DNA of 46,627 nt, from contig JAFQTN010000014.1 in the NCBI GenBank assembly GCA_017409025.1, positions 1-46,627 on the forward strand, in the 5' to 3' direction. Source of the DNA: Bacilli bacterium. Lineage in GTDB: Bacteria; Bacillota_I; Bacilli_A; RF39; UBA660. The translations under genes were made by a program, and so were the position numbers. Below are positions 1 to 46,627 of this stretch, piece by piece. Position 1 is the stretch's first letter; each line of letters starts with the position of its first letter. The notes beneath the pieces are model-generated. The model ran no database searches. It saw nothing but the letters and a program-made list of their open reading frames with translations, and was not told where the DNA came from.

Positions 1-14
1 AACATTTTTCCAAC

Positions 15-80
15 AAAAAAGTAAGGTTTAGTAAGCTTAAAATTCGGTAAAACAATAAGCAACCTTACAAATTAATTATA
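15..80 (-). other. possible small transcript or hairpin with T-tract at window edge
   Basis: Read on the minus strand, a TATAAT (75-80) is followed about seven bases later by GTAAGGTT (61-68). Its complement AACCTTAC (21-28) is followed directly by six T. This could be a short RNA with a terminator, or the hairpin end of something lying left of the window. No good -35 is visible 17 bases upstream. Nothing else is recognised in 1-137. Confidence 0.25.
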
Positions 81-137
81 CTCTATTTTTGAAAAAAATA
101 AAAGACTATTAACAAAATTTACTTTGTCAACAGTCTG

Positions 138-184
138 AAAAGTTAATGTAATAAATTTACATTAACTTTTTTTTTTGATATAAT
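138..184 (+). promoter_or_regulatory. arc operon promoter overlapped by a perfect palindrome
   Basis: A 14-bp perfect inverted repeat (arms 138-151 and 157-170, core AGTTAATGTAA, 5-base loop) is followed by a T-run to 176. Overlapping it is a promoter: TTTACA at 156-161, a 17-base spacer, and TATAAT at 179-184. The start codon of arcA is about 47 bases on. The palindrome may be the rho-independent terminator of a gene left of the window, an operator for a repressor or activator of the arc operon, or both. It does not look like an ArgR box (TGAAT/ATTCA halves). Which role is real cannot be told from sequence. Confidence 0.6.
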
Positions 185-230
185 TTTTATAGTAGGGTAA
201 CTACATAAAAAGAGAATATGGAGGATAAGA

Positions 231-1454
231 ATGATTAATGTAAAAAGTGAGATAATGTCACTTAAGAGAGTATTATTGCATAGGCCTGGTAATGAGTTAT
301 TAAATTTAACACCTGATTCATTACAAAGATTACTATTTGATGATATTCCTTATTTAAAAATAGCAAGGGAAGAACATGATGAATTTGCTAGGATTTTAAA
401 ATCTAATGGAGTAGAAGTAGTATATCTTGAAGATTTAATGACTGAAGTATTAGATTTAAATCCAGAATTAAAAGAAAAATTTATTAGACAATTTGTATAT
501 GAAGCTGGAATTAAAACACCAAAATATAAGAATAGTGTAATTAAATTTTTGATGGGGTATACTGATAATAAAGAATTAGTTTTAAAAACGATGGAAGGTA
601 TTAATATTAATGAACTTCATGCGATGGAAAGGGATATGGAACATTCATTGGTAGACTTAGTTACTGAAGAATCTAAATTTTTAGCAGATCCAATGCCTAA
701 TTTAGTGTTTACTAGAGATCCATTTGCGTCTATTGGGAATGGTATTAGTTTAAATAAAATGTATTCAGTAACTAGATGTAGAGAAACAATATATGCTGAA
801 TATATATTTAATTATCATCCTGATTATAAAGATACAGTTAAATATTATGATAGATATAATCCGTATCATATTGAAGGTGGAGATATATTAGTACTTAATG
901 ATCATATATTAGCTATTGGGGTTAGTCAGAGAACATTACCTGAATCAATAGAACAATTAGGATTAAATTTATTTAAAGATCCAGAATGTCCTTTTGATAC
1001 AGTATTAGCATTTACTATTCCTAATGCACGTGCATTTATGCATTTAGATACAGTTTTTACTCAAATAGATTATGATAAATTTACATATCATCCTGGTATT
1101 ATGGATACTTTACAAGTATTTGAAATAAAAGAAGATGTTATTGAAGGTGTTAAAGTTAGAGAAATAAATGATAGTTTAGAAAATATTTTGGAAAAATATT
1201 TAAAAAGAGATATTACTTTAATACCTTGTGGTGGAGGAGATAAAGTAATATCAGAAAGAGAACAATGGAATGATGGTTCTAATACTTTGTGTATAGCACC
1301 AGGAGTAGTAATTGTATATGATAGAAATAATATTACTAATTCAGTTTTAAGAAGATATGGTATTAAAGTATTAGAAATGCATGGTTCTGAACTTTCTCGT
1401 GGTAGAGGTGGACCAAGATGTATGAGTATGCCACTTATTAGGGAGGATAGATAA
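231..1454 (+). CDS. arcA: arginine deiminase
   Basis: Hydrolyses arginine to citrulline and ammonia, the first step of the cytosolic arginine deiminase pathway. The 407 residues are the usual family length. Visible hallmarks are [13 protein letters not shown] near residue 158, the HIEGGD segment near 214, and the C-terminal [12 protein letters not shown], whose Cys (about residue 397) is the catalytic nucleophile. The start at 231 is fixed by GGAGG at 220-224, six bases before ATG. It is the first gene of arcA-arcB-arcC-yfcC: the stop TAA shares one base with the arcB ATG (TAATG), so translational coupling is likely. Transcription probably starts from the 156-184 promoter. Confidence 0.97.
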
Positions 1455-2473
1455 TGAATTTAAAAGGCAGAGACTTTTTAAAACTATTAGATTATACTCC
1501 AGAAGAGATTAGATATTTAATTGATTTAGCTAAAAAATTTAAAATAATGAAACATGAGGGCGTAGAGCATAAATTTCTAAGTGGTAAAAATATTGTAATA
1601 TTATTTGAAAAAGATAGTACTAGAACTAGATGTTCATTTGAAGTTGCTGGTTATGATTTAGGAATGGGTGTTACTTATTTAGGTCCTACCGGTAGTCAAA
1701 TGGGTAAAAAAGAAAGTATTGCTGATACTGCAAGAGTATTATCTAGAATGTATGATGGTATTGAATATAGAGGTTTTAGTCAAGAAATAGTAGAAGATAT
1801 TGCTAGATATTCAGATAAACCTGTTTGGAATGGACTTACTGATAGTTTTCATCCTACTCAAATGTTAGCAGATATTATGACTGCAGAAGAACATTTAGGT
1901 GATATGAAGGGAAAAACAATTGTTTTTAGTGGAGATACTAGAAATAATATAGGTAATTCTTTAATGGTTGTTTGTGCTAAACTTGGAATTAATTTTACAG
2001 CGTGTGCTCCAAAAGAATTATGGCCTGAAGAATCTTTGGTGGAAACGTGTAAAAGAATTGCTAGTCAAACAGGTTCAATAATTCGTATGACTGAAGATGT
2101 TATGGAAGGTACTAGAGATGCTCATGTAATATACGCTGATGTATGGGTATCAATGGGTGAACCGGAAGAAAAATGGGCTGAGAGAATTAAGTTATTAAAA
2201 CCTTATCAAGTAACTATGGATATGATGAATAATGCTAATAAAGATGCAATATTTTTACATTGCTTACCATCATTTCATGATACTAATACGACAATTGGTA
2301 AAGATATACAAGAAAAATTTGGACTTACTGAAATGGAAGTTACAAATGAAGTGTTTGAAAGTAGTAAATCAAAAGTATTTGATGAAGCAGAAAATAGAAT
2401 GCATACAATAAAAGCAGTAATGTATGCAACGATGGGGGAAGATTATGAGGATAGTAGTAGCGCTTGGAGGTAA
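1454..2473 (+). CDS. arcB: ornithine carbamoyltransferase, catabolic
   Basis: Converts citrulline plus phosphate to ornithine and carbamoyl phosphate in the deiminase pathway. The carbamoyl-phosphate loop STRTR is at residues 55-59, the HPTQ motif is near 133, and HCLP (ornithine/catalytic Cys region) is near 269-272. At 339 residues it has the normal length. Its position between arcA and arcC argues for the catabolic role; the fold alone does not separate catabolic ArcB from biosynthetic ArgF. The last nine codons and stop overlap arcC by 29 bases, giving a hydrophilic tail ending SSSAWR whose sequence is shaped by the arcC ribosome site and start. Confidence 0.96.
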
Positions 2474-3377
2474 TGCTTTAGGTAAAACTCCAGAAGAACA
2501 ATTAGAATTAGTAAAAGAGACTGCAAAACAAATTGTTAAAATAGTTGAAGCTGGATATGAGGTAGTTGTGGTTCATGGAAATGGACCACAGGTTGGAATG
2601 ATAAATTTAGCGTTTGATAGTTCATATCAAAATGAAAGCGGAACACCACTTATGCCATTTGCTGAATGTGGTGCTATGAGTCAAGGTTATATAGGGTATC
2701 ATTTACAACAAACTATTACAGATGAATTAAATTTAAAGAAAATAGATAAAGAATGTGTGACAATCATTACGCAGGTTGAAGTAGATCCTGATGATCCTGC
2801 ATTTGATAATCCGACTAAACCTGTAGGAATGTTTTATAGCAAAGAACAGGCAAAAGAAATTGAAAAAGAAAAGGGCTATACATTTGTAGAAGATGCTGGT
2901 AGGGGCTATAGGAGAGTAGTACCGTCTCCAAAACCTGTCAGTATCGTGGAACAGGATGTTATAAGACAACTTGTAAGTGATGGAAATATTGTAATTACAT
3001 GTGGTGGTGGTGGAATACCTGTAAGAGTAGATAGAAAAGATGGTTATGAAGGTGTAGATGCTGTTATTGATAAAGATTTTGCAGCATGTAAATTAGCTAA
3101 AGTAATTGATGCAGATGTTTTATTAATTCTTACAGCGGTATCTAAGGTATGCATTGGATTTAATACTCCAGAACAGAAAGAACTTGATGAAATTACTATT
3201 CATGAGGCTTTAGAATATGTTTCTCGTGGTGAATTTGCTAAGGGAAGTATGCTTCCTAAAGTAGAAGCGTGTATTGATTTTGTCAGGGATTCATCAAATG
3301 GAATTGCAATTATTTCGGCACTTAAAGATGGGCTTAGTGCTTTAAATGGAAAAACAGGTACTAGAATAACTAAATAA
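2445..3377 (+). CDS. arcC: carbamate kinase
   Basis: Transfers phosphate from carbamoyl phosphate to ADP, giving ATP, CO2 and ammonia: the energy-yielding step of the pathway. The protein begins [13 protein letters not shown], the typical amino-acid-kinase family N terminus. HGNGPQVG follows near residue 45 and CGGGGIPV near 190. I chose ATG 2445 (310 residues) and not the in-frame ATG at 2424, because GGGGGAAG at 2434-2441 is correctly spaced and family members start at this point. It overlaps the end of arcB by 29 bases, so re-initiation or coupled translation is likely. Confidence 0.96.
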
Positions 3378-3390
3378 GAAGGGAGAAAAA

Positions 3391-4830
3391 ATGACAAAGA
3401 AAAAAAGTAAAAAGACAATGCTTTCTGCTTTCTCAATAATACTTATTATGATAGCAGTATTAGCAATTGTCTCTCATTTATTACCACAAGCACAGTTTAT
3501 AAATGATGAGATAGTAAATGGTAGTGGTGTAGTTGGTGCTAAATTATCAGAAGTTCTAATGAGTCCAATATTAGGATTTCAAGATGCTATGGATGTGTGT
3601 GTATTTATTATAATACTTGGTGCATTTTTAGCTGTAGTTACTAAAACAGGGGCGCTTGAAACAGGGATAAAGGTTTTAATTAAAAAATTAAAGGGAAGAG
3701 AATTATTATTAATTCCAATACTTATGTTTATCTTTAGTATTGGTGGAACAACATATGGAATGTTAGAAGAAACTGTAGGTTTTTATGCATTATTAGCTGC
3801 GACAATGGTTGCTGCTGGAATGGATACTATCGTTGCTTCTGCGACAATATTACTTGGTGCAGGAGTAGGTGTACTAGGATCTACTATTAATCCTTTTGCT
3901 GTAGGCGCGGCAGTAGATGCATTACCAGAAGGAATTGTAGTTAATCAAGGGGTAATTATCGCAATTGGGATAGCACTTTGGTTGGTAGCTTATGTAATTG
4001 CAGTATTATTTGTAATGAATTATGCTAAGAAAGTTAAGAAAGATAAAGGGTCAACATTTTTATCACTTCAAGAACAAAAAGCAATGGAAAGAAGATATGG
4101 CAAGAAAGAAGAAAATGCAGATGTTAAATTAACTGGAAAACAAAAGGTAACATTATGGATATTTGGTTTATCATTTTTAGTAATGATAATAGGATTTATT
4201 CCATGGGATTCTTTAGGAATAGAATTTTTCTTAGATAAAACAGGATTTTTAACTGGATCTCCACTTGGTTGGTGGTGGTTTAATGAAGGGTCTCTTTGGT
4301 TTTTGATAGTTACAATTTTACTATGTGTAGTTAATAGATTTAGTGAGAAAGAAACTGTTGAAACATTTATGGATGGTGCCGATGATATGATTAGTGTAAT
4401 ATTAATTATTGGTGTTGCACGTGGGGTATCTGTTTTAATGAGTCAAACATATTTAGATAACTATATTATTTATAATGCAGCAGAATTATTAAAAGGAATG
4501 CCTGCAATATTATATGCTCCATGTAATTTTATACTTCATATATTCTTATCTGTTTTAGTGCCTTCTTCATCAGGAATAGCAACATTATCTACACCAATTA
4601 TGGCACCATTAACTAGTCAATTAGGATTTTCAGTTGAAGCTAATGTTATGATAATGGTTGCTGCCAATGGACTTGTAAATTTAATTACTCCAACATGTGG
4701 AGCAATTATGGGTGGGCTTGCTTTAGCTCGTGTAGAATATTCTACTTGGGCTAAGTGGTCATGGAAAGCAGTATTATATATAGGACTTGCATCAGTTATT
4801 ATTTTAACTTTAGCAATGTTAATATTTTAA
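3391..4830 (+). CDS. YfcC-family transporter, probable arginine/ornithine antiporter
   Basis: A polytopic membrane protein of 479 residues with about a dozen hydrophobic segments and a charged cytoplasmic loop near residues 205-250. Its sequence resembles the YfcC/DcuC-type carrier family, for example GGTTYGMLEETVGFYAL and the C-terminal NLITPTCGAIMGG. Members linked to arc operons are thought to exchange arginine for ornithine; here that role is inferred from position, 13 bases after arcC and before the operon terminator. Substrate cannot be read from sequence. AAGGGAG at 3379-3385 supports the start. It is not the LysP/APC-type ArcD of many lactobacilli. Confidence 0.85.
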   Translation: MTKKKSKKTMLSAFSIILIMIAVLAIVSHLLPQAQFINDEIVNGSGVVGAKLSEVLMSPILGFQDAMDVCVFIIILGAFLAVVTKTGALETGIKVLIKKLKGRELLLIPILMFIFSIGGTTYGMLEETVGFYALLAATMVAAGMDTIVASATILLGAGVGVLGSTINPFAVGAAVDALPEGIVVNQGVIIAIGIALWLVAYVIAVLFVMNYAKKVKKDKGSTFLSLQEQKAMERRYGKKEENADVKLTGKQKVTLWIFGLSFLVMIIGFIPWDSLGIEFFLDKTGFLTGSPLGWWWFNEGSLWFLIVTILLCVVNRFSEKETVETFMDGADDMISVILIIGVARGVSVLMSQTYLDNYIIYNAAELLKGMPAILYAPCNFILHIFLSVLVPSSSGIATLSTPIMAPLTSQLGFSVEANVMIMVAANGLVNLITPTCGAIMGGLALARVEYSTWAKWSWKAVLYIGLASVIILTLAMLIF

Positions 4831-4832
4831 TT

Positions 4833-4878
4833 AATAAGAACTTCATTGTTCGTAAAAAACAATGAGGTTCTTATTTTT
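4833..4878 (+). terminator. terminator of the arc operon
   Basis: An 18-bp stem (4833-4850 with 4858-4875, one G-T pair) with a 7-base loop runs into a T-tract. It is the strongest hairpin in the first 5 kb and closes arcA-yfcC. Confidence 0.92.
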
Positions 4879-4915
4879 GATGATATTATTAATTATAATG
4901 AGGATAATTGTAAAA

Positions 4916-4944
4916 TTGACTTTTTTAAAGAAGTATGATAGAAT
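4916..4944 (+). promoter_or_regulatory. promoter of the gene at 4963
   Basis: TTGACT (4916-4921), a 17-base spacer, and TAGAAT (4939-4944). It lies 19 bases before an ATG that has an AGGTGA ribosome site. Confidence 0.7.
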
Positions 4945-4962
4945 TTTCTAGCAGGTGAAAAA

Positions 4963-5499
4963 ATGAAAAAGATATATACATTTACACTAGAGAGTGATGA
5001 ATATCCCTCGGAAAAATTTAATAATACTCTCAAATTAGTTGCTTATATGTTATATATGGAAATTTATACATGTGATGAAGAAGATTATATTCCTTTAGTT
5101 ATAAATAATAAAATAAATAGTAATAATTTTAAAAATGATAATAATTATAACGGTTACAATAGTTATAATTTTGAATATGATATGGTAATAGATGGAAAAG
5201 TTTATTATGAACCATTTATTATTGGAACTAATTCTTTTGGCTTTACAGTAATTGATGAGAGAATTGATGAGGAAACTATTCGAGAATCTTTGGAATATGT
5301 TTTAAGATTATTAAATTTAAATTATAGGTATACGATAAATACTGTTAGTTATGAAGCAGTAGATATGGAAGATGAAAAAAATAGAAAAAAAGCTATTAGT
5401 CATGTGTTTGAAAATTTAGGTGTTAAAATGGAAAATCCATTAGTTCTTAAGTTAATTAAAAGTATAAGAAGTATTAATAAACATAATGAAGAATGGTAA
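4963..5499 (+). CDS. hypothetical protein
   Basis: 178 residues, not recognised. There is no signal peptide or membrane segment, so it is probably cytosolic. The sequence is acidic and rich in Tyr and Asn, with a low-complexity Asn/Tyr stretch around residues 48-70 that looks like a flexible loop. It has its own promoter (4916-4944) and its own terminator, so it is transcribed as a single gene. It sits between the arc operon and an SDR/PLP-enzyme/murD group, with nothing to tie it to either. Confidence 0.75.
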   Translation: MKKIYTFTLESDEYPSEKFNNTLKLVAYMLYMEIYTCDEEDYIPLVINNKINSNNFKNDNNYNGYNSYNFEYDMVIDGKVYYEPFIIGTNSFGFTVIDERIDEETIRESLEYVLRLLNLNYRYTINTVSYEAVDMEDEKNRKKAISHVFENLGVKMENPLVLKLIKSIRSINKHNEEW

Positions 5500-5527
5500 G
5501 AAGATAGTTATTTATCTTCTTTTTCTT
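5498..5527 (+). terminator. terminator after the gene at 4963
   Basis: Stem AAGAAGATA (5498-5506) with TATCTTCTT (5513-5521), followed by T-rich sequence. It overlaps the last bases of the stop codon. Confidence 0.8.
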
Positions 5528-5569
5528 TTAATAATTAGAAGTTTATGATAAAATTAGTATGTGATGTGT

Positions 5570-6268
5570 ATGAGATGTGTTTTAATTATTGGAGGTAACT
5601 CTGATATAGGTATAAGTTTAGCTAATTATTTTATAAGTAAAGATTATAATGTGGTTATAGGTTATCATAATGATAATAATAAATATATAGATAGTGTTAA
5701 ATATATCAAATGTGATGTTACGGATACTGATAGTATTGAGAAGATTATATTGGATACTAAGAATATGTATGGAAATATAGATATAATAATTAATTTAGCA
5801 TGTATATCTATGGACAATAGCTTTTTAAATAAGACTAAAGAAGAATTTATGAAGGTATTAGAAGTTAATTTAGTTGGCACTTTTTTATGTAATCAGATAT
5901 ATTCTAGATATATAGATGATGGTTTAATTATTAATATAGCTAGTACTGACGGAGTAGATACTTATAGTGAATATAGTATAGATTATAGTGCTTCTAAGTC
6001 GGGGGTTATTAATATTAGTAAAAGTGTATCTTTATGTACTAAAAATAAAATATTATGTATAGCTCCTAATTGGATAGATAGTAATAGTACTAGATGTATG
6101 AATAAGGAATATTTAGAAAGTGAATTAAAGAGAATTAAACAAGATAGACTTATTACTATGGATGAATTTATATTAGGTTTTGATAAAATAATTAATAGTA
6201 AGTTTAATAGTGGAGATATATTTAGAATAGATATAAAGGATGGTGAATTATGGGTAGAAAAAATATAG
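5570..6268 (+). CDS. SDR-family NAD(P)-dependent oxidoreductase
   Basis: A short-chain dehydrogenase/reductase of about 232 residues. The nucleotide-binding loop is GGNSDIG near residue 7, and the YxxxK catalytic pair is in YSASKS near residue 140, preceded by the IASTDG serine segment. The usual NNAG is NLACIS here. The FabG/YmfI branch is the closest resemblance I see, but the substrate is unknown. Possible starts are GTG 5561, ATG 5564 and ATG 5570; I prefer 5570, which leaves GTGATG as a weak ribosome site and puts the Rossmann strand right after the start. It overlaps the next gene by 19 bases. Confidence 0.82.
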   Translation: MRCVLIIGGNSDIGISLANYFISKDYNVVIGYHNDNNKYIDSVKYIKCDVTDTDSIEKIILDTKNMYGNIDIIINLACISMDNSFLNKTKEEFMKVLEVNLVGTFLCNQIYSRYIDDGLIINIASTDGVDTYSEYSIDYSASKSGVINISKSVSLCTKNKILCIAPNWIDSNSTRCMNKEYLESELKRIKQDRLITMDEFILGFDKIINSKFNSGDIFRIDIKDGELWVEKI

Positions 6269-7488
6269 TAGAATTTGTTTATGAATGTGAAGAAAATATT
6301 AAAGAACAACTTGGTGAAGTGGATAAAATTAGTTTTTTTAATAGTATGAAGGTATTAACTGCATTTCATAATAATAAGATTAGTAGTAGTCATTTTGAAG
6401 GTACTACAGGATATGGTTATGATGATATAGGTAGAGATGCTATAGAAAGTGTATATGCTTCAGTATTTAGATGTGAAGATGCACTAGTAAGAAGTCAATT
6501 TATATCTGGTACTCATGCATTAACTATAGCAATGAGTGCAATGCTTCGCCCAGGGGATGTAATGTTATCTATTAGTGGTAAACCTTATGATACTTTAGAT
6601 AAAGTTATTGGAATAGTAAAAAATGATAGTAGTCTTATTAGTTATGGTATTAAGTATGAACAAGTAGATTTAATTGATGGAGAGTTTGATAAGAGTGAAA
6701 TTATCAAAGCATTACTTAAAAAGAGAGTTAAATTAATAACTATTCAAAGAAGTAAGGGTTATTCTACTAGAGGAAGTATTTCTATTGATAAAGTAGAAAA
6801 AATAATAGGGGATATTAGAAAAGTAGATAAAGAAGTTATTATAATGGTAGATAACTGTTATTGTGAATTTGTAGATTATAGGGAACCTACTGAAGTAGGA
6901 GCTGATTTGGTAGTTGGTAGTTTAATTAAGAATCTAGGTGGGGGGATTGCTACGAACGGAGCATATATTTGTGGTAAGAAAGAATTAGTTGAATTATGTG
7001 CTGAACGTTTAAATGTTCCTGGTCAAGGAAAAGAAGTAGGACCATCTCTTGGTAATAATAAAATGTTATTACAGGGATTATATATGGCTCCATCTGTAGT
7101 TAGTGCTAGTTTAAAAACAGCAATATTAATGTCTTATGTAATGGAAAAATTAGGATATGATGTAGAACCAAGATATTCTGATAAAAGAGTAGATATAGTA
7201 CAAAATATTATATTTAGAAATAAATATAAATTAATAGATTTTTGTAAAGAAATACAAGCTAGTTCTGCAATAGATTCTAATGTTAGTCCAATACCTTCTG
7301 ATATGCCAGGATATACTGATCAAGTAATTATGGCATCTGGTAGTTTTACACAAGGATCTTCAATAGAACTTTCTTGTGATGGACCTTTACGTGAACCTTA
7401 TATTGCATATATGCAAGGAAGTTTAACATACGATTATGGGAAGTTAGCAGTTATAAATGTATGTAATAAATTTATGGAAGAAAAATAG
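6250..7488 (+). CDS. methionine gamma-lyase-family PLP protein (aluminium resistance/YnbB type)
   Basis: 412 residues with the fold-type I PLP pattern of the family once called aluminium resistance protein. It shows SGTHALTIAMSAMLRPGD near residue 95, VDNCYCEF near 202 (the Asp that contacts the PLP ring), and SLIKNLGGG near 228, with the Schiff-base Lys. Family members are related to Cys/Met-metabolism lyases, but the physiological reaction is poorly known. ATG 6250 has GGATGGTG upstream and lies inside the end of the SDR gene. murD follows after eight bases, so the three probably form one operon. Confidence 0.9.
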   Translation: MGRKNIVEFVYECEENIKEQLGEVDKISFFNSMKVLTAFHNNKISSSHFEGTTGYGYDDIGRDAIESVYASVFRCEDALVRSQFISGTHALTIAMSAMLRPGDVMLSISGKPYDTLDKVIGIVKNDSSLISYGIKYEQVDLIDGEFDKSEIIKALLKKRVKLITIQRSKGYSTRGSISIDKVEKIIGDIRKVDKEVIIMVDNCYCEFVDYREPTEVGADLVVGSLIKNLGGGIATNGAYICGKKELVELCAERLNVPGQGKEVGPSLGNNKMLLQGLYMAPSVVSASLKTAILMSYVMEKLGYDVEPRYSDKRVDIVQNIIFRNKYKLIDFCKEIQASSAIDSNVSPIPSDMPGYTDQVIMASGSFTQGSSIELSCDGPLREPYIAYMQGSLTYDYGKLAVINVCNKFMEEK

Positions 7489-7496
7489 GTGATAAG

Positions 7497-8834
7497 ATGA
7501 ATAAAAAGCTAGAACAGTTTAATAATAATTTAATTGGTAAAAAGATAGCTATTATTGGACTTGGTGTTAGTAATATACCGCTTCTTGATTATTTTAAAGA
7601 AATAAATTGTGAAGTTAGCTTATTTAATGAAAAAGATATTGATATTGATTTATCAAATTATAATTATAAATTATATGTAGGAGAGAATTGTCTAGATAAT
7701 TTAGTTGGTTTTGATATTATATTTAGATCACCAAGTTGTTTACCTAATAGAAAAGAAATAGTAGCTGAAAAGGAAAGAGGATGCTATGTTACTACTGAAA
7801 TAGAAGAAGTAATTAAACTTACTCCTTCTAAGGTTATTGGGGTAACTGGATCTGATGGGAAGACTACTACTACCACTTTAATAGACTTAGTATTAAGAAC
7901 TAATGGATATAAAACTTTTTTAGGTGGTAATATAGGAACTCCTTTATTTACTAAGATTAAAGATATGACTGAAGATGATATTTTGGTATTAGAACTTTCT
8001 TCTTTTCAACTTATGAATATGGAAGTTAGTCCATCTAGATCATTAATTACTAATATTAGTCCAAATCATTTGGATATTCATGGTAGTTATCGAGAATATA
8101 TTGATGCTAAATGCAATATTTATAAAAATAGTGATGGGATATTAGTTGTTAATGCTGATAATGAAATTACAAGTAAATTAGAATCAAATAGAGAAGTAAG
8201 ATATTTTAGTAGATATAATAAAACTAATTGTTTTTATGTATTGGATGGAAAGATATATTTTAAAGAAAAATTAGTATATGATACAAGTAATTTAAAAATA
8301 AGAGGAATACATAATCATGAAAATATTTGTGCATGTATGTCTTTAATATATGATATGGTGGATATAGATAAATCTTTTGCTGCTATTAGTAATTTTTCTG
8401 GTGTTGAACATAGACTAGAATTTGTTAGAGAAATTAATGGCGTAAAATGGTATAATGATTCTGTATCTTCTAGTCCTACTAGAACAATTGCTGGTCTTAG
8501 CTCATTTGATGAAGAGATAGTTTTAATAGCAGGTGGATATGATAAGAATTTAGATTATACTCCGATAGCTAGGCCAATACTAGATAAAGTTAAAGTATTA
8601 ATATTATTTGGTGATACTAAGGATAAAATATATCAAGCAGTAATAGACTCTAAGAAAGACGAAAATATAGATATATATTTATGTAATAGTTTATCTGAAG
8701 TAGCAAATAAAGCATATGAAGTTGCTAAAGAAAAACAGGTAGTATTATTTAGTCCTGCTAGTGCATCATTTGATATGTTTAAGAATTTTGCTGATAGGGG
8801 AATGCAATTTAAAGATATAGTAAACAAGTTATAA
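7497..8834 (+). CDS. murD: UDP-N-acetylmuramoyl-L-alanine:D-glutamate ligase
   Basis: Adds D-Glu to UDP-MurNAc-L-Ala in the cytosolic stage of peptidoglycan synthesis, using ATP. It has the Mur-ligase layout over 445 residues: an N-terminal UDP-binding Rossmann domain (GLGVSNIPLLDYF near 21), a central ATPase with GVTGSDGKTTTT near 116, NHLDIHGS near 190, and a C-terminal ligase domain. NDSVSSSPTR near 320 carries the Asp and Ser typical of MurD. AGGTGATAAG directly before ATG 7497 sets the start. Outside its usual mur/division cluster, it is paired here with the SDR and PLP genes. Confidence 0.95.
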   Translation: MNKKLEQFNNNLIGKKIAIIGLGVSNIPLLDYFKEINCEVSLFNEKDIDIDLSNYNYKLYVGENCLDNLVGFDIIFRSPSCLPNRKEIVAEKERGCYVTTEIEEVIKLTPSKVIGVTGSDGKTTTTTLIDLVLRTNGYKTFLGGNIGTPLFTKIKDMTEDDILVLELSSFQLMNMEVSPSRSLITNISPNHLDIHGSYREYIDAKCNIYKNSDGILVVNADNEITSKLESNREVRYFSRYNKTNCFYVLDGKIYFKEKLVYDTSNLKIRGIHNHENICACMSLIYDMVDIDKSFAAISNFSGVEHRLEFVREINGVKWYNDSVSSSPTRTIAGLSSFDEEIVLIAGGYDKNLDYTPIARPILDKVKVLILFGDTKDKIYQAVIDSKKDENIDIYLCNSLSEVANKAYEVAKEKQVVLFSPASASFDMFKNFADRGMQFKDIVNKL

Positions 8835-8891
8835 ATAATATTATTTTGTATAAATTACATGTAGTAGATGTTAAAAAATGTTGTATATTAA

Positions 8892-8916
8892 AAAGAGAAA
8901 AGTTATTTTTCTCTTT
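8892..8916 (+). terminator. weak hairpin after murD
   Basis: AAAGAGAAAA (8892-8901) pairs with TTTTCTCTTT (8907-8916). No T-run follows it, so termination may rely on the hairpin repeat just downstream. Confidence 0.4.
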
Positions 8917-8921
8917 GAATA

Positions 8922-8979
8922 AGTCAACAAAAAGTAGAGCACATTCTTTTTATGTGTCTACTTTTACTTTATCACTTCA
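8922..8979. repeat. 58-bp hairpin repeat, copy A
   Basis: Nearly identical to 24837-24896; the two differ by two substitutions and a 2-base length change in a T-run. It contains AAAAGTAGAGCACAT facing ATGTGTCTACTTTT, a stem with a one-base bulge, flanked by AGTCAACA on the left and TTTATCACTTCA on the right. Like the other copy it lies exactly between two convergent genes (murD and the minus-strand gene at 8981). A bidirectional terminator, or a relic of a mobile-element end, would both fit. Confidence 0.85.
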
Positions 8980-8980
8980 G

Positions 8981-9643
8981 TTATTTTTCTCTTTTTTTCT
9001 TTTTTCTAACTAATATTGGGTATGCTTTATCAAGACTATCATCAATTATCAATTCATGAGATGAGTCAGTTCCTTTTAAAGCTAAATTATATAGATAATT
9101 TATAATTTCAGGTGGATAACAGTCGCATGGAACTAGAAAGAAGTCCTTTTGATCTTTGTTAGCACGTTCTACTAAATTAATTAATCCTTTACAAGTTTTA
9201 ATTCCAAATATTAAATCATATGGTGGAAGGTTAGTGTGTTGATCAATTCTTTCGAAGTTATAAATAATATTTCCTAATGGAGCAATTGAAGTTTTTTGTG
9301 GTCCTTCTATTTCAAATTCACTATAAGCAATTCGACAACCATCATATGCAATAATTTGACCCTGATTTATTTTTCTTTGCTCTTGATCTATTAAGAAAGA
9401 CATAATAGGAAAGTCACCAAATCCTAGTTCAATAATATTACTTCCAATAGCAAAAAAATCTTTAATTTTATTAAAATAGTTAATATACGATGATATTGGA
9501 TCGACTCCCACAACAAGTGTTTTATCTATTTCATTTAATAACTTTTCATCATCAAGACATCTTAAAATCAAGTCAAGTTTTTCTTTGTTATAACATACTT
9601 TGCCGTTTTGTTCTTGTTCTATAAAGTTCCAAATTTGTTCCAT
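8981..9643 (-). CDS. hypothetical protein with methyltransferase-like fold pattern
   Basis: 220 residues, not assigned to a known family. The pattern SNIIELGFGDFPIMSFLI near residue 68, followed by IIAYDG and then YDLIFGIKTC near 145, looks like motifs I, II and IV of a class I SAM-dependent methyltransferase, but the glycine-rich loop is atypical. The C terminus is very basic (RKKKKREK). AGAGGTG sits before ATG 9643. It is transcribed alone towards murD, with the hairpin repeat between the two stops. The methyltransferase suggestion is weak. Confidence 0.7.
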   Translation of the reverse strand: MEQIWNFIEQEQNGKVCYNKEKLDLILRCLDDEKLLNEIDKTLVVGVDPISSYINYFNKIKDFFAIGSNIIELGFGDFPIMSFLIDQEQRKINQGQIIAYDGCRIAYSEFEIEGPQKTSIAPLGNIIYNFERIDQHTNLPPYDLIFGIKTCKGLINLVERANKDQKDFFLVPCDCYPPEIINYLYNLALKGTDSSHELIIDDSLDKAYPILVRKKKKREK

Positions 9644-9704
9644 ATAGCACCTCTTAAAAAAATATGATTTAATATTTTAAATTAATATACAATAAAAGTC
9701 AATA

Positions 9705-9732
9705 AAAGCATACCATTATAGTGATATGCTTT
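9705..9732 (-). terminator. terminator of the gene at 9740
   Basis: On the minus strand AAAGCATA and TATGCTTT form an 8-bp stem over a 12-base loop, followed by TTATTG. It lies just downstream of the stop at 9740. Confidence 0.6.
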
Positions 9733-9739
9733 AGAAGAT

Positions 9740-10351
9740 TTAACATGTAACGCATTTAATTGTTGATTTTGTATAAGATCTTTTTCTTGAACACTTATTT
9801 TCTTGATTTGATAAATTTAAACTTTCAGGATTAGGTAATACAATATTTGTATTAACCTTATATCTCTTAGCTAATTCAAGTGTCATTTTTTTATAAATAT
9901 TTACTGCTTTTTCAGTTTCATTATTTTCAATAGCTAGAACAGTAGGTTTAATATATAGATAATACATTGTTGTAGCAACTCTAATTTTATCTTTATCTTC
10001 TTTTAAAGATTTAGCTATTTGTGGTCCAATAATTTCGTAAGCTACTAATAATGGGAAATATTGCATATCTTTTCTTAAAATGTTTTCAATAAAATCACCA
10101 ATAACTTTAATTTGATAATTATTATCTAATGCTTTCATAACACTAAGTATTGCAGTAGTTATATAATATCTACTAGAGTAGTTATACATATTTTCTCTAC
10201 CACTATTACTTCTTCCATATGCTTCACAGAAGTTATAACATTTAGGATCTGATGCTTTTATCCATTCGCCTTTTGTAGTGCAATAATAATTTCCATAATG
10301 CTGATTTTCATTCAAATAAGTACAAGCAGCACAATAACTTTCATATGCCAT
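9740..10351 (-). CDS. hypothetical Cys-rich N-terminal protein
   Basis: 203 residues. The first 45 carry six cysteines (YCAACTYL, YYCTTKG, DPKCYNFCEAYGRS), which suggests a small metal-binding or disulfide module. A helical middle (about 55-165) and a Cys-containing basic tail ending KCVTC follow. I recall similar proteins with this N terminus in gut Firmicutes, but I know no function for them. ATG 10351 is chosen over an in-frame GTG at 10360, because AGGAG lies eight bases before the ATG. It is a single gene bounded by hairpins on both sides. Confidence 0.75.
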   Translation of the reverse strand: MAYESYCAACTYLNENQHYGNYYCTTKGEWIKASDPKCYNFCEAYGRSNSGRENMYNYSSRYYITTAILSVMKALDNNYQIKVIGDFIENILRKDMQYFPLLVAYEIIGPQIAKSLKEDKDKIRVATTMYYLYIKPTVLAIENNETEKAVNIYKKMTLELAKRYKVNTNIVLPNPESLNLSNQENKCSRKRSYTKSTIKCVTC

Positions 10352-10387
10352 AGCAATCACTCCTTTTTACGAGTAGTTATAATAACA

Positions 10388-10424
10388 TAAAAAAATAATA
10401 AAGTAAAGTTTTTACTTTATTATT
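10388..10424 (-). terminator. terminator of the gene at 10412
   Basis: A 14-bp perfect stem (10394-10407 with 10411-10424) and a 3-base loop. On the minus strand it is followed by a T-run, and it overlaps the last codons of the gene. Confidence 0.8.
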
Positions 10425-10939
10425 AATTTACCAATTACTAAGATTATTCCTAGGGTTAGAGCTGCTGCCATAAATAGGATTACTCCAAATGGAAGATTTC
10501 CTAATTTAAAGAAACCACCATCTTTATTCATACTGTTAAGAAGATTTATTTTAAACATATCTAAATCTTTATGTGATTTAGATACCATAACACCTTTATA
10601 TGTAGTTAATTCTTTTTGATGTCCTTCAGTTAAAATATCTTCAGGAGTTAATGTTTCTAAAATAACAGTTTTTTGTTCTAGATAAACAGTATAATGTAAT
10701 GTAATATTACCATGGACTTTTACAAATGTTTTATCAGTAGGTAGAGTTAGTTCGTATTTTTCAGTTTTATCTTTTTCGTTAGTAGAAACTAATACTCCTT
10801 GAAAATTTCCTTCTCTTAATGATGGATAATAATCAAATAATAGTTTCTTATAAGCTAACATATTATATTTTTTGATAGCTCTTTCTTTTTTCTTAAATTC
10901 GTTTTCATTAATATAATCAATTATGTAACTACTTTTCAT
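10412..10939 (-). CDS. hypothetical tail-anchored membrane protein
   Basis: 175 residues, not recognised. The bulk is a hydrophilic, Lys/Glu-rich domain with several predicted beta strands (about 50-110). A single hydrophobic segment near residues 146-171 ends in KLIIK, so the protein is probably anchored by its C terminus with the domain in the cytosol. AGGTGAAAAT before ATG 10939 supports the start, and its own terminator suggests a single-gene transcript. No neighbour suggests a role. Confidence 0.72.
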   Translation of the reverse strand: MKSSYIIDYINENEFKKKERAIKKYNMLAYKKLLFDYYPSLREGNFQGVLVSTNEKDKTEKYELTLPTDKTFVKVHGNITLHYTVYLEQKTVILETLTPEDILTEGHQKELTTYKGVMVSKSHKDLDMFKINLLNSMNKDGGFFKLGNLPFGVILFMAAALTLGIILVIGKLIIK

Positions 10940-10991
10940 ATTTTCACCTAAGTTAATTATATCATAAAATTAGGGAAAATAAAGTATTAAA

Positions 10992-11171
10992 TTAATAATA
11001 TGGTGGATATGGTACTGGATATGGAGCAGGTACTGGGTATGGAATAGGTCTAGGTGGATAAAATGCAGGACCTGCTAAACCACCTACTAATCCTCCTAAT
11101 AGAAATGGTCCTAAAAAGCCACCTCCGATAAATCTATCTCCAGGTATTGGTCTTCTTCTCATTGAATACAT
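10992..11171 (-). CDS. Gly/Pro/Tyr-rich miniprotein
   Basis: About 59 residues. A basic N terminus (MRRRPIPGDR) is followed by a Gly/Leu hydrophobic centre (FLLGGLVGGLAGPAF) and a tail of Pro, Tyr and Val dipeptides (PYPVPAPYPVPYPPYY). Such composition is seen in small coat- or envelope-associated proteins, but no function is known. ATG 11171, 11 bases after AAAGG, is the likely start; GTG 11180 and ATG 11162 are alternatives. It is divergent from the small membrane gene at 11240. Confidence 0.6.
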   Translation of the reverse strand: MYSMRRRPIPGDRFIGGGFLGPFLLGGLVGGLAGPAFYPPRPIPYPVPAPYPVPYPPYY

Positions 11172-11239
11172 AAATAACACAACCTTTCATAATATTATAT
11201 TGAAATATTTTAAAAGTGTTATTAAAGAAAGGTTTTAAA

Positions 11240-11533
11240 ATGAAAAAATATTTATTGATAAAATATATTTTATTATATTTACCGTTTGTAGTAGGTGTAG
11301 GTTTATATAGTTTTGGTATATATAATTTAGCTAGTTCTTTATTATTATTTATTGGTGGATATATATCTATTAAAAATACTTTTGATTATAGAAAAGTAAA
11401 TAAAAATATCAATAGTATTAATTCTAATAATGATATAAAAAAAGTTCCTGTTAGGACAGTAAGTAAATCATCTTTAGTATGTTCTAAAAAAATAAAAAAA
11501 ATTCCTAGAGTAAGAAAAAGAACTAAGTATTAA
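11240..11533 (+). CDS. small membrane protein with basic tail
   Basis: 97 residues. Two hydrophobic segments (about 5-22 and 26-44) are joined by a short turn, then comes a cytosolic-type tail rich in Asn, Ser and Lys that ends PRVRKRTKY. I do not recognise a family. I start at ATG 11240 after GAAAGG (11228-11232) and not at 11216, because the extra N-terminal residues would place the ribosome site inside the gene. It converges on def, and a bidirectional terminator lies between the stops. Confidence 0.65.
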   Translation: MKKYLLIKYILLYLPFVVGVGLYSFGIYNLASSLLLFIGGYISIKNTFDYRKVNKNINSINSNNDIKKVPVRTVSKSSLVCSKKIKKIPRVRKRTKY

Positions 11534-11570
11534 AAAAAGATTATATTTCTCTCATATAATCTTTATTTTT
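11532..11570. terminator. bidirectional terminator
   Basis: 11-bp stem (11536-11546 with 11554-11564) flanked by an A-run on the left and ATTTTT on the right. It serves the plus-strand gene ending at 11533 and def, whose last codons lie within it. Confidence 0.85.
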
Positions 11571-12089
11571 GTATGGATTTTTTGGATCAATATGGTCTAC
11601 AAATAATATTCCATTTAAGTGATCCATTTCGTGTTGGAATGCTATTGATAATTCTTCTCTAGCACGATATTTTACTTCTTTACCATCTAGGTTATATCCA
11701 GTAAATGTTACTCTTGCATATCTTGGTACTATTCCTTCAACATCTCTATTAACACTCAAACATCCTTCGCCTTCAGAAGCATATATTAATTCTTCAGAAT
11801 GAGAAATCATTTTTGGATTTATTAAAATATAGTTTTTAAAATTATTTTCAGTCTCTTCATGACATACTACAAAAAACCTTTTGTTTATACCTAACTGAGG
11901 AGCAGCAAGACCCATTCCTGGTCTTAAATCATATTTCTCAGAGTATTCTTCAATTTGTGAATAATATAGATGTTCTAACATATCATTAATCAACTTCTTT
12001 GTATCTTCATCTAAGGGAAATTCTACATCTATATTTTTATCTCTTAAATGTCTATCTTTTTCATCTAAGATATCTTTAGTTCTTATCAT
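11541..12089 (-). CDS. def: peptide deformylase
   Basis: Metalloenzyme that removes the formyl group from nascent chains in the cytosol. All three family motifs are present in 182 residues: GMGLAAPQLG near 57, EGCLSV near 107 (metal-binding Cys), and QHEMDHLNG near 151 (two metal-binding His and the catalytic Glu). AAGGAGGG stands six bases before ATG 12089, so the ten extra upstream residues are not used. The layout before the first motif and the EGCLSV form fit the Gram-positive type 2 enzymes. It is transcribed alone. Confidence 0.95.
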   Translation of the reverse strand: MIRTKDILDEKDRHLRDKNIDVEFPLDEDTKKLINDMLEHLYYSQIEEYSEKYDLRPGMGLAAPQLGINKRFFVVCHEETENNFKNYILINPKMISHSEELIYASEGEGCLSVNRDVEGIVPRYARVTFTGYNLDGKEVKYRAREELSIAFQHEMDHLNGILFVDHIDPKNPYKNKDYMREI

Positions 12090-12123
12090 ATTATCCCTCC
12101 TTGTTAAGTATTTTAACATAAAG

Positions 12124-12149
12124 ATAAAAAAAAGGGAAGAAAATCCCTT
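12124..12149 (-). terminator. terminator of the gene at 12157
   Basis: On the minus strand AAGGGA and TCCCTT pair over a short loop and lead into eight T. It separates the Gly/Tyr-rich gene from def. Confidence 0.8.
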
Positions 12150-12156
12150 AATTTAA

Positions 12157-12357
12157 TTATACATTAATGAAGTTACGACTTCCTATAATTATTACTAATA
12201 AGATGAATAATACTAATACGATAGCGGCACCAGAACCATATCCTCCACCGTACCCGTATCCACCACCATATCCGTATCCGTAACTAGGGTAACCATATCC
12301 AGATGAGTATGAATTAGAACATCCGCATCCAGAATTATTTCCTCCGTAATAATACAT
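12157..12357 (-). CDS. Gly/Tyr-rich small membrane protein, YjcZ-like tail
   Basis: 66 residues. The first 42 are almost only Gly, Tyr, Ser and Cys (CGCSNSYSS, then repeats of GYGGG), followed by one hydrophobic helix (AAIVLVLFILLVIIIG). The helix and its Gly-rich lead resemble the YjcZ-type small proteins known from spore-forming Bacilli; the long Cys/Tyr N terminus is unusual for them. Nothing else in the window suggests sporulation, so I do not infer that role. GGAGGTATT precedes ATG 12357. It has its own terminator. Confidence 0.7.
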   Translation of the reverse strand: MYYYGGNNSGCGCSNSYSSGYGYPSYGYGYGGGYGYGGGYGSGAAIVLVLFILLVIIIGSRNFINV

Positions 12358-12430
12358 AATAATACCTCCTTTTTTTGTATCTAATATAGTTTACTCAAAT
12401 TATTGATAACTGTTACATATAAATGCCTAA

Positions 12431-12459
12431 TTGATTTATAATTAGATATATGTTATAGT
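12431..12459 (+). promoter_or_regulatory. promoter of the kinase-like gene
   Basis: TTGATT (12431-12436), a 17-base spacer, and TATAGT (12454-12459), 26 bases before ATG 12485. Confidence 0.65.
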
Positions 12460-12484
12460 ACTAGGAAGTTGGTTGGTGATAAAT

Positions 12485-13261
12485 ATGGATAATATGATAT
12501 TTAAAGATTTAGTTCATTTTGTTGACTTTACAAGAAGTTTTGATAAGAAACTAGGAGTAGGGATGGAAGGAACTTGTTATAAAAAAGGAAAAAATAGTTA
12601 TAAATTATATAATCGGACATATCGTGATATTTATGATAGTAGACAAGAACAAGTAAGATTATTAAAATTTAGAGATATTCAAATAGATAATTTTTATTTT
12701 ATAAGAAGTTTGATTTTTATAAGAGAGAATATAGTAGGTTCTGTATCTTCTTATGCTGATGGTGTTAATTGTTCTGATGCAAAATTATATAAAAGAAATC
12801 TAGATAATTTAATTAATGCATTAAATATTTTAAAAGGAAATGTAATTGAACTTAGTAAAAATTATATATACATAGATGATTTATGGTTGGAAAATATTCT
12901 TTATGATAATAGAGAATTTATATTTATTGATACTAGTGATTATTATTTAAGAGAAGATAGTAAAAAGCCAAATGATAAATCAGATGATGTTAGTGATATA
13001 TATAGAAAAAATATGACTATTATAATGAAATTATTATTTAAAGCTATTACTAGTTATAATTCATTAATTGATAATTTTATATTCGCATATCTTACTGAGA
13101 TAGATAATGAATATAAAGATTATTTAGTAGATACAGATTTAATGATAGATCCAGATACTACTATTATAGGGATTAGAAATGCGATTCAAGAAGGTATTGG
13201 TAGAGAGATTACATCATTTAGTAATTGTAGAAAAGATTTGTTAAGAATAAGAAAAAAGTAA
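12485..13261 (+). CDS. divergent protein-kinase-like protein
   Basis: 258 residues. The N terminus has a glycine loop and lysine arranged as in kinases (KLGVGMEGTCYKKGKNSYKLY, about residues 21-41, split here only for reading). Near 133-152 it has DDLWLENILYDN, then FIFIDTSDYY, matching a catalytic loop with Asn and a DFG-like Asp; the HRD His is absent. This resembles aminoglycoside/lipopolysaccharide-kinase-like folds more than Hanks kinases. The C-terminal 100 residues are helical and unassigned. I start at ATG 12485 after GGTGATAAAT. It has its own promoter and a bidirectional terminator. Activity and substrate are unknown. Confidence 0.68.
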   Translation: MDNMIFKDLVHFVDFTRSFDKKLGVGMEGTCYKKGKNSYKLYNRTYRDIYDSRQEQVRLLKFRDIQIDNFYFIRSLIFIRENIVGSVSSYADGVNCSDAKLYKRNLDNLINALNILKGNVIELSKNYIYIDDLWLENILYDNREFIFIDTSDYYLREDSKKPNDKSDDVSDIYRKNMTIIMKLLFKAITSYNSLIDNFIFAYLTEIDNEYKDYLVDTDLMIDPDTTIIGIRNAIQEGIGREITSFSNCRKDLLRIRKK

Positions 13262-13292
13262 TCAATTTAATAACTATTGATTACTTTTATTT
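13254..13292. terminator. bidirectional terminator
   Basis: 13-bp perfect stem (13254-13266 with 13276-13288) between the convergent kinase-like gene and the pilus-type ATPase. A-rich and T-rich flanks suit both directions. Confidence 0.85.
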
Positions 13293-14518
13293 ATATATTT
13301 CATTTTAGTTTCAGCATTTAATTCATCATCTGATTCAACTAATTTTATAACTTGTTCAGTAGATGTAAGACCTGCAATTACTTTATATAGGCCATCTTGA
13401 AGTAGAGTTATAACGTCATCTTTATATACTAATTCTCTTAGTTCAGCTTTAGATATTTTAGCACTAATAGCATCTCTTATATTTGGAGATATTAACAATA
13501 CTTCTTGAAGAGCAATTCTTCCTTTGTAACCGGCAGAACATTCTGAACATCCTACTGCATCGTGAACTTGATTTATATCTAATCCTAAATATTTTTTAAA
13601 TAATTGTTTTTCATATGGAGTAGTTTCTCTTAATGTTTTACATTTATCACATAATTTTCTAGCTAATTTTTGGCTGACTATTCCAGATAGGGCAGATGCT
13701 AGTAGATATCTTTCTACTTCCATATCAATAAGTCTTTCTATGGTAGTAAGAGAGTTATTAGTATGTAGAGTAGATAATACTAGGTGACCGGTGATAGATG
13801 CTCTAACTGCTATTTGGGCTGTTTCTGTGTCTCTTATTTCTCCAATCATGATAACGTTTGGGTCTTGTCTTAAAATACTTCTTAATACTGCTGCAAAGTC
13901 TAGACCAATATCACTGTTTACCTGTACTTGGTTTATACCTTCAATTTCCATTTCTACTGGATCTTCAACGGTAATTAAGTTAGTACCTTTTACATTTAAT
14001 TTTTTTAAGAATGAATATACAGTAGTTGATTTACCACTACCAGTAGCTCCAGTTACTAATATTATTCCGTTTGGAGCACTAATCATTTTTAATATTTTTT
14101 TATAGTTTTCTTCAGAGAAGAATAAATATTCGATACCTTGCATACTTCTTGAATAGTCTAGAATTCTTATAACAATTTTTTCTCCCTTTTTAGTAGGCAA
14201 AGAAGAAACACGCATATCTAAATCCATTCCACCAAGTTCAGTTTTTATAGCACCATCTTGTGGAAGCCTTGTTTCGGTTATATTCATTCCTGATAGTATT
14301 TTAATTCTTGTTACAACGTTTTGTTTAACTTCATTAGGTATATCAGCATAATCATTTAAGATTCCATCAATTCTTACTCTTACTTTAAGACAATCTTCGG
14401 CATGGTCTAAGTGAATATCACTGGCTCCTGCTTTAACAGAATCTAAGATAATACGGTTTACAACGTCAACGACAGGAGTATTTATAAAGTCTATTGTACT
14501 TTGCATAATATCACTCAT
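13274..14518 (-). CDS. GspE/PilB/ComGA-family secretion ATPase
   Basis: Cytosolic hexameric ATPase that drives assembly of type IV pili, competence pseudopili or type II secretion fibres. The 414 residues lack the long N-terminal domain of PilB. Visible are GASDIHLD near 32, Walker A GATGSGKST near 157, the Asp box GEIRD near 226, HTNNS (His box) near 253, and a tetra-cysteine zinc motif CDKC...CSEC near 289-328. ATG 14518 is directly preceded by GGG; ATG 14506 with GGGATG upstream is as likely. No PilC-type membrane protein or prepilin peptidase is in this window, but prepilin-like genes lie at 29.9, 34.5-36.5 and perhaps 44.8 kb. Confidence 0.92.
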   Translation of the reverse strand: MSDIMQSTIDFINTPVVDVVNRIILDSVKAGASDIHLDHAEDCLKVRVRIDGILNDYADIPNEVKQNVVTRIKILSGMNITETRLPQDGAIKTELGGMDLDMRVSSLPTKKGEKIVIRILDYSRSMQGIEYLFFSEENYKKILKMISAPNGIILVTGATGSGKSTTVYSFLKKLNVKGTNLITVEDPVEMEIEGINQVQVNSDIGLDFAAVLRSILRQDPNVIMIGEIRDTETAQIAVRASITGHLVLSTLHTNNSLTTIERLIDMEVERYLLASALSGIVSQKLARKLCDKCKTLRETTPYEKQLFKKYLGLDINQVHDAVGCSECSAGYKGRIALQEVLLISPNIRDAISAKISKAELRELVYKDDVITLLQDGLYKVIAGLTSTEQVIKLVESDDELNAETKMKYINKSNQ

Positions 14519-14622
14519 CCCAATCTTTCTTATTCTATATAAGATTATATAATATAATTATTTTTTTTTCAATAGTATGAGAATTTTTTTATAAAAAATA
14601 ATAGGGCAAATGATGTATATGC

Positions 14623-14651
14623 TTGAAAAATGTGCATTAATATGTTATTAT
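14623..14651 (+). promoter_or_regulatory. promoter of antisense RNA, element 1
   Basis: TTGAAA (14623-14628), 17 bases, TATTAT (14646-14651). Element 2 has the same -10 and the same bases after it (TATTATG, one variable base, ATATGT). Confidence 0.7.
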
Positions 14652-14657
14652 GAATAT

Positions 14658-14763
14658 GTCAAGGAAACTTGCATAAAATAAAAAGGAACATTCAATGTCG
14701 CATGTTGGGTGTTGCCGTAAATTTGGTTCCACCTAATCAGCTTGAGTTAGGTGGATTTTCTTT
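14658..14763 (+). ncRNA. candidate antitoxin-type RNA, element 1
   Basis: Predicted RNA of about 105 nt. Near its 5' end CAAG-GAAA-CTTG (14660-14671) forms a GNRA-capped hairpin. It then carries GAACATTCAA (14686-14695), GTTGGGT (14704-14710) and TTGCC (14712-14716), and ends at a rho-independent terminator with CCACCTAA and TTAGGTGG arms (about 14729-14754) and a T-rich tail. It runs towards, and would be antisense to, the 3' region of the minus-strand peptide mRNA. The same order of parts recurs at 29077-29190 with changed but still pairing bases. The antitoxin role is inferred. Confidence 0.6.
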
Positions 14764-14902
14764 TTATATTAAAACTATGAATAGCAATAATATTAATGGG
14801 AAGATAAGAATGATTAATGAAAAGATTAAAAAATCCTTCTTACTCATATTATCGCCTCCCTTCATTAAGAAGTTTGGCAAATTACCCAACTTTTGAATGT
14901 TC
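14686..14902. repeat. inverted-repeat ends of element 1
   Basis: Left arm 14686-14716 and right arm 14876-14902 share GAACATTCAA, GTTGGGT and TTGCC in opposite orientation. The minus-strand mRNA would therefore begin with one arm and contain its complement in the 3' region, followed by a T-rich stretch (TTTTTATTTT). The antisense RNA carries the same sense as the mRNA 5' end. Confidence 0.75.
14764..14847 (-). CDS. 27-residue hydrophobic peptide, candidate type I toxin 1
   Basis: The reading frame starts MSKKDF and continues as an almost uninterrupted run of Leu, Ile and Phe to the stop, with one Pro: a single membrane-spanning helix with a positively charged N terminus. A full ribosome site GGGAGG (14855-14860) lies seven bases before the ATG, and a strong promoter lies upstream (14910-14938). 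Size, composition and convergent antisense RNA are those of type I toxins such as the Fst/Ldr class, but the Fst core motif is absent and the sequence is not alike. Too short for homology; the call rests on architecture and the second copy. Confidence 0.55.
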   Translation of the reverse strand: MSKKDFLIFSLIILIFPLILLLFIVLI

Positions 14903-14909
14903 GACTCAA

Positions 14910-14938
14910 ATTATATCAGGTATATTTATATGAATCAA
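14910..14938 (-). promoter_or_regulatory. promoter of peptide mRNA, element 1
   Basis: On the minus strand TTGATT (14933-14938), 17 bases, TATAAT (14910-14915). Transcription is expected to start at about 14902, exactly at the GAACATTC of the right inverted repeat. Confidence 0.75.
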
Positions 14939-15013
14939 TAGATTTTATTAATGTTCAATAAGGGGTTAACTATAATATAAATAATAAATAATTTTATAAT
15001 TAAATTAATGTTT

Positions 15014-15040
15014 AAGAAGAGATTATCTTCTTTTTTTCTT
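15014..15040 (+). terminator. terminator upstream of smc
   Basis: AAGAAGA (15014-15020) and TCTTCTT (15026-15032) followed by a long T-run. No plus-strand gene is visible just before it, so it may insulate smc from read-through. Confidence 0.65.
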
Positions 15041-15046
15041 TAAAAC

Positions 15047-15075
15047 TTGATAAAATCAGACAAATAAGATATAAT
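15047..15075 (+). promoter_or_regulatory. smc promoter
   Basis: TTGATA (15047-15052), a 17-base spacer, TATAAT (15070-15075), 27 bases before the start codon. Confidence 0.8.
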
Positions 15076-15101
15076 TTATTTAGTAGTAATAGGTGATAAA
15101 T

Positions 15102-18053
15102 ATGTACTTAAAAGAAATACAAACTTATGGTTTTAAATCATTTGCTGATAAAATGAATTTTGAACTTACAAGAAATATTAATGGAATAGTTGGTCCTAAT
15201 GGTAGTGGTAAGTCTAATGTAGTAGATGCTGTTAGATGGGTACTTGGGGAACAATCTAATAAACAACTTAGGGCTGATAATGCGGTATCAGTTATTTTTT
15301 CTGGTAGTAAAAGTAGAAAACCATTAAATAGTGCGATGGTTAATTTAATATTTGATAATACTGATAGGCATTTACCAATAGATTTTAATGAAGTATCAAT
15401 TAAAAGAATTTTATATCGTACTGGAGAGAATGAATATTATTTAAATGGAGAAAAATGTAGGTTAAAGGATATAACAGAACTTTTAACTGATAGTGGTGCT
15501 GCAAAAGAGAGTTTTAATATTATTGGTCAAGGGAAGATAGATGAAATATTATCTACTAAGCCTAATGATCGTAGAGTTATTTTTGAAGAAGCTGCGGGTG
15601 TTTTAAAATATAAAAAGAGAAAAGAAGAAGCTATTAGAAAATTAGAAAGAACTAATAATAATATTAATAGAATTAATGATATAGTATCTGAACTAGAAGT
15701 TAATTTAGAACCTTTAGAAAAACAAAGTAGAGAAGCTAAAAAATATATTGATGCGAAAGAAAAATTAACTAATATAGAAGTATCTTTAATGGTATATGAT
15801 GTAGATAAATTATCTAGTGAATTTAATTTATGTAAAGAAAAGATTACTAGTTTATCGGATGAAATAACTAACTTAAATATGAATAATACTACTTATGATG
15901 TAACTATTTTACAAGGGAAAGATAAATTAAATAAATTAGAAAATGAAATATCTATTTTGCATAATAAAGTATTGGTTTCTACTAAAGAATTGGAACAAAC
16001 TGATGCGGATATAAGAATTTTAAGAGAAAGAAAAAAATATGTATCTAGTGATAATAGTTTTGATAAGATAAGTAGAATTAGAGAAGATAAGTTAATTAAA
16101 GATAATGAAATAAAAGTTATAATAAATGATATAGATGTTCTTGATAAGAAAGTAGGAATTGTAGATTCTGAACTTATTAGTGATAATAGTAAATATAATG
16201 AGATTAAGAATGATATTGATAAGTTAAATATAAAGATTAATAATAATAATAGAGAAATAACTGACTTGAATTATAAAATTAATTATTTAGAAGAATCTAT
16301 TAATAATGGTGGTAGTTTACCTAGTAGTATTAAAGCTATACTTAATAATCCTAAATTTAGTGGAATAGAGAATACTATTGGTAATTTAATTGAAGTACCT
16401 AATGAGTATTCATTAGCAGTATCTACTAGTTTAGGGGGAGCAAGTAATTATTTAGTAGTAGATAATAGAAATACAGCTTCTTTATTAGTAGATTATCTAA
16501 AGACAAATAAGTTGGGTAGGGCTACATTTTTTCCAATGGATGTTATTAAGCCAAGATTTGTTGATAATGATATAATTGTTAAACTACGTGTGGTAGATGG
16601 ATTTATTGATACATTAGACAAAGTAGTAAGTTATGATAGTAAATACATAAATATTATAATGAATCAACTTGGTAATGTAATACTTGCAGATAATATTGAT
16701 AATGCTAATAAGATTAGTAGTATTATCAATAATAGATATAAGATTATTACTTTAGATGGACAAGTGGTTAATGTTGGTGGATCTATTACTGGTGGAGATA
16801 AGATTAAGAGTAATGATTCTATTAGACAAAAATATGAATTAGATGAATATAAGAATAAAGTTAATACTCTTAGAAACAATAATCATGATTATATGAGTTT
16901 AATTGATAATAAGAATCAAGATTTAAAAGAATATGAAAATAAGATATATACTAAGAGAGTAGATAAGAATAGTATGTTAGAACTTATTAAGAGTAAGAAA
17001 CTTATTAGTGATAATTTAAGAATAGAGATTAATAATTTAGATAGAGAACTTAGTGATATAGAGAATATTACTACTAATAATAGTGATAATGAAGAATTAG
17101 AATTAGTAAATAAATATTATAAGATACAAGAAGATATTACTAATATGAATAAGGAATTAGAAATATTTAAGTTAGATAGAGATAAAATTAATAAAGATAT
17201 TTTAGAATTAGAGGGTATTAGTAAGAATGATAATTTACATATTGCTAAGTTAGAAAAAGAACTTAAGGATACGGAAATTAAGTCTTCTAAATTAGAAGTA
17301 AGAATAGATAATATTCTTAATAGTTTAAATGAAGAATATAGTATTACTTATAGTGAGGCTAAAGATAAGTATATATTAGAAGATAATCCAGATGAAGTAA
17401 GAAAAGAAGTATTAGAACTTAAGAATATTATTAAAGATATTGGTATTGTTAATTTGGGAGCTATTGAAGAATATGAAAGAGTATCTACTAGATATAATTT
17501 CTTAATGAGTCAAAAAGAAGACTTGAATAAGGCTGAAGATACTTTACTTGAGATAATTAATGATATGGATTCTATTATGAAAGATAAGTTTATATCTACT
17601 TTTGATGAAATTAGAATGGAATTTAAGAAAGTATTTAGAGAATTATTTAAGGGAGGAAACGCTGATATTTATATGACAGATCCTGATAATGTACTTGAAA
17701 CTGGAATAGAGATGGAAGCTACTCCTCCAGGAAAAAATCTTAGAAATATTCAATCACTATCTGGTGGAGAGAGAACGTTTACAGCGATATCACTACTATT
17801 TGCAATACTTAATGTTAGACCAGTACCATTTTGTTTATTTGATGAAGTAGAAGCTGCACTAGATGAAGCTAATGTTGATGCTTTTGGAGAATATTTAGAT
17901 AAATATAGGGATAAGACTCAGTTTATTATAATTACCCATAAGAAAAAGACAATGGAATTTATTGATACTTTATATGGAATTACGATGCAAGAGTCTGGTG
18001 TATCTAAATTAGTATCTGTTAAATTAGATGAAGTTAAGAATACTAGTAATTAG
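15102..18053 (+). CDS. smc: chromosome segregation ATPase Smc
   Basis: Condensin core protein that organises and segregates the chromosome. N-terminal head: YGFKSFADK near residue 9 and Walker A GPNGSGKSN at 31-39, followed by the R-loop WVLGEQ. Coiled coil runs about 165-400, the hinge about 405-560, and the returning coil about 565-800. The C-terminal head has signature LSGGERT from residue 886 and Walker B with FDEVEAALDEAN. At 983 residues it is about 200 shorter than the B. subtilis protein, and the loss falls in the two coils. ATG 15102 follows AGGTGATAA. No scpA, scpB or ftsY adjoins it. Confidence 0.95.
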   Translation: MYLKEIQTYGFKSFADKMNFELTRNINGIVGPNGSGKSNVVDAVRWVLGEQSNKQLRADNAVSVIFSGSKSRKPLNSAMVNLIFDNTDRHLPIDFNEVSIKRILYRTGENEYYLNGEKCRLKDITELLTDSGAAKESFNIIGQGKIDEILSTKPNDRRVIFEEAAGVLKYKKRKEEAIRKLERTNNNINRINDIVSELEVNLEPLEKQSREAKKYIDAKEKLTNIEVSLMVYDVDKLSSEFNLCKEKITSLSDEITNLNMNNTTYDVTILQGKDKLNKLENEISILHNKVLVSTKELEQTDADIRILRERKKYVSSDNSFDKISRIREDKLIKDNEIKVIINDIDVLDKKVGIVDSELISDNSKYNEIKNDIDKLNIKINNNNREITDLNYKINYLEESINNGGSLPSSIKAILNNPKFSGIENTIGNLIEVPNEYSLAVSTSLGGASNYLVVDNRNTASLLVDYLKTNKLGRATFFPMDVIKPRFVDNDIIVKLRVVDGFIDTLDKVVSYDSKYINIIMNQLGNVILADNIDNANKISSIINNRYKIITLDGQVVNVGGSITGGDKIKSNDSIRQKYELDEYKNKVNTLRNNNHDYMSLIDNKNQDLKEYENKIYTKRVDKNSMLELIKSKKLISDNLRIEINNLDRELSDIENITTNNSDNEELELVNKYYKIQEDITNMNKELEIFKLDRDKINKDILELEGISKNDNLHIAKLEKELKDTEIKSSKLEVRIDNILNSLNEEYSITYSEAKDKYILEDNPDEVRKEVLELKNIIKDIGIVNLGAIEEYERVSTRYNFLMSQKEDLNKAEDTLLEIINDMDSIMKDKFISTFDEIRMEFKKVFRELFKGGNADIYMTDPDNVLETGIEMEATPPGKNLRNIQSLSGGERTFTAISLLFAILNVRPVPFCLFDEVEAALDEANVDAFGEYLDKYRDKTQFIIITHKKKTMEFIDTLYGITMQESGVSKLVSVKLDEVKNTSN

Positions 18054-18080
18054 TGTTCTTTTTCTTTACATAAGTATAAT

Positions 18081-18109
18081 AAAAACTACTGAAAATCAGT
18101 AGTTTATTT
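18081..18109. terminator. bidirectional terminator after smc
   Basis: AAACTACTGA (18083-18092) and TCAGTAGTTT (18096-18105) form a 10-bp stem with a 3-base loop between convergent genes, with A-rich and T-rich flanks. Confidence 0.85.
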
Positions 18110-18799
18110 CTGTAAGTTTTTAATTGTTTGTGGTATTTGTCTGTTTGTTGTTCTTTTTAATTTTTTGAATGTATTATAAGAATTTTTTAAATAAATGACT
18201 TCTTCTTCAGTTAATAAATCATCTGGTGTTATAGCTTCGGCTGCAATAAAATCAATTGCTAAAAATCTTGTTTCTCCACAAAAAGTACATTCAGCGTAAT
18301 TTGGATATTTAATATTAAAAGGTGATGCTGTGTCTAAAATTAGTGGAACTAATTGTTTTTTATAGTTTGGACTTTTAGGGTCTAAACAGAAGTATGTATA
18401 ATGACCATCTTTTTCTAAGATAGGATATAGTGGATCGTATACATAAATTCTGTCATACTCTATAGGAGCAATAATTTTTTCATTTTTCTTTTCTATTTCC
18501 TTACTAAAGCAGTTTCTTTGTAATTCTATTATTCCAAATTTTAATTTATTTTTTTCAACTTCAAGTACAATATAGCAATCATTAATAATATGCATTATAC
18601 CATAATAATCATTTGTATATGGAGTTTTTCTTCCATATTCGACTAAATAGTATTTGTTAATTTCTTTCTTTGTGATGTTTCCGTTATCATCAATGGTTAA
18701 TATTGGGTTGCTTTTTATAGCTGTTAGTCCGTTTTGTCCTTTTTTATCATCTGGTTTATTTTTGCCATACAATCTAACCTCTTTATTTATATCTATCAT
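18104..18799 (-). CDS. hypothetical protein
   Basis: 231 residues, not recognised. There is no signal peptide or membrane span. The centre is rich in aromatic beta-strand pattern (YYGIMHIINDCYIVLEV, EYDRIYVYDPLYPILEKDG, about residues 67-140), somewhat like single-copy WG/Tyr-rich beta units. A CTFCGE pair near 174 is followed by an acidic helix (TPDDLLTEEEV). GGGAG sits before ATG 18799. It converges on smc and diverges from the deacetylase at 18930. Function unknown. Confidence 0.7.
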   Translation of the reverse strand: MIDINKEVRLYGKNKPDDKKGQNGLTAIKSNPILTIDDNGNITKKEINKYYLVEYGRKTPYTNDYYGIMHIINDCYIVLEVEKNKLKFGIIELQRNCFSKEIEKKNEKIIAPIEYDRIYVYDPLYPILEKDGHYTYFCLDPKSPNYKKQLVPLILDTASPFNIKYPNYAECTFCGETRFLAIDFIAAEAITPDDLLTEEEVIYLKNSYNTFKKLKRTTNRQIPQTIKNLQK

Positions 18800-18929
18800 T
18801 ATCAAAACTCCCTTCGTTTGTTATTATATCATATTTTTTGTTTATATTATATTAATTTTATTAAAAATAATAAAATGACTGGTAAAAAAATAATAATGTG
18901 GTATCATTAAGTTAGTAGAGGTATGTAGT

Positions 18930-20507
18930 ATGGCAGTAAAAAGAAAGAAAAAGAAAGATATTAAAGAATTAGAATTGCAGGAAGATATTGTTGATAAAAA
19001 ATTAGATGATATTGAAGAAATATCAAAACAAGAAATAATATCTAAAGAGGATGAATCTATCAAAGAAGAAGTAGAAAATAATGATTTAGATGAGACTAAA
19101 ATTGAGAAAAAGAAATTTAAGAAATGGAAATTAGTTTTGATTTTGATTGTTATAATTTTATTTCTGGTATTATTGGGAGTTATATTTTTTCCTAGAATAG
19201 AATTAAATGGTAAAGATGCAATGGAAATTAGTTATAATGAAGAATATATTGAACCGGGATATAATTTATATGTTTTGAACAAGAAGATACCTAATAATAT
19301 TAAAGTTGATAGTAATATTAAAGAGGGTGTTGTTGGTGATTATCAGATAAGTTATGTTTATAATTTATTTGGGATTAAGATTAAGAAATCAAGGAAAGTT
19401 GGTATAGTAGATACTATTAGTCCGGTATTGAGTGTTAAGGAAGATAGTATTAAGGTATGTCCTAATAAGGATATTCCCGAGATAGAGTATGAAGCAGTAG
19501 ATGAATATGACGGGGATATTACTTCTTTAGTAGAAAGAATAGAAAAAGATGACGAAGTTATCTTTAGTATATATGATAGTAGTAATAATAAATCTATGAT
19601 TTCTGTTATGGTAGATAAAACTGATGATGAGAAACCTAGTATTAAATTAAAGGGAAATTCATCTATGTTTATAACTTACGGGAATAGTTATAAAGAGCCA
19701 GGATATACTGCGACAGATAATTGTAGTGGAGATATTACTTCAAAAGTAAAAGTTAGTGGCAGTGTAGGAAGAGATATAGGTAAATATCAAATTAAATATG
19801 AAGTAGAAGATGATAGTGGTAATAAAACTACGGTTATTAGAAGTGTTGTTGTTGGTGCCAAAGTATCAGATAATGGTAGTGTAAAAAAAGGAACAATATA
19901 TTTGACTTTTGATGATGGTCCAAATCAAGGAACTACGAATAAAATATTAGATATATTAAAATCAGAGGAAGTAAAAGCAACGTTTTTTGTAACTTGTAAG
20001 GGACCTGATAATTTGATTAAGAGAATGCATGAAGAGGGACATACAGTTGCATTACATACTGCTAGTCATGAATATTCTTATGTATATTCTTCTGTAGATA
20101 ATTATTTTACTGATTTATATAAAGTTAGGGATAGAGTGAAAAGAATAACTGGTGTGGATAGTAAGATAATTAGATTTCCTGGTGGAAGTAGTAATACTAT
20201 CAGTAGAAGTTATAGTAAAGGAATAATGACAGTATTAACTAATACAGTTTTAAGTGAAGGATACCGTTATTTTGATTGGAATGTAGATGGTAGAGATGCA
20301 GGTGGGGCTAGAAGTAGTAGTGATGTATATTATAATGTTACTTCTGGTTTATCCCATAATAGAGCTAATGTAGTTTTACTTCATGATATAAAAAGTATTA
20401 CAGTAGGTGCTTTAGAGGATATAATTAAATTTGGTAAAGAATATGGTTATGAATTTAGTGCGATTGATATGAACACTTACATGGTTAGACATAGTGTTAA
20501 TAATTAG
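18930..20507 (+). CDS. membrane-anchored polysaccharide deacetylase with Ig-like domains
   Basis: 525 residues. A Lys/Glu-rich cytosolic segment of about 65 residues precedes one membrane helix (about 67-90). Outside are two DUF5011-type Ig-like domains (about 165-230 and 232-310, each with a YDGDITS or CSGDITS signature). The NodB catalytic domain starts near 323: LTFDDGPN, HTASHEY (metal-binding His pair), RFPGG and LLHD. This is the set of catalytic residues of PgdA-type peptidoglycan GlcNAc deacetylases, which reduce lysozyme sensitivity. AGAGGTATG precedes ATG 18930. It is transcribed alone up to the hairpin at 20508. Confidence 0.88.
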   Translation: MAVKRKKKKDIKELELQEDIVDKKLDDIEEISKQEIISKEDESIKEEVENNDLDETKIEKKKFKKWKLVLILIVIILFLVLLGVIFFPRIELNGKDAMEISYNEEYIEPGYNLYVLNKKIPNNIKVDSNIKEGVVGDYQISYVYNLFGIKIKKSRKVGIVDTISPVLSVKEDSIKVCPNKDIPEIEYEAVDEYDGDITSLVERIEKDDEVIFSIYDSSNNKSMISVMVDKTDDEKPSIKLKGNSSMFITYGNSYKEPGYTATDNCSGDITSKVKVSGSVGRDIGKYQIKYEVEDDSGNKTTVIRSVVVGAKVSDNGSVKKGTIYLTFDDGPNQGTTNKILDILKSEEVKATFFVTCKGPDNLIKRMHEEGHTVALHTASHEYSYVYSSVDNYFTDLYKVRDRVKRITGVDSKIIRFPGGSSNTISRSYSKGIMTVLTNTVLSEGYRYFDWNVDGRDAGGARSSSDVYYNVTSGLSHNRANVVLLHDIKSITVGALEDIIKFGKEYGYEFSAIDMNTYMVRHSVNN

Positions 20508-20542
20508 AAAACTTTAGTAGATGATTTTACTAGAGTTTTTTC
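20508..20542 (+). terminator. terminator after the deacetylase
   Basis: AAAACT-T-TAGTA (20508-20519) pairs with TACTA-G-AGTTTT (20528-20539) and runs into T and C. Confidence 0.75.
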
Positions 20543-20629
20543 TTATAATTATGATGTAAAGTAGATAATAAAAGGTAGCGAAATATGTAGATATTTGATA
20601 TAATATATGGTGAATAGTAGGTGATGTAT

Positions 20630-22609
20630 ATGAAAAAAATAAGTTATTTTATATTTTTTGTAACGATGTTACTTGTTTTTTCAATATATGTATCTGCTGG
20701 TGAAGTAGTAATTATTACAGGAAATGATGTTAGATTTAGACCAGAACCTAATACAAATAATGAACCTATTACTTCTTTCGATAGTGGGACAGAATTAACA
20801 TTACTTGATAAGAATGTAGAAAGTGGTAATGGTTGCAAAAAAGAATGGTATAAAGTAAGTTATGGAAGTATAGAAGGTTATGTATGCAGTGAATTTGCTA
20901 AGATAGAAGTAATCAATGAATTAAATCCAGAAGAATATCAAGAATATAGTGAATATTTATCTGAGTTAGGTTTTCCTGAAACATATATACCTAAATTAGT
21001 AGAACTTCATGTAAAACATCCTAATTGGCAATTTAGAGTAATGAATGTTGATTATGATTTTGATAAATTAGTTAATAAAGAATATGATGGATATTATAAG
21101 GGATGGAGTTTAATAGAAGATACTGGAAGGTATTATGATGGATATAAATCAGTAGATAGTTGGTCTTATAATTATTTAACTAATGAATTTAGTACTAAAT
21201 TTAATGGTGGAGGAGATGTATGGTATGCTGCTAACAAAGAGACTATTGCATATTATATAGATCCTAGAAACTTTTTAAATAATGAAAGAATATTTATGTT
21301 TGAAACATTATCTTATAATAATTTATATCATACTAAAGAAGGTATAGATTTAATGCTTAAAGGAACTTTTATGGAAACAGGTTATGCAGATACTGAAAAT
21401 GAGAAGACTTTTGCAGATGCTTTTTTAGATGCGGCAGTTCAATATAAAGTTAGTCCTTATGTGCTTATATCTAGGGTAATTCAAGAAGTAGGAGCTAAGG
21501 GAAGTACAATTGTAAGCGGTACTGTATCAGGTTATGAAGGATACTATAATTTTTATAATATAAAAGCTGCTGGTAATACTAAAGAAGAAACTATTGCTAA
21601 TGGATTAGAACATGCTAAAGAAAAAGGATGGGATACTAAATATAAAGCAATTATTGGTGGTGCTTCATTTTTAGCAGAAGATTATATTGATGATGGGCAA
21701 GATACATTATATTTACAAAAGTGGGATGTAGTAGGTTCTACATTTGTAACACATCAATATATGCAAAATATAAAGGCTCCTTATTCTGAATCAATTAAGA
21801 CTTATAGAGGATATAATGATATAGGTTTAATTGATAATGCTTTTGTGTTTGCAATACCGGTATATAAAAATATGCCTAGTGAAACAAAGTTACCTAATAG
21901 TGGAAATCCTAATAATTATTTATTAAATTTATCTGTTAATGGTATTTATTTATTTAGTGAGGCTACTATTGAGACTGAATTTAGTATGAATTTAGCTAAG
22001 GATACTACTTCAATAGAAATAGATGCTAGTAAGGTATATAGTAAAGCAGTAATATCTGGGGCTGGTTCAGTTTCGATTTCTGCAGACAAGCAAACAATAC
22101 CTATTACTGTTACTGCAGAAAATGGTGATGTTAGAATATATAATATTAATATTACTAGAACAGATGAAATACCATTATCTATTGGAGAAGTATTAAGAGT
22201 ATTAGGTATAGTAAATGATGGTACTTATATGTCAGGATTTACTGTTGGAACAGACATTAGTTTGATTAGACAGAATATAATTAATAAAGAGCCTAAAGCA
22301 GAAGTTACTACTTTTGATAAAAGTGGTAATAGTAAAAGTAGTGGTATTATAGCTAATGGTGATGTTATTAATATTAAAACTCGTAATGAAGAGAAGAAAT
22401 ACCAAATAATATTATATGGTGACGTTAATAGTGATGGAAAAATTGATAAAGTAGATGCTGCTGGAATATTACGTTATTATTATAAATATACAGATTATGA
22501 TGAGATAACTAAAATGGCTGCTGACATTAATAAAAATAATGATATAAATAAAGAAGATGTAGCTGCTGTATTGAGAGATTTGTATGGTTATTCTCAAATA
22601 AAACAATAG
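20630..22609 (+). CDS. secreted SH3/glucosaminidase-like protein with cadherin-like and dockerin domains
   Basis: 659 residues, exported by an N-terminal signal peptide (about 1-23). Order: an SH3-like domain (about 25-95) with a Cys pair; a LytG/endo-beta-N-acetylglucosaminidase-like region (about 120-400), including VSPYVLISRVIQEVGAKGS and YYNFYNIKAAG; a cadherin-like beta-sandwich (about 425-510); and a C-terminal dockerin-type pair of calcium loops (DVNSDGKIDKVDAAGILR and DINKNNDINKEDVAAVLR). It probably trims glycan strands while held by its dockerin. ATG 20630 follows AGGTGATGTAT. The next gene starts eight bases after the stop, and the shared cadherin-like module suggests joint function. 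Confidence 0.82.
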   Translation: MKKISYFIFFVTMLLVFSIYVSAGEVVIITGNDVRFRPEPNTNNEPITSFDSGTELTLLDKNVESGNGCKKEWYKVSYGSIEGYVCSEFAKIEVINELNPEEYQEYSEYLSELGFPETYIPKLVELHVKHPNWQFRVMNVDYDFDKLVNKEYDGYYKGWSLIEDTGRYYDGYKSVDSWSYNYLTNEFSTKFNGGGDVWYAANKETIAYYIDPRNFLNNERIFMFETLSYNNLYHTKEGIDLMLKGTFMETGYADTENEKTFADAFLDAAVQYKVSPYVLISRVIQEVGAKGSTIVSGTVSGYEGYYNFYNIKAAGNTKEETIANGLEHAKEKGWDTKYKAIIGGASFLAEDYIDDGQDTLYLQKWDVVGSTFVTHQYMQNIKAPYSESIKTYRGYNDIGLIDNAFVFAIPVYKNMPSETKLPNSGNPNNYLLNLSVNGIYLFSEATIETEFSMNLAKDTTSIEIDASKVYSKAVISGAGSVSISADKQTIPITVTAENGDVRIYNINITRTDEIPLSIGEVLRVLGIVNDGTYMSGFTVGTDISLIRQNIINKEPKAEVTTFDKSGNSKSSGIIANGDVINIKTRNEEKKYQIILYGDVNSDGKIDKVDAAGILRYYYKYTDYDEITKMAADINKNNDINKEDVAAVLRDLYGYSQIKQ

Positions 22610-22617
22610 GAGGATTT

Positions 22618-23985
22618 ATGAAGAAATTTAAATATGTTAGTTTTTTAATAATGTGTATGATGTTTTTTATGGTTGAAGTAGCTGCTGCTTCTTTATCAGT
22701 TAATGTTACATCTACTACTATGACACTTGGAAATAGCGTAACTGTTACTGCTAAGTTTGATTCAAAAAAACCAATATTTTTTACTGAAGGAAATTTAAAA
22801 TGTAGTGGAGCAGGTGTTAGTAATAACATTTCTTTATCTTTTGATAATACTTCAAATGATGTATATTCTAAAAGTTTTAGTTTGAAAGTAAAACCTACTA
22901 CAACAGGAGTAGTTACATGTACTATAAGTGGTAGTAAGATGATTGATGCTAGTGCTGATAATTGGCAAACTGTTAATGGTAAGACGATAAAAATTACAGT
23001 TAATCCTAAACCGATTTCTAAACCAAAAGTTAAATCATCTAATAATTATTTATCTAGTTTAACCATTGATGGTTATGAACTTGATAGTAAATTTGATAAA
23101 GAATATTTGGAATATTCTGTTACAGTAAAAGAAGGTACTGAAAAAATTAAAATTAATGCTCAGAAAGCAGATTCTAATGCTAGTGTTAGTGGTACTGGAG
23201 AAGTTTCAGTTACTGAAGGATTAAATACATTTAATTTAGTAGTTACTGCAGAGAATGGAAGTAAGAGAACTTATGTATTAAAAGTAACTGTTAAAGAATA
23301 TGCACCAATAAATGTTAATGTAGATGGTGAAGAATATAGTGTTGTTAGAAAGAGAAAAGGGTTACCGGAAATTAGTGAATATTTTATTGCTAAGGATATT
23401 ACTATTGGAGAAGATATAATTGAAGGATACTACAATGAGAACTTAGATTATCAATTGGTTGGTTTAAAAGATAGTGCTGGTAATGTAGAATACTATATCT
23501 ATAAAGATGGTGATTATTCTTTATATAATGAACAAGTATTTAATGGTAAAGTATTAAGAATAATAGATAAAGGAATTAATGGTGGGTATAAAAAGACTAG
23601 TTTTAAATATAATGATACAGAAATAGATAGTTATCAAGAAGTAAAATTAGATATAATAAAAAATACTTATGCTTTAGATAATAATGAAATAAGTGGAAAT
23701 AATTTTTATTTATTTTATGCTATTAATATGGAAACTGGTAAGGAAGAATTATATCAATATGATTCAGTAGAAAAGACAGTACAAAGATACAATACAATGG
23801 TGCTTGATATGTATAAAGAACAAAGTGATAAGTATTATTTATATTTACTTTGTAGTATTTTAGTTCTTGGGGTTACTATTATAACTTTTAGTGTAATAAT
23901 AATATGTAATAATAAAAGAAATAAAAAGAAAAACTTAAAAAAGAAAAATATTAAAAAGAAAAGAATAGAGGACTTAGAATTGTAA
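22618..23985 (+). CDS. surface protein with cadherin-like domain and C-terminal membrane anchor
   Basis: 455 residues. Signal peptide (about 1-23), then a beta-sandwich domain (about 25-125) that could be Ig- or cohesin-like, a cadherin-like beta-sandwich (about 140-225; SSLTIDGYELDSKFDKEY, then VTAENGSKRTYVLKV), a mixed domain (about 235-390), one membrane helix (about 400-425) and a strongly basic tail (KKKNLKKKNIKKKR). It is therefore fixed in the cell membrane by its C terminus and faces outward. GGAGG lies just before ATG 22618. As partner of the dockerin protein upstream it is a candidate receptor, but I cannot show that the first domain is a cohesin. Confidence 0.78.
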   Translation: MKKFKYVSFLIMCMMFFMVEVAAASLSVNVTSTTMTLGNSVTVTAKFDSKKPIFFTEGNLKCSGAGVSNNISLSFDNTSNDVYSKSFSLKVKPTTTGVVTCTISGSKMIDASADNWQTVNGKTIKITVNPKPISKPKVKSSNNYLSSLTIDGYELDSKFDKEYLEYSVTVKEGTEKIKINAQKADSNASVSGTGEVSVTEGLNTFNLVVTAENGSKRTYVLKVTVKEYAPINVNVDGEEYSVVRKRKGLPEISEYFIAKDITIGEDIIEGYYNENLDYQLVGLKDSAGNVEYYIYKDGDYSLYNEQVFNGKVLRIIDKGINGGYKKTSFKYNDTEIDSYQEVKLDIIKNTYALDNNEISGNNFYLFYAINMETGKEELYQYDSVEKTVQRYNTMVLDMYKEQSDKYYLYLLCSILVLGVTIITFSVIIICNNKRNKKKNLKKKNIKKKRIEDLEL

Positions 23986-24000
23986 AATAAGTTCTTTTTC

Positions 24001-24029
24001 TTGATAAAAAGAAATTTCTATATTATAAT
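24001..24029 (+). promoter_or_regulatory. promoter of the phosphatidyltransferase gene
   Basis: TTGATA (24001-24006), 17 bases, TATAAT (24024-24029), 27 bases before the start codon at 24057. Confidence 0.8.
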
Positions 24030-24056
24030 ATTTAGTGCTTTGAGGAGGGATAGTGG

Positions 24057-24830
24057 ATGATTAAAAAATATTTTAGTAATTATAAAGAAGAATTTAAGCA
24101 GGCAATTGATGATTTAAAACATAAAGATACTTTTTATAAACAAATACCTAATATATTAACTTTTATGAGATTGGTATTAGCTATACCAGCGGGAATATTA
24201 TATTATTTTAATCCTATAGTTTCTATTTTATCGATTGCATTTCTTTGGTTAACGGATGCCGTTGATGGGCCAATTGCTAGAAAACTTGATATTCAATCAA
24301 AATTAGGTGCAGATATGGATACTGTTGCAGATAAAATTATGTTTTTAGCTTCTTCTATACCGCTTCTTGGATCTATACCTTTTTTAAGTTTAAATTTGCT
24401 TTTGGAAGGTGTAATTGCTTCGATAAACGTTGGTGGTAGATTAAAAGGGTTAGATACTAGAACTGTTTTTTCTGGTAAATTAAAAACTGTATCAATGGGT
24501 ATAACATTAGTGTATGGTTATTTATTTCAGTTTTTTGGTTTTCCAAATTTAATAAAAGTTATATTAATTGGTATAACTTCATTTTTACAGACTTTGGCAA
24601 TAAATGATTATGTTGAGGAATTAGATAGATTAAATAATGAACAAAAGGTTAATGCAGAGAATAATCAATTAAATAATGAAGTAGAATCAGATAATAACAG
24701 TGAAAAAATAAATAAGATAGAAGAATTAAAAAAAATAAAATCTTTCGTTTTGGCTTCACAATTACCAAATAAAGTATATGCTGGTAAGAAGCGAGCAAGA
24801 ATGATGATGCAAGAGAAAAAGAACAATTAA
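24057..24830 (+). CDS. pgsA: CDP-alcohol phosphatidyltransferase, probable phosphatidylglycerophosphate synthase
   Basis: Integral membrane enzyme that moves a phosphatidyl group from CDP-diacylglycerol to an alcohol, most likely glycerol 3-phosphate. The family motif DGPIARKLDIQSKLGADMD...D near residues 70-95 keeps the Asp, Arg and Gly spacing DGxxAR-x8-G-x3-D-x3-D. About five hydrophobic segments follow the start. The last 60 residues are an unusual hydrophilic Asn/Glu/Lys tail. GAGGAGGG precedes ATG 24057. The gene has its own promoter and ends at the hairpin repeat copy B. The alcohol acceptor is inferred, not seen. Confidence 0.85.
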   Translation: MIKKYFSNYKEEFKQAIDDLKHKDTFYKQIPNILTFMRLVLAIPAGILYYFNPIVSILSIAFLWLTDAVDGPIARKLDIQSKLGADMDTVADKIMFLASSIPLLGSIPFLSLNLLLEGVIASINVGGRLKGLDTRTVFSGKLKTVSMGITLVYGYLFQFFGFPNLIKVILIGITSFLQTLAINDYVEELDRLNNEQKVNAENNQLNNEVESDNNSEKINKIEELKKIKSFVLASQLPNKVYAGKKRARMMMQEKKNN

Positions 24831-24836
24831 TGAAGT

Positions 24837-24896
24837 AGTCAACAAAAAGTAGAACACATTTTCTTTTTATGTGTCTACTTTTATTTTATCACTTCA
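24837..24896. repeat. 60-bp hairpin repeat, copy B
   Basis: Second copy of the sequence at 8922-8979. AAAAGTAGAACACAT and ATGTGTCTACTTTT form the stem. Here the outer bases TGAAGT (24831-24836) and ACTTCA (24891-24896) are also complementary, extending the palindrome. It lies between the convergent phosphatidyltransferase and sortase genes. Confidence 0.85.
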
Positions 24897-24910
24897 ATTA
24901 ATGTTCTTTT

Positions 24911-25837
24911 TTAGCGATATTCTGCTTTAACCATTTTAGCATGGATTACAACTCTTTTTTTCCCGTCATCACTACAAGTAGATAGGGTTAACACTTTATC
25001 ATCAGTAGTTAAATTTTCATTATCAAATTTATAAATACTTCTTTTTTTGATAGTATCTAGAAAAGTTTGATGCTCTTCATCTGAAGAAAAGTATGTTTTT
25101 AAATAGTACACTTCAGGTTTAATAGTATATATTGAAAATATTTTCCATACAGTATTTGAGTATGGGGTAGATAATTTTATATATCTATTTTCTTCGTTTT
25201 TATACCAAGACTCTTTTAAACACCAAATAAGTGAGCCGAACATTGATCTATTAGTAAGATTATGTGCATAAAGAATGGTATTTGTACCAAAATATTTAAA
25301 GTCAGCACGATAGTCTCCATATACCCATCCATTAGCGTTATAATTTTTATAAAAGTCATGTTTTAAATAATATTCGTTATCGTTATGTTGAGTTACGGAA
25401 TAATTTACATTAGTATTATTTACTTTTATCCAAGCTACTGTTTCGTTGTTTTTTTCTAGTAATTCTTTAAAATCTACGGACATAAAACTTATATTTGTAT
25501 ATTCATCGCTTCCATTTGGAATATAATTTTCTTGTTTTATTACTTCTTTTTCTTCTTTTTCTAATATTTCTGTACTAGATAAAATATCTGTAGCTAGGTA
25601 ATTTATTTTTAATTTTTGAACATACCAACGGGATGATACGAAGATACATATAAAGTATGTTGTTAGTGTTAGTCCTAACATTATAGTAGGAATAATAGGT
25701 TTACCTTTATATTTTAATACAGCTCCTTTTTTAGGATCTATTATACAGATAATTCCAATTATAAAAGAACGAGGGATGATAGTGAAAACATTATATAGCC
25801 CTAAAAAGAACCAACGACATAATTCAACTATAAACAT
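24911..25837 (-). CDS. class B sortase
   Basis: Membrane-bound transpeptidase that attaches surface proteins to the wall or to each other. The 308 residues contain a long N-terminal membrane region with two hydrophobic parts (about 5-35 and 50-75), then the sortase beta-barrel. The catalytic His is in ILYAHNLTNRSMFG near 188, Cys is in LSTCSDDGKKRVVIHAK near 289, and the active-site Arg is in the same segment. SrtB is the best match by the TCSDD context. I start at ATG 25837 (GGAGGTGTG upstream), 11 residues inside the longest frame. No C-terminal sorting signal is seen on any protein of this window. Confidence 0.9.
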   Translation of the reverse strand: MFIVELCRWFFLGLYNVFTIIPRSFIIGIICIIDPKKGAVLKYKGKPIIPTIMLGLTLTTYFICIFVSSRWYVQKLKINYLATDILSSTEILEKEEKEVIKQENYIPNGSDEYTNISFMSVDFKELLEKNNETVAWIKVNNTNVNYSVTQHNDNEYYLKHDFYKNYNANGWVYGDYRADFKYFGTNTILYAHNLTNRSMFGSLIWCLKESWYKNEENRYIKLSTPYSNTVWKIFSIYTIKPEVYYLKTYFSSDEEHQTFLDTIKKRSIYKFDNENLTTDDKVLTLSTCSDDGKKRVVIHAKMVKAEYR

Positions 25838-25897
25838 TTCACACCTCCGTATTCTTTTTAAGTATATCATAAAATATGTAAAAATGATAGATATACT

Positions 25898-25925
25898 TTG
25901 AAAAAAAACAATTTTGATGTATAAT
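25898..25925 (+). promoter_or_regulatory. promoter of the DUF402 gene
   Basis: TTGAAA (25898-25903), 16 bases, TATAAT (25920-25925). Confidence 0.55.
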
Positions 25926-25953
25926 ACTATTAGTTTGAGAGAAGGTGATGTGA

Positions 25954-26493
25954 GTGGATACGAATAATATAAAAGTTGGTGATAAATTACAAATTCATTG
26001 TTATAAACATGATGGTAGTTTACATAGAAAATGGGATGAAGCAGTAGTATTAGATATATATGAAGATTATATGGTTTTTGGTAATAATAAAACTACAGTA
26101 ATAGATTCTGATGGTAAGGTATGGAAAACTAGAGAACCTGCAGTAATGTTTTTTTATAAAAATAGATGGTTTAATATAATAGGACAATTAAAAGATTATG
26201 GAATATATTTTTATTGCAATATTGCTACTCCTATGTTAATTGATAATAAGATTATAAAATATATTGATTATGATTTGGATTTAAGAGTATTCCCTAATGG
26301 TAGTTTTAAGATACTTGATAGAATGGAATATAAGTATCATAAAAGACAGATGCATTATTCTAATAGATTAGATTTTATATTAAAGTATGAGCTTGGTAAT
26401 TTAATTGATATGGTTAGAGTAAGAGAAATGCCTTTTGATAAGGAAACTATAAATAAGTATTATAAAAAATATATAGAACTTGTTAAAGAATAG
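25954..26493 (+). CDS. DUF402-family nucleoside tri-/diphosphatase
   Basis: 179 residues, matching the Ntdp/YgaC-type family, which hydrolyses nucleoside tri- and diphosphates with divalent metal. Characteristic segments are YKHDGSLHRKWDEA near 17, TREPAVMFFYKNRWFN near 59, GIYFYCNIATP near 84, and IDYDLDLRVFPNGS near 103, where acidic residues bind the metal. The likely start is GTG 25954 with AAGGTGATG upstream; no better-placed ATG is in frame. The stop overlaps a weak AATAGT/ACTATT hairpin with a T-run (about 26490-26517) that may terminate it before tsaE. Confidence 0.9.
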   Translation: MDTNNIKVGDKLQIHCYKHDGSLHRKWDEAVVLDIYEDYMVFGNNKTTVIDSDGKVWKTREPAVMFFYKNRWFNIIGQLKDYGIYFYCNIATPMLIDNKIIKYIDYDLDLRVFPNGSFKILDRMEYKYHKRQMHYSNRLDFILKYELGNLIDMVRVREMPFDKETINKYYKKYIELVKE

Positions 26494-26540
26494 TTAAAAA
26501 TATTGACTATTTTTTTAATTAAAAAATTATAATAAAGGTA

Positions 26541-26570
26541 TTGTAAAAGATGTTAGAATTTTGCTATAAT
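26541..26570 (+). promoter_or_regulatory. promoter of the tsa operon
   Basis: TTGTAA (26541-26546), 18 bases, and TATAAT (26565-26570) preceded by TGC, which makes an extended -10. It is 32 bases before tsaE. Confidence 0.65.
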
Positions 26571-26601
26571 GTAGTGGTAGAGAGAAAGGTGGAAATTTTT
26601 T

Positions 26602-27051
26602 ATGGAAGAATACAAATTAACTATGCATGATGAAAGGGATACGATAGAACTTGCTCAAAATATTGAATCTGAGAAGTTTCCGAATATGGTTATTTGTTTA
26701 TATGGTGATTTAGGTAGTGGGAAGACTGTTTTTGCTAAGGCATTTGGACATGCTATGGGTATTGATGGTGTTACTTCTTCTACGTTTAATATAATTAAAG
26801 AATATAATGGGGAATTACCTTTATATCATATGGATGTGTATAGAGTAGATAATAATGTAGAAAATTTAGGCATTGAAGAATATTTTGATAAGGGTGGAGT
26901 AACTATTATCGAATGGGCTGATTTAATTAAAGATTATTTGCCAGAAGAAAGATTAGATATTCGTTTTAAAGTAATAGATGAAAATACTAGAGTATTAGTA
27001 ATAACACCTCATGGAGAAAAATATGAAAATGTTTGTGGGGATATAATATGA
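26602..27051 (+). CDS. tsaE: tRNA t6A biosynthesis ATPase TsaE
   Basis: P-loop ATPase that works with TsaB and TsaD in making N6-threonylcarbamoyladenosine at tRNA position 37. In 149 residues it shows Walker A GDLGSGKT near 35, SSTFNIIKEY near 59, YHMDVYRV near 74, and IEWADL near 98, all standard for YjeE/TsaE. The AAAGGTGG ribosome site precedes ATG 26602. Its stop TGA overlaps the tsaB ATG (ATGA), so translation of the two is coupled. First gene of tsaE-tsaB-rimI-tsaD. Confidence 0.95.
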   Translation: MEEYKLTMHDERDTIELAQNIESEKFPNMVICLYGDLGSGKTVFAKAFGHAMGIDGVTSSTFNIIKEYNGELPLYHMDVYRVDNNVENLGIEEYFDKGGVTIIEWADLIKDYLPEERLDIRFKVIDENTRVLVITPHGEKYENVCGDII

Positions 27052-27668
27052 TAAGTTTATTTATAGATACATCTACTAAGAATGTATCTATTTCCATAGT
27101 TAAGGATGATAAGATATTATCTTTGATTCAGGAAGAGATATGTAATGAACATTCAAAATATGCTACTAGTTATGTAAAGAAAGTGATAGATGAAGCTAAT
27201 ATTGATGCTAATGATTTGGATAATATATTAGTTGTTACTGGACCGGGATCATTTACTGGTGTAAGGATCGGGGTTACTATTGCTAAGACATATGGATATT
27301 TGATAAATAAAGAAATAATAGCAGTTTCTAGTTTAAAGAGTTTAGCTCTTAGTGTATCTGATAAAGATATAGTAATGAGTGTAATTGCTGCTAATAAGAG
27401 TAGTTATTATGTTGGAGTGTATGATAGTAAATATAATGATATAATATGTGAACAATGTGTATCTAATACGAGATTATTAGAATTAATCGATGAATATAAT
27501 CCATATATAGTTAGTGATAATTTTAATGTACTAGGTAGATATAAATTTAATAAAGTTAATTTAGATATATTAAAAATAGTGGATTATTATAAAGATAAAG
27601 ATACGATTAATTATCATGCATTAGTACCTAATTATTTAAAGTTACCTCAAGCATTGGAAAATAAATAA
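27048..27668 (+). CDS. tsaB: tRNA t6A biosynthesis scaffold TsaB
   Basis: ASKHA-fold protein that binds TsaD and TsaE in the threonylcarbamoyl transfer complex. The 206 residues begin MISLFIDTSTKNVSI and contain the family signature TGPGSFTGVRIG near 66. I start at ATG 27048 (GTGGGGAT upstream) and not five codons earlier. Both ends overlap neighbours: four bases with tsaE and one with rimI. The C-terminal half is divergent, as is usual for TsaB. Confidence 0.93.
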   Translation: MISLFIDTSTKNVSISIVKDDKILSLIQEEICNEHSKYATSYVKKVIDEANIDANDLDNILVVTGPGSFTGVRIGVTIAKTYGYLINKEIIAVSSLKSLALSVSDKDIVMSVIAANKSSYYVGVYDSKYNDIICEQCVSNTRLLELIDEYNPYIVSDNFNVLGRYKFNKVNLDILKIVDYYKDKDTINYHALVPNYLKLPQALENK

Positions 27669-28021
27669 TGATAAGAGAAGTAGATATTATTCATACTAAT
27701 CCTTTTGCTAGAAAGATAGAGTATATTGAAGATAGTAAAAGTATTGGGTATTTAGAATATTCTTTAATATATGACAGGATGGAAATAGATAATTTTATGG
27801 TATTAGAAGAATATAGAAATAAAGGAATAGGTACTAAACTTTTGGCTCATTTAATATCTCTTGCTATTAATTATAGGGTAATAAACATTACTTTAGAAGT
27901 AAGAGTTAGTAATGAAGTAGCTATTAGTTTATATAAAAAATTTGGATTTAGAGAAGTGGCTTTAAGAAAATATTATTATGGTGATGAAGATGGAATTTTA
28001 ATGGAAAAGCAGGTGATGTAA
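27668..28021 (+). CDS. rimI: GNAT-family N-acetyltransferase, RimI-like
   Basis: 117 residues with one GNAT domain. The acetyl-CoA binding loop is EYRNKGIGTKLLAHL near 56, and the C-terminal half has the VSNEVAISLYKKFGF pattern typical of RimI. RimI acetylates the N terminus of ribosomal protein S18 in E. coli; in Firmicutes it is usually encoded among the tsa genes, as here. The protein is short: the first strand and helix are reduced compared with the usual 145-150 residues. ATG 27668 overlaps the stop of tsaB by one base. Confidence 0.85.
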   Translation: MIREVDIIHTNPFARKIEYIEDSKSIGYLEYSLIYDRMEIDNFMVLEEYRNKGIGTKLLAHLISLAINYRVINITLEVRVSNEVAISLYKKFGFREVALRKYYYGDEDGILMEKQVM

Positions 28022-29035
28022 GTGAAAGATATTTATTGTTTAGCAATTGAATCTTCTTGTGATGAGACTAGTATGAGTATAATTAAAAATGGTATAGAAG
28101 AAATTGAGACAGTTACTAATACTCAGATAGATATTCATAAAAGTTTTGGGGGAGTAGTTCCAGAAATCGCTAGTAGAAGTCATATTGAGAATGTGACAAT
28201 AGTATTAGATGAATTATTTCAAAGAAGTAAGATAAGCATGTCGGATATAGATATTATTGGGGTTACTTATGGACCGGGATTAATTGGTTCATTAATGATA
28301 GGGTTACAATGTGCTAAGACAATATCTTTAGTTACTGGTAAACCTCTAATTCCTGTTCATCATATAGCGGGGCATATATATGCGAATAATTTAGAAAAAA
28401 GATTAGAGTTTCCATTAATTGCATTAGTTGTATCTGGAGGGCATACTGATTTAGTTTATATGAAAGAAGATTATTCTTTTAAAAAAATTGGATCTACTTT
28501 GGATGATGCAGTTGGTGAAGCATATGATAAAGTGGCTAAAGTATGTGGATTAGAATATCCAGGAGGACCACTTGTAGATAAGTTATCTAAATTAGGGAGA
28601 GATACTTATGATTTGCCAATGCCACTAGATGATGATAGTTATAACTTTAGTTTTAGTGGAATAAAATCTGCGGTTATAAATGTTATTCATAATGAGATGC
28701 AAAGAGGTAATGAAATAAGAGTAAATGATATGTGTAATTCTTTTCAAGAAAGAGTAGTTTCAGTAATAGTAAAAAAAACTATGAGAGCATTATCAGAATA
28801 TAATGTTAATAATTTAGTTTTAGCTGGCGGAGTAGCCGCGAATAGTTATTTGAGAGAAAGATTAGAAGAAGAAACAAATAAAAACAATATTAATTTTAGT
28901 TATCCAAAAATTAAATATTGTACTGATAATGCTGCGATGATTGGTGCTGCTGCATATTATGCATATCAGAAGGGGAAAATTGCAGATTTGACTTTAAATG
29001 CTGTTGCAGTAGATACTTTATATAATGAAGAATAA
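28022..29035 (+). CDS. tsaD: tRNA N6-adenosine threonylcarbamoyltransferase TsaD
   Basis: Catalytic subunit that transfers the threonylcarbamoyl group to A37 of ANN-decoding tRNAs. The 337 residues are family length. AIESSCDETS is at the N terminus, the metal-binding HHIAGHIYAN has two His near 112 and 116, SGGHTDL is near 140, and NAAMIGAAA near the end holds the third ligand Asp. The start is GTG 28022, immediately after the rimI stop, with AGGTGATGTAA inside the end of rimI. Last gene of the operon; a hairpin overlaps its stop. Confidence 0.96.
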   Translation: MKDIYCLAIESSCDETSMSIIKNGIEEIETVTNTQIDIHKSFGGVVPEIASRSHIENVTIVLDELFQRSKISMSDIDIIGVTYGPGLIGSLMIGLQCAKTISLVTGKPLIPVHHIAGHIYANNLEKRLEFPLIALVVSGGHTDLVYMKEDYSFKKIGSTLDDAVGEAYDKVAKVCGLEYPGGPLVDKLSKLGRDTYDLPMPLDDDSYNFSFSGIKSAVINVIHNEMQRGNEIRVNDMCNSFQERVVSVIVKKTMRALSEYNVNNLVLAGGVAANSYLRERLEEETNKNNINFSYPKIKYCTDNAAMIGAAAYYAYQKGKIADLTLNAVAVDTLYNEE

Positions 29036-29062
29036 ATGACTTGTCAAAAGGTCATTTTTTTG
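29034..29062 (+). terminator. terminator of the tsa operon
   Basis: AAATGAC (29034-29040) pairs with GTCATTT (29051-29057) and is followed by T. It starts on the stop codon of tsaD and overlaps the promoter of the next element. Confidence 0.8.
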
Positions 29063-29069
29063 ATATTAT
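29041..29069 (+). promoter_or_regulatory. promoter of antisense RNA, element 2
   Basis: TTGTCA (29041-29046), 17 bases, TATTAT (29064-29069). The -35 lies inside the tsaD terminator loop, so transcription of the two is tightly packed. Confidence 0.65.
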
Positions 29070-29076
29070 GTATATG

Positions 29077-29190
29077 TATGAAGGAAACTTCATAAAATAA
29101 AAAAAGGGAACATTCAGTTATTGTTTGTTGGATGTCTACCTATAAAAATTTGGACATTTAATTCATTTTTGAATTAAATGTTATTTTTTT
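29077..29190 (+). ncRNA. candidate antitoxin-type RNA, element 2
   Basis: Predicted RNA of about 113 nt with the same order of parts as 14658-14763. TATGAAG-GAAA-CTTCATA (29077-29094) is a 7-bp stem with the same GAAA loop; CAAG/CTTG in element 1 became GAAG/CTTC here, a compensatory change. Next come ATAAAATAAAAA, GGGAACATTCAGTTA (29106-29120) and GTCTACC (29134-29140). It ends in a perfect 12-bp terminator (29154-29165 with 29170-29181) and a T-run. The antisense role against the minus-strand peptide mRNA is inferred. Confidence 0.62.
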
Positions 29191-29333
29191 ATAACCATTA
29201 CCAATAGGGTAAGAAGGAATAAAATGATAGATATATATCTTAGAAACTTTAAAATAAAGATTCTTTTTTTCATTCTTCTCAGACCTCCTTTCTTTTAGAA
29301 ATGGAGGTAGACAACCTTGTAACTGATATTCCC
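29106..29333. repeat. inverted-repeat ends of element 2
   Basis: Left arm 29106-29140 and right arm 29306-29333 share, in opposite orientation, GGGAA-AT-CAGTTA, GTTG and GTCTACC/TCTACC, with small gaps. The arms agree with each other better than with those of element 1, so each copy keeps its own complementarity. Confidence 0.72.
29181..29273 (-). CDS. 30-residue hydrophobic peptide, candidate type I toxin 2
   Basis: The peptide starts MKKRIF and ends VMVIKK: a basic N terminus, one membrane helix rich in Ile, Leu and Phe, and a Lys-Lys end. A strong ribosome site AAAGGAGG (GGAGG at 29284-29288) lies ten bases before ATG. The promoter at 29342-29370 faces it. It shares layout but no clear sequence with the 27-residue peptide of element 1. 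Longer frames on this strand across the same bases have no ribosome site. Function is inferred from architecture only. Confidence 0.57.
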   Translation of the reverse strand: MKKRIFILKFLRYISIILFLLTLLVMVIKK

Positions 29334-29341
29334 TAGATGCC

Positions 29342-29370
29342 ATTATATAATGATTATTTTTAAAATGCAA
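29342..29370 (-). promoter_or_regulatory. promoter of peptide mRNA, element 2
   Basis: On the minus strand TTGCAT (29365-29370), 17 bases, TATAAT (29342-29347). The start would fall at about 29334, the edge of the right inverted repeat, as in element 1. Confidence 0.6.
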
Positions 29371-29421
29371 ACTTATTAACTGGTGGTTATATATAATTAT
29401 AATTTATTAATATAATTAAGT

Positions 29422-29787
29422 ATGAATGATAAAAATAATGAAATAAATAGACTTAATTTTGAAGATATACTATGGGTAATATTTATAATACTTTCTATTT
29501 TAAATATAGTTTCTAATGATAATCAGAAGAAATATGTTATTAGTGATAATCAGTATTATGAAGATAATGCTAATAAGATTAGTATATTTGTATTAATAGT
29601 TTTATTATGTATATATTTATATTTCTTTTTAAGAAATTATAATATGTATACGAATAAAGGAATAGAAGCTACTAATACTGATTTGATTAAAGTTATAGGA
29701 AGTATATTATTTATACTAGGGACAATATGTTTGTTATATTTTCAAGTTAATAGTGAAGATAATTTTATAGGTGGTCCAGCGTTGTAA
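29422..29787 (+). CDS. hypothetical small membrane protein
   Basis: 121 residues with three hydrophobic segments (about 16-32, 53-71 and 89-107) separated by Asn/Asp-rich loops; the tail ends IGGPAL. I do not recognise it. No ribosome site precedes ATG 29422, but a TATAAT ends only five bases before it (29411-29416), so the mRNA may be leaderless. The family may be specific to this lineage. It is the first plus-strand gene after toxin-antitoxin element 2. Confidence 0.6.
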   Translation: MNDKNNEINRLNFEDILWVIFIILSILNIVSNDNQKKYVISDNQYYEDNANKISIFVLIVLLCIYLYFFLRNYNMYTNKGIEATNTDLIKVIGSILFILGTICLLYFQVNSEDNFIGGPAL

Positions 29788-29870
29788 AATATATTACAAT
29801 AAATTATATTATTTTCAATTATAATCTTTTCAAAAAATAATATTTATTATATAATTATAATGGTGAAGGT

Positions 29871-30326
29871 ATGAAAAGATTAGGCAATAAAGGATTTACT
29901 TTAATAGAACTTATAGCTACTTTGGTAATATTAACTTTAGTAATGGGACTTGGTGCTTATTCAATAACTGGATTAATAACTAGTTCTAAGAAGAAAGATT
30001 ATGAATTACTTATAAAAGAAATAAATAATGCAGTGGAGATATATTATCAAGAATGTAGGTATGTTAATAATAATTGTTCTTATGAAATTACTCTTGGTTT
30101 TTTAGTTGATAATGGTTATTTAAAGGGAAATAGTGAAATTACTGATGGAGAAGACAATAAATATAAAAATACTTTAATTAATCCTAATGATAATGTAAAT
30201 ATATCTAATTGTAAAATAAGTTATGAATATAAAAATGGGAAAGTTAGCGTATCTGCAGTTGATACTAGTGGATCGTGTCCTACGAGTTGTGATTATAATC
30301 CTGGTTCTTCATATTGTGAGGAGTAG
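29871..30326 (+). CDS. type IV prepilin-like protein
   Basis: 151 residues. The N terminus KGFTLIELIATLVIL is a class III prepilin signal: Gly then Phe at the cleavage site and Glu at position +5, followed by the hydrophobic assembly helix. The globular part has five Cys pairable outside the cell (CRYVNNNCSY near 55, then CPTSCDYNPGSSYC near the end). Such subunits are processed by a prepilin peptidase and assembled by a GspE-type ATPase like that at 13274. GGTGAAGGT precedes ATG 29871. It stands alone before ung, away from the other pilin genes. Confidence 0.85.
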   Translation: MKRLGNKGFTLIELIATLVILTLVMGLGAYSITGLITSSKKKDYELLIKEINNAVEIYYQECRYVNNNCSYEITLGFLVDNGYLKGNSEITDGEDNKYKNTLINPNDNVNISNCKISYEYKNGKVSVSAVDTSGSCPTSCDYNPGSSYCEE

Positions 30327-30334
30327 TTGTTAGT

Positions 30335-30985
30335 ATGATAGGTAATGATTGGGATACTATTTTAAAAGAAGAATATGAAAAAGAATATTTTATTAATATA
30401 AAAGATAAGGTTAGAAGTGAATATAATAAAAGAGAAATATTTCCTCCTGCTGATAGAGTATTTTATGCTTTTAGAATGACAAATTACAAAGATACTAGAG
30501 TTGTTATATTAGGACAAGATCCATATCATGGCATTGGAGAAGCTAATGGACTTTGTTTTTCTGTAAATAGAGGAATAAAAATGCCACCATCTCTTAAAAA
30601 TATTTATAAAGAATTATATAATGATTTAGGAATAGAGAGAACGGATACTGATTTATCTGATTGGGCTAAGTCTGGTGTATTACTTTTAAATAGTGTGCTT
30701 ACCGTAGAAAAGGACAAGCCTGCTAGTCATAAGGCTATTGGTTGGGAAGAATTTACTGATAATGTAATAAAAAAATTAAATGAAAAAGAAGAACCAGTAG
30801 TATTTATTCTTTGGGGCAATTTTGCTAAAGGAAAGATGAAATATATAACTAATCCAAATCATTTAGTTATCAGTTCATCTCATCCATCTCCGTTTTCAGT
30901 TAATTATGGTTTTTTTGGAAGTAGACCTTTTTCTAAGACTAATGACTTTCTTAGAAAAAATGGTTTAAAAGAAATAGAGTGGTAG
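30335..30985 (+). CDS. ung: uracil-DNA glycosylase
   Basis: Removes uracil from DNA at the start of base-excision repair. Family motif A GQDPYHGIGEANGLCFSV (near residue 61, with the catalytic Asp) and motif B HPSPFSVNYGFFG (near 184, with the catalytic His) are both intact. 216 residues is the normal length. The start at ATG 30335 has GAGGAG, which overlaps the end of the preceding gene. hemW follows after one base, so ung, hemW, mscS and the HD gene probably form one transcript. Confidence 0.95.
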   Translation: MIGNDWDTILKEEYEKEYFINIKDKVRSEYNKREIFPPADRVFYAFRMTNYKDTRVVILGQDPYHGIGEANGLCFSVNRGIKMPPSLKNIYKELYNDLGIERTDTDLSDWAKSGVLLLNSVLTVEKDKPASHKAIGWEEFTDNVIKKLNEKEEPVVFILWGNFAKGKMKYITNPNHLVISSSHPSPFSVNYGFFGSRPFSKTNDFLRKNGLKEIEW

Positions 30986-30986
30986 T

Positions 30987-32075
30987 ATGTTAGGAGTATA
31001 TATACATATACCTTTTTGTAAGAATATATGTAATTATTGTGATTTTTGCAAAGTATATTATAAGACCGGATATGTATCTAGATATTTAGATAGTTTAGAA
31101 TTAGAAATTAAAACTAGATATAATGGTGAGGATATAGATACAATATATATTGGTGGAGGAACTCCTAGTAGTTTAAGTTTAGAGGAATTAAAAAGATTAT
31201 TTGATATTATTAAGATATTTAAATTAAAAGATAATTATGAATTTACTATTGAATGTAATATAGAGAGTATAGATGAAGATAAACTTAAATTATTTAAAGA
31301 TAATGGTGTTAATAGACTTAGTTTTGGAGTAGAATCTTTTAGCGAAGATATACTTAATATATTAGGAAGATATCATGATAGTGAGATGATATTTAAGAAT
31401 ATTGAATTAAGTAAGAAATATTTTGATAATATTAATATTGATTTAATATATGGAGTTACTAATGATATAGAAGTAGTTAAGAAAGATATAGATAATTTTT
31501 TAAAATTAGATATTTCTCATGTATCATGTTATTCTTTGATACTGGAAGAGAATACTAAACTGTATATAGATAAACATAAATATATTGATCAAGATATAGA
31601 TAAAATAATGTTTGATTATATAAATGATATATTAGTTAAAAATGGATATAATCATTATGAAATTAGTAATTATGCTAAAGATGGTATGATTAGTATTCAT
31701 AATAAGAATTATTGGTTAAATGGATATTACTATGGATTTGGTCTTGGTAGTGTAAGTTACATTGATAATTATAGAATTAGTAATACTAAGAATATGAGTA
31801 AGTATTTAAATGATGATTATGAAAATAATAGAGAATATGAAGATAAAAATACTAGAAAAGAGAATGATTTAATATTAGGGTTTAGATTAATAGATGGGAT
31901 AGATATAAATTTATTTAATAAAAAGTATAATGATGATTTATTAGAGAAAGATATAATTAAGACATTAATTAATGATAATAAATTAGAAATAGATAATGGA
32001 TATTTAAAATGTAATTATAAATATATATATTTACTTAATGATATATTAGTAAATATTATAGGGAGTCGATTATGA
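30987..32075 (+). CDS. hemW: radical SAM protein HemW
   Basis: 362 residues of the oxygen-independent coproporphyrinogen-oxidase-like family. The N terminus YIHIPFCKNICNYCDFCK holds the C-x3-C-x2-C motif for the 4Fe-4S cluster that cleaves SAM, plus the extra Cys typical of the family. GGGTPSSLS near 55 is a second landmark. HemW is thought to insert haem, and does not oxidise coproporphyrinogen III. No haem biosynthesis gene is in the window. The stop TGA overlaps the mscS start (ATGA). Confidence 0.9.
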   Translation: MLGVYIHIPFCKNICNYCDFCKVYYKTGYVSRYLDSLELEIKTRYNGEDIDTIYIGGGTPSSLSLEELKRLFDIIKIFKLKDNYEFTIECNIESIDEDKLKLFKDNGVNRLSFGVESFSEDILNILGRYHDSEMIFKNIELSKKYFDNINIDLIYGVTNDIEVVKKDIDNFLKLDISHVSCYSLILEENTKLYIDKHKYIDQDIDKIMFDYINDILVKNGYNHYEISNYAKDGMISIHNKNYWLNGYYYGFGLGSVSYIDNYRISNTKNMSKYLNDDYENNREYEDKNTRKENDLILGFRLIDGIDINLFNKKYNDDLLEKDIIKTLINDNKLEIDNGYLKCNYKYIYLLNDILVNIIGSRL

Positions 32076-32863
32076 TAGATTTTATTAAGAGTGAAAAGTT
32101 TATATTACCAATAGTTTATTTAGTTATTGGAATTATTTTATATAATATAGTTAGATTTATTATTAATAAGATAATGAAAAATAAATATGTAGATAAAAGA
32201 AAGAAAACAATTATATCTTTAATAAAAAATATACTTAAATATATAATATATACTTTTGTAATACTTTCTATTTTATCTGTATATGGAGTAGATACTACGG
32301 GTATTATTGCTTCTTTGGGAATTGCTGGTTTGGTTATTGGTCTTGCTTTACAAGATATTATTGCTGACTTTGTAGCTGGAATATTTATTTTATTTGATGA
32401 TAGATATACGATTGGAGACACTATAGAGATTAACGGATTTAAAGGTGAAGTAATTGGGTTTGGGTTAATGAGTACTAAGATTAAGAATTCTTCTGGTGAT
32501 GTATTAATATTAGCTAATTCTTCATTTAAAGAAATTAAAAACTTTAGTAGACATAATAATAATTTAGTTATTACATTGGATGTTAGTTATAATACTGATA
32601 TAGATAAATTAGAGATGGTATTAGAAAGTCTTCGTGAAGATGTTAAAAATATGAATAATGTATGTGGTGATTATAAATTACTAGGTATTAATGAATTTTC
32701 ATCTAGTAGTATAAAATATTTAGTTACTATAGAGTGTAAGGCTAATTGTCAGTATCAAATTAAGAGAGATTATTTAAAGTTAGTTAAGAATACGTTTGAT
32801 AAAAATAAGATAGAAATACCTTATAATAAGTTAGATATTAATGTTAGGGGGAAAGATGAATAA
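32072..32863 (+). CDS. mscS: small-conductance mechanosensitive channel
   Basis: Stretch-gated channel that releases solutes on osmotic downshock. 263 residues with three membrane helices (about 10-28, 50-68 and 72-105). The third is the Gly/Ala-rich pore helix with IASLGIAGLVIGLALQDI, followed by the beta domain (DTIEINGFKGEVIGFG near 115) and an alpha/beta cytosolic vestibule. It starts by ATGA overlap with hemW and ends eight bases inside the HD gene. Confidence 0.92.
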   Translation: MIDFIKSEKFILPIVYLVIGIILYNIVRFIINKIMKNKYVDKRKKTIISLIKNILKYIIYTFVILSILSVYGVDTTGIIASLGIAGLVIGLALQDIIADFVAGIFILFDDRYTIGDTIEINGFKGEVIGFGLMSTKIKNSSGDVLILANSSFKEIKNFSRHNNNLVITLDVSYNTDIDKLEMVLESLREDVKNMNNVCGDYKLLGINEFSSSSIKYLVTIECKANCQYQIKRDYLKLVKNTFDKNKIEIPYNKLDINVRGKDE

Positions 32864-33422
32864 GGTTAAATATTTTACTAAAGAAATTAGTTATATTAAG
32901 GATGAGAGTAAGAGAAGAGATATTGAGTACTTGATAAATTTGTTACCGGATTATTTCTTTACTATTCCGGCATCTAGTACTGGAAAGTATCATCCTAAAT
33001 TTGCTAGTACTAATAATGGGTTAGTAAAGCATACTAAAGTTGCTGTTAGAATAGCTTATGATTTATTTGAGACAGTAAATAATTTTAGTGATAATGATAA
33101 AGATTTAATTATTATGGCTTTAATTATGCATGATGGACTAAAAAAAGGAATAGAAGAAGAGAAGTATACAAGATTTGATCATCCATTGTTAGTATCTAAA
33201 TTGATAATGGAAAATGTTAAGAATTTAGAGATGGATATTGAAGATGTTAGGAAGATGTGTACATTAATAGAAAGTCATATGGGGAAATGGAATACGAATA
33301 AGTATAGTAAAGTGGAGTTGCCTGTACCTAATAATGAGTTAGAGAGATTTGTACATAGGTGTGATTATTTAGCTAGTAGAAATTATTTAAATGTAAGATT
33401 TATAAAATTAGATATTGAATAG
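32856..33422 (+). CDS. HD-domain phosphohydrolase
   Basis: 188 residues with HD-superfamily ligands: His in GLVKHTKVAVR near 50, the His-Asp pair in IMHDGLKKG near 88, and later His in FDHPLLVSK near 107 and ESHMGKW near 140. Such proteins hydrolyse phosphate esters of nucleotides or nucleic acids; the substrate is unknown. Start ATG 32856 follows GGGGGAAAG and lies in the end of mscS. It is followed by the PRPP synthetase-like gene 13 bases on, which may hint at nucleotide metabolism. Confidence 0.82.
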   Translation: MNKVKYFTKEISYIKDESKRRDIEYLINLLPDYFFTIPASSTGKYHPKFASTNNGLVKHTKVAVRIAYDLFETVNNFSDNDKDLIIMALIMHDGLKKGIEEEKYTRFDHPLLVSKLIMENVKNLEMDIEDVRKMCTLIESHMGKWNTNKYSKVELPVPNNELERFVHRCDYLASRNYLNVRFIKLDIE

Positions 33423-33435
33423 GGAGTGTTTTGTA

Positions 33436-34545
33436 GTGAAAGAATTAAAAGTAATAGTACCAGAAAACTGTCATGAGTTAGGAGAAAAAGTATTAGTTCA
33501 TCTTAAAGAATTAAGAGGAACAGATTGTGATTATGTAAAATTTCTTGATAAAAATGGATTAATCAGATTTAATAATGGTGAAGGTAAGTGTGTAATTGAT
33601 GAATCATTACGTAATAAAGATATATATATATTAACTGATGTTAGTAATAGGGGCATAAGTTATAATTTATGTGGTGAAAGACATACAATGAGTCCAGATG
33701 AACATTTTATGGATATACTTAGAATACTTAGTGCAGAATGTGGACATGCATCAAAAAGAACATTGATTATGCCATATTTATATAGTTCTAGACAAGATAG
33801 AAAAGAACATAGAGAATCATTAGATTGTGCGATGAGTTTACAGTGGTTAGTTAATATGGGCGTAGATGAGATCGTTACATGTGATGTTCATAATAAAGGA
33901 GTTATGAATGCCATTCCAAAAACACCGTTTGAGAATGTATATTTAACAGATACGATGCTTACTGATTTAATACTTACTGAAGAGATTTTTGATTATGAAA
34001 ATATTATATGTATTTCTCCAGATGAGGGAGCTATGAAGAGGGCAAGATTTTTCTCAGAAGTTATCGATAATGCTACAATGGCGGCATTTTATAAATATAG
34101 AGATCAAAAAGTATCTAATGGTAATGCTAAAGTAAGGGAACATAGATTTTTAGGGGATCCTGATGATTTGATTGGAAAAATAGCTATTGTTACTGATGAT
34201 ATGATAGATACTGGTGGTTCTATATTAGATACTGCTAAACAGTTAAAAGAACTTGGAGTAGATAAAGTATATTTGGTTACTACTTTTGCATTCTTTTCAA
34301 AAGGAATAGAAAAATTTAATGATTATTATGAATGTGGATATTTTGATAGAGTATATGCTACTAATTTAGCGTATGTACCAGAAGAAGCTAAAAATTCTCC
34401 TTGGTTTAAATCAATAGATTGTTCTAAAAATATTGCGGTAATAATTAATGAATTAAATTATGGAAGAAGTATTGGTGAGGTTATTAAAGGAAGAGATGCA
34501 GTACTTAAAAGAGTTAGAGAAATTAGGGAAGGAAGAAGGAAATAA
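33436..34545 (+). CDS. prs: ribose-phosphate diphosphokinase (PRPP synthetase), divergent long form
   Basis: Makes 5-phosphoribosyl 1-diphosphate from ribose 5-phosphate and ATP. Family marks are YSRQDRKEHRES near 113 (a divergent form of the ATP-binding flexible region), DVHNKG near 147, and the PRPP loop VTDDMIDTGGSI near 252. At 369 residues it is about 50 longer than usual Prs, with inserts in the N-terminal half and a C-terminal extension. It may be a separate paralogue subfamily. I start at GTG 33436, seven bases after AGGGAGTG. The stop overlaps the pilin gene start (TAATG). Confidence 0.85.
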   Translation: MKELKVIVPENCHELGEKVLVHLKELRGTDCDYVKFLDKNGLIRFNNGEGKCVIDESLRNKDIYILTDVSNRGISYNLCGERHTMSPDEHFMDILRILSAECGHASKRTLIMPYLYSSRQDRKEHRESLDCAMSLQWLVNMGVDEIVTCDVHNKGVMNAIPKTPFENVYLTDTMLTDLILTEEIFDYENIICISPDEGAMKRARFFSEVIDNATMAAFYKYRDQKVSNGNAKVREHRFLGDPDDLIGKIAIVTDDMIDTGGSILDTAKQLKELGVDKVYLVTTFAFFSKGIEKFNDYYECGYFDRVYATNLAYVPEEAKNSPWFKSIDCSKNIAVIINELNYGRSIGEVIKGRDAVLKRVREIREGRRK

Positions 34546-34877
34546 TGAAACTTAATAAGAAGGGGTTTACTTTAATTGAACTTTTAGCAGTTATAGTAAT
34601 ACTACTTGCTATTTCAGTAATTGCTGTAACTAGTATTAGTGCTGTGATAGAGAGAAATAAAGTAAAACAAAATGATGCTAAAATAGAAGTAATAGAAAGT
34701 TATGCTAAATTATATTATGAAGAACATAAAAATAGTTTAGGTTCTACTGGATGTATAGAATTAGATAAGTTAGGTTTATCTGATTCAGAGAGTAAAGATG
34801 CTGATGGGAATCTTTTTACTGGTGGAGTTAGCTATACTGATGGAAAAGAATTTCAATATGTAGATAGTTGTTCTTAA
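34545..34877 (+). CDS. type IV prepilin-like protein, likely major type
   Basis: 110 residues. It begins MKLNKKGFTLIELLAVIVIL, a canonical prepilin leader (KKG, then Phe, with Glu at +5) and hydrophobic helix, very like ComGC. The head has two Cys (GCIELDK near 65, and CS at the end), suggesting one disulfide. It is the first of three prepilin-like genes (34545-36534) coupled to the end of prs by a one-base overlap. Together with the ATPase at 13274 it would build a pilus or DNA-uptake pseudopilus. Confidence 0.9.
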   Translation: MKLNKKGFTLIELLAVIVILLAISVIAVTSISAVIERNKVKQNDAKIEVIESYAKLYYEEHKNSLGSTGCIELDKLGLSDSESKDADGNLFTGGVSYTDGKEFQYVDSCS

Positions 34878-34888
34878 GAGGTGATAAT

Positions 34889-35332
34889 ATGAATAACAAG
34901 GGTTTTATGATGGCGGAAGTTATTGTAGTAGCAACAGTTGTATTGGCTGCTATGGTAGGGTTTTATGTAAGTTATAATAAAATAATTTCATTATATAATA
35001 ATAGAGTAGATTATTATGATGTAGCAACATTATATGAACTTGGTAGTTATAGAGATAATCATATAGATTTGCTTGGTGATATTTCTGATTCAGAATTATT
35101 GGTTGGTGATCTTAATGATGAAGATTACCCTAATATGAAAGTTTTTTATCTAATGAAAAGTGAAATAATAAACTTATCTAATAATACTAATTTAAATTCT
35201 ACTTTTAGGGATTATTTGGAATTTTTATCTACAGCTATTACGCTTCCAGATGATATTACTAATATTTTGGTAATGGAAAAGTGTTATACTGAGGATGATT
35301 GTAAGTATGCTTATTTGGAGGTGTTTAAGTAA
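34889..35332 (+). CDS. minor prepilin-like protein
   Basis: 147 residues. The leader MNNKG is followed by FMMAEVIVVATVVLAAMVGF, which keeps Glu at +5 with a less typical Met-Met core. The head is acidic, with a Cys pair in EKCYTEDDCKY near the C terminus. AGAGGTGATAAT lies before ATG 34889, so the seven-residue upstream extension is not used. One-base overlap (TAATG) with the next gene indicates coupled expression. Position suggests a minor subunit such as ComGD/GspI, which I cannot distinguish. Confidence 0.82.
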   Translation: MNNKGFMMAEVIVVATVVLAAMVGFYVSYNKIISLYNNRVDYYDVATLYELGSYRDNHIDLLGDISDSELLVGDLNDEDYPNMKVFYLMKSEIINLSNNTNLNSTFRDYLEFLSTAITLPDDITNILVMEKCYTEDDCKYAYLEVFK

Positions 35333-36534
35333 TGAAACATCTTAATAATAAAGGATATTTATTAGTAGAAATTGTTCTTGCCTCTGTATTAGCTATGGTT
35401 ATTGCATATTTTTTGACTGATTTAACTATAAAACTAAAAAATAAGAATGATGATTTATTAGTTAAGACTTTAGTGTCTACTGATCAGTCAATTATTTACA
35501 ATACTATTATGAATGGAATACATAGCGATGGCAGTGATTTTAAATGTGATGATATTAAATTAGATGTAGTGAATAAAAAGTTTGAGTATAAAGAATTTAC
35601 TACTATAATTAGTGAATATGCTTCTTTAAGTAACTTTAAATGTGAAAAAATAGGAGATACCGTTAATATTGAAATACCTCTTGATGTAAAACAACTACCA
35701 AGTGATGATTTTGATGTAAATATAAATATGAGATTATCCAATGAAGAAACAATTAATGCAAATAAGTATAAGTGTGAAGGCGATAAAAGATTAGGAGTTT
35801 ACTATGTTACTAATTGTGTTGATGGGAATTGTAGTTATACTACTAAAAATGGTTTGGATTATTTACATGATTTTAGTTTAGATACAACAATTAATACTGA
35901 AAAAAATCCAACGTGGATTATTAAAGAAAATGATTTGAAAGGCAGTTTGTCTTATGTTGGAGATAACTGTAAAGAAGAAACTTGGTATGTTGGAACTAAT
36001 GGTAGTAATCTTAATTGTAGAGCTGGCGCAAGTAAAAATACAGATATAGTTAGAAAATTTGAAAATTGTACTGAACTAAAGGTTTACCGAACAACAATGA
36101 AAATTGATGATACACATAACTGGTTTTATTACTATGATGAGGAAAAAAAAGAAGGTTGTTACTTATATGGGAAATATTTATATCGTGATAAAACTAAAAC
36201 TCCAAATTGTAGTAGTAGCAGTGGTTCTACAGGGACTACAAATAATTTTTGCAGATGTACTAATGGAAAAAAATATTCATGTATAGATTATGGTCTTGAT
36301 AATCAAACGGAATGTAGTGAGTGGTGTAGCCAAAACGAATCTGATATAAGCGGTAATAATAATTGTACTGGAGGTGACTATCGGGAATTGACTCCTTTTT
36401 GTAAATGTGGAAATGGACAAAGTTATCCATGTGCTCGATACGAAATACAAAATAATGCAAAATGTAGTTGGTTTTGTACTATTGCTCCGCAAAATTCTTT
36501 TATGAGTGAAGGTAGTAACTGTGAAGAGAGTTAG
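35332..36534 (+). CDS. large minor prepilin with SH3-like and Cys-rich repeat head
   Basis: 400 residues. Leader MKHLNNKG, then YLLVEIVLASVLAMVIAY with Glu at +5. The first 200 residues form a pilin-like stalk and head. Next comes an SH3-like module (about 218-285: TWYVGTNGSNLNCRAGAS, then CYLYGKYLY), with a relative in the protein at 44844. The end holds two tandem Cys-rich units (about 303-335 and 360-385), each with FC-x-C, NG, Y-x-C and CS-x2-C. The size and add-on domains suit a subunit at a fibre tip that binds something outside. Function is inferred. Confidence 0.8.
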   Translation: MKHLNNKGYLLVEIVLASVLAMVIAYFLTDLTIKLKNKNDDLLVKTLVSTDQSIIYNTIMNGIHSDGSDFKCDDIKLDVVNKKFEYKEFTTIISEYASLSNFKCEKIGDTVNIEIPLDVKQLPSDDFDVNINMRLSNEETINANKYKCEGDKRLGVYYVTNCVDGNCSYTTKNGLDYLHDFSLDTTINTEKNPTWIIKENDLKGSLSYVGDNCKEETWYVGTNGSNLNCRAGASKNTDIVRKFENCTELKVYRTTMKIDDTHNWFYYYDEEKKEGCYLYGKYLYRDKTKTPNCSSSSGSTGTTNNFCRCTNGKKYSCIDYGLDNQTECSEWCSQNESDISGNNNCTGGDYRELTPFCKCGNGQSYPCARYEIQNNAKCSWFCTIAPQNSFMSEGSNCEES

Positions 36535-36553
36535 ATAAGACAACTTTAATGTA

Positions 36554-36581
36554 AGAAAAAGACGATTAATCGTCTTTTTAA
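36554..36581. terminator. bidirectional terminator
   Basis: A 24-base perfect palindrome (36556-36579; stem AAAAAGACGA with TCGTCTTTTT) between the convergent pilin operon and the rodA-like gene. Confidence 0.9.
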
Positions 36582-37708
36582 TTTGTATATCTTAAACTTG
36601 AATTTGATACGTTAAATATTATTCCTAAGAGTAACATATAAGAAAGTAGAGATGATCCGCCATAACTTATAAAGGGAAGGGTTATTCCCATTATAGGTAG
36701 TAATCCAATGGTCATAGAGATATTATATATTTGTTGGAATAATAATACAGATATTATACCTCCAATAGCATATTTATCTGATAAATCTTTAGTTTTATTA
36801 ACAGAATTAATTAATGTTAAATCAAAGAATAGCATAATTAATAATAAGCTAATAGAACCAATTAAACCTGTGTTAGATGCAAATACTGCAAAGATAAAAT
36901 CTGTTTGCATTTCTGGAAAATATATTGGAGTAGAATTAATACCGTGACCAGTTAAACCAGAAGAACCAATTGCTATTAGAGAATTTCTTAGTTGGAGTCC
37001 TGTAGATGATGACCAATTAGTGATTCTATCCATACGATAGAAAAAAGATGTTCCAAAGATATCTATAAATAAATCTTGTTTTAGATAATATATTCCTAAG
37101 AATAAACAAAAAAATATAATGATAAATCCAATAGTAAATATAAACCATCTTTTTCTAAGACCCCCAATAAATAACATTACAAAAGTAATAATTATGTACA
37201 TTATTACTGCTCCAGTATCTGGTTCTATGAATGTTAATACTGATGGAATAAAGAGTACTACTAATACTTTTAGGATGAACTTTAATTCATCTATTATATC
37301 AGGGTTTTTATATTTATCATTAAAGTCAGTTATCATTCTGGATAATGTTATTATTAGAAATATTTTCATAAATTCACTAGGTTGTAGTGTTCCAAGAAAT
37401 GGTATTTTAAACCAGCATGTAGCGTTATTTACTTCGATACCAAAGAATAATACTAATATTAAAGAAAGTACTCCGATAATATATAATATCCAAGCGTTAT
37501 TATATAAGAATTTATTACCTAGAATCATCGTCGAATAAGCTAAAAATATTCCTACTAGATACCATATGATTTGCTTTAACCATAGATTTTCGTATTCAAT
37601 AGATAATAAATCTTTTGTTGAGTAGATAGATATGATACTTATTATAAAAAATAATATAATAGGTATTAATATGCTAGATTCTACTTTAAATTTAGAAATG
37701 TTTTTAAT
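36578..37708 (-). CDS. FtsW/RodA-family SEDS glycosyltransferase, apparent ATT start
   Basis: Membrane peptidoglycan glycosyltransferase that polymerises lipid II in elongation or division. Signature segments include FLGTLQPSEFMK, FIEPDTG, SSGLTGHG, the periplasmic-loop pattern PEMQTDFIFAV, and GITLPFISYGGSS near the end. From the first ATG (37528) the protein has 316 residues and lacks its first two membrane helices. The frame stays open upstream for 60 more codons of typical sequence (KFKVESSILIPIILFFIIS, then SIYSTKDLL) but has no ATG, GTG or TTG. AGGATGTGAT then stands where a ribosome site belongs, before ATT ATT at 37711-37706. ATT 37708 gives 376 residues, the family length. Confidence 0.85.
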   Translation of the reverse strand: MKNISKFKVESSILIPIILFFIISIISIYSTKDLLSIEYENLWLKQIIWYLVGIFLAYSTMILGNKFLYNNAWILYIIGVLSLILVLFFGIEVNNATCWFKIPFLGTLQPSEFMKIFLIITLSRMITDFNDKYKNPDIIDELKFILKVLVVLFIPSVLTFIEPDTGAVIMYIIITFVMLFIGGLRKRWFIFTIGFIIIFFCLFLGIYYLKQDLFIDIFGTSFFYRMDRITNWSSSTGLQLRNSLIAIGSSGLTGHGINSTPIYFPEMQTDFIFAVFASNTGLIGSISLLLIMLFFDLTLINSVNKTKDLSDKYAIGGIISVLLFQQIYNISMTIGLLPIMGITLPFISYGGSSLLSYMLLLGIIFNVSNSSLRYTN

Positions 37709-37803
37709 AATATCACATCCTAACTATTAATATTTTACCACATATAATAGTTAAATTATACAAAAATAATTATTTTTAGCATATATTATATTGGAGGGAT
37801 AAG

Positions 37804-38103
37804 ATGCCAAATAAACCTAAAATGTATAAAGGAGAAGTAAAAAAAGAATTTAATAATAATAGGAGTATATATGCTAGTTATAGTGATAACGATAATATTA
37901 ATAAGAATTATGATGTAAGTGAAGTTAGAAAGAAGATAAATGATATATTTAGTTCATATGATTTTATATATAGAACTAAGGTTAATATAGTTATAGATAA
38001 TCAGATAATTACTAGGAAAATAATAGGTATTTATGAAAATAATTTAGTTACTATAGATAACGAACATATTCCTATAAATATGATTAAGGATATATATAAA
38101 TGA
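37804..38103 (+). CDS. hypothetical protein
   Basis: 99 residues, not recognised. The first 45 residues are polar and probably disordered (Asn, Lys, Tyr). The last 50 look like a small all-beta unit (TKVNIVIDNQIITRKIIGIY, then NLVTIDNEHIPI), reminiscent of an Sm- or SH3-like barrel. GGAGGGATAAG before ATG 37804 is a strong ribosome site. It is divergent from the rodA-like gene and ends at a terminator, so it is monocistronic. Confidence 0.68.
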   Translation: MPNKPKMYKGEVKKEFNNNRSIYASYSDNDNINKNYDVSEVRKKINDIFSSYDFIYRTKVNIVIDNQIITRKIIGIYENNLVTIDNEHIPINMIKDIYK

Positions 38104-38130
38104 TAACTTAATAATAAGTTGTCTTTTTTT
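38102..38130 (+). terminator. terminator after the gene at 37804
   Basis: GATAACTTA (38102-38110) pairs with TAAGTTGTC (38115-38123) and is followed by seven T. Confidence 0.85.
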
Positions 38131-38247
38131 AATTATAATGATAGTACTTTTAAATATAAAATAATAATAAATCTTTTTGTTATATATTGATATACATATG
38201 TTTGTTTTTGTATGGTTTTATTACTTGATAGAAAGATAGGTGGTATT

Positions 38248-38430
38248 ATGTATAAATCATATAAATTTAGATTATAACCAAATAAAGAACAAAATTTCTT
38301 AACATTAAAAACGAGTATGGTAGTGACTATCGGAATTTAATTCTTTGGAGAAGTATGGATAGATAGTCTTTGAAGCAGAAATTTCATCATCACGAGATAA
38401 TGGCGACAAATTTATTTGTCTTTTGTTCTA
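38248..38430 (+). pseudogene. remnant of an IS200/IS605-type tnpB
   Basis: The gene-free stretch 38131-38515 holds a decayed TnpB. AGATAGGTGG and ATG 38248 open MYKSYKFRL, then a stop where TnpB proteins have Tyr, then PNKEQ, the standard TnpB N terminus. After about 50 bases the sequence jumps to the C-terminal pattern YGSDYRNLI-LEKYG, with one base missing in the Pro codon and a stop after the Gly. More than 1 kb of the middle is therefore gone. Downstream, GACAAAT-TT-ATTTGTC (38405-38420) is a hairpin that may be the right-end structure or the 3' end of the former guide-type RNA. No tnpA is present. Confidence 0.78.
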
Positions 38431-38515
38431 AAAAATATATTATTGTAATATTAATGTTGCTAAAATAAACAATTTAAGTTATAATTAATTATATAATAAA
38501 GAGGTGTCTGAAAGT

Positions 38516-40624
38516 ATGATAGAAATAAAGAAAAATAAAAAATCATTAATATTATTAATTGTTTTTTCTATAATGTTTTTGATATTAGGAGGAACACTTT
38601 CTGTTTGGTTATGGGTAACTGATGAGAATCAACAGACTAATTTTGCTTTTACAGTAGAAAAAAATTTCTCTTGCGCTGCAGATGGGGGAGAACCAATAAA
38701 TACTGATGATATATCTTTAGTTCCAGCTACATGTAAAGACGCTGATAGAGTTATTAAAAGAGAAATAAAAGTAATGCCTAAGATTACTAAAAATGGATTA
38801 TCAATAGGAATGGATTTATGGTTATATGTAAATGAAATTGATGAAAGATTATCAAAAAGTGAAAATTTAAAATATGTATTAACTGAATCTAGTGATAGTT
38901 GCTCTACTGGAGTTATAGTTAGTGGAAGCTTTAATGGGATTTCTGTCGGTAGTAAAATTGATTTATTTATTGATAAAATTTATACTTCTACTACAACAGA
39001 TACTTATTATTTATGGATATGGTTAGATAAAGCAGAAACTGATAATGATACTATGAATAAAAATTTTGATTTGTCTTTATCAGGGTCTTGTACAGATAAT
39101 CTTAGTTTTCAACCTGAAAAACCTGTATTAGATGATGAAATGATACCGGTAACAATAGCGGATGATGGGAAGGTAACTACAGTTTTAGAAGATGATCCAT
39201 CATGGTATGATTATAGTTCTAAGAAATGGGCTAATGTGGTTTTGGTAAATAATGATAATTATAAAAATACTTCTGGGGTAGAAGTAGTGCAAGATGATAT
39301 TTTAGCTTATTATGTGTGGATTCCTAGATATAAATATAAAATAAGTAAGGTAACTTGCGAAGAAATAAAAAGTAAAATAACAGAGGAAACATATCCAGAA
39401 TGTTATGGGCCTCCATATTCAATGACTGAAGAAAACAAGCAAGAATTAATTGATTTGTTTCTTGATTATATGCAAAAAAAGGATCCTTTAGGTTTGTTTT
39501 TTCGTTATGAAGAAGATGATATAAGAGAGATGTTTGATAATTTTTTACTGTATGGTTATTTGGAATTTGATGATACGATGATGGATATTTGGGATACTTT
39601 GAATTTGGATTATATGCCTTCTACGGTTGTTGAAAAAATAATATATACATCTACTTTTATGGGGACGAATGAAACATATAAAATTGATGTAGAGTTTGAA
39701 AAAAATGCTACATTAAGGACTATGGGTGATGCAATAAATACATATTATACACATCCGGCGTTTTGGTGGGATAATGATAATGATGGTGCAACTGATAGTA
39801 CAGAGATGTTATCTGGTATATGGGTAGCAAAGTTTGAAACTACTGGTTCTGATTCAAGTAATGCAACAATATTGCCTAATGAACCTGCTTTAAGACCATT
39901 ATCTATAAGTGAACATTTTTCAATAGCTAGAAATTTTAATAAAAATCTTTCTACTACTAAAAGTAATTCACATTTAATAAAAAATAGTGAGTGGGGAGCT
40001 ACTGTTTATTTGGCTAACTCTAAATATGGAGTTGGTGGTGAAGTAAGAATTAATAATTATCATAAAGATGGAACTTTAACTGGGTGCGGAGCTTCTAGAA
40101 GAAATGGTGCTCAATATGCTACATGTGGAATACCATATGGTTCTGCAATATCTTATCCTCAAAGCACTACTGGAAATATAAGTGGAATATTTGATATGTC
40201 TGGTGGACTTGGGGAATATACAATGGGTGTTTATAATCATAATATAGCCAAAAGTAATTTTACAACATTGCCAGAAAGTAAGTATTATGATTTATATAAA
40301 TCTTATACATTTGCTAAGTGTACATTACAGGAATGTGGTGGTCATGGAATTGGCGAGGCTTTGTTAAAAACTAATTCTGCTACAGAAGCTATTACACTTC
40401 ATAACGACAAAGTAAACATGACATCATCAACATCTAGTTCGTGGTATTTTCGTGGAGGAACGTATGCTCATCACCATTATTTTATTCCAATTGAGGTTGA
40501 GGGCAAACAAAATACATTTACGATGGAATATAGCGATGGTGCATTTCAAAATGGATATGGAAATGGTGCTGCTGTGAATACTAGGGGTTCTAGGATGACG
40601 ATAATAAATGGATTTGGAGCATAA
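38516..40624 (+). CDS. large secreted or membrane-anchored surface protein with FGE/lectin-like C-terminal domain
   Basis: 702 residues. The N terminus is basic, followed by one long hydrophobic helix (about 12-36), a signal peptide or anchor. A beta-rich region of about 160 residues with a few Cys follows, then a middle with SWYDYSSKKWANVVLVN and YYVWIPRYKYK near 225-270. The last 250 residues contain KNSEWGATVYLANSKYG, SGIFDMSGGLGEY, SSWYFRGG and NTRGSR, resembling the formylglycine-enzyme/C-type-lectin fold seen in some phage and surface adhesins. Catalytic residues are not evident. I start at ATG 38516 with AAAGAGG upstream; GTG 38504 is an alternative. No reverse transcriptase is nearby. 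Confidence 0.72.
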   Translation: MIEIKKNKKSLILLIVFSIMFLILGGTLSVWLWVTDENQQTNFAFTVEKNFSCAADGGEPINTDDISLVPATCKDADRVIKREIKVMPKITKNGLSIGMDLWLYVNEIDERLSKSENLKYVLTESSDSCSTGVIVSGSFNGISVGSKIDLFIDKIYTSTTTDTYYLWIWLDKAETDNDTMNKNFDLSLSGSCTDNLSFQPEKPVLDDEMIPVTIADDGKVTTVLEDDPSWYDYSSKKWANVVLVNNDNYKNTSGVEVVQDDILAYYVWIPRYKYKISKVTCEEIKSKITEETYPECYGPPYSMTEENKQELIDLFLDYMQKKDPLGLFFRYEEDDIREMFDNFLLYGYLEFDDTMMDIWDTLNLDYMPSTVVEKIIYTSTFMGTNETYKIDVEFEKNATLRTMGDAINTYYTHPAFWWDNDNDGATDSTEMLSGIWVAKFETTGSDSSNATILPNEPALRPLSISEHFSIARNFNKNLSTTKSNSHLIKNSEWGATVYLANSKYGVGGEVRINNYHKDGTLTGCGASRRNGAQYATCGIPYGSAISYPQSTTGNISGIFDMSGGLGEYTMGVYNHNIAKSNFTTLPESKYYDLYKSYTFAKCTLQECGGHGIGEALLKTNSATEAITLHNDKVNMTSSTSSSWYFRGGTYAHHHYFIPIEVEGKQNTFTMEYSDGAFQNGYGNGAAVNTRGSRMTIINGFGA

Positions 40625-40626
40625 TT

Positions 40627-40656
40627 AAAATCATAACTTTTTAGTTATGATTTTTC
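40627..40656. terminator. bidirectional terminator
   Basis: 12-bp perfect stem (40627-40638 with 40643-40654) between two convergent genes, followed by T on the plus strand; the stop codon of the minus gene lies within it. Confidence 0.88.
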
Positions 40657-40994
40657 TTTATATTGATTCCTAGCATTGAGCCTATTATTCCTGATAAGAG
40701 AAGGCTTAAATATGAAATTATAAGTTTTAAGGTAAAAGGATTTTTTGTTATAATAGAGATTATTATTGATAAAAATAAATATATAGATGTAAATTTTAAT
40801 CCTTCTAAGTATGCTTTTTCTTTAACGTTTTTACCTAGAATAGTTGAAGATATAAAGATAGAAATAATAGGAATTAATAATTTAATTATTTTAGTTGGTA
40901 TTGTAATATAATAATTTATTAAAGATAGAATAATAGTTAATACTAAGATTATACTAAATAAATATAGATAACTTTTTAAATAATTTTTTAACAT
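40641..40994 (-). CDS. TIGR04086-type small membrane protein
   Basis: 117 residues, four membrane helices (about 8-28, 33-51, 62-81, 86-108) and almost no loops. The layout and the Gly-rich last helix (LLSGIIGSMLGINIKK) match the TIGR04086/YrzE-type family of Firmicutes, for which no function is known. TTAGGTGAATTT stands before ATG 40994. It is divergent from the DUF421 gene at 41066. Confidence 0.72.
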   Translation of the reverse strand: MLKNYLKSYLYLFSIILVLTIILSLINYYITIPTKIIKLLIPIISIFISSTILGKNVKEKAYLEGLKFTSIYLFLSIIISIITKNPFTLKLIISYLSLLLSGIIGSMLGINIKKNHN

Positions 40995-41065
40995 AAATTC
41001 ACCTAATAAAATATATGATTAGTATATTTTATTATGACTTGGAAATAATAGTAATGGTGAATATT

Positions 41066-41719
41066 ATGGATTATATAAAGATTATTTTTAGAATGTGTTT
41101 CTTTTATTTTTTTATAGTATTAATATATAGAATGATGGGAAAGAGGGAAGTGGGACAACTTGGAATAATAGATTTAATAGTATCTATATTAATTGCTGAA
41201 TTAGTAGTTATAAGTGTAGAAGATCCTAGTATAAGTATTTTATATTCTTTAGTACCTGTTATATGTTTAGTAATACTTCAAATGTTACTTTCTTATGGTA
41301 GTTTAAAAAGTTCTAAGATTAGGGAATTATTAGATGGAAAACCTTCTTTTATAATAAAATATGGAAAGATTAATTATAATGAAATGATAAAACAAAAATA
41401 TAATTTAGATGATTTATTAGTTCAATTAAGAGAAAAAGGATATAGAAACGTTGAAGATGTTGAATATGCTATACTTGAAAATAATGGTACATTATCTGTA
41501 TTTGAATATGATAAGAAAAATATTATAAAAAAGAGTCCAATACCTATGCCTATTATATTAGATGGTAAGATACAATATGAGACTTTAAGAGAAATTGATA
41601 AGGATGATAGTTTTGTATATCAATTACTTGATAAGAAAAAGTGTGATTTAAAAGATATATTTTATGCTTTTTATAAAGATAAGAGTATATTTATAATTAA
41701 ATATAGTGATTTAGATTAA
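41066..41719 (+). CDS. YetF/DUF421-family membrane protein
   Basis: 217 residues. Three N-terminal membrane helices (about 5-25, 38-55, 60-78) follow MDYIKIIFRMCFFY. YRMMGKREVGQLGIIDLIVSI near 22 is the family signature. The cytosolic C-terminal part (about 85-215) has the duplicated YetF fold, with LLDGKPSFIIKYGKI and EYAILENNGTLSVF. Family function is not established. I start at ATG 41066 after GGTGAATATT; the 17 upstream residues of the longest frame lack a ribosome site. It converges on the RNase J gene. Confidence 0.9.
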   Translation: MDYIKIIFRMCFFYFFIVLIYRMMGKREVGQLGIIDLIVSILIAELVVISVEDPSISILYSLVPVICLVILQMLLSYGSLKSSKIRELLDGKPSFIIKYGKINYNEMIKQKYNLDDLLVQLREKGYRNVEDVEYAILENNGTLSVFEYDKKNIIKKSPIPMPIILDGKIQYETLREIDKDDSFVYQLLDKKKCDLKDIFYAFYKDKSIFIIKYSDLD

Positions 41720-41721
41720 GA

Positions 41722-41751
41722 AAAAACTTCTAAGATTGTTTAGAAGTTTTT
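41722..41751. terminator. bidirectional terminator
   Basis: 12-bp perfect stem (41722-41733 with 41740-41751) and a 6-base loop between the convergent DUF421 and RNase J genes. Confidence 0.9.
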
Positions 41752-43424
41752 GTTTGACTATAATCTTTTATATCCATAATTATAGGTAATATTATTGGTA
41801 CTCTACCAGTAGATTCTGATAACATTGGCATTAGTCCATTTATTAATTCACTTTTAATATCATTAAAGTTTACTGTTTTTTCTTTTAACTTATTAGTTAT
41901 AATTTTTTTAGATTGTAATTCAATGTTTTTAATTAGTTCTAATGATTCATTTACTAAGATATATCCTCTAGTTGTAACTAATGGAGTATTTAGTAATTGT
42001 TTATTTTTAGAATCTATATTTATAATAATAGCAAGAATACCATTATTTGACATTAGGGTTCTATCTTTTATTACTACGTTTGATACATCACCAATTCTGG
42101 AACCATCTACATATATTTCTCCGGCTTGTATATGTCCTTGTTTTTTTATTCCTTCTTTATTAATGTTTAAGATATCTCCATTATTTAGGATAAATGTTTT
42201 TTGTCTTGGAATACCACATTCACAAGCTAAATCTGTATGTGTTTTTAACATTCTATATTCTCCATGATATGGAGCAAAGTATTCAGGGTTAAATAGTCTT
42301 AACATTAATTTTAATTCTTCTTGATAAGCATGTCCTGATGAGTGAATATCATATTGACTATTAGTATATACTTTAACACCTTTTAAATATAGTTTATTAA
42401 TTGTTTTAGATACTGATGAAGTATTGCCTGGTATTGGAGATGATGAGAATATTACTATATCATTTGGTATTAATTTTATTTGTTTATGTGATCCGCTTGC
42501 TATTCTAGATAGGGCAGCTAAAGGTTCTCCTTGGCTTCCTGTGCAAAGTAGGCATACTTTGCTTGGATCTAATTGATTTGCTTCTTCAGCTGAAATAATA
42601 ATATTTTTATCTTTAATATATCCACATTTAGTAGCAATATCTATTGATGTATCCATACTTCTTCCAAATAGGGCTACTTTTCTTTTGTTTTCTTTACATG
42701 TTTCAATAATATGTTTTAACCTATATATATTTGATGCAAATGTTGCTAATATAATACGATTATTTTTATTATTATTAAATATTTCTCCAAGGTTTTCATC
42801 TACTTTAGATTCAGATACTGATACACCTTCGGATAGGGCATTTGTAGAATCACTCATTAAAAGTTTAACTCCCTTTTTACCAATTTCAGCCATCTTATGT
42901 AAATTTGCCATAGGGCCTATTGGAGTAAAATCGAATTTAAAGTCTCCAGTCATGACAATAACACCATTTGGTGTATTTATAGCTATACCGTGAGAATCTG
43001 GTATAGAATGTGTTGTTCTAAAAAATTCAATATTAAAGTGTTTCGTTTTTAAATTTGTTTTTTCATTATATACATATAAATTTTTATATTTAATATTTCT
43101 TTCTTCTAATTTCTTTTCAATTAATTCTTTAGCTTGATTTGGAGCGTATATTTTAGGAATATTTACTTGTTGCAATAAGAATGGTATACCTCCAATATGG
43201 TCTTCATGGCCATGTGTTATTAATAAATATTTAATTTTACTTTCGTTTTCAATTAAGTAAGTATAATCAGGAATAACATAATCTATTCCTAATAAATCAT
43301 CTTCAGGAAACATTACTCCTGCATCAACGATAATAATTTCATCATTGTGTCTAACACAATACATATTTTTACCAACTTCGCCTAGGCCACCTAGAGCGAA
43401 TACTTGGGTATTTTTGTTTTTCAT
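41730..43424 (-). CDS. rnj: ribonuclease J
   Basis: Metallo-beta-lactamase/beta-CASP nuclease with 5'-3' exo- and endonuclease activity in mRNA decay and rRNA maturation. The 564 residues start KNTQVFALGGLGEVGKNMY. The zinc site HGHEDHIGG is near 76, further ligands are in RTTHSIPDSHG near 137 and TGDFKFD near 158, and the beta-CASP part contains SGHAYQEELK near 368. The C-terminal domain (about 465-560) is present. It cannot be assigned to J1 or J2 from sequence alone. AAGGAGG lies before ATG 43424. It is transcribed singly. Confidence 0.94.
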   Translation of the reverse strand: MKNKNTQVFALGGLGEVGKNMYCVRHNDEIIIVDAGVMFPEDDLLGIDYVIPDYTYLIENESKIKYLLITHGHEDHIGGIPFLLQQVNIPKIYAPNQAKELIEKKLEERNIKYKNLYVYNEKTNLKTKHFNIEFFRTTHSIPDSHGIAINTPNGVIVMTGDFKFDFTPIGPMANLHKMAEIGKKGVKLLMSDSTNALSEGVSVSESKVDENLGEIFNNNKNNRIILATFASNIYRLKHIIETCKENKRKVALFGRSMDTSIDIATKCGYIKDKNIIISAEEANQLDPSKVCLLCTGSQGEPLAALSRIASGSHKQIKLIPNDIVIFSSSPIPGNTSSVSKTINKLYLKGVKVYTNSQYDIHSSGHAYQEELKLMLRLFNPEYFAPYHGEYRMLKTHTDLACECGIPRQKTFILNNGDILNINKEGIKKQGHIQAGEIYVDGSRIGDVSNVVIKDRTLMSNNGILAIIINIDSKNKQLLNTPLVTTRGYILVNESLELIKNIELQSKKIITNKLKEKTVNFNDIKSELINGLMPMLSESTGRVPIILPIIMDIKDYSQTKTSKQS

Positions 43425-43534
43425 TTTTCCTCCTTTTTATTTATTTAAAAACCGATATAAAAAATAATATAAAAATTCAAAGAATTAACACACTTACACA
43501 TTATAGCATATTTTCAGTATAAAATCAAAACTTA

Positions 43535-43563
43535 TTGTAAAAATAATTGTAATGAGATATAAT
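43535..43563 (+). promoter_or_regulatory. promoter of the PASTA-deacetylase gene
   Basis: TTGTAA (43535-43540), 17 bases, TATAAT (43558-43563), 15 bases before ATG 43579. Confidence 0.75.
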
Positions 43564-43578
43564 TAAGGTAGGTGTAAA

Positions 43579-44832
43579 ATGAAAAAAAGTAGGAAAAGAA
43601 GAATTAGATATGATAGAGTAGTTATATTATTATTTATAATAATTACTATTATATTTTTAGTTAGTTTAATTTTTAATAAAAATAAAGAAATATATATGAT
43701 AGATATAGTTAATAAAAATATTGATGATGTTTATGAATTATTATCTGATTATGATATAGAAATAAATATTAGTTATGAATATAATGATAACGTTGATAAA
43801 GGTAAAGTTATTAGTCAGAGTATTTTAGAAAATATGGTTATTAATGATGGAGATAAGCTTGATTTAGTAATATCTTTGGGTAAATTAGATAAAGAAAAAC
43901 TTAAGAATGATGGGATAAATGAACTTGGGAAGGTACCTATTATGATGTATCATGGTATTAAAGATATGAAAGATAGTGAAACTGATTATATAGGTGGTAA
44001 TGTTGATAAAGATGGGTATACTAGAACTAGTGAATCATTTAGACGTGATTTAGAACTATACTATCAAAAGGGGTATAGAATGATTAAATTATCTGATTAT
44101 ATTAATGGTAATATTAATACTCCTTATGGGAAGAGTCCTATAGTACTTACTTTTGATGATGGTAATGCTAATAATATTAGAGTTACTGGACTTGATAGTG
44201 ACGGAAATATAATAATAGACAAAAACAGTGCGGTGGGAATACTTGAAGAATATAAAAAGAAATATCCTGATTATAATGTTACTGCAATATTCTTTATTAA
44301 TAATGGATTATTTAATCAACCAGAATATAATGATAAGATAATTAAATGGTTAGTAGATAATGGATATGAAGTAGGTAATCATACTAAAGGACATAATGAT
44401 TTTACTAAAATAGATAGTAATAAAACTCAAGAAGTAGTAGGGTATATGTATAATAAATTAGAAAGTATAGTAGGAGATAAATATTCTAAAATTGTAGCAT
44501 TACCTTATGGTAGTCCTTATAATAAGACTCATAATAATTATAAATATATTATTAATGGAAGTTATGAAGGAAATGATTATGAAACTGTTGCTGCTTTAAG
44601 AGTTGGATGGGAACCAGAAATAAGTCCTTTTAATAAAGATTTTGATAAAACTTTTTTAAAAAGATGTAGAGCATATGATAATAATGGAGTAGATTTTGAT
44701 ATTGAGATGACTTTAAGAATTCTTGACAAAAATAGATATATATCAGATGGAAATGTAGAGACAATAGTTACTGATATTAAAAATAGTGATATAATAAATA
44801 GTAATATAGATAAAGAAATAATTATGTATTAG
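43579..44832 (+). CDS. membrane-anchored polysaccharide deacetylase with PASTA-like domain
   Basis: 417 residues. A very basic start (KKSRKRRIRYDR), one membrane helix (about 15-35), a PASTA-like domain (about 38-102: NIDDVYELLSDYDIEINI, then VINDGDKLDLVISLG), and a NodB-type domain. In the latter, MMYHGI near 123, LTFDDGN near 194 and NHTKGHNDF near 270 give the metal-binding Asp and His pair; PYGSPY follows near 312. The MYHGI form resembles PgaB/IcaB-type deacetylases. PASTA domains bind peptidoglycan, so the enzyme probably acts on the wall. It shares only the catalytic fold with the deacetylase at 18930. GTAGGTG precedes ATG. Confidence 0.85.
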   Translation: MKKSRKRRIRYDRVVILLFIIITIIFLVSLIFNKNKEIYMIDIVNKNIDDVYELLSDYDIEINISYEYNDNVDKGKVISQSILENMVINDGDKLDLVISLGKLDKEKLKNDGINELGKVPIMMYHGIKDMKDSETDYIGGNVDKDGYTRTSESFRRDLELYYQKGYRMIKLSDYINGNINTPYGKSPIVLTFDDGNANNIRVTGLDSDGNIIIDKNSAVGILEEYKKKYPDYNVTAIFFINNGLFNQPEYNDKIIKWLVDNGYEVGNHTKGHNDFTKIDSNKTQEVVGYMYNKLESIVGDKYSKIVALPYGSPYNKTHNNYKYIINGSYEGNDYETVAALRVGWEPEISPFNKDFDKTFLKRCRAYDNNGVDFDIEMTLRILDKNRYISDGNVETIVTDIKNSDIINSNIDKEIIMY

Positions 44833-44843
44833 GATGTGATAAT

Positions 44844-45251
44844 ATGAATAATAAGGGATTTGCAATTACAACAATATTATATGGGACATTAATATTATTT
44901 TTAATGTTACTAGTTTCTATGTTAGGGTTATTATCTACATATAAAGATAGACTTTCTATGTTAATAGATAGTAATAATGGTGCTAGGGATATAATTAACA
45001 AAAAATTCAAGGATTCAGCAGATGAAATTGTAGATTCAGGTGAAGAAATATTACAAATGTATGTTAAAACCAACACTGGTAATCTTAATTGTAGAAAAAG
45101 TCCAAATACCAATGCTGTTGTAGTAACTAGTTTTAGTAAATGTTCAGAATTATCTGTTTATCCTACAACAACTAATTGGTTTTATAATAGCGAGAATGAT
45201 TGTTATTTGTATGGTGATTATTTGACAAGTGATAAGAATATTTGTTCATAA
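44844..45251 (+). CDS. pilin-like protein with SH3-like Cys-containing head
   Basis: 135 residues. It starts MNNKGFAITTILYG and continues into one hydrophobic helix, as prepilins do, but the Glu at +5 is replaced by Thr, so processing and assembly are uncertain. After a charged helix comes an SH3-like module (about 72-130: MYVKTNTGNLNCRKSPNT, then CSELSVYPTT, and DCYLYGDYL) closely like that of the protein at 35332. AGGATGTGATAAT before ATG 44844 is a clear ribosome site. It follows the PASTA deacetylase by 11 bases and is probably co-transcribed. Confidence 0.75.
   Translation: MNNKGFAITTILYGTLILFLMLLVSMLGLLSTYKDRLSMLIDSNNGARDIINKKFKDSADEIVDSGEEILQMYVKTNTGNLNCRKSPNTNAVVVTSFSKCSELSVYPTTTNWFYNSENDCYLYGDYLTSDKNICS

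Positions 45252-46627
<1,376 letters not shown>

What the first reader, a model, noticed from the sequence alone, without database searches (positions are those of the whole stretch)
14620..14940. Type I toxin-antitoxin-like element with inverted, not direct, repeats
Two convergent promoters with 17-base spacers (14623-14651 plus; 14910-14938 minus) face each other. The minus mRNA begins at GAACATTCAA...GTTGGGT...TTGCC and encodes a 27-residue membrane peptide with a strong ribosome site. The plus RNA has a GNRA hairpin, carries the same GAACATTCAA...GTTGGGT...TTGCC, and stops at a terminator beside the peptide stop codon. In the Fst/par type the repeats are direct, so the two RNAs are complementary at their 5' ends. 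Here they are inverted: the mRNA 5' end can fold back on its own 3' end, and the antisense RNA copies the mRNA 5' sequence. That suggests competition for the 3' arm, as a switch between inert and active mRNA. I know of no described family with this layout.
Basis: partly seen in the sequence, partly recalled or inferred. Interest (0 to 1): 0.85.

Follow-up and report, generated by a model that had tools for sequence, protein, structure and literature searches.

The report
Multicopy RNA-controlled peptide toxin family
This 300-base element is one of six copies in its genome of a previously uncatalogued family of tiny membrane-peptide genes, each paired with an overlapping antisense RNA that probably keeps the peptide switched off; the family fills a whole lineage of uncultured gut bacteria, with up to 24 copies per genome.

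Summary
Two convergent RNAs, a 27-residue membrane peptide and a repeat shared by both RNA 5' regions are all present. The element recurs six times in this genome, in 143 of 193 genomes of its order, and almost nowhere else. The peptide is under purifying selection (dN/dS 0.14-0.42), and the RNA II hairpins covary at 16 of 17 pairs. It is very probably a type I toxin-antitoxin family. Pfam, NCBIfam, PHROGs and Rfam (gathering thresholds) have no entry for it. The mRNA terminator lies behind the antitoxin's first hairpin, so the mRNA 3' end can pair with the leader (about 24 pairs), and leader and 3' end coevolve copy by copy. Folding predicts that antitoxin binding frees the leader to pair more with the ribosome site. 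That is the bsrG/SR4 logic of Bacillus subtilis, so the layout is not without precedent. It is not Fst: no PxxxG motif, no bidirectional terminator. No expression or toxicity data exist. New variant of a known kind, interest 0.6.

The parts
14623..14651 (+). RNA II (antitoxin RNA) promoter, TTGAAA-17-TATTAT, extended -10
   Evidence: -10 and 17-nt spacing kept in relatives
14658..14766 (+). RNA II, predicted antitoxin RNA (~109 nt); +1 inferred
   Evidence: covariance model R1 match G000:C35:14657-14761
14660..14671 (+). 5' GNRA hairpin of RNA II (CAAG-GAAA-CUUG)
   Evidence: recurs as CAAG/CUUG or GAAG/CUUC in copies
14672..14684 (-). A-rich tract of RNA II; on the minus strand the U-rich tail of the toxin-mRNA terminator
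14685..14716 (+). HP1: first hairpin of RNA II, copy of the mRNA leader; its reverse complement is the predicted RNA I terminator hairpin
14728..14755 (+). T: RNA II terminator hairpin; 5' arm pairs with the mRNA leader (direct repeat), 3' arm copies it
14756..14766 (+). U tail of the RNA II terminator
14764..14847 (-). toxin-like peptide ORF, MSKKDFLIFSLIILIFPLILLLFIVLI, 27 aa
   Evidence: dN/dS in the family 0.14-0.42
14851..14860 (-). Shine-Dalgarno region GGGAGGCGAT
14854..14878 (-). SL2: leader hairpin sequestering the SD (GCC...GGC)
   Evidence: predicted
14876..14902 (-). SL1: mRNA leader repeat, arms W (AACATTCAA) and X (GTTGGGT...TTGCC)
14673..14902 (-). RNA I, predicted toxin mRNA (~230 nt); ends inferred
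14910..14938 (-). RNA I promoter, TTGATT-17-TATAAT, extended -10
   Evidence: TATAAT in 83 of 112 copies
29041..29069 (+). second copy in this window: RNA II promoter
29106..29140 (+). second copy: HP1
29153..29182 (+). second copy: RNA II terminator hairpin
29181..29273 (-). second copy: 30-aa peptide MKKRIFILKFLRYISIILFLLTLLVMVIKK (subfamily B)
29303..29333 (-). second copy: mRNA leader repeat

Best explanation
A chromosomal type I toxin-antitoxin module of a new, lineage-specific, multicopy family. The minus-strand mRNA (RNA I) encodes a 25-31 aa single-span membrane peptide. The plus-strand RNA II is a cis-antisense RNA that overlaps the last ~94 nt of the mRNA (last codon and 3' UTR). Shown by sequence: the layout; purifying selection on the peptide; conserved RNA II hairpins; an mRNA terminator placed behind the antitoxin's first hairpin; and a leader that coevolves copy by copy with both RNA II hairpins, that is, with its own 3' UTR. 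Inferred: (1) the nascent leader hides the ribosome site in SL2. (2) The finished mRNA closes by 5'-3' pairing. (3) RNA II pairs with the 3' UTR and displaces the leader, which then pairs more with the ribosome site, while the duplex is cut by RNase III. (4) If RNA II falls, the peptide is made and damages the membrane. This is bsrG/SR4-like logic.
For: Six copies in the genome with the same anatomy. A peptide frame in 138 of 176 parsed copies, mostly with GGAGG or AAGGTGG, and in 56 of 60 new hits found by an RNA II model that contains no toxin sequence. dN/dS 0.14-0.42. RNA II covariation at 16 of 17 pairs. U-rich tail behind the reverse complement of HP1 (7.8 of 10 nt) but not behind that of T (2 of 113). 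Leader x terminator arm: cognate -11.1 vs permuted -8.5 kcal/mol in group A, 0/2000. Leader x rc(HP1): -24.5 vs -19.5 in group A and -33.5 vs -29.8 in group B, 0/1000 each. Both replicate in 13 paralogs of one unused genome and in 35 further copies, 0/2000 each. The leader base outside SL1 covaries with the terminator arm in all four Watson-Crick types. Leader-3' UTR pairing is predicted in 108 of 110 mRNAs; blocking the 3' UTR raises SD-leader pairs by at least one in 62 copies and lowers them in 6. 143 of 193 genomes of the order carry it, and almost none outside.
Against: No transcript, toxicity or binding data. SD accessibility as a whole does not change between the two predicted states (0.15 in both), because the ORF also masks it. 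The RNA I -35 box is weak (typically 3 of 6). Coevolution of leader and HP1 could in part reflect gene conversion between inverted repeats. Trans pairing (leader with RNA II) and cis pairing (leader with its own 3' UTR) cannot be separated cleanly. The leader-terminator test is not significant within group C. The window copy has lost one leader-terminator match.
Confidence: 0.72

Rival explanations
1. Type I TA of the Fst/par working type: RNA II's terminator 5' arm pairs directly with the mRNA leader (complementarity from direct repeats) and blocks translation there; the 5'-3' fold-back is a by-product of hairpin homology.
For: Leader-terminator arm complementarity is copy-specific, and convergent promoters are present.
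Against: No PxxxG toxin motif (0 of 161). No bidirectional terminator. Pairing lies upstream of the SD, not on it. W (leader 5' arm) is more strongly matched to V (HP1 5' arm, same sense) than to any RNA II complement; RNA II-leader pairing does not explain that. Where T has a Z=U/T3=G wobble, the leader never carries A.
Confidence: 0.25
2. hok/AapA-like: the full-length mRNA closed by 5'-3' pairing is the inert, stable form, and 3' trimming activates it; RNA II then removes only the activated form.
For: A strong 5'-3' interaction is predicted in nearly every copy. SD-masking hairpins upstream and in the ORF resemble the metastable hairpins of aapA3 (PMC6733600).
Against: RNA II is complementary to the 3' end that trimming would remove. 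The predicted 5'-3' helix masks the SD hardly at all (0.11 pairs), unlike aapA3. Gram-positive precedents do not need processing.
Confidence: 0.2
3. A repeated non-coding element (MITE-like or a small RNA family) whose peptide frame is incidental.
For: Many dispersed copies and tandem arrays; frequent positions next to tRNA genes; some copies with RNA II only.
Against: dN/dS 0.14-0.42, strong SD kept, the frame kept in 56 of 60 hits chosen without it.
Confidence: 0.05
4. Harmless signalling or regulatory membrane peptide under antisense control, not a toxin.
For: No toxicity test exists, and the number of copies per genome is high for a lethal gene.
Against: Peptide length and hydrophobicity match type I toxins (reviewed in PMC8309996). 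One drifted copy with a decayed RNA II 5' part has also lost its SD (L066); a single case.
Confidence: 0.15

Closest known systems
bsrG/SR4 and bsrE/SR5 (Bacillus subtilis)
   Same: Convergent genes with RNAs overlapping at their 3' ends over about 100 nt; 30-38 aa toxin; SD in a short stem; mRNA leader pairing with the 3' UTR behind the stop (Rfam BsrG consensus); antitoxin attacks the 3' part of that helix and, for SR4, lengthens the SD stem (PMC7430163, PMC6562991).
   Different: No homology at Rfam's gathering threshold (window 21.1 bits vs 55; no match in 20 relatives). The leader is repeated in two RNA II hairpins and pairs with the extreme mRNA 3' end; RNA II is shorter (109 vs 163-180 nt); many copies per genome; no match to phage collections.
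Fst/par (pAD1 type)
   Same: Convergent promoters, leader-RNA II complementarity, SD-sequestering leader hairpin (PMC7472228).
   Different: No PxxxG motif, no bidirectional terminator, complementarity upstream of rather than on the SD; inverted repeats in addition to direct ones.
aapA/IsoA (Helicobacter) and hok/sok
   Same: 5'-3' long-distance interaction in the toxin mRNA, metastable SD-masking hairpins, several copies per genome (aapA).
   Different: There the antisense RNA targets the mRNA 5' region (own knowledge for aapA; PMC6562991 for hok); here it overlaps the 3' UTR and itself supplies the 3' arm's complement. The predicted 5'-3' helix does not itself hold the SD.
CD2517.1/RCd8-type modules (Clostridioides difficile)
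   Same: Convergent overlapping toxin and antitoxin genes, several per genome (PMC6563280).
   Different: Toxins of 50-53 aa; no leader repeat described there.

Membership tests
Type I toxin-antitoxin (general) | small hydrophobic peptide gene under purifying selection | tested here: met
   dN/dS 0.14-0.42; 25-31 aa
Type I toxin-antitoxin (general) | cis-antisense RNA gene overlapping the mRNA | tested here: met
   promoter, conserved hairpins, terminator, ~94 nt overlap; transcription itself not tested
Type I toxin-antitoxin (general) | peptide toxic, RNA neutralises it | not testable with these tools
   needs expression
Fst/par | convergent promoters | tested here: met
Fst/par | shared bidirectional terminator | tested here: not met
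   U-rich tail on the mRNA strand behind T in only 2 of 113 copies; it lies behind HP1
Fst/par | direct repeats giving leader-RNA II complementarity | tested here: met
   terminator 5' arm x leader, cognate-specific
Fst/par | PxxxG motif and charged C-terminal tail in the toxin | tested here: not met
   0 of 161 peptides; about 1 K/R in the last 5 residues
BsrG (RF01412) | covariance model score at or above gathering | tested here: not met
   21.1 vs 55 bits in the window copy; no match in 20 relatives
bsrG/SR4 mechanism | leader pairs with 3' UTR; antitoxin binding lengthens the SD stem | tested here: inconclusive
   predicted: leader-3' UTR in 108 of 110; SD-leader pairs rise in 62, fall in 6 of 110; total SD exposure unchanged
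aapA/hok | 5'-3' interaction that sequesters the SD, relieved by 3' trimming | tested here: not met
   5'-3' helix predicted, but SD-3' UTR pairs only 0.11 on average; trimming not testable

The most novel reading that the evidence does not exclude
A toxin-antitoxin switch built from three versions of one hairpin: the mRNA leader and two antisense-RNA hairpins share one sequence, so that leader and antitoxin compete for the same mRNA 3' end, and each paralog keeps a private code. Such orthogonality would let as many as 24 modules coexist in a ~1.5 Mb genome without cross-silencing.
Probability: 0.4. Interest if true: 0.78.

Novelty: new variant of a known kind. Interest (0 to 1): 0.6.

Why it matters
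It adds a large, uncatalogued type I TA family to an uncultured gut lineage (one order of Bacilli with genomes of about 1-1.5 Mb) for which I found no description of such systems. Hundreds of paralogs with private leader, hairpin and terminator sequences form a natural experiment on how antisense pairs stay orthogonal. They also make the bsrG-type leader/3' UTR switch testable by covariation, which a few Bacillus loci do not allow. Genome annotation pipelines probably miss these 25-31 aa genes.

Tried and rejected
(1) Leader-peptide attenuator: the plus RNA has ATG TCG CAT ... TAA before the terminator, but the ATG is absent in other copies. (2) Known RNA families: none at gathering threshold; the BsrG near-miss (E 0.004) occurs only in the window copy, not in 20 relatives, and a mir-181 match in L067 is chance. 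(3) Known toxin families: Pfam, NCBIfam and PHROGs give nothing. (4) Phage or plasmid origin: no match in IMG/VR by pattern, or in phage and plasmid records by blastn. (5) Trans anti-SD pairing of the HP1 3' arm with the SD: no cognate excess that holds up (last test). (6) Pairing of leader arm W with terminator 3' arm T3: no cognate excess (256 of 500). (7) Deciding between trans (leader-Z) and cis (leader-rc T3) by G-U positions: leans to cis but is confounded by ancestry. (8) In one search the mRNA 3' end was mis-set for a few copies (for example L002, L006); corrected.

Full report
WHAT IS THERE. The finding is real at base level. On the plus strand a promoter (14623-14651) drives an RNA that begins with a GNRA hairpin, continues through an A-rich tract and a hairpin (HP1, 14685-14716), and ends at a terminator hairpin (T, 14728-14755). 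On the minus strand a promoter (14938-14910) drives an mRNA. Its 5' end is the repeat GAACATTCAA..GTTGGGT..TTGCC (14902-14876); a Shine-Dalgarno sequence (14860-14851) and a 27-codon hydrophobic frame (14847-14764) follow. Promoter-like matches by themselves are no more common than in shuffles, so the case rests on recurrence.

RECURRENCE. The same anatomy occurs six times in the genome, once more inside the window (29041-29333). A DNA search of 98 relatives found it in 41 genomes, all of the same family. A covariance model of RNA II (32 copies; 16 of 17 pairs with both-sided changes) finds it in 100 of 145 genomes drawn from the family and 143 of 193 of the order. In a class sample and a phylum sample it occurs outside the family in single copies only (G318, G730). 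Copy number reaches 24 in one ~1.5 Mb genome. Named records are uncultured gut Bacilli/'Tenericutes', including Candidatus Ventrenecus and Onthousia. Viral, phage and plasmid collections gave no match.

THE PEPTIDE. Of 176 copies, 138 could be parsed with a hydrophobic frame ending beside the terminator; 113 of these have a good ribosome site. At least five sequence groups exist. Pairwise dN/dS is 0.14-0.42. The frame is present in 56 of 60 further copies that were found with the RNA II model alone, an independent check. No protein family library recognises the peptide.

THE mRNA 3' END. On the mRNA strand the sequence behind the reverse complement of T is not U-rich (2 of 113 copies). Behind the reverse complement of HP1 lies a U-rich tract (7.8 of 10). 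The mRNA therefore probably runs through the whole RNA II region and ends behind HP1. This may explain why the A-rich tract of RNA II is so conserved, and it means that the mRNA carries the complement of both RNA II hairpins.

COEVOLUTION. The leader arm X pairs with the terminator 5' arm Z better in its own copy than in permuted copies of the same toxin group (group A -11.1 vs -8.5 kcal/mol, 0/2000; weaker in B, D and E; absent in C). The leader base just outside the local hairpin covaries with Z in all four Watson-Crick types. The leader as a whole pairs with the reverse complement of its own HP1 better than with that of group mates (A and B 0/1000, E 1/1000, C 11/1000, D 80/1000). Both results replicate in 13 paralogs of one genome and in 35 other new copies (0/2000 each; these permutations run across toxin groups). 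W and V, the same-sense 5' arms of leader and HP1, are coupled (0.907 vs 0.863), whereas W and T3 are not. Same-sense coupling is expected if W pairs with the complement of V, which exists only at the mRNA 3' end. Gene conversion between the repeats remains a partial alternative.

MECHANISM. In all groups the SD is masked by an adjacent leader hairpin and/or the ORF. Leader-3' UTR pairing is predicted in 108 of 110 mRNAs. When the 3' UTR is made unavailable, as by RNA II, SD-leader pairs rise from 2.9 to 4.3 on average (up in 62 copies, down in 6), while total SD exposure stays at 0.15. This is the pattern described for bsrG/SR4, where antitoxin binding at the 3' end lengthens the SD stem from 4 to 8 bp (PMC7430163). 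The Rfam BsrG consensus likewise pairs its leader with the 3' UTR just behind the stop. RNase III cleavage of the long duplex is inferred from the B. subtilis systems (PMC6562991). Membrane damage by the peptide is inferred from its class (PMC8309996).

COMPARISON. It works most like bsrG/SR4, but it is not in that Rfam family by score. It shares convergent promoters and leader-RNA II complementarity with Fst/par but fails two tested defining features, the PxxxG motif and the bidirectional terminator (features from PMC7472228). It shares a 5'-3' interaction with hok and aapA (PMC6733600), but the antisense target and the SD partner differ. Inverted and direct complementarity both follow from that.

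VERDICT. A new, large, lineage-specific type I toxin-antitoxin family with a bsrG-like, possibly private-coded leader/3' UTR switch. That it is a TA module I hold at about 0.85, the switch at about 0.5. Nothing has been shown at the bench.

Noticed in passing
window 29041-29333 (copy L006): A second, divergent copy (toxin group B) lies in the same window, outside the given coordinates.
   Followed up: yes
upstream of RNA II in many copies, e.g. L058, L043, window 29037-29060: The RNA II promoter is often nested in a terminator-like hairpin: the -35 box sits at the loop and the T run forms the spacer (58 of 164 copies with a stem of at least 6 bp and 2 G-C pairs; 17 of them followed by 4 or more T). 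It might insulate RNA II from upstream genes.
   Followed up: partly
L004 1352-1437; L009, L014, L018, L023, L024, L025, L027, L028; tmRNA in L017: About a third of the inspected copies lie close to a tRNA or tmRNA gene.
   Followed up: partly
L212 (three copies ~475 bp apart), G031:C16:6991-7743, G179:C6:34509-35467: Tandem arrays of the element, in part with different toxin groups.
   Followed up: no
G038:C27 (L097 and L063): About 1.6 kb of foreign DNA with IS-like ends (TGTACCC..GGGTACA) appears inserted in the RNA II terminator loop, leaving an apparently intact toxin without its own complete RNA II.
   Followed up: partly
L315 (G528:C3): Chimeric copy: group B leader with a group E toxin and RNA II terminator, suggesting recombination between paralogs.
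   Followed up: no
G318:C32 (L263, L266) and G730:C20 (L296): Single copies in genomes of other families; horizontal transfer or bin contamination not decided.
   Followed up: no
L109, L136, L140, L141, L293, L307, L322, L331: Copies with an RNA II match but no recognisable toxin frame (possible solo antitoxins).
   Followed up: no
window 13274-14518 (-) and 15093-18053 (+): The element lies between a T2SSE-type secretion ATPase gene and the smc gene, both ordinary.
   Followed up: yes
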